A DNA stretch of 64,000 nucleotides, taken from Ilyonectria destructans. Lineage: Eukaryota; Ascomycota; Sordariomycetes; Hypocreales; Nectriaceae. The DNA lies in assembly GCA_020740775.1 (NCBI GenBank), contig JAHEWK010000003.1:2914001-2978000 (forward strand). The letters run 5' to 3'. The stretch's first letter is position 1. Each line of letters opens with the position of its first letter. Below the pieces are notes generated by a model. It was not told the origin of the DNA. It saw only the letters and a program-made list of their open reading frames with translations, and made no database searches. This document shows positions 1-64,000 of this stretch, in pieces. The translations under genes and the position numbers were made by a program.

Positions 1-502
1 GATGACACGGCCGTACTTTTGCTTTCGGAAGTGAGGCCAGGCGGCCTTGGCGCACTTGTAGGAGCCCTTGACGTGGACCTTGATAATCAGGTCCCAGTCC
101 TCGTCCTTGATGTTCTTGAAGCTGACGTCTCGCAGGATGCCGGCGTTGTTGATGAGGACATCGATGCGACCGAAGGCCTTGATTGCGGTGTCGATGATGC
201 GCTCGCCGTTCTCGACCGAGTCGTAGTTTGCGACAGCCTTGCCGCCGGCTGCCTTGATCTCGTTGACGACGACATCAGCGGCCTGTGATGATGAAGAGTT
301 AGCGGGGATTCGATTCGTTTAATGCCGATTGGAGCTATCTGACCTTTGTTGAGTTGCCCTCGCCCTTGAAGGAGCCGCCGAGGTCGTTGACGACGACGCT
401 GGCTCCGCGTGAGCCGAAGAAGGTGGCATATGCCCTACCGAGACCGCCGCCGGCGCCGGTGACGACGACAACCTGGCCGTCGTATCTCAACTGTTCGGCC
501 AT
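1..502 (-). CDS. FOX2: Peroxisomal multifunctional beta-oxidation enzyme, N-terminal part
   Basis: Only the first 147 codons are in the window; the gene continues beyond position 1. Exon 1 is 502..344 and exon 2 is 282..1, separated by a 61-bp GT-AG intron (343..283); the frame closes exactly. The protein opens with a short-chain dehydrogenase fold: the Rossmann motif [12 protein letters not shown] near residues 15-26, [11 protein letters not shown] near 40-50, and NNAGILRD further on. This combination is typical of the first (3R)-hydroxyacyl-CoA dehydrogenase domain of fungal FOX2, which catalyses hydration and dehydrogenation of enoyl-CoA in peroxisomes. The second SDR domain, the hydratase domain and the peroxisomal signal cannot be seen, so another multidomain SDR is possible. 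The start at 502 is the first ATG in frame. Confidence 0.82.
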
Positions 503-1568
503 GGTGGATGTGGATGTGGCTGAGGTCGCGTCCTACTGTAGTTTGGCGTAGGAACTTGGGGAGGATGGAGGTTGGTATAATGGAGAAATGCACACGCTGT
601 GAGGAGAGAGAGGAAATACAAGAGAGGTAGGAGCGCCGATGCAGCTCTTAACGACAACGGGCCGGCAACTCTTTTGAATAAGAGGAGCCCTGGGACCTGG
701 ACCTTTGAACCTTGGACCTTGGCTGACGCCCCGACCCATCTTGTGAAGGGAGCCTCGGCTTGTTGTGCGGGTACCGAGGGGCACGCTAGAGACAGCGCGC
801 TAGGCCGAGCTCGGCATCGGGCCGCTTCACATGCAAGGCGCGAAAGTCGGGGTTTTGGGGAACCTTCAAGGGAAGAGCGACGGAGATGGATCGAGATGAG
901 GTCATGCGGAGAGACCAGTCTGACACAGGATGAGAGTACTTGTACGATTAGTAGTTGTATCACATGTTTGTGTATTTGCGTGTTTGGTCTCTTGAAGCAG
1001 CTGAAGCACAGTCTAACGAGACGGTGTAAAAGCAAGCTCCTCTAGACTCTCATGGTCTATCATGGCTCATGGCTGCTGCAATGCCACCGTCCCGTCATGG
1101 CCAGTACCAATCCTGTCGGGTAATTTGCAGTCGCGTCTGCAAACATAAATTTCCTCCTGCTTCTCGCCCGGGGAAACGACACGGCAGAGCGTTCAGCACC
1201 CAACACCCAGCTCCAACACACTCCTGTAGCTACACCCGTGACCCGCTGCCGACTCTTTTCCCGCGGCCCATGGCACAGAACCCATACCCCACAATTTCCC
1301 CCACAAAGCCGAATCGGGTCACGGTCAGTCAGTTCAGTCTCTGAGCGTCTCGTGTCCCGTCCGTCTCCCGGCGTCCGTGCCGCCGGCCTTCCAGCGTCGT
1401 GCCAGAAGCCGTGAGCCTTCGACATGGCACCACCACCCACTGCCGCCTCCAGCCTTCCAGCAGCCCGTACCGCCCGCACCGCTTTGCACACACGCCCCCC
1501 CCCCCTCTCCCTTATGCCGTAGTCGACTAAGTTAGTCCTCCTTATCGGCTTCCCATCCTTCTCTCAAA
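503..1568. other. Intergenic region, divergent promoters
   Basis: This 1.1-kb stretch lies between the divergently transcribed FOX2-like and TDA10-like genes. It contains only overlapping open frames without recognisable protein similarity. A run of C residues at about 1496-1507 and a pyrimidine-rich segment just before the kinase start resemble a fungal core promoter and leader. No RNA gene or mobile element was recognised. Confidence 0.5.
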
Positions 1569-2558
1569 ATGCCCCCTCAGTTCGTCGATGACAAGACCCC
1601 CATCTGCATCCCCTTCATCCTCGCCCAGCTCAAGGCCCATCGCGCAGAGGCCCCCGACCGCCCCTTCGTCATTGGCCTCAATGGCGTCCAGGGCGCCGGC
1701 AAGACCACCCTCGTCCGCGCCCTGAGCCTCGCCCTCGAGGAGCAGGCCGTCCCGACCTTGGTCTGCAGCATCGACGAGTTCTACCTGACCCGCCGTGATC
1801 AGGTCGCCTTGGCCGAGGCCCACCCCGATAACGCTCTTGTCCAGCATCGCGGGGAACCTGGTATGAACTGAAACCCACGTGGGAGCTGTGAGCCCGCGCG
1901 GAGCCGGGCATCATTGAGCCTCACCGAGCATCAGACCAACCATATCTGACCGCGACCCCCAGGAACCCATGACTTGCCCCTCGCAAAGGCCTTCTTCAAT
2001 GCCCTGCTAAAAGGCGACCCCGCCAAGCTCCCCAAGTACGACAAGGCAATATGTGCTGGCAATGGTGAACGCTCTCCCGAATCCCAGTGGATGCCCGTCA
2101 ACCAGCCCGGCCAACCCAAGATCCAAGCCATCATCCTCGAGGGATGGTGCGTTGGCTTCCGGCCGTTAACCCCCGAGGGCGTCGAGGCCAGGCTGGCCAA
2201 GCCCAACCACACCCTCCAGAAGCACAAACTCGAGCACCTCCTCTTCGTCAATGAGAAACTCGCCGAGTACGACAGCCTCACCGACCTCTTCGATGCCTTT
2301 ATCCAGGTCGACGCCGAGGACCTTGGCTACGTCTACGGCTGGCGCCTCGAGCAGGAAGACCACCTGCGGGAGGAACGCGGTGACCCAGACGCCGGCATGA
2401 CCTCGCAGCAGGTCGTCAAGTTTGTCGACGGCTACTATCCCGCATATGAGCTCTACACCGAAGGTCTGAGGAAAGGAGTCCTCCCCAACCGACCAGGTCA
2501 TCAGTTGAGAATGGTCGTGGGCCGTGACAGGAAAGTGAAACGTGTTCTACGCATCTGA
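1569..2558 (+). CDS. TDA10: TDA10-like ATP-dependent kinase
   Basis: Two exons (1569..1860 and 1963..2558) encode 295 residues; the 102-bp intron has GTATGA and CCCCCAG ends and the frame closes as ...RGEPGTHDLPLAKAF. A Walker A P-loop, GVQGAGKT, sits at residues 39-46, followed by CSIDEFYLT, RGEPGTHD and EGWCVGF, which are hallmarks of the phosphoribulokinase/uridine-kinase-like family that includes yeast Tda10 and plant glycerate kinase. Length fits the family (about 290 residues). The C-terminal part, with WRLEQE and a segment around VKFVDGYYPAYELY, also fits. The substrate of fungal Tda10 is not established; D-glycerate is suggested only by homology. The start is the first ATG of the open frame. 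A cytosolic location is inferred from the lack of a signal or membrane segment. Confidence 0.88.
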
Positions 2559-2832
2559 GCTTTACGAATCTAACGCGCACATATTGGGATACCACTAATT
2601 AAGATACCATGCCGAGCAGAAGCCCCGTTTATCGTGCAACAAATTCGTGAATTATCGTAGCGGCTCTGTATGCCTACCTAGTTGTAGGTGAAACCTGGTA
2701 TCGCCCTAGTTCTCGCCAAACGCCCTTCGGATGCTACGCTCCTGATACAAAGCAAACCAACGTCCCAATCCATCATAAATGCAGTCATGACAGTCGTATC
2801 GTGACACGGGCTGCCACCACCCTCATCATTTC

Positions 2833-4254
2833 CTATAGCCTTTTGTCCTCCACTACTCGCTGACCATCCTGCTTCATCTTAGACAGCTTTCGGTCAATCG
2901 TATCCGTCTTAAGGCGCACGGCCTCCTCGCGGCTGGCAGCTTCATATTCAAACTCCTGGATGATCCGGCGTTTGTTTCTCCTCGCCTCTGTCAAGTCTTG
3001 CACAAACCCGGCAAATTCGCTCACGAACCATTCCCCAGAAGCCTCCCAATCGTCCACAGACATGGCCGAGAACAAGCCATGTTGTTCCTTCTCGCCAAGG
3101 TGGCGGAATTGGTCCAACCTGGCAATTAAGTTATCGGCGTTGGTGCTGAGCGGTTTCTCTTCTTCCTTGGACGGATCAAAGTCGAATGGTTGCCTCTGTA
3201 AATCCGTAAAAGCCATTGAAGTGAGTGCCATGTCGTCATATTCAGGACTCGGGCGACTTCGCTTCTTTTCTCGAGAATACTGGGTCATTGGCATAGCTGG
3301 CATGGAGCTTTCCATGAGAACTCTCTTGGCCACAGGCTTTGGTTTCTTGGGCTTTGGAGTCAGATGCTCCTCTTCCTGTGCGACTGAATCCACATCATCG
3401 TCTCGGCCGTGTACTGTCGTGGGTCGACGTGCATCGTCCGTCTTGTATCGCGCTTGCCATTGTGATTGCTGGATAGTAGGGGATGAGCTCCTTAGATGGT
3501 CATCGACATCATACGCTTCCGATTTACCGGCGTGAGACCTTCTAATCCTGACTTCGCGCATCGGAAGCTTTGATTCGTGCTTTAGTGGCGAGCTGGGGCG
3601 GATTTGGTCACTCTCGTAGAACCCATTAGGCTTTCGACGACCATTTGCTGCGTTGTCTCGGAACCCGTCATCCATGTGGGCAACATCGTGTCGAGGAGGT
3701 CTCTCAACCACGGACATGAAGCCGTCGTTTGCCACCACAAACGCAGTGCCAGTATGCGCTGGTCGGGAAGGACGGTTGCGATCTGGGAGATGATGCGACG
3801 GGATATTCTTCCTGAGGTCCCGAGCCAGCTCCGGGCCAAGCTCAATTGGCTCTGCTGGCTCATTTTGAGGGGTCGTGAGACCCGAGTTCATGAAGCTCTC
3901 TCCGAGTTGTGAACCGGAGAAGAGATCCCCATTACGATCATTCGAGTTGGTTCGAGGTTGGCTATTTGATGAGGAAATAGGATGAAGTTTTGGTGATCGT
4001 AGGGGCGGCTGACCAAAACCATTACTTTCGCGGGGTGGAGGAGCTGTGTATCGGCGGTTCACTGGGGAAGGCGCCCGGATATCCTCGAGTATCGTCTGCC
4101 GTGTCGGAACGGGGGCCACCGGTTGAGGTTGTTCCAATCGATTCTCGAGCACCGGAGCCTGGCCTCCATTGATGCCCCGGCCATTATTCCCGTTGGAATT
4201 ATTCCGCGCAAAAGCCTGTAGTCGGCCGCCCCTGTCCTTAAAGCCCGGCGGCAT
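2833..4254 (-). CDS. ECM11 C-terminal domain protein
   Basis: A single open frame gives 473 residues from the ATG at 4254; the open frame extends upstream but without a nearer ATG. The first two-thirds is low in complexity and rich in Ser, Pro, Arg and Asn, as expected for a disordered region. The last roughly 130 residues form a predicted helical domain, with FSAMSVDDWEASGEWFV, LTEARRNKRRIIQEFE and RLKTDTIDRKLSKM, resembling the ECM11 C-terminal domain. In budding yeast Ecm11 is a meiotic protein that promotes synaptonemal complex assembly with Gmc2; the role in filamentous fungi is inferred. A short lysine-rich patch, KPKKPKPVAKRV, could serve as a nuclear localisation signal. The start is less certain than the body because an unseen upstream exon cannot be excluded. 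Confidence 0.72.
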   Translation of the reverse strand: MPPGFKDRGGRLQAFARNNSNGNNGRGINGGQAPVLENRLEQPQPVAPVPTRQTILEDIRAPSPVNRRYTAPPPRESNGFGQPPLRSPKLHPISSSNSQPRTNSNDRNGDLFSGSQLGESFMNSGLTTPQNEPAEPIELGPELARDLRKNIPSHHLPDRNRPSRPAHTGTAFVVANDGFMSVVERPPRHDVAHMDDGFRDNAANGRRKPNGFYESDQIRPSSPLKHESKLPMREVRIRRSHAGKSEAYDVDDHLRSSSPTIQQSQWQARYKTDDARRPTTVHGRDDDVDSVAQEEEHLTPKPKKPKPVAKRVLMESSMPAMPMTQYSREKKRSRPSPEYDDMALTSMAFTDLQRQPFDFDPSKEEEKPLSTNADNLIARLDQFRHLGEKEQHGLFSAMSVDDWEASGEWFVSEFAGFVQDLTEARRNKRRIIQEFEYEAASREEAVRLKTDTIDRKLSKMKQDGQRVVEDKRL

Positions 4255-5158
4255 GCTGTCGATCGTGGATGAGGACACAGAGATGTTGAATGTTATTTGG
4301 CGCGAAGGTGGTAGGTGTTGATCGCCTGGTAAACACCTGGCTTCGATGCGATGGTAATTTCGGTCGGGTGAGGGGTATTAAGAGGTCGGACGGCTCGATG
4401 CTGGCGCGGTTGGAGGACCTCCTGAACGCATGCGCAAAAGAGTGTGGGAGGTCATGCGCCTGATGGCGACAACCATGGAGAGGAAGACGAATCCGGTAGT
4501 GTAGATGTTGATTACTCGTGTCGGAAGATGCAAAGGTTGAGACGGTAGAGAGACGTAGGTCTGTCAGCTTCGTTGAGGTTGAGATGCCTTTGTCGGGTTT
4601 CGCGTTTGGGAAGGAGCAGGCGTCAATGCGAATCGCGATGTCAGGTGACACACCATCGTCGCGGGATGCTTCGTGTACCACACCACGACCACATCGAAAT
4701 CACCATTTTTTTTTGCCTCTTGACTGACATAACTTCTTGGCTGAATATTTCGTACTGTTAAAATAATGCGTGGTATTTATCCAAATTTCTAGTCATTGTG
4801 GCTACGTGGGCGACACAATTCTAATGACGTGGCTCGCCACTTCTTCTCACGATTTTGTACGAAGCCTGGCGCAGGAAGTTGGACAATTTCCCATATTGAG
4901 GTATTAAAAGTGTATTGCTTGCCCTTCTCAAAGCGGCATGTAGCCACTATTAACACAAAGTGAACTGCAGTGTATTGTAAATCGTCAACTTTGGGAAAGT
5001 CCCTACAAGGAAGGCCCTTATTATTTCTTTAGCTCGCAAGGGTATCTAGGCATACAATGACCAAAACACATGAATTGTGAACCTTCGCATCATCATCATC
5101 ATCATCATCTCATCATAATTTTCTCACAACACCTGGTGCTGGCCCATTACACTGATCT
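4255..5158. other. Intergenic region
   Basis: This 0.9-kb stretch runs from the promoter of the ECM11-like gene to the 3' end of the F-box-like gene. It is AT-richer than its neighbours, especially 4680-5110. No gene was recognised. It contains a CAT trinucleotide run at 5088-5109. Confidence 0.5.
5088..5109. repeat. CAT/ATG trinucleotide microsatellite
   Basis: Seven uninterrupted CAT units lie 50 bp downstream of the stop codon of the F-box-like gene, in its likely 3' untranslated region. Confidence 0.9.
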
Positions 5159-6627
5159 TCAGTCAGCGATATCCTCGTCGAGCAAAAATTCTAGGAAGGA
5201 CGAGCCTGGATGAGATTCTCCACAGCAGGGGCAGATGCCTTCTTCTTCGCTATCCCAATCCAAATCATTCATCTCATACCCACTAAATCGAGAAAATTGA
5301 ATCCATTCGCGCTCTGGGTTGTCACGAGACTTTGGAACACGCTTCCAGATGACCGTCCCCTCGTCGCGACTCGAGGTAGGGTGACCCTCCTCCCTGGGAG
5401 CGGGAGGAAGTGCCCCAAGTCTGCCGTGATTATGGGTCGAGTGGCCGTTGGGAGTGTCAGAATCGTCCGTGTCCTCGTTATCATTGTCTTTAGCCTTCCA
5501 AGAACGGATGACTCTGGCACACCATCTTTTTCCAGAGAGGGGCTGGAGGGATCGAGACTGGGCGATGTAGGAAGCGGGTCCATCGAGGTACAGCCCCTCG
5601 TCCTTGAGCATCCCACTCAACTCAGCCGAGGCCTTCATGCCTGTATCATCAAACGGCATTCCCGTGATCTGGAGTTCGTTCAAGGTGCATCCGAGTTCGT
5701 GGGATGCAATGTCGTGCAATTCCGATCCCGAAAAGGGCAGCAGGGTATCAGAGAAGTTGACAAGATCAAGTCGCAACGACGTGAGGGAGGGCAAAAGTCG
5801 AGGGCGAGGTTGCTTCTTGTTTTTGACGCTGGGATCATATGGTGCACGAAGACCCTCCAAGAAGTCGACAATCTGATTCCAAGTGTAGCATCGGAAACCA
5901 CCGCGAACAAGGGGCGTCTCGGTTGGTCGTAGGTGAACCTTGAGTAGTTGATCCTTCTTCAGGTCGGAGTGGTAGCAACGATCAAGTTTATGCTTGCGGC
6001 TGCGTGAATCATCATAATACCGGGCGATGATGCGAAAGGTGACACGAGTGATGCCCTGGCGAAACTTGAAGGGCAGTTCGGCAAAGTTGCGCACGGCCTG
6101 AGGGGTGGTGAAGGTAAAGTCGTTGGATTCCCAAAGATAGCGGGTTCCTTCGACATGAAGGGCCTTGCAAGTCGCCAGGAAGTTAATGGCGATCTGATTA
6201 CCTCTACCCTTCTCCTTCTCGGCCAGGTTTTCGGACGTGATGGGCGACATGGGATCCATGATGGGATGTTGGCTCTTCATGGCAAACTTGAGAATCCGCA
6301 GGAGAACCTCCATGGGGAGGTACGGATGGCCCATGTCCTGGGCAGTCATGGAAGACCTAGTTTTGCGGGCGGTAGGGTCCAGTTGCTTGATGTGATTCAG
6401 AGCCACTGGGGACCAGGAAATCCCATTGTCACGCAAGATTCGCTTGAGTCTCATGTTTTCCTCAGTGAGAGACTGGTTGGCACGACGAAGGGGACTGTTG
6501 TAGGCTATCTTTGCCTGGTCCTCCTTGTCTCGGCATTCCCACGGGAAGACAGTCTGTGCCGTGATGTTAGTTGCGACAGGGTCAAGATATTGGGCACGTT
6601 ACTCACTGAGCCGTTGGCTGCCGCCAT
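5159..6627 (-). CDS. F-box-like hypothetical protein
   Basis: Two exons encode 471 residues: a 7-codon first exon (6627..6607, MAAANGS) and a long second exon (6553..5159), split by a 53-bp intron with GTGAGT and CACAG ends. The join restores one frame through TVFPWECRDKEDQAKIAY. An N-terminal heptad-like stretch (NQSLTEENMRLKRILRDNG, about residues 26-50) may form a short coiled coil. LPMEVLLRILKFAM at residues 86-99 resembles the first helix of an F-box, and the region after it (LATCKALHVEGTRYLWE) fits the rest of such a domain. The C-terminus carries a CPCCGESH motif (Cys448, 450, 451), which could bind metal but is too short to call a zinc finger. If it is a true F-box protein it would recruit substrates to an SCF ubiquitin ligase; that is inference. 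Confidence 0.68.
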
Positions 6628-8105
6628 CGTGGATCAGGGAGATCACAAGTGGTGTGGAAAGGTGATGTTTTGCAGCAGCCTGTGTGACTGTGTTGAGAAG
6701 AGAGATGATGTAAAGTGGAAGTACAAAGGACAAAAGTGGTTGAACAGAGGGGTGATGTGGCCGCCAAACCCGGGCAGGAGATAAGACTGGGCAGCTGGCT
6801 GCCAGCTGGTGAGTGGAGAAGGAGCAGAGCGAACAGCTGCTCGATCGCTCTAGTGACCGAAGATGAAGGACAATGAGAAGAACCGGAAAATGGGGTGGAA
6901 ATGGCGGGTTTCACATGGAAAGATCTGAGGGACAGGTGAATAAATAAGCCGCAGCCTGGGCTGCCGACAGTGAATCAAATTGGAGTCAATCACCCGGGAG
7001 GACTGGGTGGGCTGCGCTCGGTGTTTGCGACAGTTTGCGGGAGGCGCTGACAGGGTTGACGCCCCGTTTGGCGATTGCAGACGGGGACCACAACGGAGAA
7101 ATTGAATGGCGCCCGGGAGGCAACTGGATTCGCTCTTGATGATCGTCTATGGCGAGGTGCCTGAGTTGCAGAGTCAAGAGGAGAGGTTGTACGAAGGTTG
7201 GTGGAGCCGTCTTAGCCGGTGCCTCATCTGGTGTGACCTGATGAGCTCAGCGAGAAGCTTGGACTCCAACCCGAGCCTGCCTTGCAGCAAAAGCACGCGG
7301 GGAGGGAAGGCGGAAGTCGCCTCAAAAGCCCTGGTCTTCAATGGCCTATGGAGCCCGGATCGAGACCCCCGGAAAGTTACTTCCGTAGTTTCATTCCTTA
7401 GTTCACTGGCCTGTCTCTGTATTTGCCTGTTAAAAGGGGTGAATGACCTAATGATCAATTTGGTGAATGTTATCGCTCCTGCTAAACTGGTTACCGAACT
7501 CCGTACCAAATCCATTCCTGGTGCTTCGTTGGCCACATGTAGCAAAGTCGTCCGACAAGCCCCGAGTAACCTCTGGCATTAATCGTTTCAGTTTACAGCC
7601 TCTCAATGGCGATTTATTACGGCACTGCAGCATGATGTCCCTAGCCGACGAGGGAGATACTTATCCGAGCCAATGATTTCAATTCATGATGATTTAATCC
7701 GCCTCTATTCAAACGATACTCATTTACGCCTAGGACGAGGTACTGTCCGATTCTTCTTTGTTGCACCTGTCATTTGCCTACCCCTGGAGCTTGTTTATCG
7801 CCCTGACCGATCCTTAATGAGAATTGAGTGTCATTAGCCTGGCGCCATATGATATGTCGCCTGTGAGAGGTAAACAAACGCGCTCGATGGGTAGGCATCT
7901 TTCTGACGTCATGATGGTACTCCCTGCGTCAACAATTGTCTGTCTATGATGAAATGGGTGACGACGGCATTGCATATTATTTAGAGGGGTAAGCGAAGAT
8001 GAATTAAGTCCTGTGAATATAAAGCGATCGTGGCGGTTCAACTTCAAACTGGAATTCATTACTTCACTCGTAGGGAACTGACCACTTCTTTCTAACATTT
8101 ACGTC
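6628..8105. other. Intergenic region, divergent promoters
   Basis: About 1.5 kb separates the start of the F-box-like gene from the start of the bli-3-like gene, both reading outward. Open frames here are short and unlike known proteins. The last 300 bp are AT-richer and hold the promoter of the bli-3-like gene. Confidence 0.5.
8018..8023 (+). promoter_or_regulatory. TATA box candidate of bli-3-like gene
   Basis: TATAAA lies 83 bp upstream of the start codon at 8106. GATC-containing motifs follow at once (GCGATCG, 8024-8030) and occur upstream near 7804-7812 (ACCGATCC). GATC cores are part of white-collar light-response elements in Neurospora, so light control is possible but not shown. Confidence 0.4.
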
Positions 8106-8799
8106 ATGTCGTTCTCCAACACTTCTACCGGGGATGCTCCCGCCGATCCTTACAAGAAGGCGAACAAAGATGAGGTCGGCCTCAAGAGGAAGGTTGAAGA
8201 CTTGGTTGAATTAATCAACAAGTGCAAGTTCAGCATGATGACCACTCGAGGTTCTTCCTCGGGCAACCTCGTTTCTCGATGCATGGCACTGGCTGCTACT
8301 GTGAGTCCTCCATTATCTCTCTACCCATTGCTACGACGATGAGCGAGTGCCTGACTTGCAATAGGAAACCGACGGTATCGACCTTCTCTTCCACACTAAT
8401 ACCGAGTCTGGCAAGACGGACGACCTCGCTGCCGACCCCCATGTCAACATTTCCTTCGTCAATGCCTCTGGCGAGTGGGCGTCCATTGCGGGGACTGCAA
8501 CCATCAAAACAGACCGTAATTTGGTGTCAAAGCATTATACACCGGCATTGAAGGCCTGGGTTGGTGATTTGGGAGATGGGAAACATGATGGCTCTGAGAA
8601 CGACCCCCGTATTGGAATGATTTTGGTTAGGATGGTATCTGCGACGTACATGTTGACGGCCAAGAACATATTCAGCCGTGCCGCCGAAATCGCCACCAGC
8701 GCCGTCACGGGAAAGCCCGCCGAGGTCAACAGTCTGCGAGAAATATCAGAGGCCGATGTTCAAACCTGGCGCAATACCCAGGCTGCGTTGGCTGTTTGA
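8106..8799 (+). CDS. bli-3: bli-3-like FMN-binding split-barrel protein
   Basis: Two exons (8106..8300, 8365..8799) encode 209 residues; the 64-bp intron has GTGAGT and CAATAG ends. The body shows the pyridoxamine-phosphate-oxidase-like split-barrel fold used by general stress FMN proteins: CKFSMMTTRGSSSGNLVSR on the first strands, DGIDLLFHTNTESGKTDDL, and HVNISFVNASGEWASIAG. The closest named relative I recognise is blue-light-inducible bli-3 of Neurospora crassa. The protein probably binds FMN or a related flavin; the reaction is unknown. It has no signal peptide. The gene converges on DPH5 with only 62 bp between the stop codons, so the two 3' ends probably overlap as transcripts. Confidence 0.87.
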
Positions 8800-8861
8800 T
8801 CAGGGCTTGCTGTGTATGATAGGAATCTGATGAATGGAAACATGAGTATGCCAATCGAAGC

Positions 8862-9825
8862 CTACAGCTGTAGCCCATATTCGGCCTTCCAGATCCTGTC
8901 CCACTTCTCCTTGTCTACTGCAAAGTGCCGCACATAGTCGTGCTCCAACTCGTGAGCCCTTCGACCGAGCAAAACCAAGCTGTGTAGAGGTGGGCCAAGC
9001 TCCTCATCGGTAGAGCACAACTCTTCCAGAGTACCAGCAACAAACTTCTCTGTCTTACCTCCTACCCGAGCGGCACCGATGGCTAAGCTGTCCTTGCTAT
9101 AAACACCCTCCTTGCGCTCGTCCTCAATCTCCAGCATCTGCTGAGCGCACTGGCCCACGGTCATGTAGCGAGGCGGCTCGTAAATCAACCTTCCCCGGGC
9201 AAGGTTCTCCAGGCTCTGCTCCTTGACTTTGATGTCCACCAGAACCAATGTGTGTAGGCCGATAGTGCGATTTTCCTTTATCCGGTCGTAGAAAGACGCG
9301 GGCTTCCACGAGTCTGTGAAGAAGACCATGGACACTGTTTGTCCAAAGTTGTAGAGCTGCAGGCCACAGGCACCGATGCCGGACATGATGGATGCGTTAG
9401 GGACGGTTCGGACGGGGATCTCGAGTTCTCGGGCGCGCAAAACCAGATCGGTATGGGTAGTCGCACTTCCGCAAAATTAGCACTGAAAGGTTGAGGCCCA
9501 ATTCTCCTGAACATACCCAAAGGGATCTCCCACAACAAGGAACGCTACGTCCTCGTTCTGCGCATTTCGAAGAATCTCGTCACTGTTCGACTCAACCATC
9601 TCACGGTCGGCCACTATAATAGATCGGCCATAGTAAGCTTCCTATTAATCGTCAAAATTAACTCTCTAGCAAAGGCCGAGTTCTGCGTACCAGGACGGAC
9701 TGGTTCACGAGCAGGATGCTGGTGTAGGCCTCGAGGTAGACCCTGGAGGCATTTTTGGCCACCTCAAGTCCCTTGACGGTAATATCCGTCTCGTCGGAGA
9801 GTCCAAGGCCCACTAAATACAACAT
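8862..9825 (-). CDS. DPH5: Diphthine methyl ester synthase
   Basis: Three exons (9825..9691, 9641..9517, 9465..8862) encode 287 residues, the usual length of eukaryotic Dph5. Introns of 49 and 51 bp have GT-AG ends, and both joins restore conserved sequence (SVL/EAYYGRS and GDPFG/ATTHTDL). The N-terminus [15 protein letters not shown] and the VVGDPFGATTHTDL and [19 protein letters not shown] segments are signatures of the SAM-dependent diphthine synthase family. The enzyme methylates the modified histidine of translation elongation factor 2 during diphthamide synthesis in the cytosol. The start lies 221 bp from the start of the divergent SNU23 gene, so the two share a promoter region. Confidence 0.95.
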
Positions 9826-10046
9826 GTTCCCGGTGTCGCGTATTGATATGAGATCGCGGGTTGAAAATTCGAGTCGCAGTCAGTTGAGAAAAAGATGCCC
9901 CGCGGCGGGGTACTTTTAGCGTTCCGCACCTGCAACGTCATGCCAAGTACCCCTGTCGATGAGCCTGGGTGCCATGGCAATCCCGACTTTTTCGCATTGG
10001 ACGCGGCCGACCGTGTTCACCTTGCATCCTCAATTCCACAACCACA
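9826..10046. promoter_or_regulatory. Bidirectional promoter DPH5 / SNU23
   Basis: Only 221 bp separate the start codons of two divergent genes, so their core promoters must overlap. No TATA box was seen on either side, which is common for housekeeping genes. Confidence 0.65.
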
Positions 10047-10760
10047 ATGGCCGACTCAAAGAAGGGCGGTGCCTATAGCGCCCCCGCCGGCGATACCGAC
10101 TTTCGAAAAACCTGGGACCTCGACGAATATGCCGCCAAGGCCAAGGAGCGCGAGGCGAAGGAGAAGGAGGAAGGCAAGGCTCGCTATGAAGCCAAGCTTG
10201 CCGGCAAGAAATACCACAAGCCGATGACCGGAAACGAGACATACACGTCAGCAAGGCGCAACATCATCGACCTTACCGCGCAGGTCGGAAAGACGCAGCT
10301 CATTCCTGCTGGCGCAGGCGTCGGAAAGCGCGGACGCAGTGCCGGTTTCTACTGCGAGCCTTGCGACTTGACCTTCAAGGACAACATCCAATACGTGGAG
10401 CATCTGAACACGCCCCAGCATCTGATCAACACGGGCCAAACATCGGAGGTGAAGCGAGCGACGGCAGCCGAGGTCCACGAACGAATCGAATACTACGTCC
10501 AACGACGGGACGACCTCGAGAAGGAGAAGGCCACGAGCCTCCACGATCGGCTGCAGATACGGGAGGAAGAACAGGAGAAAGAGGCGGAAGAGCGACGGCA
10601 GAAGCGCAGGGACGAAATGGAGAAGCGGCGTGCGAAGCAAGAAGAGGCAGCCAAGGTCAAGACGGAGTATGGAGAAGACCTGCGAATTGAGGGCGAGCAT
10701 GAGGAGGACGACATGATGGCACAGATGGGTTTCACCGGGTTTGGTACTTCAAAGAAGTGA
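10047..10760 (+). CDS. SNU23: U4/U6.U5 snRNP component, U1-type zinc finger protein
   Basis: An intron-free frame encodes 237 residues from the ATG at 10047; the frame is open further upstream but without an ATG. A U1/matrin-type C2H2 zinc finger, FYCEPCDLTFKDNIQY then VEHLNTPQHL, places Cys103, Cys106, His119 and His125 at the family spacing. The N-terminal FRKTWDLDEYAAKAKEREAK segment and the long charged helix after the finger match yeast Snu23 and human ZMAT2, subunits of the spliceosomal B complex that help activate the tri-snRNP. Nuclear location is inferred from this role. The neighbour DPH5 shares the promoter but no function. Confidence 0.93.
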   Translation: MADSKKGGAYSAPAGDTDFRKTWDLDEYAAKAKEREAKEKEEGKARYEAKLAGKKYHKPMTGNETYTSARRNIIDLTAQVGKTQLIPAGAGVGKRGRSAGFYCEPCDLTFKDNIQYVEHLNTPQHLINTGQTSEVKRATAAEVHERIEYYVQRRDDLEKEKATSLHDRLQIREEEQEKEAEERRQKRRDEMEKRRAKQEEAAKVKTEYGEDLRIEGEHEEDDMMAQMGFTGFGTSKK

Positions 10761-11436
10761 GGGCCGGAGACGACGGACGGACGGACGAACGGACGGAATG
10801 TTGGGCAAAACCTATGATACCCTTATTTCAACGTGGCGATGTAATATGATTGTGCTAATTGATCTGTTGAGGGTCTATAGCGACGCCTGCGATATAACGG
10901 CACTGCTTCGTCCAACCGGGCCGGCGAGGACATGTTCGCGTGCTGCACAAAGGTCGGTGTAGCTGGACACCATCCATTCACCGTGAGAGAGATCCCTGGC
11001 AGCCCGAAGCAGTGGATCGAGGGCAACTGGCGCAGGCTCAATCTGCAGCCTCGGCACATGGCAAGCCACTCCGTATCCCGGTGATGGCTGCACGACGGCA
11101 TCCTGTTCGCTCGCCGTGGTGGTGGTGCTGCGTCTGCTTCTGTTCCGGGGAGCCAACCCGTCATCCCCAACCATCATGAGTGGCGGGGCTGCCCTCCAAG
11201 TGCGCGCCCCGCCTGTAATCTGTAGACTCGGTCCACCATGAGGAGCACCACCACCACACTGCAGCAGCAAGCTAGCAGCCCACCTCTACGACCTCGGGGA
11301 GTCCTTACAAAAGCCAGGCCGCACACACTCGCGCACACGCACACCTCGAAATCTCTGTCCGCTTCCCTCCACAACCCGCGAGTGCGAGCCAGGTCTGCGT
11401 CTGCTGCCTCCGATCGTCGGATTCCGTGCCCTCGCC
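10761..11436. other. Intergenic region
   Basis: This 0.7-kb stretch holds the 3' end of SNU23 and the promoter and leader of the E2 gene. A GGAC/GACG tandem run occupies about 10773-10797. A CA-rich leader (CACACACTCGCGCACACGC around 11323) precedes the E2 start. Nothing else was recognised. Confidence 0.5.
10773..10797. repeat. GGAC tetranucleotide repeat
   Basis: About six GGAC-type units, one of them altered to GAAC, begin 13 bp after the SNU23 stop codon. Confidence 0.8.
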
Positions 11437-12029
11437 ATGGCCGCGAGTTCCGCCCCAGCCGCGTCGCTGTTGAAGCGACAGCTCAAGGAGATGCAGATGG
11501 GCAAGGACATCCCCGGCATCTCGTGCGGGCTAGTCAACGACAACAACATTTTTGAGTGGGAGGTGATGCTCATGATCAATGACGACTGCAAATACTACGG
11601 CGGTGCGGCCCCATGATCCTCTGTAAATAAACCCACATGGCCAAGGGCTAACTCTTCTCTCCAGGAGGCAACTTCCGTGCTCGCCTCGTCTTCCCGCCCA
11701 GCTACCCACACATGCCCCCCTCGCTCACCTTCCAAGACCCGATCCCGTTCCACCCCAACATCTACGAGAGCGGCAAGCTGTGCATATCGATCCTGCATCC
11801 GCCCGAGGAGGACGAGTACGGCTACGAGGCCGCTTCCGAGCGCTGGACTCCCGTCCAAACCCCCGAGACCATCCTGCTCAGCACCATCAGCCTGTTCCAT
11901 AGCCCCAACGACGAGAGCCCCGCCAATGTCGAGGCCGCGCGGATGTTGCGCGAGGAGCGCGAGGGAAAGCACAAAGACTTCCGGAGGCGGTGCCGGAAGT
12001 GCGTGAGGGAGAGCTTGGGAGAGGATTAA
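11437..12029 (+). CDS. Ubiquitin-conjugating enzyme E2, CDC34/UBC15 type
   Basis: Two exons (11437..11602, 11665..12029) encode 176 residues; the 62-bp intron interrupts the YYGGGNFRARL strand and the frame closes. The UBC fold is complete: HPN tripeptide at residues 85-87, catalytic Cys95 in NIYESGKLCISILHPPEE, and the acidic insertion after the active site (PPEEDEYGYEAASERW, about 101-116) that marks the CDC34/UBC7/UBE2G group. It lacks the long acidic tail of Cdc34, and the C-terminus (RRRCRKCVRESLGED) resembles fission yeast Ubc15-type enzymes. It would pass ubiquitin from E1 to E3 partners. Which degradation pathway it serves cannot be told from sequence. It converges on ALG1. Confidence 0.92.
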
Positions 12030-12281
12030 TGTCTTCTTAGGAAAGAGGGCAGGGCAGGTCACTGTGTGGGCGTTGGCTGTTGGCTCGTATCAAGAGATTG
12101 GCGCCGAGGATATAAGATCAGCATTCGGATGGCGTCTTGGAACTATTGCGTGTTTCGTATTCATCAACATTGTGGAAGCGGCGGTTCTCTCAAGGTTCTC
12201 AAAAGTGGCGCCATGACAAGGAGAGGCGATGGGTGGCATGTACACCTCGAATGTTCCATTTCGATGGCTTTGATTAATTAC

Positions 12282-13808
12282 TTACTGATCCACAACTCCA
12301 ATGACTTTTCCCACTACCCGATCCCACTCCTCGTCCCATCGTAGTGATCCCTCTTGGACGGCGCCGTGCTTCAACCGGGCCAACTCATCCTGTCCCGCCA
12401 CGCCCAGTAGCCTCTTGAGTATGGCTGTCAATTCGGATGACGTTTCGAAACCGCAGCCGTTTTGACCCTCTTTGATCAGCTCTCTGAAACTTTCGAAAGC
12501 CGAGTATGCTGCGACGGGAAGGCCAGCGCCAAACATGTCCACAACCTTCATGGGAAGGTCAACTCCTGAGCTAGACTTGTGCAAAGAGACGCCAAGATCG
12601 GCACAGGCAAGCAACGAGGCGTAATCTCGGGTGGAGAGCCAGGCAGTGATGACACGAATAGCCGGAAGCTTGCCCTCGATTTGAAGCTTCTTGATTTGCT
12701 CCAGATAATGTTCCTTTTGGGGACCCTTTCCGGTAATAATGGCGAGAATTGGAGTTGGTGTGACGTTGACAGTGCCTTCGTCTGGCGAGGAATTGGCATA
12801 TGATACTAGGGCATCTAGCAGCAGGCCAAAGTCCTCGTCTTTTGTCCACGAAGTGCTGCTGACAATCAGGCGCACCGTTCCATCCATGATGTTCTTGGCG
12901 TCGGCCTTTGTCTCTGGAAGCCGAGACAGAAATGCTTTTCGCTCCTCCGCCGTGACAGGCTGGAATACCTCGGCTGGTCGATCGTGCAGCGTGTAGACGG
13001 GGTTCTTGACATTAAATGGCTTCTGCTTGAGCTGGCGGGCCATGGCGTCGGTGACTGAAAGGTTGGCATTGCCGAGGAACCTCCCAAAGAAGGTCTCATA
13101 CCACCTGTAGATAGGAACGAGAGGCTTATACCACTTGCTCTGGGTGGCTAGGATGGTATATCCATAGTTGTGCCAGTCTACGACGAGCTTGCTGCCCCGG
13201 ATGAGGGAGACAAGGAGCACAACGTGGAAGGTAGGGATGGAGGGGGGGTTCTATAGTTATTTTGTCAAACTCGGTGTTCAGACCCAGGGGAGAGTAATGA
13301 GCCTCACCTGTATGATGATCCATTGGGCTGGCGGTGCAGAATACATCAACGTGGAGAACAGACCCCAGAACTGCCAAATAACTTTGCAGGGAATGTTAAG
13401 GAAGAAGGGTAGAGTCCCCCACTGGAGCACCTCGGGCTGCGGTGGGAGCGCATACATGGTGACTCGAGGGTTTCCAATGAGATCCGGATGTCTGGCCGTC
13501 TCTACTACATGTTAGCATCTCGCCAAGTAGTTGGAAACTGAATGCTGACCCTTGTAGCCAACAATATCGACGTTTCTCCCATGCTTGGCAACACTCATCG
13601 CATGGTACTGCATGCGAGGGCTGCGGCCGACATCGCCCACCACGAGGATCTGGATGTGCTCATCCTCGGGCTTTTCGGCTGGATGATAGCGAGTTGGGTT
13701 GAAGGTAGCGAGCCAGCGGAAGACCCAGACCAAACTCTTCAGGCCGTAGGCGAGCGCGATAACGCTGAGGCCGCCCGCGACCACGGAGAGGATGAATGCG
13801 GGCGTCAT
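12282..13808 (-). CDS. ALG1: Chitobiosyldiphosphodolichol beta-mannosyltransferase
   Basis: Three exons (13808..13550, 13501..13308, 13250..12282) encode 473 residues. Introns of 48 and 57 bp have GT-AG ends and join as [11 protein letters not shown] and WIIIQ/NPPSIPT. The N-terminus is a membrane anchor ([20 protein letters not shown]), followed by a GT33 glycosyltransferase: [47 protein letters not shown], and the C-terminal donor-site region with [20 protein letters not shown]. The enzyme adds the first mannose to GlcNAc2-PP-dolichol on the cytosolic face of the ER in N-glycan assembly. Length fits the family (about 450-480 residues). The upstream region is shared with the divergent MSC2-like gene across 1.4 kb. 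Confidence 0.95.
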
Positions 13809-15237
13809 GCTTGTCTGGGGCAGTCGTGGTGCTGTCGACAGCAGTCAGACACTGTGATGGTTGCGGTGTTGGTGAAGTGGGATGGGTTATGAATCTGATA
13901 TTAGGTGTCCTTGCGCACGAGGTCCCACACGCGGGTGCACACACGCACCACTCCTCAGTTGCATGTGTACTCGGAAGAGGGAAGAATCGAGAAAAAGGCC
14001 CCGAGCCGCAACAGCAACCCGACGCAATACGTATGTCAAACGATGTTGCACGCGACACGATAGCTGCACGGCCTAATCAGATGCGCGCGATATGTGGTTA
14101 TTGACCTTCCCAGACGGGTGGGAGCTCGGGAGCATCGCGGAGGTCGGCCACAGAGCCCGTGCTGCGAGTTTGCTGCAGGGACGATTAATGCGCCAGCAGC
14201 CTATCCGAAGCTAGTTCCAGGTATACGATGCCACTGGCCGCACTGACCGACCTACCTAATCCGTGGCCAGGAACCGTCCCATTGAAACACAGCTGGCCTG
14301 GATCATAGCCAGACAGCCACCCAACCTTCCGTCACGGGAGATTAGAGATTGATGGGTGTCAGGGGTGTGTGTGCCCCAGGATCCCAGGCCGACCCCCGCT
14401 GGAGGGTGGACGGCTATCCCCAGTGCCCCAACTGACGGCGTCGATTGGGCGATTTAGCCACCAGGCCCATTGGGCGCGCGCCGGCTTGCGCGTGCAGGCG
14501 GCGTTGAGCACCATGGCCTGTACCTTGGCATGCACCCACACCAGCCACACCAGCCAGTACCGCGGGGTGCTACGGCGCACCAGGGGCGCTAGGAGCACTA
14601 AAGTTTAGCGGGCTGGCAGGCCGCATGCAGGGGGACCGTCAGGACCATCAGTGGCTATGATCCATGCTTTGGGAATAGGAGGAGCCGGTGGAGGAGCTAC
14701 TGGAGGTTTCGGGACGACAGGAATTGATGAGCGCCTCGATCCATCCGTTTCTCGCCTTGACCGTTCTCCTCCTTTCGCAATCGCATCTCAGATCTGCTTT
14801 GTTTCACAGCGAGGCCCGTCCAAAGTTTTCTTGTCAAGGCGTTTCTCCGCGCTTGCCCTGATCGCCTGCGCAGTCCGTCCCGAAGATCGCTTCTGCTTTG
14901 GGTTGACCGTCCCAGCTCCACGTGCTGCCACCTTCCCCATCTCTCCTGTTTCTCGGCCGCCGCCCAGGCCACCACCTACTCCCACTCGCACCGCCGCCTT
15001 CCAATAAAGTACCACGTCCCACGACCTCTCTTCATCTCGTCTTTCACCGCGGACACGGAATCGCGGGACGCGTCGCTCAAGATATTTGGTTGTCTCATCA
15101 GCTGATGACGTTGCGATTGGCTTGCGGGGACGCTCTGGGACTCCCGCTTCCTCGACTTTTGCGCCGATAAACCCATCGACCTGCGTCCATCAAACCGTTT
15201 GCGGACAGACGACTCTCAACCTCGACCCAAGGCCACC
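13809..15237. other. Intergenic region, divergent promoters
   Basis: About 1.4 kb between the ALG1 and MSC2-like start codons. Open frames are present because the sequence is GC-rich, but none looks like a known protein. The last 250 bp form a pyrimidine-rich leader ending in a strong start context. Confidence 0.5.
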
Positions 15238-17077
15238 ATGGCCTCCTCATACGCCCTTCCTTCTTCTGCTTTACCCCATGCCCACCAAAACCACATCCAT
15301 TCGCACACGCGAACAAACTCACAGCCGTCAATCAACGCCTTGAGAACGACCATGTCGAACGGCAGCATCTCATCGCGACTGGACGTTGATCCCCACGACC
15401 ATGGCCATACCCACGATCTCGAACAAGTCCACGAGCATGACCACGAACATGACCACGAACACGATCACGACCATAGCCACGACCATGGCCACGACGGCGG
15501 ATATGGGCTTCCAAACCCAGCCCGTCGTGGTGGACACACTCGCCGTCACACGCGCTCCCACTTGTCGAACTCGAGCATGTTACTCAGCCGAGAGAAGCAA
15601 CCTCCGCCGGCGCTCAACACTCTGGATGGCTGGACACAAGAAAAGACGCCGGGAGGCAAGAGTGTAATAACCCCGGGTCCCGAGACGGCTACAATGCCGT
15701 ATTCGCCGCCCGACAAGCACGACCATGATCACAGCCACAGCCACGACCATGCTCACGATCATTCCCACGATCATAATCATGGCCATGGACATGTTCATTC
15801 GCACACGGACTCCCACGAGAACAGTGCGAATAGATCACTCTTTACCAGGATGCTGCTTCCCTACACCGCCCGCTTCCCGATCCTCCACGCAATCATGATC
15901 GAGAAGGATTCAAGGCGAATATTCTATTTTATGACGTATGTTATAGTCTATTGTTGCTTTTATTCCATTGCTAACCTAGATGATTTCATCCAGACTTAAT
16001 TTCTCTTTCATGACAGTCCAAGCCTTTTATGGTTATGTTACGGACTCGCTCGGCCTTCTCAGTGACAGCATTCACATGTTCTTCGACTGCGTGGCGTTAA
16101 TGGTAGGTTTATTAGCTGCGGTACTGAGCAAGTGGCCCCGTAGCCAACGATTTCCGTACGGCTTTGGCAAGATTGAGACGTTGAGTGGATTCGCCAACGG
16201 TATTCTCCTCATGTAGGTTGCGTCCCAGACAATGGGAGTGGAAAAGATACTAACTCACTGCTCAAGGTTGCTTAGTTTGGAGATTGCCTTTGAGGCTTTT
16301 GAACGTTTGTGGGAGGGAAAAGAGACAAAGCGTCTTGGCGAACTTTTCGTTGTTAGCACGCTTGGCCTAGTAGTGAACATGGTTGGAATGATGGCATTTG
16401 GCCACCACCACCATGGAGGACACGATCACGACCACGGCCACTCGCATGGACACGACCATTCGCATGATCACTCGCATGGCCATTCACACGACCTTACTTC
16501 CCCTCCCCCGCAAGGAGGCTGCGGACACAGCCATGGCCATGATAACGAAAACATGCACGGCATCTACCTCCATATCCTAGCAGACACCCTCGGCAGTGTT
16601 TCTGTCATTGTGTCCACCGTGCTGACACACTTCTGGGGATGGGCCGGATGGGACCCTTTGGCATCGTGCTTGATCGCCGTTCTCATCTTCCTTTCGTCCA
16701 AGCCACTAGTCTATTCGTCAGCGAAGCGCCTTTTGCTAAGCATCCCTGAGGATACGGAATACAATTTGCGAAATATATTGGGCGGAATTCTCAACCAGCG
16801 AGGAGTTGTGGGCTATGCGACACCCAAGTTCTGGCGAGACGATCACAGCGCGAGTGCTACTGGAGGCAAGCTGCTTGGTGTTGTGCACGTAGTGGCAGCA
16901 CGCGGGGCGGCCCTAGAGGATGTAAGGGATCGAGTGCGCGGCTATTTTTCCAACGAGGGCATGGATGTGCTCGTTCAGGTAGAAAGAGAGGGAGACATGA
17001 CCTGCTGGTGTGTCAGGCGAGGGGGGTCGACACCAGCACCGACACCAACATCACTGGCAGCGGTCAAGGCATTCTAG
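15238..17077 (+). CDS. MSC2: MSC2-like cation diffusion facilitator (zinc transporter)
   Basis: Three exons (15238..15935, 15994..16212, 16267..17077) encode 575 residues; the introns are 58 and 54 bp. The start has an ideal context (GCCACCATGG). The N-terminal 200 residues contain two clusters of alternating His and Asp (about 53-83 and 158-185), a third lies in the cytosolic loop between membrane segments, and such loops bind zinc. The transporter core is that of the CDF family: TDSLGLLSDSIHMFFDCVAL carries the conserved HxxxD metal site, and HILADTLGSVSVIVSTVL the second site. FPYGFGKIETLSGFANGILL matches the Msc2/ZnT5 branch, which moves zinc into the ER and secretory pathway. Yeast Msc2 works as a heterodimer with Zrg17. 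Confidence 0.9.
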
Positions 17078-19077
17078 AGGAGGAGGCTGTTACTACTTTC
17101 GGCGAAGGGGAGGGTTGACTTCGAGTTGGGGACTTCTAAGACGTTGGGGCGACGAGTACAGTTTGCGCTGCCTTCACAAAAGCGCAGGAGAATTAGGATA
17201 CACGGTAACGATGGGGGGCTTCTTGGAGAGCGGGCGTCGTGGTCGGGGTCTTGGATTGATACTTTGGAGGGCTACGTGGTGTAGCGGGTATATAACAGGG
17301 GACGGAGAGGGGAGCATCGTGGAGGCGATAAGCCCACGTTGTTTTGTGTACCACATGTATATGACTATGTTACTATTGCATGGAGGCTTTGTGTGTAAGT
17401 AGATTTGGAGGACAGTGCATACGGAATTATAGAGGGTCCTCGAACCATGCTCATCCACATGCTGCGGTTGTTTTACATGTGATTGTGACGATGTTAGTGA
17501 GACGAAGCAAGCTGGTGTGGGTCCTTTGATCAAGGGTCAGAGACATTTGAGAATTGGAGGCGGAGGGACGGCTGGGTTAGTTAATTGGTCATGGGACAGA
17601 GCCGCAACAGTAAGTGCATACCTAGGTAGGCTTAATGGGTTAGGATGCCGCGAGGGTGAATTCGGGCCGCTTGTCATCATGGCTAGATCTGCAATCAGAT
17701 CCTGCGGGATGCCTGCAGCCAACAACATGGCAGAACGGCCGATGGTACCCTTTTTTCAGCCCTGATACCGTACTGTGCGGCTTAGGATGGGATGGTATGT
17801 GTCCCAAAGAAGACAAAGGTAACGAAAGGCAGCTGGTGACAGCGGAAAGTGACATGTAGCGTCTCAATATGGATGCGCATCCAACGTCTTACACAGTAGC
17901 CATCCAACTCCCGAGCCTCCGGTCTCCGGTCTCCGGCACCCGGCCAGATCCGTCTGCCCGGCCGGCGCACCCGTGTTGGCAGAAGGAGACCCTATGAAAA
18001 TTCAGGTTGCATCGTGGACGGATGGATTTACTGGATTTCAACCCGCAGAGTATTCTCCTCCCTCCCCCGCCGGAGTCTTCTCGGGCTTCTTACTGAAGTG
18101 GAAGCTCGACCCCACGATGAGGTCCCAGCTTTTTCCCCCCCACGGCGCGCACAAGCCAGCGGGGAGAGGCACAAACCAAGAAAAAGGGAGGCATCTGGAG
18201 TGGAGGTTAGGCGGGCATTGGTCAGGCTCCTTTTACATATCAACGACGGACCCGTCGCTGTAAAATCGGCCTCGGTCGGTCGGTGATGCGCCTGGGCTTG
18301 GTGGAGAGACGAGGAGAAAGCGGATCCCCCTGCCAGCCGAAGCCGAGGCAAAGAGAGGGCAGGGCCGCAGGACACCTCAGCGCGGCGGGCCGGGGCCCGG
18401 AGGTACGTAGCGGCAACCAAGGTACCTGCCGGGGATATCGCTTTCCCATCGGATGTTGCTCATGTTGGTGTATGGAGGCAGGTGCATGTATATGTGCTGT
18501 TGCCCGTCAGCTCGTCGTCCCTCTGGCCCCCTGATTGTATCTTTCTTGGTCCTCTATTTCTCCCTTTTCCCCTACGAGGTTACGAGTCTTGCAATAACGC
18601 AATAACGCAATAACGCACACATTACAGAATCAATCTGCACGGACCTAGACGAACGCGAACGCTGGTTGGACGAATCAAGCCCGTCGCAAAAGTCACCGTC
18701 GCACTGGGCTGTCGCAAACCATCCATCAGCTGGCTAGTGACGTATCAGCTGAGATTCTGACGTTGGCTTTGTTGGGGCGCATATAATTTTATGACGCGCG
18801 CTTTTTCTTTCTCTGTCTCCTCCGTTTCACGGCGATTCTCCGACATAACTGCAAACCGGCGCTGCGATAGTTGTGGTTGAACTGCCGATATCGATTCTCT
18901 CGCCCTCCCCTCGGCCGAATTCACCCCCCACACTCTCCGCCGCCACCCTCCGCATTCCCCAGGGTCTCCACACTCTTCATAACCTCGTCCCGTCCCTCTT
19001 CTTGTCCCTCCTTGTCCCTCCTTGTCTCTCCTTGTCCTCTGCTTCTCTCTTCCCCTCCCTCCCTCATCACCACCACA
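17078..19077. other. Intergenic region
   Basis: A 2-kb stretch between two genes on the same strand. No open frame has a recognisable product. A triplicated 8-bp repeat occupies 18593-18616. The last 200 bp are strongly pyrimidine-rich, as in fungal leaders, and continue to the start of the carnitine carrier. Confidence 0.5.
18593..18616. repeat. Three tandem copies of CAATAACG
   Basis: Three perfect 8-bp units, about 460 bp upstream of the carnitine carrier start. Function is unknown. Confidence 0.9.
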
Positions 19078-20131
19078 ATGTCTGCCGCCGACTCCCGCGA
19101 CGCGGTTCTCGCGCCCGTCGTCGATAACCTCCCGCTCGTCTCGAAGCAGCCCAAGGAGGAATCCAAGGCGCCCACGTCCGCCCTCGCTCAGCAGGTCCGC
19201 GCCCTCGCCGCTGGCGGCTTCGGTGGCATTTGCGCCGTCGTCGTCGGCCACCCCTTTGATCTCGTCAAGGTCCGCCTCCAGACCGCCGAGCGCGGTGTCT
19301 ACTCGTCCGCTGTCGATGTTGTCCGCAAGAGTATTGCCCGCGATGGTCTGCGACGCGGCCTCTACGCCGGTGTGAGCGCGCCGCTTGTTGGTGTTACTCC
19401 CATGTGTATGTCCAACCTTGCCCCTCCCCCAAGTTAGCAAGCTGACCGTCCCTCTAGTCGCCGTCTCCTTCTGGGGTTATGACCTCGGAAAGCAAATCGT
19501 TCGCGGCGTCTCCGAAGTGCCCGCCGAGGGCGGCCTCACAATTGCCCAGATCTCGACGGCCGGTTTCCTCTCCGCCATCCCCATGACCGCCATCACCGCT
19601 CCCTTCGAACGCATCAAGGTCATCCTCCAGGTCCAGGGCCAGAAGCAGCTCGCCCCCGGCGAGAAGCCCAAGTACTCCGGCGCCCTCGACGTCGCCCGCC
19701 AGCTCTACCGTGAGGGTGGTATGCGCTCCGTCTTCCGCGGTAGCACCGCCACCCTCGCCCGTGACGGACCTGGCTCTGCCGCCTACTTCGCCGCCTACGA
19801 ATACATCAAGCGCGCCCTTACTCCCCTCGACCCGGCCACCGGTAAGCCCAGCGGCCAGATCAGCCTTGGAGCCATCACCTGCGCCGGTGCCGCCGCTGGT
19901 GTTGCCATGTGGATCCCCGTCTTCCCCATCGACACCGTCAAGTCACGTCTGCAGACCGCCGAGGGCAACGTATCCATTGGTGGTGTCGTCCGCGAGCTCT
20001 ACGGCAAGGGTGGTTACAAGGCCTTCTTCCCTGGCTTCGGTCCTGCTCTGGCCCGTGCCGTGCCCGCCAATGCCGCCACCTTCCTCGGTGTCGAGCTGGC
20101 TCACCAGGCTATGAACAAGATGTTCAACTAA
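19078..20131 (+). CDS. Mitochondrial carnitine/acylcarnitine carrier
   Basis: Two exons (19078..19405, 19458..20131) encode 333 residues; the 52-bp intron has GTATGT and CTCTAG ends and the frame closes as TPM/FAVSFWGYDLGK. The three mitochondrial carrier signatures are present: HPFDLVKVRLQT, APFERIKVILQVQ and FPIDTVKSRLQT, each followed by the repeat's second half. GFGGICAVVVGHPFD, TPMFAVSFWGYDLG and the RDGPGSAAYFAAYEY segment point to the carnitine/acylcarnitine subfamily (yeast Crc1, Aspergillus AcuH). It exchanges acylcarnitine for carnitine across the inner mitochondrial membrane, feeding acyl and acetyl units to mitochondria. A carrier for another substrate (ornithine) is less likely. 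Confidence 0.9.
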
Positions 20132-20886
20132 GAGCATCAAGGCAACCAATGTGAAGAAAACAATTCTCAACGACACTATATAAAGACCCGCAAAAGTTTC
20201 TCAGTCTCAATTGGAGGTGACCGTCGGTGGCTAGTTGCTAGCTGTTAGGATTCGAGTTGGAAGTGGAATGGTTCATGACGATGGCGTTCCTGCTGGCCGT
20301 ACTATACACGAGCGTATCCGAATGACACGCCCCTAGAAGTCGCACAATTCATGCATGTTTCTTTTTTTTACAATATATATCCCATAGATGATTTCAAGGA
20401 AGACTTCGAGAGCGAGATTATAGCATAGACTACATGCGCGGTCAAATTAAACCACATATATTGGACAATCTTCCCTTGGTCCTTCCCCTTTCCCTTTGCC
20501 CGTTTCCACTCTCCTATCCGGAGTGGGTATCAAGTCTCAAGTACAGGAGGATATCATTTCATTCCCTTTACCGCGCCCCCAAAATAACACCAAAGCATAC
20601 AGTAACCGTTTCCCCCTGTTGATGAGTATTGACCCAACTATTCGCATATTCATTCCAATTTTTCTGTTTCAATATTGACCCTTGCCCCTTTCGCCGATGC
20701 CATGAGTAGTAGATGGACAGACCTGTCTGCCGTGAATTAAAACAATACAACCCAGTGTGAAGCAACGCGCGCTAGAAGTAACAAGGTGAGAAGGGATGTT
20801 TCTGGTTCCAATGTCTCCATTGGATTGGGGATCCTAGATCATCCCCCACCAGCGTGATCGCTGTATCGTGAACAATGTGGCTCAGA
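20132..20886. other. Intergenic region between convergent genes
   Basis: This 0.75-kb stretch holds two 3' ends. It is AT-rich around 20350-20460. No gene was recognised. Confidence 0.5.
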
Positions 20887-23133
20887 TTACGCACGCTCGG
20901 TAGTCGTCCAGCGTCTCTTGGAGAAGCTCAAATCGCGGAGCCGCTCAGCCTCGCCAGGAGGCATAGGGAGACCCCAGAGCCCGCCCAGGCCGTCTCCAAG
21001 CTGTGTCATGGAGAGCTCCGGGGGGGACTTGTCAAACTCCACATTGGTCTTGATCCTAATGGGAGCAGAGAGAACAGGCCCTCTTGGTTTGCCCTTGGGG
21101 GTCGAGTCTCCCATGGTTGATGAGACTGAGAATATGCTGAACGTAGGAACTGCAGGAGGTGGCAGCTCCGTCGACAAAATGGACAATGGAAACGACTTGG
21201 ACATGAGGAATTCCGGGGCTGAGGGGTCGGATTCCATCAAGGCTGGTGCCGAAGCGGAGACCGGGACGGTTCCCTTGTTCTCCTGGCCCACCGTCTTGAA
21301 TCGGGTCTGATCGAAATCCGGCAACAGAGAATCAAAGTCATCCCTCTCTTCATCGTCATCACCGCCGCCGTCATCCATCAGTCTTAGAGAAGACGGCGCA
21401 GGTGCCCACAGCCCAAAGGAGGGGCTGTTTATTCCGGGCGAAATACTCCTCGGCCCGGCCCCGCCCGTTCCAAGTATGGCCGACCGCGGTGATGGGCGTT
21501 GAGAAGCCGAGTTTCGGCGTATCGACGTCCCTAGAGCCGCACTCGCAGACGTACTGCGGCTTCCGTTACATAGCAGGGGTTCTGATGTGTACACGAATGA
21601 ACCGATGACGGCGCCAGTAGTATTGCCGATGCTTGGGGCGCGGCCACGACTGCTTGCAGGTGCTGGGAAGGCATCCGTAGAAGTTGATCGAGCGGACACT
21701 GGGGTGGAGGATGTTGATCGTAGGTGATCGGTGCTCGCGGATAGCCGAATGTCATATAGCAGATGGGGTGAGACATGGGGGTCCGATGCAGTATTCTCGA
21801 TTGGAGAACCGGCAAGTAGATCCTCATACTTGACATCCGATTTCCGAATGGCCATGGTAATTGAGGCGATTCCAACATCCATAAGAACGGGCTGGTGCGT
21901 GATGGCGCCAATCAAGGCATTGCAACCTGCGCCGTGCGACACGATGATGACCACATTTTCTACCTCTTCGTCGTCTGCAGATGCGGAGTGATCATCATGG
22001 CCGTTCTGCATGCCCCTAGTCACCATTTCCGAAGGAGCCTCAGTGGTGGAATACCAATCCACCATTTTATTTAGGCCCCTGCGAAATCGCTTGTGCATCG
22101 ATGTCCATTCCTCGCCAAATTGACCACCATCTCCGAAATCCAGGGGAGGCCTCATCGAGTCCCATTGATAATCCACAACCACGCACTCGTCGCGCGCATG
22201 TGCCACGAAGCCCTCGGGGATTTTGCGGGAGCCCGAGATGGCGTATTCTGGTCTAGGAGCAGCATAGCCCTTCTTTTTATCAACTTGTCCTCCAACTTGC
22301 CCTGTGAGCTGCCCAGACAGCGCCGCAGCCATGGCCGAGGCAGGTGCTAAGCCGGAGCTGTCCTTGTCCGATGATACGGAGGGAGCCGCTTGCATCGCAC
22401 GGATAGAAGGGCTTGCGCTAGGAGAGCCATTCCACAAGGAGCCAGAAGCGGTTCGGTGGGCGTGGGTGTGGGTGGTCGACGGAGAGGTGGTCGTCAAGGT
22501 GCTGTAGTCTTCCCGTCTCAGAAGGTCGGCCTTTGCGCTACCCATCATGAGAGCAGCACCAGGCGGCGGGGTTATCATTTCGAAGTATTCGGGCGACAGC
22601 CATTCTCCCAGGAAGGAGTCTAGCCGCAGAACGGCTGACTTGAACTGGTCGGGCGTTGATGTGGCGCTGGATGCGGAAACGAGGACGTCAGAGGGCTGAT
22701 GGGGCGACTCAGGGGGAGTCTGGGCGAGGCCGGAGCTGATTCCAACAGAGGTCTGGACGCATCGGAGAAAGGGCGAGCTGTGGATGACGACCTTGAAGCG
22801 CCTCCGCTTTTTGGTGCCGCTGCGAGAAGCTTCATATTCGATCTTGGCCTGCTCGAGGATGCTGGCGATCTGGTTGCCGACCTGTCGCGATTGGAGGAGT
22901 CCGCCGTAGGTCAGAGGAGGGTCGTAGGGAGTGGGAGAGGAGAGATGCCACTTCTTGTCGGCGGCGTCGAGGCGATTGCCGTGTCTGGAACAAAGTTAGC
23001 TGAGCTGTGTCTGGTGGTGCGATGCCATGTGATGGCAGGCGATGGAATGTGATGCGATGCGACCGAGGTGCATCGTCGCAAAGAGGGTCCACACCAACCT
23101 GACGACAAAGATGTAGGCCGGAGTGCCGCCCAT
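20887..23133 (-). CDS. Phosphoglycerate mutase-fold (histidine phosphatase superfamily) protein
   Basis: Two exons encode 710 residues: a 12-codon first exon (23133..23099) and a long second exon (22984..20887), with a 114-bp intron. The join rebuilds the catalytic motif as FVVRHGNRLDAADKKWH, so the phosphohistidine of the RHG motif is coded across the splice junction. Further family features are SSPFLRCVQTSVGI, FLGEWLSPEYFE, and the second active-site histidine in VIIVSHGAGCNALIGAI. Long serine- and proline-rich inserts separate the conserved parts, and the last 250 residues look disordered. It may be a phosphatase rather than a mutase. The substrate is unknown. The start is well placed because nothing upstream continues the domain. 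Confidence 0.86.
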
Positions 23134-26100
23134 GATAGCAGCAACAGCAGCAGCAACGACGACGGCAGCTGGCGCAGACGAAGAGGTTCGGTTTTCTCAA
23201 AGACAAAGAGAAGATGAAGGAGGTCCAGGTAATTTCTAGAATGAAGCTGGGTGACGAGGGTGGCCGGGGGAGCCGGGGGGGTAGTATAGACAAATATGCG
23301 TGTACTTGGTTTTGGTGGTGCGTGGGTGTGTGGCCCAGTGGGCGCCGGCGCGAGCTCCGTTACTCGGATAGTTCCAGGATGCAGCCGTGCAGTGCAGCTG
23401 GGGCTGTTTCGGGCGATTTGCCGCCTGCGTGGGCTGCGCAAACAGGCGCGCGCTCGGTGCAGGCGACGGCGGGGAGGCTCGGTGAGTGGTGAATGGGGGA
23501 TAGGGGACGCTGGACAGGAATGTTGCCGGAATGTTGTTCGGGGCGCGCGGCGTTGGTGGCAGGGCAGAGAGGCAGAGAGAGGCAGAGATGGGCTCTAGAG
23601 TTGGAAGCGTGAAGTTGTGGAGAGAAGGCGCTGTAAGCCCAGGGGCAGAGGCGGACGGACTGGGCTGGTGCGGGGAGGAGCGGAGTTGAGTGAGGAAGAT
23701 GGGAAGAGAGTTTGGTGATGAAGTCTGGACGAGGCACAGATGTACTCGGGCGATCCGAGAGGGGGGAGGAGGGAGGCGAGTTGTGTGAGGTGAGTGGCGG
23801 GGTAGAGGTAGAACAGGCAGGCAGGCTGGCAAGCTTCAGAGAGTGAGACAGGAAGAAAGAGGAAACGGAAGAGGCGCGGGAGATGGATGTTTGTGGGCCA
23901 GAGTTCCGTGAAGCTTGGGACCTGGATACCTGGATACCTTGATTCTAGGCTAAAAGGTTGTGCAATAGGATGAGACTGCGGTGCCTCGTGATGCTCATAT
24001 GCGGATGCTGCTGGCTGAAAACCGATACAGCACATACAGCACCTAACACAGATACGTCACTCCAACAGCTCCAGCTGCTGCTCCGTAACTACCTGGGTAC
24101 CTAGGCACTCCTCCTACTCAGAAAAGAAACCCCAGCCAACGGGAGCACGACCCAGGCCGTCCGTCCCTCTGGCGCTGTGTGTTTGTGTGTTTGTCTGTTT
24201 GCCCGTGTCTCTAAGGCGGCTGCGAGTCCGCAAATGCGACACGGCGGGACTGAACCTGGTCCGGCCAAGGCGCGCCGCCAGCCAATCAAAGGCCGCCAGC
24301 CCCCGAGTGGATTCGTGGATCCCTGGATTCGTGGAACTTGATCCTTTTTCTTTCATGTGATTTCTCAAATTGCGCCGCCCAGTCCCCAGTCCCAGCCCGG
24401 CGACAGGACGCCACTGGCGGCCCCCCGTGGGTGTCATGGTGTCTCTCGCCAGCCCGCCCTGTTCTATGCGCCCTGCCTGAGAATGGGTTTCTTAACGGGG
24501 TACGAAGAACGAATATGCGCCTTGTTCCTGCGTGTGCGTGTTGTTCCCAAGGCCTCCCAAGGCCTCCGAAAGCCCCCAAAGACGCCCCCCAAGGCCCCAA
24601 ACTCCCCCCATCTCTACAGTACCTACCCACCAGACCACCCCCCATCATGGCGACTTGCATTCGCCTAGCCCGTCTTGCTGGTCATGCCCTCGACATCCCT
24701 CTAGGGCATCCCCCTCCACTAAGAACCACCCTAGTGCCGCATTCTGGGCGGGCCTGGTCCTCCTTGGGGCGCTCTGAGGCGCTCTGAGGCGCTCTTGGGA
24801 CGCTTGGGTGGCCTTCTCTTCCGTCATGCCGCAGCCTTCTGGCCTTCTGGCTTCTTTTTGGTGGAGTCGTCCTGCAGGGTCCCCTCTTTCGCTGTGACTG
24901 ATGACTTGCTCAATTAATCCCAGCTCAGATGATCGTCCGTTCTCTCGTTTCTCGTTTTCCCACCAGCCAAAACCACATGGGTCATGAGGAGCCTTCGACG
25001 ACGTACTACGTAGCACACCTAGCACAGCACCGGAACACAGTCCCGGATACGACTCACAACTCCTCAGCCGATGCCGATGCCCGTGCTCACCCTCGTGCTA
25101 GTTCAGTGCCGCTTTCTGATCTTGGTAACCGTGACATGGCCGCGGCAGGGGTCATCTCTAATTGTGTCTTCCGTTAATACCGAGGTATTATTCACATCGC
25201 CGTACTCCGTACTACGTACATCGTACATCCGCACTCGCTCTCGCTTTCTCTGACCTCGTTCATTCTAATAACGCAGCATTCCGCAGTCGGCAGCTCTAGC
25301 CCTCATCCCCTCTTTTCCCTCTGTTACGCATGAGAAAATGGGAATCCAACCTACCCCCATGTTCAATCACCGTAAATCTCACTCACGTAGTACACATTCC
25401 CATCTTATCCAGAATGCCGGGAATAATCAAGGGGCGCCCATAATCAATGGCAACGCACCACGCGTGCCTGGTCCCATTTCCATGTATCTGCAGTCAGGGG
25501 CCTGCTCAGCCATGTCAGAAAATCAGAGCATCGAGAGCAATCGACGTACGCCCCAACACCAGCATCCCCTACCAGGCACGGTCTCTGTCGAACCATTACA
25601 CGCCCGCGAGATTGGCCAACAAGTCAACAAAACCCGACTGGCGAATAAGATGGTGACAGCGATACGTTTTGTATACTTCCATATTCTTGGTCGTCTTTTT
25701 TGTCTTCAACATCCAACTTTAATCCGGTTGTACTCGCCACCTGTGCTAAGGCAATCATAAACTTACGCTTTATCACTTGCATTGCCTGCTTACCAATGTT
25801 ACGCGGGACGCAGTTCTCCCAATCGGGAAATAGTTAGTGCTTGAACTTTACTAATGCACCAGGGGTTCGTCCGGCGTCGGCTTGAATAAAATGACCATGA
25901 GCTGATGAATTGATCGACAATCTAGTAAGTGTAAGGCTAGGGATGCCATTAGGATTCTGATCAAAGCACACAAAGACCATACTACTCTCTTGCCACGTCA
26001 ATCACCTTCACCCAAGGTTCATGAAGCGGCAGCCATAAAGTGCCCATCGCTCATGGCAACGTGGATCTAGGGTCCACAGGCAGAAAGGTTATTGTCTATG

Positions 26101-28343
26101 GTTAACAAGGTTAGAGACAGAAGAGTTAAATTGAAAGCTTGAGGCAAAGTTAAGTGTGTATGAGCCAATGTATTTTCTAGTATTGGGTGTAGCGCTAAAT
26201 GGTTACCCCTATCATTTTCAACTACTGCGTTGTTTTAATCTATAATGTCTTAAACAAAATTATACTTACCACCCGCCACCACGGCAAGGGTGAACCTCAG
26301 CCGTAACATACAGAACCTAGACTGGAGCCTGGCTATTGCATGAGGTCACTGTTCATTTTGCTCCCTTTTCTGTTCTCTGCGCGACGAGTCGCTACACAGT
26401 GGCAGTAACGGCAGCATCTTTCACAGCTGCCTGACGGGAAGCTTTCGCAAATGGAGATGCCTGGCCCCCTTATGTGTGGTTAGCGAACAATCATATACAC
26501 ATGAACATTGATATTCGCACACGTGCATCCAGCATTTGCATACAAGAGTGCACGCCCCAATCCCCAAGGCAGGTATTCGCATGCCTAAAATAGTATTTTA
26601 AGGAAATTATGTTGATAAGACTAATCCTTAGTACTTATCCCTCTTCATCATCCGGATTGTTCATTTTATTAAATAAAATAACAAACGAGGGGCTTTAGCC
26701 TAAACGTGAATTGATGCACCCATAATTCGGTACATATAGTAAGCTGAGGCTTAGGTGAACGGATTTGTTTCTGTGTGTGAATAGCAATGCTCTTCGAAGA
26801 CAACATACGGGGTATCTAGACGAGCTATTAACATATCCTCTAGGTTCTAATAGTGAATGAATACAGTCAGGGGGAGATGAATTCCCCTTGCCAATTAGGG
26901 TTCTAGAAGTTACCACGCCCTTCCGATTCGCTTTCCAGACAACCCTCTAACTCGACCACTTCGTCTTCTAGCCCCAACGATGGCGGCCCTGTGCCTCCCT
27001 GCGATGCTTCAGCGGAGTTGGGTGGCGGTCCTGAGGGTGGCAGTGGCGCGAAGCTCGCTGCTGCTCGGGCGGCCTTCTTGCTGTTCAAGGCAAACGAAGA
27101 AGTCTGCCAAGACTTTCACGTTCATTCCCATTGTCGGTGTTCGATCTGTCGACAACAATGGTTTGGTGAAGTGTCGCTGTGAACCTACTCCCGAAGAGGC
27201 TCCTAGGGTTGATACTGTGGTTGAATCTCCCGTTCAACTTGCTGCTCCTTCTGCGACTCCCAAAAGAAGCATCGCAGGGTGCTAGGAATTTAGAAGCAGT
27301 GAGGGGAGGAGTGAGGGTACACATGCTTTGATGGGTTGAAAATGCCAGAACCTTTCCTATGTTTTTGGGACCGTTCAAGAAAAATTATGGGAGGGATTAA
27401 GATATTATATCAGGAGACGTGGATATGTGGTTCGGGCTGCTCTAAACGGCCAGCTTTTGCGTGACCCAACCTTGAATCCTGAACCCTGGAGTTCCTGTAA
27501 ATGCTAAACTCCTACAGCTTGGTGAAGCAAAACGTCAAACTCATCAGAATTTCTGACGAAATTGCAATCCACCATCTTCGTCGTAGTACTAGCAGTCCTT
27601 AGGGTAGGCCAGTGAGACGGCTACCAAGGGGGAACAGAAGCTGCTTGACAACTCCTTGGCCATTCGGCATCAATTAATTAAACCAAAACTACAGCCAAAC
27701 ATGTCGACATAAATGTAAGAGAATGCTCGTCTTGAGCGATCTTGACATTAGTTTTCTCATAGTCGTCTCCCTAGGACGGTCGAGCCAGGAAGCCACCAAA
27801 GGTTATCAACACTTCGAAGCTCATGCCGGCTAAGGTAGTAAGCACGTCACAATGCTTCATCTCTGATTCCTGTATGTACAGAAAGGTCCCCCGAAATTTC
27901 TATACAAGAGCAACGAAGAACGCCGGTTTTGGGTCGCCCGTCTCGCAGTCGACTGGTGTGAAGGGCAAGGACTGAATAACCTCCCGAAATCCACTCAGGT
28001 AGGAGGGGAGCAGGAGCGGCCAGGACGGAAGACAAAATACATTTTTTTCATTGGTTGCTTAATATCGATGGATTTGTACATTCCCGACGTGCGCACTTTA
28101 ATGTGATGTGGAATAAATAACTATTTGATGCTGTAAGGCTTCCGGTTAAAATCTTCGACTGCAATTAGCCGAGTGTGTTGGCCATGAGGCGTCCATCCTG
28201 GCGGAACGAATTCCATCCATTTATCCCTCGTAGCCTTATCGGGCCTCTCCGCAGTTTCCCCCTCTATAGAGTCACTGCGCGATCTGCGTCACCTAGCACC
28301 ACGGATCTCATCAACCATCCGGAAAGTGAATGCCTAGTGCACC
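23134..28343. other. Long gene-poor region
   Basis: About 5.2 kb without a convincing gene. The first kilobase is GC-rich and probably contains the leader and promoter of the phosphoglycerate-mutase-fold gene. From about 25.7 to 26.9 kb the sequence is AT-richer and has few open frames. An ATG-initiated 140-codon frame (25338..25760) and a 101-codon frame (26980..27285) show no similarity I recognise, and the second overlaps an equally long competing frame. No transposase, reverse transcriptase or terminal repeat was seen. It could hold non-coding RNA or decayed elements. Confidence 0.5.
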
Positions 28344-30068
28344 ATGAGTTCGCTTTCGTCAACTCCCCCGCCCCAATTGGAAGGCGGTTCCACAGCCTTA
28401 TCTGTGATACATCGAGAGCTTCAGGCAAAAATACATGATCTTAGCACCACGCTTAGAGGTGACCACGAACTCGAATCTATCCATTCTTCTAAGGGAAGTT
28501 TGGACCTCATTGATGATTTCAACTCCACCATCTGGCCTAATCTGGTCCCTGATTACGAAGGACTGGTCAGTGAACTGGTGTTCTACTGCCGTGATGAGCT
28601 CCTGAAGAGAGGTCTTAGGTGTATGGTTCATGGCAGAACCAAGACTGATCAATCTGTCAGTGACTCCCTAAAACGTCGGGAGCAGGGACGCCAGAAGCCA
28701 TTCACAAACTTGAGCGACATTTTGTATGAGATGCACGATCTCGCCGGAGTTATGATTGTGGTGCAGTCCGCGGCCGATGTGGATCGCGCCAATGGATTCG
28801 TCTCAGAGAGCTTTCGAGCGATCAAGGAGTCAAACCACTGGTCGCCCGACCGCCCCGTTGGCCAATATTGGGACGCGCATTTTGGAAGTTACGAGTCTCA
28901 CAACCATCATGTATCACTGAAAGGAGATTCGGAGGATTCAAATCCTATGTTCGAAGTCCAGGTCACCACCTTCAAAGACTTCATTTACAATCAATATGCC
29001 CATCCTTGGTTCTACAAGGGACGCAATGGATCTCTCACCGATAAAGACGAGATAGTCATGGATATGATTCATGGCGCCAGCTATTTGATTGAGATGGGCG
29101 GGGAGTACCTTTTAATCAGAGAAAAGGAAAACCGCAACTTGATCGAAGTTGAACACGATTTATTCCAGGCCAAGCCTCGGGCAAACGGACCAAGGAATTC
29201 ACACAACACCCACCTGAAGTCATACAACACTCGTGTAAAAAAGATTGCAATGACCACGACACACGAGATCCTTACAGCCTTTCAGTACGATAACAAACTG
29301 GTCATTGACGACTGTAACAAAATCCTGAAGATGCTTGGCCGATCCACGCAACGTATTACGGACGACGAGATTGATGAGGAGCGGGTGCTCGCTATTCAGT
29401 CTCATCACCGACTAAGGACCTGGTTTTCCATTGACCAGCCTTCAATGCTTCTCCTGGATGGACATGGCAGCCAAGGACCGAAGTCTGAAGCCTCCTTGGT
29501 CAGTGCTAAGATCGCTAGCGCCCTGCTCAAACTTCACAGATATCAAGACAAGAAACGCATGTCTCCAATTATAGTGCCTTTGGCTTTCTTCTGCGGAGAG
29601 CATAGAAATTTCGAAAGAGACCCAAATGCCAGTGCAACGGAGCTTGTCCTGAGTCTGCTTCTACAGCTAGTAGATCGCGGAAGAGACTTTATTGCACACG
29701 AATCACTCCAGCGAATTCTAGAAGTGGTAGAGCCGACAGAATTCCGTACTGTCTGTACATCACTCTGCGACCTGATTACCGAGCTCCCTAGGGAAATTTA
29801 TGTGGTCATCATCGTTGATGGCCTAAAGTTCTTTTCTCAGCCTCTTGAGCGACAAGAAGATACCGATGAGCTTATCATCAGCTTGATCTCGGTATTCAGA
29901 CAGGGACCGCTTGCGACCCTGAAGCTTTTGCTTACGGGTCCATCGCGAGTTAACTTGTTTGAGGGTCTCTTTCAAGAGGACGAGATTCTTCGACTTAGCA
30001 AAGACTTGCCAACAGGTGCTGCAGCCAACGACTTGACTTGGAGAAGGCCTCTTGAATTGAGACAATAA
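28344..30068 (+). CDS. RelA/SpoT-type domain fused to degenerate STAND-like NTPase region
   Basis: An intron-free frame encodes 574 residues from an ATG in good context. Residues 60-230 match the RelA/SpoT nucleotidyltransferase fold: GRTKTDQSVSDSLKR (97-111) fits the basic donor-nucleotide motif, HDLAGVMIVV (131-140) fits the DLAGVRIV strand with Met replacing Arg, and FEVQVTTF (203-210) followed by HPWFYK fits the EVQIRT acceptor motif. Residues 350-500 resemble the NTPase part of fungal STAND/NACHT-like proteins: a hydrophobic strand into a poor P-loop (LLLDGHGSQGPKS, 369-381), FFCGEH (415-420), and a Walker B-like VVIIVDGL (487-494). The protein stops soon after, without ankyrin or WD repeats. 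Bacterial relatives make or use (p)ppGpp; activity here is unproven. Neighbouring genes suggest an accessory region. Confidence 0.75.
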   Translation: MSSLSSTPPPQLEGGSTALSVIHRELQAKIHDLSTTLRGDHELESIHSSKGSLDLIDDFNSTIWPNLVPDYEGLVSELVFYCRDELLKRGLRCMVHGRTKTDQSVSDSLKRREQGRQKPFTNLSDILYEMHDLAGVMIVVQSAADVDRANGFVSESFRAIKESNHWSPDRPVGQYWDAHFGSYESHNHHVSLKGDSEDSNPMFEVQVTTFKDFIYNQYAHPWFYKGRNGSLTDKDEIVMDMIHGASYLIEMGGEYLLIREKENRNLIEVEHDLFQAKPRANGPRNSHNTHLKSYNTRVKKIAMTTTHEILTAFQYDNKLVIDDCNKILKMLGRSTQRITDDEIDEERVLAIQSHHRLRTWFSIDQPSMLLLDGHGSQGPKSEASLVSAKIASALLKLHRYQDKKRMSPIIVPLAFFCGEHRNFERDPNASATELVLSLLLQLVDRGRDFIAHESLQRILEVVEPTEFRTVCTSLCDLITELPREIYVVIIVDGLKFFSQPLERQEDTDELIISLISVFRQGPLATLKLLLTGPSRVNLFEGLFQEDEILRLSKDLPTGAAANDLTWRRPLELRQ

Positions 30069-30968
30069 AATTCAAGGATGAGAATAAGAGTAGGAAAATT
30101 CGGTACAACGGACAAGCTTGCACCACTGACCCTGAGCTGAGGAGGGTCCTAATTTTGGGTTGATGAATGAAATGACGATGCATAACCGACTGATGGGAAC
30201 TTGAGAGACACCAAGTAAATAATATCTGAAAATGTCTAGCACGAAATAATTATGCTGTTCTGCTACAAGTATTTGCAACCCATTGAGCATATATTGGCAC
30301 ATTACACCAGATAATAGAACATAGCCATCATGAGTATTAAATAGGCTCATCATGGCGAGCTCGCCTCGAATGTACGTATCAGCTAAGAAGCTCTTGTTGG
30401 AAATAGAGGGCTCATCATCTAACAACAAATGGGTGTGGATGGTCGGGCAGGATCCTCATTGCTACCTACGCGGTAAAATAAGGCGAGGTAAAGTGCAGCC
30501 TTACCAGCCGAGCTTCGCCACAGGCGTGCATATTCTCTCATAGCCTCTCATTGGATAGAGGCCATAATTTTACAGGCAACAAGTGCCGATGGGTGCCCAA
30601 ACGGTGCCTAAGGTTCCATTGCATTGCATAGGTAGTGTAATGAGGCGAAGTACGGAGCGCAGTCGAGCCTCAGCCCATCGATATTTGCCGCAAACATGCC
30701 TATTTTCTCATCCACTCTGACTGAGTAATTCCTCGTTATTTTGTTCATACTACACGCGGCCGGCCACCTTGAGCAACTCTGGCCGCCGAGCATATCGCTA
30801 TTTCGCGCATCCTCTCCTCAGCGTTTTTCATCCCAGTCCATGTCTTCAACGGCAAGTCTCAGTCCTACAAGTCCGGTTTCCAAAAGAAAACTGTTGTTAC
30901 GATTGGCGCGAATCTACTGAGAGACACTGGAATTGAAGACCACAAGCAATCGCACAGTTGATTCCTCG
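30069..30968. other. Intergenic region
   Basis: This 0.9-kb AT-rich stretch separates the RelA/SpoT-like gene from the AAA ATPase gene on the same strand. It has only short open frames (for example 63 codons at 30352) with no recognisable product. Confidence 0.5.
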
Positions 30969-33900
30969 ATGGAAGACAATGATGAAAAAAGTTCAGCGCC
31001 AGCTAAGCTCGGCCAAGTTCTTTTAGATGCTTTTGCAAGCAAGTCCAGTGTATCTCCCAAGAATGCACACGCGACTTTAGCATCGGCATCAGCGGGGACC
31101 TTGCCAGAGGAAGACATCATCCCTCACAAAGATGGCACCCCCGCACTGGCAATGTCGGACTCGGTAACTGGGATTTTCCAGAGCGTCTCCAAATTCATCT
31201 CAAGTATGCAGCCGTATCAATTCATGCTGCCTCCTGATCTGCGATTAGAAATGATTAGTCTCCAAAAAGAAGTTGACAAAAGTTGTCCTAAAGAAACAAA
31301 CTCGTAAGTCTATACTTATTGCTTCCGATAATTGCTCCCAGATCTAGAAGGTTTGAGAACATTTAAATCTTTAAAATCATCTCTTTGTTGTGGGTGCGCA
31401 GACTTAGCTGATGATGTTTAGCAATCCTTGGACTTGTGAAATCCAAGTACTCACCATGGATGACTGGAAGCAAGGCATCCGTGGGTCGGGAGAGAAGCCC
31501 GTTCCGGTGTTGCAGGTCTATTACCAAAGGCTAAGCCGAGCAATGTCACTGGAGGCTTTGACAGGAGACCCCTCACAGGTACCACACGATATGGCTCTTG
31601 ACATGATCAGAGACCAAAAGAACTTGCAGAGAATCCTTATCAATTCAGACATTTTGCATGCGGAGCTGGAGTTCATTACATCGACCACAATTCCCTTCCC
31701 AGTTATGTAAGTGCCCTTATATTCTACATTGGTTGGGATATTTAAGTTTGAATGGCATATCTGACCTCAAGTTTCAGTATTATGCCCCCTTATGAAGTAA
31801 GAGTCCCCTCCACACTATGCAGCGTCTTCTTACATGTATTGAATAACGATGATAATGAGTTTAGATCTTGTTGCAATACCTGCCACTCTTTAGAACGAGA
31901 TTAGTCGAGCTTCGAGACGAGCTGGCCGAAATGGCTGTTGACATCAACAATAACGATCATCAAGTCAACAGTACTACAAGAACACCTGACATGGATATCG
32001 ATGAAACCATTCAGCGGGACAGTAGCTCTGAGCCAAAAGAAGTCACCAAAAAGGTTGATTTTCACATCAAAGAGAACCAGCCAAAGAGTGGGGGTGAAAC
32101 TGAGGGTCGTGACGCTTTGTCGAGGCCCAGTCGCCCCGATTTGCCGGCAAAAGTCTCACAGCTCGAGATGCGGATTTCTCACTTGGAGTGCCTTCTTGAT
32201 TTTGTCAACAAAAACCTCGCAGGGCTTATTGAGCTCAGAGACGATGTCAAGAGCGGAAAGGTGGAGAAAATTGCTTTCGACGATCTATGGCACTTATTCA
32301 AACCTGGCGATCTTGTTTTGTCAAGTCGACGAGGTCGAGAACAGTTGCATAGAGTGCACTTTGTTTCTGGTGGCCGAATGCTGACACGTACCGTGTTCAA
32401 CAATGGCTGGCGCACAGAAATCCCTGCCGATGGGTGGTCAGAATTTAAGGTAGATACCTACATGATGGCATTTGATGGTGACCAAGTCGGACCTGTAGGC
32501 GAATCCTGGGGAATCAACCATTACCTGGGTGAACGATTGGTCACAGAGCTTCCGATTTATCCAGCTCAGCTCCACCCGAACTCCGAAAGCCTACTCGCTC
32601 GGATGGAAGCACGGGGGCGCAAATTCATGAAGTCCCTCGGTCACAAGCATTATGAAGGATTGGCTGAGAAGCAAACCCGGGGCCTAACTCGGAAGCAACC
32701 CCTACGTATCGTCGACGACGACGATAGCTCCGAGGATGAAGATATCCCATCCGGGAAGATAAGTCAGGAGTACATTACTAGTGAAGTGTTTGTTGACTTT
32801 GAGGGATTTCGGGAGGTCGATAGAAATTATACCTCTAATCTTGGCAAACTGCTCAGAAGCAAGGTAATAGACCAGGCTACGGTCACCGGGGTTTTGCCAA
32901 GCGGGGGTCTACGTAGGAAGGAGATCGCGTACTCTGGGCCTGAGATCGACACAAAACTCGGCGAGGACTATCTGACACAAAACAGAGACTTCTTGGAACC
33001 TTTTAAGTTTGCTGATGTGGAGTTGGGTGCTGGGTACCATCAGCTATTACCATCAGTGGTGCCTGGATACACGTTTAGGTATCGAATGTGGTGTATGGTG
33101 CCCTATTACCCCATCTAATTGCTCTTTGGTAACTCACAATTTTCTCAGACATGCTAGACGTTGATAATCTTCAGGACATTGATATCACCCGAAATTCAGG
33201 GTTTGATGACCTTGTCATCCCAGAGCGTCACAGAAGTCTCCTAGTTGCACTGGTTGACAACCATACCTCGGGATTTCAACGGCGACAGGAACGGTTGAAG
33301 AAACGGATGAAAGTGCCGGACAACGCCCAAATAGACCTCGTCCCAGGGAAAGGGCAAGGCCTCATCATCCTCCTACACGGACCCCCAGGCTCCGGCAAAA
33401 CAAGTACCGCAGAGACTATAGCGGCGTATACACAGCGACCCTTGTATGCAATCACTTGCGGCGATCTGGGATTGGATCCGGAGTCTGTCGAAACTCGGCT
33501 TAGCAATCATGCAGCAAGAGCAGAGAAATGGGGATGTGTACTGCTTTTAGATGAAGCTGATGTGTTTCTTGTGTCACGGACTCACAGAGAGTTGAAGCGC
33601 AATGCTCTAGTCTCGGGTAAGTAATGCAATCTGCTTCTTTTTTCAGAGCATCCAAAGATTGCCACGCCACTGACCCAAATTTAGTATTCCTCAGACAGTT
33701 AGAGTACTACTCTGGAATCCTATTTCTCACGACTAACCGTCCTGGCACCCTTGACGAGGCCTTCAAATCGCGTATCCACGTATCTTTGCGATATGCTGAG
33801 CTGGACTTGGATTCCACAAAGAGAATGTGGAACAATATCTTGAATCGCCTAGAGGTGGAAAACAAGACGGCCGAAATTAAAGTCAAATTCAATCGCCAGA

Positions 33901-34475
33901 ATCTCCTTGACTTTGCCGAGCAGCACTTCAAGAAACGTCAGAAGGATGGCAAGACTTGGAATGGCCGGCAAGTACGCAACGCCTTCCAGACGGCCTTGGC
34001 TCTGAGCCAATTCGACAGGCGGGAAGATATCAAAGCCAGTGGCCAGACACTTGACGAAGCCGCGAAGACGGGAAAGAAAAAATGGATGACAGTGAAGCTG
34101 ACAAAAGCGAACTTTCAAAGCATTGCGAGGACTATGCACGAGTTTGAAGACTACATTGTGAAGCTTCGCGGGAAGGACAGCGATACTGCTCGCGAGGGTG
34201 AGGTCCGAGATGACTACTACGATCCGGATCCAAATTCACAACCGGCGAGGAAGAATTATGCAGCTACTCTACCAGCCAAGAGACTGAGCTTCGAGCTGCC
34301 TAGCCAGTATCGGGCTGATCGAGCTTATCCGACCAGAACCAGGAAACGGCAAACGCCCAACCATGACAGGTATGGAGACGAGGAGGATGAAGAATCAGAT
34401 GATGATGAAGAGGATGAAGAATCAGATGAAGACGAAGATGAGGATGAGGATGAGGATGAGGACACAAAAGTTTAG
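30969..34475 (+). CDS. Fungal AAA+ ATPase (DUF7025-type)
   Basis: Six exons (30969..31303, 31422..31706, 31778..31796, 31865..33092, 33149..33616, 33685..34475) encode 1,041 residues; all five introns are GT-AG and every phase closes, including a 19-bp third exon. The middle part (FDDLWHLFKPGDLVLSSRRG, then VDTYMMAFDGDQVGPV) matches the beta-rich domain found before the ATPase in this fungal family. The AAA module has Walker A GPPGSGKTS at about 700-708, Walker B VLLLDEAD at about 753-760, and a sensor and arginine-finger region (LFLTTNRPGTLDEAF, SRIH). The C-terminus is a long Asp/Glu tract. Function of the family is unknown. Expected partners are not visible. The coding sequence looks intact, so it is probably expressed. 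Confidence 0.85.
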
Positions 34476-34615
34476 TGGCAAAATGAGCGGATGGAATACA
34501 CAGGAACAAGTATGCGAGATATGTTGTTACTGCAGGTGCTTTGTAATTAGGTCGAAATTTATCGCATGCGTTTTTATTCTATTTTTTATGTTTAACAAAA
34601 AACGACTAAAGATAT

Positions 34616-35017
34616 ATGGGAGCAGTTTTGCACTTCACATCTGGCCTGGCTGTCATGGCAGACCACGATGTCTCCCTGCGCTACGCCTACGGCGAGATCA
34701 GCCTGACGCGGCTCAACTTGTATGCGCCGCTCGCCCTCGGCCAGTCGCACTTCCAGAAGGTCGAGTACCAGTACGGGACGTACTTAACCCGCTTCTTCGG
34801 GCCGATCCTGTTCGTGATCGGGGTCGCGTCGGTGGTCCTGAGCGGACTGCATGTGAATAGAGGCGGCGTGATAGGTCAGTGCCATGACGATCGTGACCCT
34901 ACGCAGCCATTTTCTTTGTCTCGGGGTCCTCTTCTTGTACAAGGTAGCAAAGCAGTGGAAGTTTGCGAACCAGGTCCACTGTGCCTGGCGAGGCAGAAGC
35001 AGGCGGTGGTGTGACAC
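34616..35017 (+). pseudogene. Relic of a fungal DUF6601-like membrane protein
   Basis: The frame from 34655 reads YAYGEISLTRLNLYAPLALG, then VEYQYGTYLTRFFGPILFV and SVVLSGLHV, which resembles the region before and into the first membrane segment of a widespread fungal family (DUF6601-like). After about 34866 the similarity moves to another frame (FLCLGVLFLYKVAKQWKFAN, about 34900-34965), which matches the second membrane segment and following basic residues. The N-terminal half of the family is missing, and the frame change breaks the gene. It is therefore a truncated, frame-shifted remnant; a hidden intron at the frame change is a weaker alternative. Confidence 0.55.
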
Positions 35018-35030
35018 TGTCTTGTATGCA

Positions 35031-35165
35031 AATATTCTATATTAATATTTTCAAGTCTATCTACCAGCTTATTTGCTAAGTATCTGTAGCTTTATATAAT
35101 TAATATAAATACAAGTATACTTTCTAGTTTTATTACGATATAATACCTTGGTAATTTTAATATAA
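35031..35165. repeat. AT-rich block
   Basis: About 135 bp composed mostly of A and T with alternating TA steps, flanked by sequence of ordinary composition. In ascomycetes such blocks often mark repeats decayed by repeat-induced point mutation, but no element is recognisable here. Confidence 0.5.
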
Positions 35166-36649
35166 TTTGGGTCGGGCCCAACTATGAAGCTAAAGCCACA
35201 ACTGCTCCTGTCAAGAAATACGCATACACCCATATCATGTAATACACCAAGATTCGATTCGATGATGCACTAAGAAAGCGTGGGCCTTCTACGCGGGTCA
35301 TGAGCTTGTTGCTTTTCCCGACGTGGCGTGCTTTACCGACTTCGTGGCGATGTGCAACACCGAGGTTAGTGCTGGAACGCACAGTTGAACGGGGCAGGCA
35401 TCGATGGCAGAGACTAAGCAAAATAAGATAGTAAGTAATGTTTTCATAGTGTCACCGGTCTGCCAGGCGGCTTTTAACATTGTGTCCCTAGCAGGCATGT
35501 CGGCCACCCAGATTCTGGCCCTCGGCTCTACAAATGTCCCGGGGCTAGAGATACTAGCCCAGCCGGTGACATTAAGACGAGTAAGAATGGCAACAAGACT
35601 AAGAAGGACTAGCAAGTCATCCCAAAATCCGAGCACCCTTATGCCAACTATGGACAAGGGCAAGGGCACCTCCAAATTTGCGGAGAGCGCCGCCGAAAAG
35701 AATGCCACACCCGTTAGGCCCGTTAGGTTGATTACATGTGCTTAACACATCGGGTATCAACGTACAGAAACGTACAGAAACATACAGACCAATACCATCG
35801 CTCGTTTGTCATTTCCTCCCAGGTGAACATCAGCATGACGGGTGATTTAGCGTGCCTGGGAAGGGATCTGACCGTGATCCCAAGGTAAGCCCTAAAGAAA
35901 TTAGCATTATCGGGATCTAGTTGAGGCCTTTTTACATGGTCAGGGCATGTTTCTTGCGGAAATAGTCAGGGAGACACTTTTTTTTACGTCGGAATACGAT
36001 GAATGTCTACATACGAGCTCTTCAACAGTTGCTCTTTACAGCGAGGTACGCAAGTGGGTGGAGCAAGCGCCATGAACTAGACAAGGACAACGCGTCCCGG
36101 TCTAAATCAGTTTGACTAAAGACAGAATGGGGTCGGTCTGAGCAAAATCACGCGGCGAGACGGTGAAGAATACAGGGAGAAAAAGCGTAGCGAGCCATTA
36201 AAAGAACACTATTGACCAGAAGATACGATAAGGGGTATGTGTAACCCTGGTCTCCCATGCCGAAAATGAGCCCAAACCAAACCGGACCAGACCAGAAGCA
36301 AGGTCTTGTGATCCCCTGCCGTGCAACAAAGCACAACGAAAGCAAACACCAAGCAAGGATACCTGATACCAAATCCCTGAAAACCCTGGAGTACACAGAT
36401 AACGCAAATACATCGACCACGGCCGTAGCCAGACACGTGTGTCGAGCCCTCCTTTAGAGAGATATCCCAGAAAAGCAACCCGATGCTGATGCCAAATGAT
36501 GCCGGATGAAGCCCGCTGTAGGCCGGCACATTACCCAAAAAAAAATCGCCATTACATGTGGTGTGTTGGTTGTCAAACGCCTTGCCAATGCTCAAACCAA
36601 AGTCATAGTTAAAAGTCAAATCAAACGCCGTGTGCCATTTTCCTTGGTC

Positions 36650-37731
36650 TCATGCCTGGTAGTGACCGAAATAATCGTCAGAAAGCGCCGCGGGCCGCGG
36701 GGTCACGGCTTGAGGGGCTTCCGCTGCGGGGGTGTCGACGGGTGTCAGCGTCAGCCCCAGCCCCAGCGTAGGCTTGCTGGCGCCCATCGTCTTGGAGCGG
36801 GAGTGTGAGGGCACGTAGTTGGCGGTAGCGTCTTCCTCGTCGCTGGAGACGCTGTCCTGGTGGCTGTAGTCGCGGAGGTCCCAGCTGGGCTGCTGGGCGG
36901 CCAGCTGCATGTCGACCATGGCGTCAGCCAGGCAGTCCTCGTGGCACAGCGGCATGATGCGGTAGTTCAGGCTCTCCATGATGCACCGCTCGGTGAGGTT
37001 GAGCTGCTGGTTGGACCACATGCCGCGGCCCCACGCCTTGCAGTAGTAGTGGGAGGGCTCCTGGGGATCCTCGGTGAACTTGACGGCGATGACGAGGGCG
37101 GCGAAGATGATGAGCTCGGGGTTGACCGAGTCGATGTGCAGCTGCTGGCGCTGTTGGAGGAAGGGCGACGGGGGGAGGGTGTGGCGCTTGGAGGAGGAGG
37201 AGAAGTAGTCGGAGAGCAGGGGGCAGGAGAGGCGCCAGCGGCGGGCGAAGCGGGAGTCGAGGCTGTCGAGGATGCAGACGGCGAGGGCGACGGTCTCGAT
37301 GGGGAGGTTCGCGCGGCTGAGGAGAGCCTGTACGAGCGGTACCGAGGCCGTGGCCAGCGAGGCCGACGAGGGAATGAGGTTGACGAGGTGGATGGCGGGG
37401 CCTGTGGGTAACCGGGTTAGACACGGAGTGAGACAGAACAAGGGAGCAGCAGCAGGCTCAATGACGCAGCATCGACGGGTTTGTTGATTAAATGCACCGC
37501 CAGACAGCCAGGCTGCCAGACAAATCTCGACTCACCTCGGAATCGCGCCATCAACGGCTCGCCATCGTTGAGTGTCGTCCGCGGAGACTGTGCGGCCGAC
37601 GAGTTGCGGGAGCTCGGGGGCGGTGTGGGGAGGTTGGACAGCGGGCGGTAGGTGAAGTAGCCTTCGAGGCCGCAATCGCCCTCTTGGTCGGCGTCGACGT
37701 CACCGGAATGCTTAGTATCGCGGCGCATCAT
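36650..37731 (-). CDS. PHO85-type cyclin (PCL family)
   Basis: Two exons (37731..37536, 37401..36650) encode 315 residues; the 134-bp intron has GTGAGT and CCACAG ends and the join reads MARFR/GPAIHLVNLIP. The centre is a cyclin box of the fungal PHO85/PCL type: LPIETVALAVCILDSLDSRF, then PELIIFAALVIAVKFTED, and WSNQQLNLTERCIMESLNYR. The N-terminus (YFTYRPLSNLPTPPPSSRNS) and C-terminus are disordered and rich in Ser, Pro and Thr, with TP and SP sites that could be phosphorylated. It probably activates a PHO85-like kinase; the Pcl5 branch is my best guess but is not certain. Two ATG codons stand in tandem at the start; the first is used here. Confidence 0.83.
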
Positions 37732-37979
37732 GGCGGTTCTCGGGTGTAGCAGCGGTGCTTGGTCGTCCAGTCCTCGGTCCACAGCAGTAGCAGTCGCAGG
37801 GGCTGCTTCTCATGTTTTGGGGCGTTGGTGTGCGTTTTGTTCGGCGTCGTCGTCCACAGGGTGTTGTTGTTGATGATGATGGAGGGGGGGATGGATGAAT
37901 CACGCGAGCACACACACGACAGCAGCCACAGCGACGGATGATGGTTCGGGGATGCAGGAGCAGATGGGGGAGGGAGGAT

Positions 37980-38011
37980 TATATATACAAAGCGGTCGGA
38001 GTGTATATATA
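37980..38011 (-). promoter_or_regulatory. TATA-like elements upstream of the cyclin gene
   Basis: Two TATATATA elements (37980-37987 and 38004-38011) lie 250-280 bp upstream of the cyclin start codon, in a sequence otherwise poor in AT. They are candidate TATA boxes for a regulated promoter with a leader of roughly 200 bp. Confidence 0.4.
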
Positions 38012-38236
38012 GACCGGCCGAGCCAAGGTGCAAGGAGCAAGGTGCAACACGAACGAGCCAGCGAGCGAGCAGGTGGAGTCCCCGGCCCAGGGGGACCTTC
38101 ACCTAAGAATAAGGCTGAGTCGCCGTGCTAACTAGGATGACGCCTGGGCAGCGAGAAGCTACCGGCAAATAGCTCCAGGCCGTATTGGCGGTGGAGGGGA
38201 GCAAGCCCGCTTACCTCTAGTCTTGGTGGCCTGGAC

Positions 38237-38274
38237 GGCCTGGACGGCTCTGGTAGGCCTGGACGGCTCTGGTA
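38237..38274. repeat. Tandem 19-bp duplication
   Basis: Two perfect 19-bp units (GGCCTGGACGGCTCTGGTA), preceded by a partial third unit at 38228-38236. Confidence 0.85.
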
Positions 38275-40139
38275 CCAGGCCTGGTCAGTAATAACAATAG
38301 GTGTGGTGGACGCCCAGCGCCGGGGCCAGGGGCGTGCCAGGGGACCCAGGCCCTGAATTATCGCCAGCGAACGCACCGGAGCGGGCCCCCAGTGCGTCGA
38401 AAGGGGAAACAGAGAGCACCGAATAAGCCGTGGTGTATTCGTGCTTCCGACTACATGAATTGAACTGCCATAACCACCGCGACCACGCAGCGAGAGCGAG
38501 GACAGAACCCCCAAGCAACATAGAGACATAGAGAAGCGGGCGTAACGCTGGGCCGTGGCTGCGGCGTCGCTTGGTTGCCGCCTCGGGAGCTTGTGAGAGT
38601 GACATGCTGCCCTCCTCTACGCAGTGAAGCCCGCTGATTTTCCCTCCTCCCCCCCCGTTCCCTTTGGTTTCAGCCGTGCCTGGCTGTGCTCTGTTGGCGT
38701 TCTTTTTTTTTTGTGCACGGGTGTCAGACAAACAGGAACAGGACAAGACACCAAGCATCAAGGAGCCAACAGAGTCCACTCCAGTGGAGCTTTGCGAGTG
38801 GCAAACAAACAAAATGGATCGGGGACGGCCGATGCGTCGCTCACAACACGAGCAACAATCGGTAGATGCAATGCAGGTTCTGGGATGCCAGGGGTTGATG
38901 GATGATCCGACGACGGCATAAACCCCAGCATTTCCTTGTCCAATACCTGTATCACCGCGATGACGCCCAGGCCCTAAATCACATAATCACATATGTCTCG
39001 CGCTCTCTCTCAGCCTCTAGCCGAAACCGAAACCTGGTTTAATTGGCTTTGCTCTGCGTTGTGAAGCGTGAGGTGGCGGCTGACTGCTGACTTTGGCTTG
39101 TCGTCGCTCGATCCCGTGACGGCGCCCAAAACCCAATCTTTGAGACCCAAATGGCTTGGGCTGATGGATGTGGCCTGGGCCTCTCGGGAACACCCTACGG
39201 CGAACTAACAATTCACCTTCGTGAGTCGTGTCTGTGCGATTCAAGAAGCTGTCCGGAACGGGAGAAACGTGGGAGAGTGTGGCGGTCATCCGACGTCTTT
39301 CCTACTCTGTCGGCGCGCCGTTGTCCGGACGGAGTCTTGACTGCAACATTGGCAGCCACATGGTCAGACACAATAAGATCTCCTGCAATACGAACAGATG
39401 ATGGGCATGCGAGTGCAGCGAAACGCCGGTTCCACAGGTTTCCCGGTTCCTGGCTAATTGGAAAGGGTGATTCACAGGAGTACTGTACGTCAACGGCGCG
39501 GATCCCGTAGATCTCTCCAGACCGCAGTAGGACATTGAGCACACGATCGACTTTGCCAAATGCCACAGACGCCTCACAGCCGCGGCCCCCTGGAAGAGAA
39601 GAAAAGAAGACGAGACCGGACGCCTCTGTTTTCCTTTGCACAAACACCAACCCGGTTGTTCTCTCAAAGCCGGGCATCAGAAGGTCGGCACATCACCTCA
39701 CTCACTCCACCCACCCCGGCGGCAGCTGGGCCGGGAAGTCTCATGGCCGTGTCTCCGGATCCAATGCATATGCACATGCAGGCGCCCGCCTGTCTCGGAA
39801 CCTCGAACTCTGTCCGTGGGTGGACGACGGACGACGGAAGTGGTGGGATGCCTATTGGCGGTGAAACAGCCTCATTAGTGCACTCCCCTTGACATGTGCA
39901 TTCCTGCATCACGCATCAACACGTTAATTACCCGGATTTTTTTAATTTGGGCGCTCTCTGGCAGTTCGGTCCCGGCTGGCTGGAGTTGGGTTGGACCTGG
40001 AAGAGACCTGGAAGAGTCTAACTTTGGCGACACTGCCCCATCGGCTCGATCTGAGTGCGAGACAGCTTCTGTGGTCCGCCGCGGCGATTCGCCAGATGGA
40101 CGCCACGACCCTCGTTTCTTTTTCCAGTCAGTCGATGGC

Positions 40140-40152
40140 TTTTTTTTTTTTT
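40140..40152. repeat. Poly-T tract
   Basis: Thirteen consecutive T residues in a GC-rich context. No Pol III gene was found upstream on the plus strand, so it is not assigned as a terminator. Confidence 0.8.
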
Positions 40153-42862
40153 AGAGCATGCACAGCATAGATGGTGTGTGCAGTGACGGACCATGGGCTC
40201 GTGGGGACTAGAGGTCATAATTGAGTCGGGGGGTAGTACAAAGTTCAATGCGAGTCCAGACACCCACCATCACCACATCATTCGGGGATTTTTCCTTCAC
40301 CCACAAGTCCAATCGAGATGTGCACGCAACTAGTCGAACGTCGTATTCTGCACAAGTCGCGTGCTTGACGGTGCTTCCGCGTACGTAACCCTCGAGTGGA
40401 GTCGCCAGGCGCGGCAAGGCAACTTGAGCCGAGCACATCGCCGAAGGGGGCCCCTTTAAATGGCTGAGGTGGCTCTCCTTCGTACCGACGCTCCCCTCGC
40501 ATTGATGCCCACAATTATGGAGGATTGGATCGCCTCACCAGCAGGACTGAGCACTCGGGTTCGGAGCGGACATGTACTTGGCACCGCCGCCCCGAGCCTG
40601 AAGCCCTTCTCGGGGGGTGGCAGGGAGATTGGGAGCTCCAGCTGGACGCAGCTGAGGCTGACTTGGATTCGCGGGCGTGGAGATCAACTGGAGAATGCCC
40701 CGGAGGCTTGAAGCTAGCGTCGCCTGTGCAACGCCAGCGCTCCATCACGTCTTCCGAACAAGAGGCCCGACCTAACCGTCGCGCCGTGCAAAGTTCGCAT
40801 GGGGCGGCTGGGATGGGCGATCTGGCCAAGATCGAGCTGGTAGGGGTCAGACGAGGCCTGAGCTCCTTGGTGGGATTTACCGGTGGATGTCACCATCTGC
40901 TTGCTATTGCCTGGTTGTTGCTCTCAAGACTCCTACGTAATTTAGGTAGGGAGCACAAATGTCAGCAAATACTACCACGTACCTACATGTGCACACAAGG
41001 CGACGCCCTTGTTACCTCGGCCTAAGACCAGCATTGTCCAATATCCGACACCTCGCCTGACGTCACTCGCACCGTCTATTATTATTTCTTCGACAGAGCA
41101 CGGAGCAATTGGCCCTTCCCTCTTTCGTCCTGAATAGCTCCGCCTGTTCGTTTGCCAGCGGCCGCGGTTCGTCGACCGTGGGTAGTACAAGGACAGCGCA
41201 GTGGGTAATGAGCCGCACCAGGTCCAAGACCCTGACGATGCGCTAACAACCCAATTCCGTCAATTTACTTCACCTCACCGCCGCCGCAATGCTACTCCGT
41301 GCTGCTATGTTTGGTACAGGCCCGCCCAGGGAACCACCCGTCGCCCACGTTCCCAGGCCTGCGCAGTGGGACTGGCACCAGAAGACGCCAGGCCACCGTA
41401 AAGATGCAGGGTCGGAGGCGTGGCTGGGCCCTGCACGAATCGGCTCCTCAGTCTAATGTCGTCCCCTGTCCTCGAGCCGCGTCGGAAGCCATCATGGCGG
41501 CGCTGACTTGTCCACGTTTGGCTGCAGTGAGAGCAAGGCATTCAGCATTCAGCTCCCCTGGTCTCGCTGAACGTGCTACGTATTTCCCTCAAATGCAGAG
41601 AGTCTTGGCACCCGAGGCACGGACCCGGCAGGCTTGTACACGCGTATACACAATATTTGGCCTAGACGAGCCATGACATTGTGATGAGCACTCGATGAAC
41701 ACGGATGAGCGCTGATGAACAACATTCAAGGTGTGTGAACATACATCCAAGATAGACTCGGATTGTCGTTGGCCAAGCAGGCAGTCACGTCAATTAGCAT
41801 TGCGGGGTTGTCGATCTGGTGCGTGACGATCACTTGGCAACCAGTGACGGGTGCAAACATCCAGACAAGTATCGATTGACTAGGGTTATTCCATGGAAGT
41901 TGCTCACGGTGATGGATGATGGGTGTTGAGCAACCCGATTCGATGACGAAGTCTCTTACGACTTTGCGGAATGCGCAACGGAAACCCCGACGGCAATCGT
42001 CCGCCAGAAGGATAAGCAGACATTCCTTTGACGTTCTCGACGTCGTTTGATCGCTCTGACGTCTATTTTGTGGGCCTTGGACGCCCATTGTGAAAATCCG
42101 GACGCTGTTCCAATTGTTACTAAGTCGTTCCCGGATGTTAAATGAGCTCTCGGCCACACTACACAGGACCCGGCTTTATGGCAAGCCGAGGATGGCTGAG
42201 GCTAGAACGCACCAAGGCAATGGTCGCATCTAGATGCAGCACGCGAGATTCACTCATTAGCAGAGCCATTGACCGTTGGGAACATAACAAGGTTAGGTTC
42301 GATTCCTAACAGCGCTATTGGTATCTTCGTTGCGTGACTCAGTGCCATGGTCGAGGTCGTCTTTGGCAGATGTCGCCACTTAAAGTTTCCATAGAGTATT
42401 TACCTGTCATCTAACAGGAGTCGAGTTGGGCAGCGGACAATAGCACGAATGTTGTTTTCTCCAGCACCGGTCAGTAGTCGCGCGCAATCCCTCCGACTTC
42501 GTGACGGTGCGCAGCTCTAGGCCATTCCTGTGGTGGAGAAGACGGAGAAGACACTCACATGCTTCGGATTGAGATCTCATGGCTGTCACTCGATGGTGGC
42601 AGTTTATATCACCTTTCTCACTTCCTGATGCATCGTGGTGCACAACTGCCCCTAACAATGGAGCTACACGGCGAACTCATCCCACTGGAGCTCATTTCAA
42701 ACATAGAGTAGGCTGGTAGACCCCTTTGCAGCTGAAATACACAGAGGATAAACTACACAGTATTGCGGTTATGCTCTCATAATACGTCTTTATAGAATTG
42801 AGGAGAATACAGTACACAGTTAAGTATCTCATCTACATCAACAGCCATCGCATCCTCAAGGC

Positions 42863-43777
42863 TCACGGGCTCAAGCGCTGCGTCTTCCACTCATCATTCT
42901 CACCGTCCCTCTCATACACAAACCGATCGTGAAGCCTGCTCTCCCTCCCCTGCCAGAACTCGATGCGGTCCGGCACAATCCTCAACCCGCCCCAGAACTC
43001 AGGCACGGGGATCTCGTCGGTCCCGTCGAAGCGCTCCTCCACCTCGCGCACCCAGCCCTCGAGCTGCGTGCGGCCGTCGTCGCCGTCGGCTCCCTGCGGC
43101 TCCAGCACCTGGCTCTGGCGGCTCGCCCAGGCGCCGATGCGGCTTCCGCGTGCCCGCGTAGAGTAGTACGCCTGGCTCTCCTCGCGGGTCACGCGCTCGA
43201 CGCGGCCCTCGACGTGGACCTGGCGCTGCAGGGCCTCCCAGAAGAAGAGCAGGGCGGCGCGCGGGTTGGAGGCGATGTCGCCGGCCTTGCGCGAGGTGCC
43301 GAGGTTGGTGTAGACGACGAAGCCCCGCGCGTCCAGCTCCTTGAGGTAGACGGTGCGCGACGAGATGCGGCCCGACGGCAGCGACGCCGTGGACAGCGTG
43401 CAAGCCTCTGGGTGCGCGACGCCCGAGCCGGGCTTGTGGGCTTGCGAGAACCAGGCGTGGTACTGCGTGATGGGCGAGGCGTCAAGGTCGGCGCGGACGA
43501 GCGTGCCCTTTGTGAATTGATCGGCCTGCCCGTTGGTGTTGGAACCCGCGGGGGCGACTAAGGAACCGGGCAGTTAGCATTTTACAGAGTGCCAGCAGAT
43601 TCAGCCAAGAAGTCAGCCACGTCGCATCTTGTATGTCATCCAAGGGACAACGTGTGATACTCGTCGACACGGCGTGCCAGGGTCGGATCGCGGGGGAGGG
43701 GTAAATCCACGGCCCAGCCATGGGTCGCGCCACGTACAAATCAGCTTGGAAGTCTCAGGAGGCGGGTGCAGAGCCAT
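42863..43777 (-). CDS. PDX3: Pyridoxamine 5'-phosphate oxidase
   Basis: Two exons encode 244 residues: 43777..43738 (13 codons) and 43557..42863, split by a 180-bp intron. The join gives SKLIFAPAGSNTNGQADQFT, which matches the N-terminal strap of fungal enzymes. The full PdxH fold follows: ADLDASPITQYHAWFSQA, RISSRTVYLKELDARGFVVY with the FMN-binding RxVxLK pattern, NPRAALLFFWEALQRQVHVE, SRIGAWASRQSQVL, and the C-terminal dimerisation domain FWGGLRIVPDRIEFWQGRES ending in WKTQRLSP. The enzyme oxidises pyridoxine or pyridoxamine phosphate to pyridoxal phosphate with FMN. Length fits the family. Its 3' end lies at the edge of the gene-poor stretch. Confidence 0.94.
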
Positions 43778-44683
43778 TCTCGCGGTTGACAGGAGGCAGT
43801 TCCTAAGCGTCTGGCGCATTGACTACTTGCAAGAGTCAGAGGGAAATACGCCGGCCTTGGTGCAAAGGAGCGACTTATAAGTTGAAGAGTCACCGAGTAC
43901 ATAAAGTTGCCTCATGTCGTCCTACATGGTGGGGTGACCGATTTTACAGGCCCGACGTATGCGGTTTAGCGCCCTGGCTGCTCCGAGTTGACGTCAAAGA
44001 TAATTACACATGTGCGGCCGAAAGGATCATTTCCAAGTGTAACGTGGAGGATGTTAATATATTAAAATACAGAAAAGTTCTCTCGTGTATCTGTAGAGCA
44101 ATCGAGCGGGCACATGATCCTGTAGCTTTAACACATTGCTGTGGCCAACACACAAACATCACAGCCAGTGTCTCGCCATGATCGATGAGTCTCCGCTGTC
44201 ATGATCCACCCACTGCCACGTTAAAACGGCCCAGACACTGACGGCGCATTCTTCATGACAAGACATAAGATTGTACCAATTCAGAGCACATAAATTGACA
44301 TGGCCTCGTTTCAGTCTTAGTTCAAAAGCGGCAGCTCATGTCCCTGGTGCAACCCATCCATCGGGTGACACCGTCCTCAAGCAGAGCGGTCTGACAACCT
44401 GACATTCACGTCACGACAGGAGACACACACAACTCACACAACACACATACACGCAACACACGTAACACACGCAAATTAAACACATAATATATACAATCTA
44501 TACATACATATACGTATACGACAACGTGAGTCGTCGGGTTTACACATCTATACTCATAATACGTGCACCAGGCATTTAACCTCATGATGAAAATACTTGC
44601 TAAGCACCGCCATATCTATCCAGCCAAATACAAACTTCTCTCAATTCCATATTGATGACTTTTCGTTTTCCAAAACATCCAAT
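43778..44683. other. Intergenic region
   Basis: This 0.9-kb stretch runs from the PDX3 promoter to the 3' end of URA2. It holds a CA-rich low-complexity tract (about 44411-44520). No gene was recognised. Confidence 0.5.
44411..44520. repeat. CA- and TA-rich low-complexity tract
   Basis: An imperfect series of CACA units shading into ATACATATACG steps, in the 3' flank of URA2 (minus-strand reading GT-rich). It may lie within the transcript's 3' end or just past it. Confidence 0.7.
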
Positions 44684-47600
44684 CTAAGAATCCCCCAGCA
44701 CCAACGCCAACAGGGCCATGCGGCAGTAAAGCCCATATCGCATCTAGACATTGTTAGTTTTGTTTCGTACAAGTAACCAAGGAAACTTACCTGGCGGAAA
44801 TAGGCTGCGCGCTGGTCGAAGTCGACCTCCTCGGCAACTTCCTCGTTGCGGGGAAGGGGATGCATAACCACCATCGAGCCCTTGGCGTGCTTAAGGGCGG
44901 CGTTGTCCACGCGGTACGAGTTCTTGACGCGCTCGTACTCCTCCTCGCTGGGGAAGCGCTCCTTCTGGACACGAGTGCAGTAGAGAACATCGCTGCGAGC
45001 CAGAATCTCGGGAGTCAGGCTCTCGGACTCGCACAGGAGCTGACCAGAGGCAACTAGCTGCTCCCGAACCTTGGGGGGCAACTGGAGGCTCTTGGGAGCA
45101 ACCAGCTGGACCTGGACCTGGTAGTGACGGAGCAGGTACACCAGGGAGTGGACGGGTCTTCCGTACAGGAGATCACCCAGGAAGGTAATGGTGAGTCCCT
45201 GGACCGTACCAAGCTCCTCGCGGATGGTGAAGAGGTCAAGGAACGCCTGAGTGGGGTGCTCCTTGCTACCGTTGCCAGCGTTGATCACAGGCACCGGGCT
45301 GTACTTCTGGGCCACGTGAACACTGTTCTCGTCGGGGTGGCGGACAACAACGGCATCACCGTAGCAGGCCAGAGTTCGGATGGTGTCCTGCAGGGACTCT
45401 CCCTTCTGGACAGACGAGTTCGATGTCGAAACGTTGATGGTTCGTCCACCCAGACGCTGCATAGCAGCGTCGAACGAGGCCGAGGTGCGGGTCGACGGCT
45501 CGTAGAAGAGCGTAGCAAGAACACGGCCTCGGAGGATGTTAAGGACACCCTCGCGCTGGACGCCGAGGCGCATCTCCTGAGCCACGGTGAAGAGCAGGTG
45601 CAGATCGGCACGAGTGTACGACTTGACCGACAACACATGGGTGTTCTTGAACGACGAGGGTCGCGAAAGCAGCTGGTGAATCGACGAGTTGACAAGAGGC
45701 TGCAGCGATGGGGCAAGCTCATCCACGGCAGCAGAACCCTCGGCAAGTCGAAGGCGGTTCATGGGCTTGATTCCACCCAGCATAGAGAGACGACGAGTCT
45801 GGGGGGACTCGGTGGTCTGCGCGATGGAAGCGACCGTCGGCTTGATAGGCGGGGACATGGGGGGGATCAGGTGCGAGGACATATCCTTGCCCAGGGGTCC
45901 GACCTGTAGAACCTCGCCGTCCAGGCAGACGGTGGTGTTCTGGAATGTGACGCGTTGGATGGAGGCACGCATGTCACGGCCCTGGAAAGGCGACCAGGCG
46001 GAGCCAGAGGCGACGGTGTAGGGGCGGTCAATCTCGGCCTCGATGGTAGTACCAACCTGCTCATGGAGCTCAAAGATCTCCATGGGGTTGGTGTAGAGGC
46101 GAGTCTTGATGTCGTCAACCGTCAGCTTGCCCTCGGCAACCGAGGTCAGCAGCAGAGGCAGAGCGTCGGCGATGCCCATCGAGGGATCGGCCTTGTGGCC
46201 CAGAGAGGTCGCGAGCTGGTAGGGCAGAGAACCGATCGAGAAGACATCGATGGTACTCATGTGCTCCCAGAGAGCGTCCTGGTCGGCCTGAGTGGGCAGG
46301 CGGTCACAGTTGGGGAAGTCCTTCTGCGAGAGGTACAAGGAGTAGATGGAAACATCGCAAGTAACCTGCAGACCCTTCGCCTTGCTGAGGGCAATAAGCT
46401 TGATATCATCCTTGTTGCTGATGGAGGTGACGTGGATACGACGGTTGTGCAGGCTGGCCAGGAGGAGAATCGAGGCCAGGTCAGTCAGCTTGGCATCGGT
46501 CACGATAGGTTTGTGAACGGGCCAGGCATCAAAGTGAGCAGTGACGGCCGCAACCTTGCTGATGTTACCAGATAGGTGGTTGAAGGGGATGAAGAGCGAG
46601 CCAACTTCTCCAGTGACATGGCTGATCTGGTCAGCGTTGTCCGAGGTAGCCGAGACAGAGAAGTTGTAGTCGCAGAAGCCACCACGCTTGGAGTTCTGCT
46701 GGGCAGTGCTTAGGGTGATGGCATCGGTGATGGATCCATCCAGACCCAGGGGCATGACGCGGATCATGCTGAAACCAGCCGAGATAGAGGCCTTGGTGAC
46801 GGTCTGTAGATCATGGCTGTCAGCGGAGACGATACCAGGGACAAACGCCGCAATGTTGATGAGTCCGGGAAGGACAATGGTGCGGTGGCTAGTCTGGTAA
46901 TCGCGCTTGGAGACCTCCAACTCGAAGTGGCGGGCAATGGCCTCGACGAGAATCTTGGCGTTCTTGACGTTGGTGACAAGAGGAATCTGGTAGTCCACGG
47001 CCATACGTCGAGTCTGGTAACCCTTGCTCATGTAGTTGGCAGGTCGTCGGTACTTGTTGTTGGAAGGCAGGTTGATGTACAGATCGATGGTGTTCTTGGC
47101 CAGATGCTGAGTGAGCGAGAACTCAGAGTTGGTATCCTCCTCCTTGCCCAGAACCTCGAGGTACTGAACCGGAATGCCGTGCTCCTGGAGGAAATCGGCG
47201 GTACCAGAGGTGGCGAACAGCTTGTAGCCAATCTTCTCCAGCTTCTGGACGGCCGGAAGCATCTCCTTCTTGTCCTTGTAAGAACCAATGGAGAGAAGAA
47301 TGTTCTTCTTGGGAATCTTGAAGCCGGTCGACATGAGAGCCTTAAGGTAGGCCTCGTTCTTGTCGACACCGAAGCAAGCAACCTCACCAGTAGAAGCCAT
47401 CTCGACACCCAGGACGGGATCGGCACCTGAGAGACGAGAGAAACTGAACTGGGGGACCTTGACACCGACACAGTCGGGAGCGAGGTCGGTAGGAGGGTAC
47501 TCCTGGAAAGGCTGGCCCATGATGGCCTTGGTGGCCATCTCGATCAAGTCAACACCCATAACCTTGGACACGAAGGGGAAAGATCGAGAGGCACGGACGT

Positions 47601-50600
47601 TGCACTCAATGACCTTGATGTCGTTGTCCTTGGCGATGAACTGAATGTTGAAGGGACCCGTCACGTTTAGGGCGGCACCAATCTTGCGGGTAGCCTCCTC
47701 GATGCGGCGAATGGTAGTGAGCTCCAAATCCTGGGGAGGCAGGATCAGGGTAGCGTCACCAGAGTGAACACCGGCGTTCTCAACGTGCTCAGAGATGAAG
47801 TGGCCGACGACGATACCGTCCTTGGCAACGGCGTCCATCTCAATCTCCTTGGCGTTCTCAATGTACTTGGTAATGACGACGGGGTGTTCCCGAGACACCT
47901 CGGCGGCCTGAGCCAGATACGACTCAAGATCCTTCTCGGAGTAGACCGTGTTCATGGCGGCACCGGAGAGCACGTACGAGGGACGGACCAGAACAGGGTA
48001 CGAGACCTTGTTGCAGAAGGATTGAGCCTCCTCGAAGCTAGTAAGCTCCTTCCAGGTAGGCTGGTCAACCTCGATGCGGTCGAGCATACGAGAGAACTTG
48101 TATCGGTTCTCAGCGTTGTCAATCATCTCAGGAGAGGTACCCAGGACCTTGACACCGGCACGGTGCAGGGGCAGGGCAATGTTGTTGGGGGTCTGGCCAC
48201 CCATGGCACCAAGGACACCGCTAGAGTTCTCCAGCTGGTAAATGTCCAGAACGGTCTCGAGGTTGATGTTCTCGAAGTACAGCTTATCGGCCTCGTCGTA
48301 ATCGGTGCTTACCGTCTCCGGGTTGTAATTCACCATGATGGTCTTGAAGCCAGTAGCACGCAGAGTTCGGATGGCTCGAACCGAGCACCAATCGAACTCG
48401 ACCGAGGAACCGATTCGGTACACACCAGAACCCAGAACCATGACACCATTATCCTCAAAGGTCACATCGTGCTCGGAGGCATTGTAGGTCATGTAGAGAT
48501 AGTTGGTAAAGGCGGGGAACTCGGCAGCGACGGTATCGATCTGCTTGACGAAGGGCTGGATACCGGCGTCGAGTCGCATCCGGCGGATAGCGATCTCGTT
48601 GGAGCTCCAGAATTTAGCCAGCTGTCGGTCAGAGAAACCAAGTCGCTTGGCCTGCAGCAGAATGCTAGGGCTCTTGGAGATGTCGGAGGTGCCATAGCTG
48701 GCCATGTTCTTGGCAAAGTCGCTCAGGCCCTTGAGCTTGGTCAGGAACCACTTGTCGATCTTGGTCAGTTCCCAGATCTTGTCGACAGTATAACCCTCGT
48801 GCATAGCGTTGGCGATGGCAAACAGACGCTGGTCAGAGGGGGTCTGAAGCTCATCGTCAATGCTCATGAGAGCCTTGGTCTCGCCAAAGCCCAGGTTGTG
48901 GAAGTCAATGGCTCGGATGGCCTTCTGGATCGCCTCCTCGAAAGATCGACCAATGCTCATGACCTCACCGACACTCTTCATGGAAGAGCCGAGCTGAGTG
49001 GACACACGAGTAAACTTCTTGAGATCCCATCGCGGCATCTTGACCACGACGTAATCAAGCGAGGGCTCGAAGCAGGCGCAAGTGACCTGGGTAACGGTGT
49101 TTTTAATCTCCTTGAGGGGGATTCCGAGACCGAGCTTGGCAGCGATAAAGGCCAGGGGGTAACCAGTGGCCTTGGATGCCAGAGCGGAAGATCGAGACAA
49201 TCGGGCATTGACCTCGATGATGCAGTACTCTTGCGAGAAAGGGTTCAGCGCATACTGGATGTTGCACTCACCCACGACACCAAGATGTCGGATGACATTG
49301 ACGGCGGTGGTTCGCAGCATGTTGTAGTCCGCATCAGACAGAGTCTGCGAAGGAGCGACGACAATAGAGTCACCAGTGTGGATACCAAGGGGATCAAAGT
49401 TCTCCATGTTACAAACGGTGATGCAGTTGTCCTGAGCATCTCGGACGACCTCGTACTCGATCTCCTTCCAGCCCTTCATACTGCGCTCGATAAGCACCTG
49501 AGGACTGGCGGCAAAAGCCTTGTTGCAGAGCTCGAAGAGCTCTTCCTCGTTGTTGGCAAAACCACTGCCAAGACCACCCAGGGCGTAGGCAGCGCGGACA
49601 ATGACGGGGAAGCCAATGTCCTTGACGGCGTGCATAGCCTCGGCAATGTTGTTGGCGGAGGCCGACTTGGCACACTTCTCGCCAATAGAGTCCATGCTGC
49701 GGGCAAACAGCTCTCGGTCCTCGGTGGTGATGATGGTGTCAATGGGAGTACCGAGGACCTTGACGCCGAGCTCCTCAAACTCGTCCTTGAGTTGGATACC
49801 GACCTGGAGGGCGGTCTGTCCACCGAAGGTGACGTAGATGGCATCGGGACGCTCATACTGGATGACCTTGCGAACAAAGTCGGCATTGACGGGAAGGAAG
49901 TAGACCTTGTCTGCCAGGCCCTTGGAGGTTTGGATAGTGGCAATGTTGGGGTTGATCAGGACAGTGTAGATGCCCTCCTCCTTCAAAGCCTTGATAGCCT
50001 GACTACCGGAGTAATCGAATTCACCGGCCTGACCAATGCTCAGACCACCGCTACCAAGGACAAGAACCTTGCGGACAGAGACGCGGGGGTGCGCAGCCTC
50101 GTTCTCCTCGATAGTGCCGCCGGGGAAACTGACAGGGGCCTGGAGCATGGCGGGATTCTCGGCGCAGTTGGCAATGGTGTCGATGAAGACATCGAAGAGG
50201 AACTCGGTGTCGCGGGGACCGGGAGTGCTCTCGGGGTGGAACTGAACGGAGAAGTAGGGCTTCTCGGCGTGCATGATACCCTCGTTGCTGCCATCGTTGG
50301 CGTTGACAAAGAGCTCCTTCCAGCCGCCAGATAAGGACTTGGTGTCGACAGCGAAACCGTGGTTCTGCGAGGTGATGTGGCATTTGCCAGTGACCATGCT
50401 GGTGCAGGGAATGTTGTGGCCGCGGTTACCAAACTTCATCTTGACCGTCTGGGCGCCCGAGGCGCGGGCCAGCAGCTGGTGACCCAGGCAGATACCAAAG
50501 ACCGGGATATGGTTCTTCTCAATGACGGCGGCAATGTTCTTTACGGTGTTTTCGAGGACGGAGGGGTCACCGGGACCGTTGGATAGGAAGAGACCGTCGA

Positions 50601-51458
50601 ACTCGTCGGCGGCGCCAACCAGGTCATAGTCCCAGGGGCAGACGAGGACCTCGACGCCACGCTTAAGGAAGCATCTGAGCTGGTTATACTTCATACCGAC
50701 ATCGAGACACAGGACACGGATGGTACGACCCGACGGGTGCTTGCGGGCAACCGAGGCGGAAGGCTTATACAGTTTAGGGGCCTTGATGGACACTACACGA
50801 CGATGAGCATGCCTTCGAATCTGAAGTCATGGGGAAACTCACCCTCTGCCACCAGGTTCTTGGTATTGGGGTCAACCCAGTCAAGCTGCTCAAAGCTCTC
50901 GATGGAGGCAGGGGCCAATGGGCCATCGATCTGGCTGACGGAGCCGTTGGTCAGAGCCTTGGACTCGAGGCGCATCTTGCCGAGCATGCTACCCGACTCG
51001 CGGAGCCTCTTGGTCAGGGCGCGGGTGTCGACGCCGTACATGGCGGGGATGCCCTGCTCCTTGAGCCAGGTGCCCAGAGAAGAGGTGGCGAGGAAGTGGG
51101 AAAAGTCCTCGCCAGAGTATGATGCCGTGACCAGACCAGCAATGTGGATCTGGGACGACTCGAAATGAGCGGGAAGATCGCCGAGGAGCTCATCAATGGT
51201 CTCGCGAGAGGGGACGCCATAGTTGCCAACCAGAGGGAAGGTAATGACGAGGATCTGGCCGCGGTACGACGGGTCAGTGACGGACTCGGGATACCCCACC
51301 ATACCCGTCTGGAAGACCAGCTCTCCAGCAATGCTCTTCTGGGCACCAAAGCTGTAACCTTGGTAGGTGGAGCCATCCTGGAGCTCAAGGCAGACGAGGC
51401 CATCGTCGTCGGAGCCCACGAGGCGAGCCGACGCCGGCGCCATAGTGACGGCGGACAT
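44684..51458 (-). CDS. URA2: Multifunctional pyrimidine enzyme: GATase, CPSase, DHOase-like, ATCase
   Basis: Three exons (51458..50843, 50792..44791, 44743..44684) encode 2,225 residues, close to yeast Ura2 (2,214). Introns of 50 and 47 bp join as [15 protein letters not shown] and [17 protein letters not shown]. Domains in order: carbamoyl phosphate synthetase small part and glutaminase, with nucleophile Cys307 in [10 protein letters not shown] and the HPE of QFHPES; two ATP-grasp halves of the synthetase; a regulatory MGS-like part; a dihydroorotase-like domain in which the metal-binding HxH is absent ([12 protein letters not shown]), hence inactive; and aspartate transcarbamoylase with STRTS at 1972-1976 and HPLPRNEE. 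It performs the first two steps of UMP synthesis. The active dihydroorotase must be a separate gene. UTP feedback is known for the family. Confidence 0.97.
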
Positions 51459-53385
51459 TGTGAAGGGAGGAGGGTGAAGCTTCTGCACACGGGCACGAGG
51501 TCCGAAGACGCAACGCGGGGCAGAAGACAAGGGTAGGTGTTGGCGTTGCGAAGAGGGCAGAGGTTTGCGAGCGACGGCCGGCAAGAAAACTCGTTCTCAG
51601 AGCTCCCCTGGTCTGGTCAGAAGCTACCTCGCAATCATCTGCCTCAACAGCAATTGAGGAGAAGGGATGTTTGGGAGGAAGGCGGGTGTTTGGAGGAGGA
51701 AGAGATGGAAGAAGACCAAGACGTCGACGGATGCGGCCCTCGACTTTTTTTTTTTTTTCTCAGCCTACTGCGTACAGGTACCTACCAGGGTGATCCCCCG
51801 CCGCTATTAGTACTGTCTACAGGGCGCCGCCATTGGCCAATGGCTGGGAGGCTCGCCCGGGCGCACCCAATCCGAGCGGTTCAGGGGACTCTTGCAGGGC
51901 ACTAACGTGCCCCGCCAACGCCCTGGTCGAACCTCTCCACGGCTTCCATGATCTGGCAGCGGTACGAGGCCGGTAGGTACATACGTACATGCATGCCGAC
52001 GACGGTGCGACGTCGTACGCCGAAGGGAGGGCGGGCTGCTGACTCTGTGTGCTTGTGTGCTGGAGGGGTGGGTGGACGACGAGATCGGCGGTCAGGGCCA
52101 GGGCCGGGGTCATAGTCTTGGCCACCGAGACCAAAAGGGATGTCATGGCGGTGGCGGGAGATGTTCGCCAGAGGCATAAGCGGCAGACGAGCGTGGGGGG
52201 GCTGGGATGGTAAGAGTAGGAGCTTCTTGCTAAGACTCGACAGCAGAGAGGCAGAGCTGACAGCAGGATTCAGTGCGATGGTGAGAACTGTGAGATGCAA
52301 GCCGTAGCATCTTCCTGTGGCGTCTCTCTAACACGACCGTATTAGTACAACCACGGGCGGACACACTCACGCACACACGCACGAGTGAACCCTTCGGCAG
52401 GCCACATCTGTATGTCAGATTCCCGTCCAAATCACAGGCCTCATTCTTCATTCGGCATGGCCTGAGGTGACAGGTCTGGGCTGCGGTACATTGCAATTCA
52501 GGCAAGCCATCGACAACCCGTGCAAAGCCTGCCGCCAGCCCCAATCCTCGACCGGAATGGATCCATTTCTCTCTCCCGTTAGCCACCTAGTCTACAGTAG
52601 TCGTACCAACTAAAAACCCGCTCCCCATCCAACGCTGCGCGATGCAGAAGTTTTTTTAGTTTTTTTTTACTCTTGTGGGCAACCTGAAGGTGTCGGCCAA
52701 TAACCGCTCCTCCATTGACGCTCTCAACAAGCACCATCCGAGATATAGTACCGCATAAAGACCAAGGCGGAGAAAGGTACATGCACTCGGTGCAGAGGCA
52801 TAGTGGCATCCGAGGGAATTAATTATATTGCCATGTCACGCGAGCTAGCCGTCTGCGTCTCCCCGCGTGTCCCTGCGTTGCGAGTCACCTACATTGCATA
52901 CAGACACACAGAGCCCTACACACAGTACAATGTACCTCCAAGAGAGTATGTACCGAGGTATTACAACATGGCAATTGTTTGTTTTGTTCGGTTTTGTTTA
53001 GTCATGACTGCTACCAAATGTCGCTCCCGTAAACGCCGCTCAACCAATCCACGATAGTGAATAGTAACCATCTGCAGCGCCCTTTTCCCATTCTCTTGTA
53101 TCCAAACAGCACGTCCCCCTGGCCTCGCCCCTCAGACTCCATCCACTTCTCTGGAATTGGTGCACTAGTCCCAGATTCCAACACTGGGGCTTGGCTGACA
53201 CAGATGCTCTCTTTTCGAAACATGGCTCATGCAGACCAACACCTCCCAGACACCCGTAATGCCCGTAATGCCTGTTATGTCCCACTCGTCCAGCTCCCGG
53301 AATCGCGGCGTCTATGAACCGTCTCATCATATATACACACGGCCTCAACCCTTGACATGAAGAGAAAGATGAAGATCCAGATCCA
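51459..53385. other. Intergenic region
   Basis: About 1.9 kb holding the URA2 promoter and leader and the 3' end of the SSXT-like gene. It includes a run of 14 T at 51745-51758 in the URA2 promoter. Open frames here lack recognisable products. Confidence 0.5.
51745..51758. repeat. Poly-T / poly-A tract in URA2 promoter
   Basis: Fourteen consecutive T (A on the coding strand of URA2) lie about 290 bp upstream of the start codon. Such tracts can keep promoters free of nucleosomes; this is inferred. Confidence 0.75.
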
Positions 53386-54961
53386 CTATGAGGGCATACC
53401 AGGGTGGTGCATCGGCGGCGCTGGCATGTTTGTCATTTGAGGTGTCTTATGGCCTGTCGGGCTAGCCTGGCTCATCCCCGGGTTGCCAGGTTTCTGGCCT
53501 TGAGGTCCGCCTGTCTGTGGTGGCATACGGTAGAGCGGTTCTTTCTTGGGGTCGAATCCAGGGAACACGGCCTGTAACCTCATGTACAGATCCTTGATGC
53601 TCTTATCACGGTCCTCTCTGTCAGCCACCGGGTCGACCTTGCTCTCCGGGGCATCGGGGGAGGCAGCCATAGCCCGGAGCTTGAGTGAGAGGTTGAGTGG
53701 AGGTGCGCTGAGATACGCTGGGCAAGGAGGCACCTTAACCTCGGGCTTCCTGTCTGCCAAGGCTGCCATGTATGAAAGATTGGCCTGTAACCGCCTCATG
53801 CATCTACGGCTGTTAGTGTCGCTCTGTAGCTTGCGTTGGGATGGACATACTGGAGATAGTCTTGTTGAAACAAGGTTTCTTCCTCTGTTGGTTTCTTGTC
53901 TCCTCCGTTGGCATCCGCATGTTCCTTTTTCAACTCTTGTTGTGTGGCCTGGATCTGAATCGACTCGTACAGCAATTCGTGGTTGATGTCCAGTAGAAGC
54001 GCAAAGCGCTCCTTGTCTCGTGACTCCGTCCCTGGGCTCAGAGGGGTTACCACAGCTGAGCCTCCATTCGTGACCACTCCCTGGTTCGCGGAGAAGGTCG
54101 GGGTTTGCGGCGTCGATATCCCAGCAGACGGTGGCTGTTGGTTCGTCGGAGTCTGGCCTTGTGAAGGGGGTTGCGGCGTCGAGAACTGTCCAGGTTGCGA
54201 AGGCACGGCGTTGTTGGGCGTACCCTGGGCGGCGCTCGGAGGTCGTTGAGGGGTTCCGACTTGGCCCATCGCCGCTGGGTTTTGAGGTTGTTGCGGTTGT
54301 TGTTGCGACTGCTGAGGCATACGTTGCATCATCTGAGGTTGCTGAGGCATTCCCGCTTGGTTCATCGGGAAGCCTTGCATGCCAGCGGCCATCATGTAGT
54401 TGGGAGCGAAGCCCTGTGGGCCGACCGATGAGGAAACGACTTGCCCGTAAGGCGAGCCAGGGAATTGTTGCTGGTATCCTGCCACTGTCATCAAAGAGTC
54501 AGCCGTCATATTCGCAAAGGGACATGGCAATGGTGTTTGGCGCAGAGCGGCCGCGCGTCTGTTCCATGACGCGCTCCGCGCCGGACCTTCTCTCGTAAGA
54601 AAGGTAACGGCTGCCGATCAAGAAACCGCATGGCAGAATCGATGTAATAGCACAGCGCAGACCTGGGCGCGTTGAGGCGCGCCGGGATAGATCGAACCAG
54701 GGCACACGAGGGCGACTCACTCTGACCATTGGCCGCCATGTGTGGCATGGCGGCGTTTGGCATCATTCCGGCAGGGCCGCCAGGCATCATCTGAGGGTTC
54801 GCGCCAGGAGCAAAGGCCCCCTGGGGAGCCATGCCGGCAAACTGTTGCTGCTGGTTGTACATGACCTGCTGGCCGGTCGGCTGGGCTCCAGGCTGCTGTG
54901 GGGCGGCGTTGTTGAAGGAGGGAGCACCATTGTTGGCAAAGCCATAGCCGGCGGAGTACAT
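53386..54961 (-). CDS. Glutamine-rich protein with SSXT (SS18)-like domain
   Basis: Three exons (54961..54721, 54484..53851, 53803..53386) encode 430 residues; the introns are 236 and 47 bp and the joins read AANGQ/MAGYQQQF and DYLQ/CMRRLQANL. The first 230 residues are rich in Gln, Pro, Met, Asn and Gly and look disordered. Residues 240-315 (RFALLLDINHELLYES, then DYLQCMRRLQANLSYMAALA) match the helical SSXT region of human SS18, a BAF (SWI/SNF) chromatin-remodelling subunit. Fungal members have been annotated as glutamine repeat protein. The C-terminal tail is again disordered. A nuclear role in transcription is inferred. The second junction restores the core of the domain, which supports the model. 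Confidence 0.8.
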
Positions 54962-56087
54962 GGCGGCAGCGCTGCGCTTGGACGGCGGCGGCAGCGGTAG
55001 CGACAGGGCGGTAGGGCGTTGAGGGCGTGCTGGCAGGCCACGGATGGCGCGCGAGACGGGTGATGGGCGATAGGCGACGGGCGATGCGACGGGCGACTGG
55101 GTCAGTATCGGACTGGGCGCCAGACGCGCTCAGACACTCGCACACTCGCACACTCGGTCAACGGGCGAGAGGGCCTGGAGGCTGGAGGCTGGACGTGGAC
55201 GCGGACGCGGGCCGGGATTGGGAACCTGGCTGGGACTCTGAGAGGCGACGTTGGACGGTTGGACGAGGTTGTGTGGGGCGAGGCCACGGCTGTCGACCGC
55301 TTCCGTCACGGCTATTCGACGCCGACGACACGGGCTGTGTGTGACCAGGTGCCGCCCTGCATGCGCGTATCAAGTATATCTCGCCGGCCGGGGCGTCGGT
55401 GTGAGGTTGAGGCGTCGATTCTGTACCGTACCTCGTACTTTAGTTAGGCCGTCAACGACTCCGGGCGCAGGATCTGACCTGGGTTGGACCGGCGGTGGCG
55501 TGCGGCCGTCTCGGCCTGGGGGTAGCGATAGTCTGATTCGGCGAGGGGCCCAGCAGCGATGACGATGACGGCGAGTATTAGACTGGGATCGTGCCAGGGC
55601 GGCGCGGCTAGAGTGAGACAAGCGGCTTTTCGCAATCGTGCACGAGTTGCGCGAGTGCGCGGCCAAGGTATTGTAATTGCTGTTGGCCGCTGTTGGCCGA
55701 CGCTATTGCGGTTCTGTCGTGATGGCAAAGGTGAGGTTCTTTAGTGAGCCGTTGGGAAATTTTCTTCATCCACCATCAGCGCTAGCCGCCGCCGCCAAAG
55801 AGCCCAGGGAATGGCAAGTACTGCACCACCAGAAATGAGAGGCGCCGTGGTATGCTTCATACTCTAATTACTGCCATTTTGTCCGTGTTATCTTGGTAAT
55901 CGTACACAGGCCTACAAACATGTACAATCCGTCAACTACGTCATAGGCATTCATTGGCTACAACTCATTATGGTCACTAACAACTCTACACTACTACGTC
56001 AGCCGTCTTACCATTCAGCCCCAGTTCTCCTCCACATCAATTATCAAACGGCATAAAGTATGTGTCAAGAGGCAAAAAGAATGAGTA
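54962..56087. other. Intergenic region
   Basis: About 1.1 kb. The first 700 bp are GC-rich and probably belong to the promoter and leader of the SSXT-like gene. The rest is ordinary sequence leading to the tRNA array. No further gene was recognised. Confidence 0.5.
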
Positions 56088-56211
56088 GGTCACGGTGGGG
56101 ATCGAACCCACAATCTCCTGATTCGTAGTCAGACGCCTTGCTGTAGTGATTGTTAGTTATTGCACTGAGATGATGAATGCTGAAGTTGCTTACCCATTGG
56201 GCCACGCGACC
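56088..56211 (-). tRNA. tRNA-Arg(ACG), copy 1, D-loop intron
   Basis: The gene is 124 bp. The acceptor halves GGTCGCG and CGTGACC pair, the anticodon loop is CTACGAA (ACG), and the T-loop is TTCGATC. A 53-nt insert (56193..56141) interrupts the D-loop after AATGG. It begins GTAAGC, has ACTAAC (branch-site-like) near its end and finishes ACAG. Without it the tRNA is 71 nt with D-loop AATGGCA. A T5 run at 56078..56074 is the likely Pol III terminator. Confidence 0.9.
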
Positions 56212-56288
56212 TTGTTGATGGACGACGGCCTCGACAAGTCAACTTACATCGTCAGCAGTCCCTGTTGTGAGGAATGGCAAAAATAAGA

Positions 56289-56413
56289 GGTCACGGTGGG
56301 GATCGAACCCACAATCTCCTGATTCGTAGTCAGACGCCTTGCTGTATTGTTGTTAGCTATGGACCTCGGTCGTGATATGTCGTGGTGATGCTTACCCATT
56401 GGGCCACGCGACC
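56289..56413 (-). tRNA. tRNA-Arg(ACG), copy 2, D-loop intron
   Basis: The gene is 125 bp with the same tRNA body as copy 1. The insert is 54 nt (56395..56342), starts GTAAGC, contains GCTAAC near its end and finishes ACAG. Its middle differs almost completely from copy 1. The T5 terminator is at 56283..56279. Confidence 0.9.
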
Positions 56414-56494
56414 GTGGTATTTGATGGACAACCGGCTGGGAAACTCAACTTACATCGTGAGGCTTCACTGGTATAGACAAGAGCAAAAAGAAAA

Positions 56495-56620
56495 GGTCAC
56501 GGTGGGGATCGAACCCACAATCTCCTGATTCGTAGTCAGACGCCTTGCTGAAGTGGTTGTTAGTTGAGTGTTCGATGGAAGGTGATTGAGGATGTTGCTT
56601 ACCCATTGGGCCACGCGACC
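56495..56620 (-). tRNA. tRNA-Arg(ACG), copy 3, D-loop intron
   Basis: The gene is 126 bp with the same tRNA body. The insert is 55 nt (56602..56548), starts GTAAGC, contains ACTAAC and finishes TTCAG. T-runs at 56494..56491 and 56489..56485 are likely terminators. Confidence 0.9.
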
Positions 56621-56687
56621 TATCATTGGTTGGACGATGGCGTCGAAATTTCATTCTGTATTGTGAGGCGACAGGGCAACCGAAATG

Positions 56688-56737
56688 GAGAAAAAAGAGA
56701 CACCACAGTGGAGATCCCACAACATCTTGGTGAAGCA
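56688..56737 (-). repeat. Spacer repeat A, possible decayed tRNA 3' part
   Basis: Between copies 3 and 4, AGAGACACCACAGTGG followed by AGATCCCACAA resembles a damaged version of the 3' half of the tRNA (AGAGGTCACGGTGG, then GATCGAACCCACAA). A near copy lies at 56934-56982. It accounts for the two longer array steps. Confidence 0.45.
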
Positions 56738-56745
56738 AAAAGAGA

Positions 56746-56869
56746 GGTCACGGTGGGGATCGAACCCACAATCTCCTGATTCGTAGTCAGACGCCTTGCT
56801 GTATTGTTTATTAGTCAAGTGTGATGGTAGGTAGTTGAAGACGTTACTTACCCATTGGGCCACGCGACC
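56746..56869 (-). tRNA. tRNA-Arg(ACG), copy 4, D-loop intron
   Basis: The gene is 124 bp with the same tRNA body. The insert is 53 nt (56851..56799), starts with the consensus GTAAGT, contains the variant branch-like GACTAAT and finishes ACAG. The T5 terminator is at 56741..56737. Confidence 0.9.
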
Positions 56870-56933
56870 ATGTCATTGGTTGGACGTTGGCGTCGAATTT
56901 TCATGTTATGTTGTGAGACCTGCATGTGGGTTG

Positions 56934-56982
56934 AAGAAAAAAGAGACACCACAGTGGACATCCCACAAACTCTGGATAGAGC
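56934..56982 (-). repeat. Spacer repeat B, copy of spacer repeat A
   Basis: Between copies 4 and 5, the AGAGACACCACAGTGGA segment and ATCCCACAAA match spacer repeat A. The pair shows that a unit with this spacer was duplicated. Confidence 0.5.
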
Positions 56983-56991
56983 AAAAAGAGA

Positions 56992-57115
56992 GGTCACGGT
57001 GGGGCTCGAACCCACGATCTCCTGATTCGTAGTCAGACGCCTTGCTGAATTGATTGTTAGTTATTGCTCTGAGATGTTGAAGAGTGAATTTGCTTACCCA
57101 TTGGGCCACGCGACC
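56992..57115 (-). tRNA. tRNA-Arg(ACG), copy 5, D-loop intron
   Basis: The gene is 124 bp. The T-arm differs slightly from copies 1-4 (CGTGGGTTCGAGCCCCAC). The insert is 53 nt (57097..57045), starts GTAAGC, contains ACTAAC and finishes TTCAG; it is the closest relative of the copy 1 insert. The T5 terminator is at 56987..56983. Confidence 0.9.
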
Positions 57116-57198
57116 GTGTTGTTCTGATGACGAGTTCGCTCGATTTTGCAGTCCATATTGTCAGAGTCAAGCAACCGGCGGAAGAGGCAAAAAGATAA

Positions 57199-57325
57199 GG
57201 TCACGGTGGGGCTCGAACCCACGATCTCCTGATTCGTAGTCAGACGCCTTGCTAGATTGATTGTTAGTTACTGAGTTAAACTCTAGTAGTTGGATGGTGA
57301 TTCTTACCCATTGGGCCACGCGACC
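57199..57325 (-). tRNA. tRNA-Arg(ACG), copy 6, D-loop intron
   Basis: The gene is 127 bp and shares the T-arm variant of copy 5. The insert is the longest, 56 nt (57307..57252), starts GTAAGA, contains ACTAAC and finishes TCTAG. Its longest T run is three, too short to stop Pol III. The T5 terminator is at 57193..57189. Confidence 0.9.
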
Positions 57326-58669
57326 GTGTTGTTCCGATGATTAAATGGCTCGAATTTGTGGTCTATATTGTGGGCATGGCTGTTGCTCAGTTGGGGTGGA
57401 GATTATGTTGCGGCGGGGTTTGCTGGCGGGGTTTGTCATGTGACTTCGGTCGGCACCGGGTAAGTGCCCGTCTAAGTCACCTCAACACATCATCGTCGCT
57501 TGTCTCCCCTGTATCGTCTGTATTATGCCGTCATAATTATTGGAGATGTTTAGAAGAGAGCGTAGTTATTGGCTCTCTACCGCTATGCTTTTTGGACCAA
57601 CTGGTGGTTGAACCTTCCTCTTGACAATTGTATCAACCCAAAGCACGCTCGTGTCTGTGCACACAATGTAAGCCGAGAAACTTACATGCCGGTATTTTTA
57701 TCAGACCGTAGTCCTCCAACCTCGAATACTTCTCTATATATTTTGAAACCGCACCTTCATTACCCAAGATCTTTCAACAATTCGATTGAAACATAGAAAG
57801 ATGAAATTGGAATACTTCTGTTATTGCTCATGCCTCCAGCTCCTGTCTTGACACAAACTTGACAGAGTAATGGGCAGGTCTGTGGTTCTCATGTCTTTGG
57901 CGGTTTAACTACCATCCGACCTCATGGTTCCAGTTGCGGTCTAAATATCGGTGACTGTGTGCGTGGGTTTGAACAACTTCTTGCCTCCACACTACTCTGC
58001 CTTGTGTTCATCCTATGTCAGTCGTGCAACTCCTTGATGGTGCCAGAGGCCTACCACCAAATAACGAAGTGGCACATATAGCCGTTTCCTATGATTGCCC
58101 TTAGCTAGTGGTGATCAGTACAGCGAGTTGATTACCAGCAGTGATAAGCCGTTGAACTTGAAGGTGACAAAAGACACTTCGCGCCTAGGCGCCCTGAGCG
58201 CTCGCATTTGCAACTTACGCTGTAGGGTAAGATGATGCGATTTACGACAGAATGGCCCCTTTTGTGATTTATAAGCAACTCGCGTCATGTTTGAAAGAAC
58301 ACAGTGGCGTTAATGCGGGAGGTTAGGGAGGTGAGTACCCTTAGGAAGGCGTGTCGTGCCGGGGCCACGTTATCCTCTTAAGCTGGTGATCTAATACCCA
58401 CAAGGGTTTGCCAGTCATTGTCACCAATAAAAATCGGTAGCATCTGTAGACGAACCGTGAATGTCCCTTTGACACTCACATGATATGAGGTTATCTTCGT
58501 GAATCAGTTACAGTCTGACATATAATAATGTCCCAATGCTGCGCTCTGTACTATTTATTTGACACTCCGCTTCCACATTAACAATAATGACATTTAGCAA
58601 ATTCCATATTTTCAAGATCAACCCGACCAGTATCCTTTGCATTTACAAATCAAGCAAATTTAACACAAC
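57326..58669. other. Intergenic region
   Basis: About 1.3 kb with no recognisable gene between the tRNA array and a small open frame. Composition is ordinary to AT-rich. No further intact tRNA was seen. Confidence 0.5.
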
Positions 58670-58933
58670 ATGATTGAGCTGACCACGGTCATTCGGGCGG
58701 ACCACGTCAACTGGCGTTGCAACCAGCCGCTCGATCGAACCCTGACGTGGTTTTGTCGCTTTGACAACCCAATGACCGTCTTTTTCTGCCAGGAATGTTG
58801 TGTGGCCCGATATGTCGATGCCGAAGCCCTCAATGCTGCTTTCGAAAAGATTGGAGATCTTATGGTTATTGATAGGGACGGTGTGGAGTGGTGGCAGTAT
58901 GACGAAGTGGAAGACGAGCCTGAGGTAGTCTAG
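58670..58933 (+). CDS. Small hypothetical protein, 87 residues
   Basis: An ATG-initiated frame encodes 87 residues, acidic at its C-terminus (DEVEDEPEVV). It contains WFCRFDNPMTVFFCQECC, where three or four Cys residues could bind metal, and no membrane segment or signal peptide. I do not recognise a family. Codon use and amino acid composition look protein-like, but a spurious frame cannot be excluded. It lies alone between the tRNA array and GPI8. Confidence 0.4.
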   Translation: MIELTTVIRADHVNWRCNQPLDRTLTWFCRFDNPMTVFFCQECCVARYVDAEALNAAFEKIGDLMVIDRDGVEWWQYDEVEDEPEVV

Positions 58934-59424
58934 GTGGTTGGAGAGGAAGATGAGTGCTTACTAATGGGTACTACCAAGAAGAAGAGAAAGATTGGTTCTG
59001 AAAAGCCTTTTATGTTATACAACCATAGTTCGTAAAGTACCTAGGCGTCGTTGGGATTCATCTCCGGCTGGTCATGTCTGCATTGTATCGAATCACGTGC
59101 CACAGCGGTCAACGGGGAGTGCTGGGGCCATTAGTGCTGGGGCCATTAGCGCCAGGGGTTCGTTCGGGCGCCCGACTCCGACAACTCCGGACCATGTGTT
59201 GCTAATCTAGCGCGTCCATTACCGTGGCTCAGTCAGTGACGCCCGCTGCATTCCCCATGCTCCATCATCGCCGTTGTACCGATTTGTAAGCCCTTCCTGG
59301 GACTCACCTTAGCATCTTGTCGCAACGGTCGCAACAGGACATGTTGCCCGTGCCCTCAGGGCTATAACTTGTGTTCCCACCTGGAACTTCTGCTCCCTCT
59401 CTTTCCTCCCTGCGCCATCCCACC
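58934..59424. other. Intergenic region, GPI8 promoter
   Basis: About 0.5 kb. A 15-bp direct repeat (AGTGCTGGGGCCATT) occurs twice in tandem near 59120-59150. The rest is the promoter and leader of GPI8; nothing else was seen. Confidence 0.5.
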
Positions 59425-60640
59425 ATGAACCTCTCCGTCCTTCGTTTCCACGCCCTCGTGGCGGCGGCCCTGTTCGCAACCGTCGCTGTCGCCGAGCATA
59501 CCAGCAACTGGGCTGTCCTTGTATGCACCTCGCGCTTCTGGTTCAACTATCGCCATCTCGCCAATGTCCTTTCCATGTACCGCACCGTCAAGCGACTTGG
59601 CATCCCCGACTCCCAGATCATCCTCATGCTCCCCGACGACATGGCTTGCAACCCGCGCAACGCTTTCCCCGGCACCGTCTACAGCAACTCCGATCGCGCC
59701 GTCGACTTGTACGGCGACAATATCGAGGTCGATTATCGTGGCTACGAGGTCACTGTTGAGAACTTCATTCGCCTGTTGACCGACCGCGTTGGCGCCGAGA
59801 TGCCCAGGAGTAAGCGACTCCTTACCGACGACCGGAGCAATATATTGGTGTACATGACTGGCCATGGCGGAAACGAATTCCTCAAGTTTCAGGATGCTGA
59901 GGAGATTGGTGCATTTGATCTTGCGGATGCCTTTGAGCAGATGTGGGAGAAGAAGAGGTCAGTTGAGCTGCCCCTCCCTCCTGACACACGCGCTAACCTT
60001 TGCTAGATACCACGAGATCTTATTCATGATCGACACCTGTCAGGCAAACACCATGTACAGCAGGCTATACTCCCCCAACATCATTGCCACAGGTTCCTCC
60101 GAGCTCGACCAGTCGTCCTACTCACACCACGCCGACAATGACGTCGGCGTTGCTGTCATCGACCGTTACACATACTACAATTTAGAATACCTCGAGACCC
60201 AGGTCAAGGACCTGAGCAGCGCCAAGACCGTCGGCGACTTGTTTGATAGCTACGACTACGAGAAGATCCACTCCAACCCAGGTGTTCGCTATGACCTCTT
60301 CCCCGGCGGTTCCGACGCCGCTCGTAGTCGCCTGATTACCGACTTCTTCGGCAACGTCCAGAATGTGGAGGTTGACCGCACCAAGAACTTGACTCTTGAA
60401 GAGGACATGCTTGAGCTCAGCAAGAAGATTGCCGTGCTACGAAAGAGGGAGGCTGAAGAGGATGCATCTCAAAAAGAGCACGCCAGCGCTCCCGCTAGCA
60501 TACCGACTGAAGCACCCAAGAAGGCCCAGAAGACCAAGGCGCTCACGGATGAAAACTGGTGGACCAAGAAGGTGGTTGGCGCGACTGCTCTGGTCGGATG
60601 TGCCCTTCTCTGGGGCCTGGGATCGTTGCTGGAGGCATAG
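59425..60640 (+). CDS. GPI8: GPI-anchor transamidase catalytic subunit
   Basis: Two exons (59425..59957, 60007..60640) encode 388 residues; the 49-bp intron joins [18 protein letters not shown] signal peptide ([17 protein letters not shown]) precedes the caspase-like C13 peptidase domain: [28 protein letters not shown], catalytic His in [10 protein letters not shown] and catalytic Cys in MIDTCQA. A C-terminal membrane anchor ([20 protein letters not shown]) ends the protein. It cleaves the C-terminal signal of proteins and joins them to GPI in the ER, within the complex with Gaa1, Gpi16, Gpi17 and Gab1. Length fits the family. The start is the first ATG in the open frame. Confidence 0.96.
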
Positions 60641-61330
60641 ATATTCGAATATGTCAAGTCACATTTATTCTGGAACCAAGAACGCGCCCTTTCGGACAAT
60701 GAGAGTCTTGCTGGGCGTTTGGCTTTTATTGAGAGCCATGGTTGCATCAATACTTGCTGCTGAAATTAGCCTTGATCATCGATTAAGCGGGAGACGTGGA
60801 AATGAAGGCACCCAAACACGGGATGCAGTACTGTTACGAGCTAGAGGATCACCCAACGAGCCTTGGTTGATCAGGCGAGAGACCTGGCCTGTATGGATCA
60901 AGCTGGATGAACGACTCCATACCCATGCCGACGGAAGTTGAAAGTGCTTCCAGCATGTTCCCTTATCTATGTTATATACCCATCCTCAGATGTTTTAAAA
61001 GATTATGAGAATAAATTCCATCTAGTTAATGCACAATAAGACATTCAGCGGCTCCCACGTTCTAAGCTCTTGCGTGCACTTGGCTATAAAGTTGTCCTCA
61101 ATCACATTTTGGGCGTCTTAGTCAGCGCACGTCGCCTTGACCTGCAGCCATTTCAACTTGAGAGATTCACTCTTATTAATTGACGTTGCGCCAGCTTCAA
61201 TCTTCTCCGCCGAGGGCACAGGCTTGCTTTTCGGATAGCATGCACTTAAATTTACGGACTAGCAACATGTCCCCATCCCTTTCTAGGTAGCTACACCCCT
61301 CCACGGTTGTGAGACGACCGAGTTTTCAAG
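60641..61330. other. Intergenic region
   Basis: About 0.7 kb between GPI8 and the TFIIIC subunit. It includes an open frame with a hydrophobic stretch just after GPI8 (60652..60941), which I take as chance in the 3' flank. No other gene was seen. Confidence 0.5.
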
Positions 61331-63793
61331 ATGGATAAATCCAAGGTATGACCGCATCAGTCAACACACAACCAATGCTCGATTGTGCTATTGTTATTCG
61401 TTTTATGCCTCCAATCTCATGCATCTACATCCATTTTCCTAGCGGTGAATACGCTTCTACAACCTTTCGCAAATTGCTGACCTCAAACCCCGCCTCAGAC
61501 GCGTCCCCTCAAGACCATCCATCTCAAGTCGCGTCCACTTACAACTCATGCTCTCGCATGGTCTTGCGACGCCGAGTTGGCGGTCGCAACCGATGACACA
61601 ATATACGTCTTCTTACCAGAGTACCCGAAAGCCAGCGATCGTGATGAGGCTACGGAGGAGGAACCGCACCAATTCTCTCTGTCGTTCCGGGCATCAGGGC
61701 TGATCCGACCGGACCCAACGATCAATGCGCAGCTCTGCGCTTTCGCAGGGGTCAGAGTTGCGGCTCCCCGGGCGACTGAGGAGAACTGGTTCACAGGCGT
61801 GGGCAGCGGGCTCGTCACGAGCTCTGGCGCATCGGTCTGTCAGATCATCAGGTTGGAATGGTCGCCGAAGGGGCTCGGGTGTAATCTGCGGCCTGTCCTA
61901 ACCGTCTTGTCAACAAACGGAGCCATCATCGTGCTTGGAGAACACATTGACCGGCAGTCAACAGTAATATCGGGCATGCGCACGCGCGGCTTCAAAGCAT
62001 GGAAGACGCTATGGGGCCTAGGAGCACAACTGCCTCTGCCGGATTCAAGTGAGGAGGACGGGTACCGAAATATGAATGAACGCATTCAAGCTTTCTCGTG
62101 GGCCAAGGAAGTCTCCAGTGGCAGAGCCATTCTTGCATACTACAATGATGCTGAGGAGATTGCGATCATGAGTGTACAGCTCTTTTCTCGACCGAAACCT
62201 TCAGAGCCGACAGCTGAGGAGTCCATGTGGGATGTCCAAGAACTGGCTCGATTTGATGGGCGAGGACCGCACACAAAAGAGGATGTGAGTTTTTACTGAA
62301 CGAGCTATGTGTGCAATCCTAATTTTGTCTAGGCGACAGATATCACGGACCCTGATTTCGTCCCACATGGAAGCGCCTTCTCATTGAAATGGAGTCCTTG
62401 GTTTGTTAACGAGGGCAAGAGGACAGCGATTCTGGCATACTTGGCAAAGAATCATGTCGGCTTTCGTCGGATCACTATCCAAGGTGACTGGACCAAGGGC
62501 CAGCTCCCCCAACTGGACGTCGAAGTGACAGATATGACGACCATCTGCACATTCCTACCGACCGATGCAATTATTGAGTGGGAGGATAGTGTATGTGGGA
62601 TCCCCGTGGACTTTTGAGCACAACTAACAAGGCTTAGATTAGTATGGAAGATGATAAGCCGCTGGCCAGAGGAGTCATCGGCACGCCTTTTGATGTAAAG
62701 CCGTTCCAGGTTTCACTCTCCGACCCACCCAAAGAGCCGGGAGAAGCGCACTACACTTGGGAATGCTCTACTACATATCCCAAAGAAGAAGAAAATATCT
62801 CAAAAAATCCTATTACCGGTATGAACCTTGCGAAACCGATTGCTAACATAAAATTGACAACTTCGTTCAGGACTCATCATGCACCGACGCAATCAATCGA
62901 CTAGAGCTGCAGTTCCGCATTACTCGCTTGTCAGGCTGTCAGCAACAGCGAGCAACCAGGACTGGTACCAGACCAACCTCCCTGAAACAGGGTCCAATCC
63001 GCCTCAATGGGCTGGGAAAATTAGAAAACTCACCACACGGCTCATCTCCCGTATGTCTGCCCTAGAGGGCCTAGATTCTGACTCAGACGACTCCGAAGAC
63101 GAGCTCATGGAGGAGGACGAGTCGAAGCTGCAGGTACCCCAGTCGCGGTTCCGTATCTGGGGCATGGCAGCTTCCCCAGGCGGGGGCTCGACAGTTGTTC
63201 TGGTGTCCCAGTACAGCACGCTACACCCGGAGCGCCGTGCCATTTCCAAGTTAATCTTTGGGTGGCGGGACGGACCGGAGAATCAAGACGAGACACAAAG
63301 CCAAGCAGCAACGCCATTGGAAGACCTGTCAACAGAAGGTCAGCTTTGGGAATGGATGTACGGAGGGGGCGCTGAAGTGCCTGGGACGACCGTTCAGAGC
63401 AAGATGAGTGCCGAAGTACGTGAGTCGCCACTCCGGAGGCAGTTTAGGGAGGTGATTGCGCATCAACGTTGTGTTTTTTGTGATTCGACGCTCCAGACCG
63501 AAGGATACGAAGTGAAGTGCGAGAATGGGCACTCCTTTGGTAAGTCTTGACGTTTTGCCGGCTCTATCTATTCCATTCTCCGTCGGCTTACTGACTGCAC
63601 ATTAGCGCGATGTGCCTCGACTGATTTGGCCATCATGGGACCTGACATATCCCGTATCTGCGCCGTGTGCGAATTGCGGTGCCTCAAGGTGTCTGAACTA
63701 TCGAAGATAGCGGAGGAGTACATTGGTTCTGGAACTGCGGTTGAGTCGTCTGGTGAAGCGTGTGGTGGATGTGGCGGGAAGTTTGTGGCTTGA
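61331..63793 (+). CDS. TFIIIC delta/90-kDa-type subunit
   Basis: Six exons (61331..61345, 61499..62284, 62333..62590, 62638..62818, 62871..63539, 63606..63793) encode 698 residues; all phases close. The first exon has only five codons, so the start is the least certain part. The N-terminal half is a WD-like beta-propeller (THALAWSCDAELAVATDD, then VCQIIRLEWSPKGLG and FSWAKEV) matching the TFIIIC delta family. An acidic patch (SDSDDSEDELMEEDE) lies mid-protein. The C-terminus is the paired zinc-binding domain: CVFC (Cys614, 617), KCENGHSFARC, ICAVCELRC and CGGCGGKF. Relatives are human GTF3C4 and fission yeast Sfc9. TFIIIC binds the A and B boxes of tRNA genes and recruits TFIIIB and Pol III. 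Confidence 0.88.
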
Positions 63794-64000
63794 GTGAGGC
63801 TGTGAGGGAACTCGAGTTCTCTTGGATGCAATCAATCCCGGCAGGAGCCACTGAAATACAAAAGATATTGTTCAAGGTGTGTGTTCTGCACAACCAATGA
63901 CATGGGTGCTGGTTCGAAGATCCAGGCGAGTAGTCTGCACTGCAGCCCCGCAACGCTTGCAACGGCGAGACGCGCGCGGTAAACCAGCCAGTAAAAATGT
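63794..64000. other. 3' flank of the TFIIIC subunit gene
   Basis: No gene was recognised before the window ends. Confidence 0.5.

What the first reader, a model, noticed from the sequence alone, without database searches (positions are those of the whole stretch)
56088..57325. Spliceosomal-type introns in the D-loop of six tRNA-Arg(ACG) genes
All six genes carry a 53-56 nt insert directly after D-loop residues G18-G19. Each insert begins GTAAG, contains CTAAC (CTAAT in copy 4) within about 17 nt of its end and finishes TAG or CAG, the same signals used by mRNA introns in this window. Gene lengths are 124, 125, 126, 124, 124 and 127 bp, and GT-AG removal gives exactly 71 nt each time, with D-loop AATGGCA and complete pairing in the acceptor, anticodon and T arms. 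Canonical nuclear tRNA introns lie next to the anticodon and are cut by the tRNA endonuclease, which measures from the tRNA body and would not be expected to cut here. mRNA-type introns in a Pol III transcript are known for U6 snRNA in some yeasts; I know of no case in a tRNA D-loop. If real, the spliceosome would be needed to make a tRNA that reads CGU, CGC and CGA codons.
Basis: partly seen in the sequence, partly recalled or inferred. Interest (0 to 1): 0.96.

Follow-up and report, generated by a model that had tools for sequence, protein, structure and literature searches.

The report
Spliceosomal introns inside nuclear tRNA genes
In a fungus of the Fusarium family, six transfer-RNA genes in this window and at least twelve more elsewhere in its genome are interrupted by short inserts bearing the marks of messenger-RNA introns, so the spliceosome likely helps to make these tRNAs, a task otherwise given to a dedicated tRNA-cutting enzyme.

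Summary
Two intron-free tRNA-Arg(ACG) genes lie 72-74 kb away; both equal the spliced product of two copies letter for letter and differ from the other four at two positions. So the spliceosome is not the only route to this tRNA, but 6 of the 8 genes found need the insert removed. The trait is wider than reported: four of five tRNA-Asn(GTT) genes found, six tRNA-Phe(GAA) and two tRNA-Pro(CGG) genes have the same kind of D-loop insert. All 18 have GTAAG or GTATG, CTAAY with its A 11-13 nt before the end, AG, and length 53-56. The Pro genes also carry an ordinary-looking 27-nt anticodon-loop intron, so they would need both splicing systems. One U6 snRNA gene of this genome has a matching intron. 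The genome is Nectriaceae, near Dactylonectria. No RNA data were available; splicing is inferred, and a bulge-helix-bulge test was inconclusive. Ten literature searches listed no precedent for nuclear tRNA.

The parts
57199..57325 (-). tRNA-Arg(ACG) gene 1: exon 1 57308-57325, GT-AG insert 57252-57307 (56 nt), exon 2 57199-57251
57252..57307 (-). predicted spliceosomal intron of gene 1 (GTAAG, CTAAC, TAG; branch A 12 nt before end)
56992..57115 (-). tRNA-Arg(ACG) gene 2: exon 1 57098-57115, insert 57045-57097 (53 nt), exon 2 56992-57044
57045..57097 (-). predicted spliceosomal intron of gene 2 (GTAAG, CTAAC, CAG; 12 nt)
56746..56869 (-). tRNA-Arg(ACG) gene 3: exon 1 56852-56869, insert 56799-56851 (53 nt), exon 2 56746-56798
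56799..56851 (-). predicted spliceosomal intron of gene 3 (GTAAG, CTAAT, CAG; 12 nt)
56495..56620 (-). tRNA-Arg(ACG) gene 4: exon 1 56603-56620, insert 56548-56602 (55 nt), exon 2 56495-56547
56548..56602 (-). predicted spliceosomal intron of gene 4 (GTAAG, CTAAC, CAG; 12 nt)
56289..56413 (-). tRNA-Arg(ACG) gene 5: exon 1 56396-56413, insert 56342-56395 (54 nt), exon 2 56289-56341
56342..56395 (-). predicted spliceosomal intron of gene 5 (GTAAG, CTAAC, CAG; 11 nt)
56088..56211 (-). tRNA-Arg(ACG) gene 6: exon 1 56194-56211, insert 56141-56193 (53 nt), exon 2 56088-56140
56141..56193 (-). predicted spliceosomal intron of gene 6 (GTAAG, CTAAC, CAG; 12 nt)

Best explanation
Each of the six tRNA-Arg(ACG) genes carries a 53-56 nt GT-AG insert in its D-loop that is likely a U2-type spliceosomal intron, predicted to be cut out of the Pol III precursor by the spliceosome to leave an intact tRNA-Arg. 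The insert sits directly behind the A box, so both internal promoter boxes stay whole; a T-run follows each gene. Inferred steps: Pol III transcribes the gene, U1 and U2 bind GTAAG and CTAAC, two transesterifications join G19 to C20, and the end-trimmed body takes the tRNA fold. The same inferred route would serve tRNA-Asn, -Phe and -Pro copies of this genome; the Pro precursors would in addition need the ordinary tRNA endonuclease and ligase. Shown: the sequence anatomy, the intron-free twins, the recurrence in four tRNA families. Not shown: transcription, splicing, lariats.
For: 18 of 18 inserts: GTAAG or GTATG start, CTAAY with its A 11-13 nt from the end, AG end, 53-56 nt. Intron-free twins fix the junction: the Arg twins equal the spliced product of 2 of 6 copies and differ at 2 positions, away from the junction, from the other 4; the Asn twin equals 3 of 4 (the fourth has an extra 11-nt anticodon-loop insert); the Phe twin differs from the six Phe copies at three or four T-arm/acceptor positions and, in one copy, at one D-loop position, but agrees at the junction. 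Intron interiors have diverged, some pairs down to the shuffled level, while exons stay 97-100% alike within Arg and Phe, which gene conversion of whole units would not give. In Arg, signal columns are invariant, most others not. ARAGORN names the right tRNA in 17 of 18 once the insert is taken out. A U6 gene of the same genome has a 66-nt intron GTAAGC..TACTAAC..CAG, branch A 11 nt from the end. A T-run of 4 or more starts 0-24 nt downstream in 18 of 18; shuffled flanks give 7.9 of 18 on average, at most 14. RNAalifold predicts no shared fold in the Arg introns.
Against: No RNA evidence. Intron-free Arg, Asn and Phe genes exist, so the interrupted copies could be dispensable. 4 of 18 end in AAG, a weaker acceptor. 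Four Phe copies can form a 4-bp exon 1-intron helix in bulge-helix-bulge register. One Asn copy (L064) has an extra 11-nt insert and may be damaged. ARAGORN tolerates D-loop shifts, so it does not pin the junction. The A-box plus GTAAG/GTATG patterns that led to Phe and Pro are not enriched as such over their backward controls (90 against 138, 68 against 123, 110 against 103); only the trial splicing separates the tRNA genes. I have no relatives' genomes to test conservation.
Confidence: 0.85

Rival explanations
1. The inserts are ectopic tRNA introns cut by the tRNA endonuclease at a bulge-helix-bulge motif in the D-arm, as in the red alga Cyanidioschyzon merolae, and joined by tRNA ligase.
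For: D-loop introns of this kind are reported for C. merolae (passages of PMC3978253). In strict register the possible central helix has 4 of 4 pairs (G-U counted) in 4 of 6 Phe copies and 3 of 4 in the other two Phe and both Pro copies.
Against: In strict register the same helix has 1-3 of 4 pairs in the six Arg and four Asn copies, and the Arg introns show no common predicted fold. It would not explain GTAAG/GTATG, CTAAY and AG at fixed spacing in four families. My test does not pick out this genome's ordinary anticodon-loop introns either (five scored, 0-3 of 4 depending on register), so it is inconclusive.
Confidence: 0.06
2. The interrupted genes are a decayed or silent set; the cell uses the intron-free copies only.
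For: Intron-free Arg (2), Asn (1) and Phe (1) genes exist. L064 has an extra insert in the anticodon loop.
Against: The tRNA parts are intact enough to be called in 17 of 18 while inserts and flanks have diverged; splice signals are kept; T-runs follow all 18.
Confidence: 0.05
3. The introns are spliced by the spliceosome, but from a Pol II read-through or long non-coding transcript spanning the array, from which tRNAs are then trimmed.
For: Array of six on one strand; spliceosomal splicing is normally tied to Pol II (established knowledge).
Against: T-runs end each unit; the Asn copies lie 2 kb or more apart, and the Phe and Pro copies are spread over several contigs, only the two Phe on C3 being close neighbours; the U6 gene of this genome has such an intron, and U6 is a Pol III gene (established knowledge).
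Confidence: 0.04

Closest known systems
Spliceosomal introns in fungal U6 snRNA genes
   Same: Pol III gene, GT-AG intron with CTAAC branch site; this genome has one too
   Different: U6 is a part of the spliceosome itself; here the hosts are tRNAs with an 18-21 nt first exon
Spliceosomal introns in fungal U3 snoRNA genes (PMC5832005, section 3.2 read)
   Same: Non-coding RNA host; donors mostly GTRWGT, branch site RCTRAY, acceptor YAG; copies with and without introns side by side in eight genomes
   Different: Host is a snoRNA; average length 92 nt against 53-56 here
Canonical nuclear tRNA introns (endonuclease type, position 37/38)
   Same: Interrupt nuclear tRNA genes; present in this genome, even in the same Pro genes
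   Different: Anticodon-loop position, cut by tRNA endonuclease and joined by ligase; the 27-nt Pro introns have no GT-AG ends
D-loop introns of Cyanidioschyzon merolae tRNAs (passages of PMC3978253)
   Same: Intron in the D-loop of a nuclear tRNA
   Different: Bulge-helix-bulge recognised by the endonuclease, in an alga with few spliceosomal introns
Spliceosomal introns in nuclear rDNA of ascomycetes (recalled; one title seen in the reference list of PMC11782384)
   Same: mRNA-type intron in a non-Pol II structural RNA
   Different: Pol I rRNA host

Membership tests
U2-type spliceosomal intron | 5' splice site GTRWG | tested here: met
   18 of 18 (13 GTAAG, 5 GTATG); Phe, Pro and the first Asn copy were found by searching for GTAAG or GTATG, so this feature is partly selected for
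U2-type spliceosomal intron | Branch site CTRAY near the 3' end | tested here: met
   CTAAY in 18 of 18, A at 11-13 nt, purine before it in 15 of 18; not part of the A-box patterns that found Phe and Pro
U2-type spliceosomal intron | 3' splice site YAG | tested here: met
   AG 18 of 18; YAG 14 of 18, AAG 4 of 18. Trial splicing tried AG ends only; twins fix the end for Arg, Asn and Phe, not for Pro
U2-type spliceosomal intron | Exact removal restores the host RNA | tested here: met
   Intron-free twins for Arg, Asn, Phe; no twin known for Pro, whose junction rests on a recalled D-loop sequence and on ARAGORN
U2-type spliceosomal intron | Excision as a lariat, dependent on the spliceosome | not testable with these tools
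   no RNA data
Canonical eukaryotic tRNA intron | Position 37/38 | tested here: not met
   all 18 lie in the D-loop
Bulge-helix-bulge (archaeal or C. merolae type) tRNA intron | 4-bp helix between two 3-nt bulges at the cut sites | tested here: inconclusive
   exon 1-intron topology, strict register: 4 of 4 pairs in 4 of 18 (all Phe), 1-3 of 4 in the other 14; five ordinary introns of this genome score 0-3
Functional Pol III tRNA gene | A box, B box, T-run terminator, tRNA fold | tested here: met
   A box whole before the insert (by eye); T-run of 4+ in 18 of 18; right tRNA called in 17 of 18 after removal of the insert. Transcription itself not tested
Introner (mobile intron family) | Many similar intron copies at unrelated sites | tested here: not met
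   The Arg array as query finds no intron relative elsewhere, but only the best candidates are scored; between-family similarity mean z -0.2 to 0.9, single pairs up to 4.0. Asn, Phe and Pro introns were not used as genome queries

The most novel reading that the evidence does not exclude
This fungus makes a substantial share of at least four tRNA families through the spliceosome, and its tRNA-Pro(CGG) precursors pass through both of the cell's splicing systems: spliceosome for the D-loop intron, endonuclease and ligase for the anticodon intron. That is a further class of nuclear tRNA intron and ties the decoding of Arg, Asn, Phe and Pro codons to spliceosome activity.
Probability: 0.8. Interest if true: 0.95.

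Novelty: new variant of a known kind. Interest (0 to 1): 0.9.

Why it matters
A 2026 review still describes tRNA splicing as independent of the spliceosome (passages of PMC13149111). If these inserts are spliced as predicted, that rule has an exception. Gene finders handle such genes badly: the default ARAGORN scan of the window finds none, Rfam gives one marginal and misplaced hit, and ARAGORN with introns allowed leaves 15 of 18 precursors uncalled, reads two as tRNA-Val and one as tRNA-Arg with a 52-nt intron. The case gives a natural test of how the spliceosome works on a short, folded Pol III transcript with an 18-21 nt first exon, and makes intron gain in highly constrained genes directly testable, since intron-bearing and intron-free twins sit in one genome.

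Tried and rejected
Introner origin: the whole Arg array as a DNA query gave only the array and three pieces of the two intron-free tRNAs (one being exon 1 with 11 bases upstream); no spreading family seen. Conserved intron structure: none predicted in the Arg introns; the six Arg precursors fold no better than shuffles (z -1.15 to 0.49). Bulge-helix-bulge test: I first tested one topology only, then both; it does not discriminate. Of the seven control inserts listed there, five ordinary introns and the 11-nt Asn insert were scored, the Ile one was not. ARAGORN as proof of the junction: rejected, since deletions shifted by several bases also give the right tRNA. Six-copy repeat at C73:2403012-2404954 (A-box-like plus GTAAG) and other A-box plus GTAAG/GTATG places: of 95 distinct places tested, 12 gave a tRNA (4 Asn, 6 Phe, 2 Pro) and 83 none, 16 of the 95 with under 200 nt of sequence. 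One search (CTAAY-AG-B box) gave 58 places against 36 in the control; by eye 10 are D-loop inserts (6 Arg, 4 Asn). Matches elsewhere: none in viral contigs (Arg pattern) nor in prokaryote genomes (Phe pattern), collections that hold no fungi by design; the plasmid search gave 13 records with 27-35% of the query covered. Not searched: donors other than GTAAG and GTATG; 10 of 110 places were not listed; of the listed places I fetched the first 30 and a choice made by eye of the rest. So 18 is a lower bound, and the number of intron-free Phe and Pro genes is not known (one search scored 63 of 2006 candidates).

Full report
WHAT IS THERE. The window is part of contig C23 of a 71.67 Mb genome in 74 contigs. 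An ALG1 exon in the window has its best named relatives in Dactylonectria (89% and 88%) and Neonectria (86%), and a 97% match without a name; Dactylonectria is Nectriaceae, so the organism is very probably a Nectriaceae fungus. On the minus strand at 56088-57325 lie six tRNA-Arg(ACG) genes, each with an insert of 53-56 nt directly behind G18-G19; exon 1 is 18 nt and exon 2 is 53 nt in all six. All six inserts start GTAAG and end YAG; five have CTAAC and one CTAAT, with the A 11 or 12 nt from the end. The junction could slide by one G without changing the product.

INTRON-FREE TWINS. A search of the genome with the gene, with the intron-free form and with a 25-base exon pattern allowing two mismatches gives the same eight tRNA-Arg(ACG) genes: the six here and two without insert at C23:2896950-2897021 and C23:2897752-2897823. 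The twins are identical to the spliced product of genes 57199-57325 and 56992-57115 and differ from the other four at positions 47 and 58 of the 71. This fixes the junction.

THE SAME IN OTHER tRNAs. A pattern GTAAG-YAG-B box gave 14 places, six of them these genes and one a tRNA-Asn(GTT) gene with a D-loop insert (backward control 14). A DNA search with the intron-free tRNA-Asn gives five genes, all on C2: one intact and four with GGCT|GTAAG...CTAAC...AG|AGCGCG. Patterns joining an A box to GTAAG gave 90 and 68 places (controls 138 and 123) and to GTATG 110 (control 103), so the patterns alone prove nothing. Trial splicing followed by ARAGORN singled out six tRNA-Phe(GAA) genes (C8:1149668, reckoned from its A-box hit; C3:970852 and 971287; C12:4317456; C34:1447546; C67:2080966) and two tRNA-Pro(CGG) genes (C74:1427179, C23:2908545; first noticed by eye). 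Of 95 distinct places tested, 12 gave a tRNA, all Asn, Phe or Pro; 83 gave none. An intron-free Phe gene exists at C12:2346992. The insert follows G19 in Arg and lies one or two bases further on in the others (numbering by eye). Because the A-box patterns allow only 0-4 bases between A box and donor, they cannot show that introns are absent elsewhere in tRNAs; the location-free patterns showed me no GT-AG insert at another place, but reach only from the D-arm to the anticodon stem.

SHARED ANATOMY. All 18 inserts: length 53-56; GTAAG 13, GTATG 5; CTAAY 18 (CTAAC 17); branch A to end 11-13; CAG 12, TAG 2, AAG 4; a purine before CTAAY in 15. Fungal U3 introns, for comparison, have GTRWGT donors in 88 of 136 canonical cases, an RCTRAC branch site in 129 of 138, nearly all YAG, and branch-to-acceptor distances in fungi run from 6 to 36 nt (PMC5832005, section 3.2). 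Within families the insert interiors average 56-66% identity against 46-51% for shuffled ones, while exons average 93.5-99.1% (the Asn mean is lowered by the 11-nt insert of one copy). In the Arg introns all 11 signal columns are invariant against 7 of 45 others. Between families similarity is slight (mean z -0.2 to 0.9, single pairs up to 4.0; within families mean 1.8 to 3.8). I read this as selection on the splice signals and the tRNA parts with drift between, and as old or separate gains in the four families; a common origin is not excluded.

POL III SETTING. The A box is complete before the insert; the B box is untouched; a T-run of four or more starts 0-24 nt behind all 18 genes (shuffled flanks reach 7.9 of 18 on average and 14 at most in 1000 rounds). 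One U6 gene of the genome (C1:6743874-6744043) carries a 66-nt intron, GTAAGC...TACTAAC...CAG with the A 11 nt from its end, and a B-box-like GGGTTCGAACCC inside it; two other U6-like genes lack it. U6 introns in fungi are known (titles of Tani 1989 and Canzler 2016 seen in the reference list of PMC5832005; the papers themselves not read). So in this genome the spliceosome very probably already acts on a Pol III transcript. That makes splicing of pre-tRNA plausible, not proven.

TWO SPLICING SYSTEMS IN ONE tRNA. Both Pro genes have, besides the D-loop insert, a 27-nt insert in the anticodon loop that ARAGORN reads as an intron. It lacks GT-AG ends. If both predictions hold, one pre-tRNA meets spliceosome and tRNA endonuclease. 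One Asn copy (L064) has an 11-nt insert near 37/38 as well; whether that is a small normal intron or damage is open, and ARAGORN does not name that copy Asn.

RIVALS. Endonuclease cutting at a bulge-helix-bulge is the serious one. In strict register the needed exon 1-intron helix has 4 of 4 pairs (G-U counted) in four Phe copies, 3 of 4 in both Pro copies, and 1-3 of 4 in the other 12; five of this genome's ordinary anticodon-loop introns score 0-3 of 4 on the same test, so it decides nothing. What speaks against it is that it gives no reason for donor, branch site and acceptor motifs at fixed spacing in four families. Silent genes: unlikely given intact tRNA parts between diverged inserts and flanks, but only RNA can settle it. 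Nothing here shows transcription.

LITERATURE. Ten full-text searches of the open PMC library listed no paper whose title or printed abstract start reports spliceosomal introns in nuclear tRNA genes; two searches listed 20 of 41 and 15 of 67 papers, and subscription papers and preprints are not held. [quoted passage not shown]

VERDICT. In seven long reading frames of the window CGT, CGC and CGA make up 181 of 235 Arg codons, so the Arg tRNA concerned would be a major one.

Noticed in passing
L059 (G000:C1:6743874-6744043, minus strand): U6 snRNA gene with a 66-nt GT-AG intron that contains a B-box-like GGGTTCGAACCC; two other U6-like genes (C15:490901, C2:321379) lack the intron, are alike over their 101 bases and have a different 5' end.
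   Followed up: partly
L135, L136 (C74:1427179-1427329, C23:2908545-2908695): tRNA-Pro(CGG) genes with a D-loop GT-AG insert plus a 27-nt anticodon-loop intron: predicted need for two splicing systems in one tRNA.
   Followed up: partly
L064 (C2:1402660 region): tRNA-Asn copy with an additional 11-nt insert near position 37/38: tiny normal intron or damage.
   Followed up: partly
G000:C7, C34, C11, C74, C2 (rows with CTAACATTTCGCG): Twelve rows of a tRNA-like sequence that resembles Glu(CTC) (by eye, recalled) with an anticodon-loop intron, seven of them on C7:595027-620667.
   Followed up: no
G000:C73:2403012-2404954 (L115): Six clustered copies of an A-box-like sequence followed by GTAAGTGAG; no tRNA results from trial splicing; nature unknown.
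   Followed up: partly
L037 (G000:C31, 298,608 bases): AT-rich, organelle-like tRNA genes on a 299-kb contig: possibly a very large mitochondrial genome.
   Followed up: no
L019, L094, L137-L140: All seven tRNA-Phe genes seen have a G-A or G-G mismatch at acceptor pair 5-68 (by eye), the intron-free one included.
   Followed up: no
window 56700-56722 and 56946-56968: Spacers of the array share the stretch ACACCACAGTGGANATCCCACAA, a trace of tandem duplication.
   Followed up: partly
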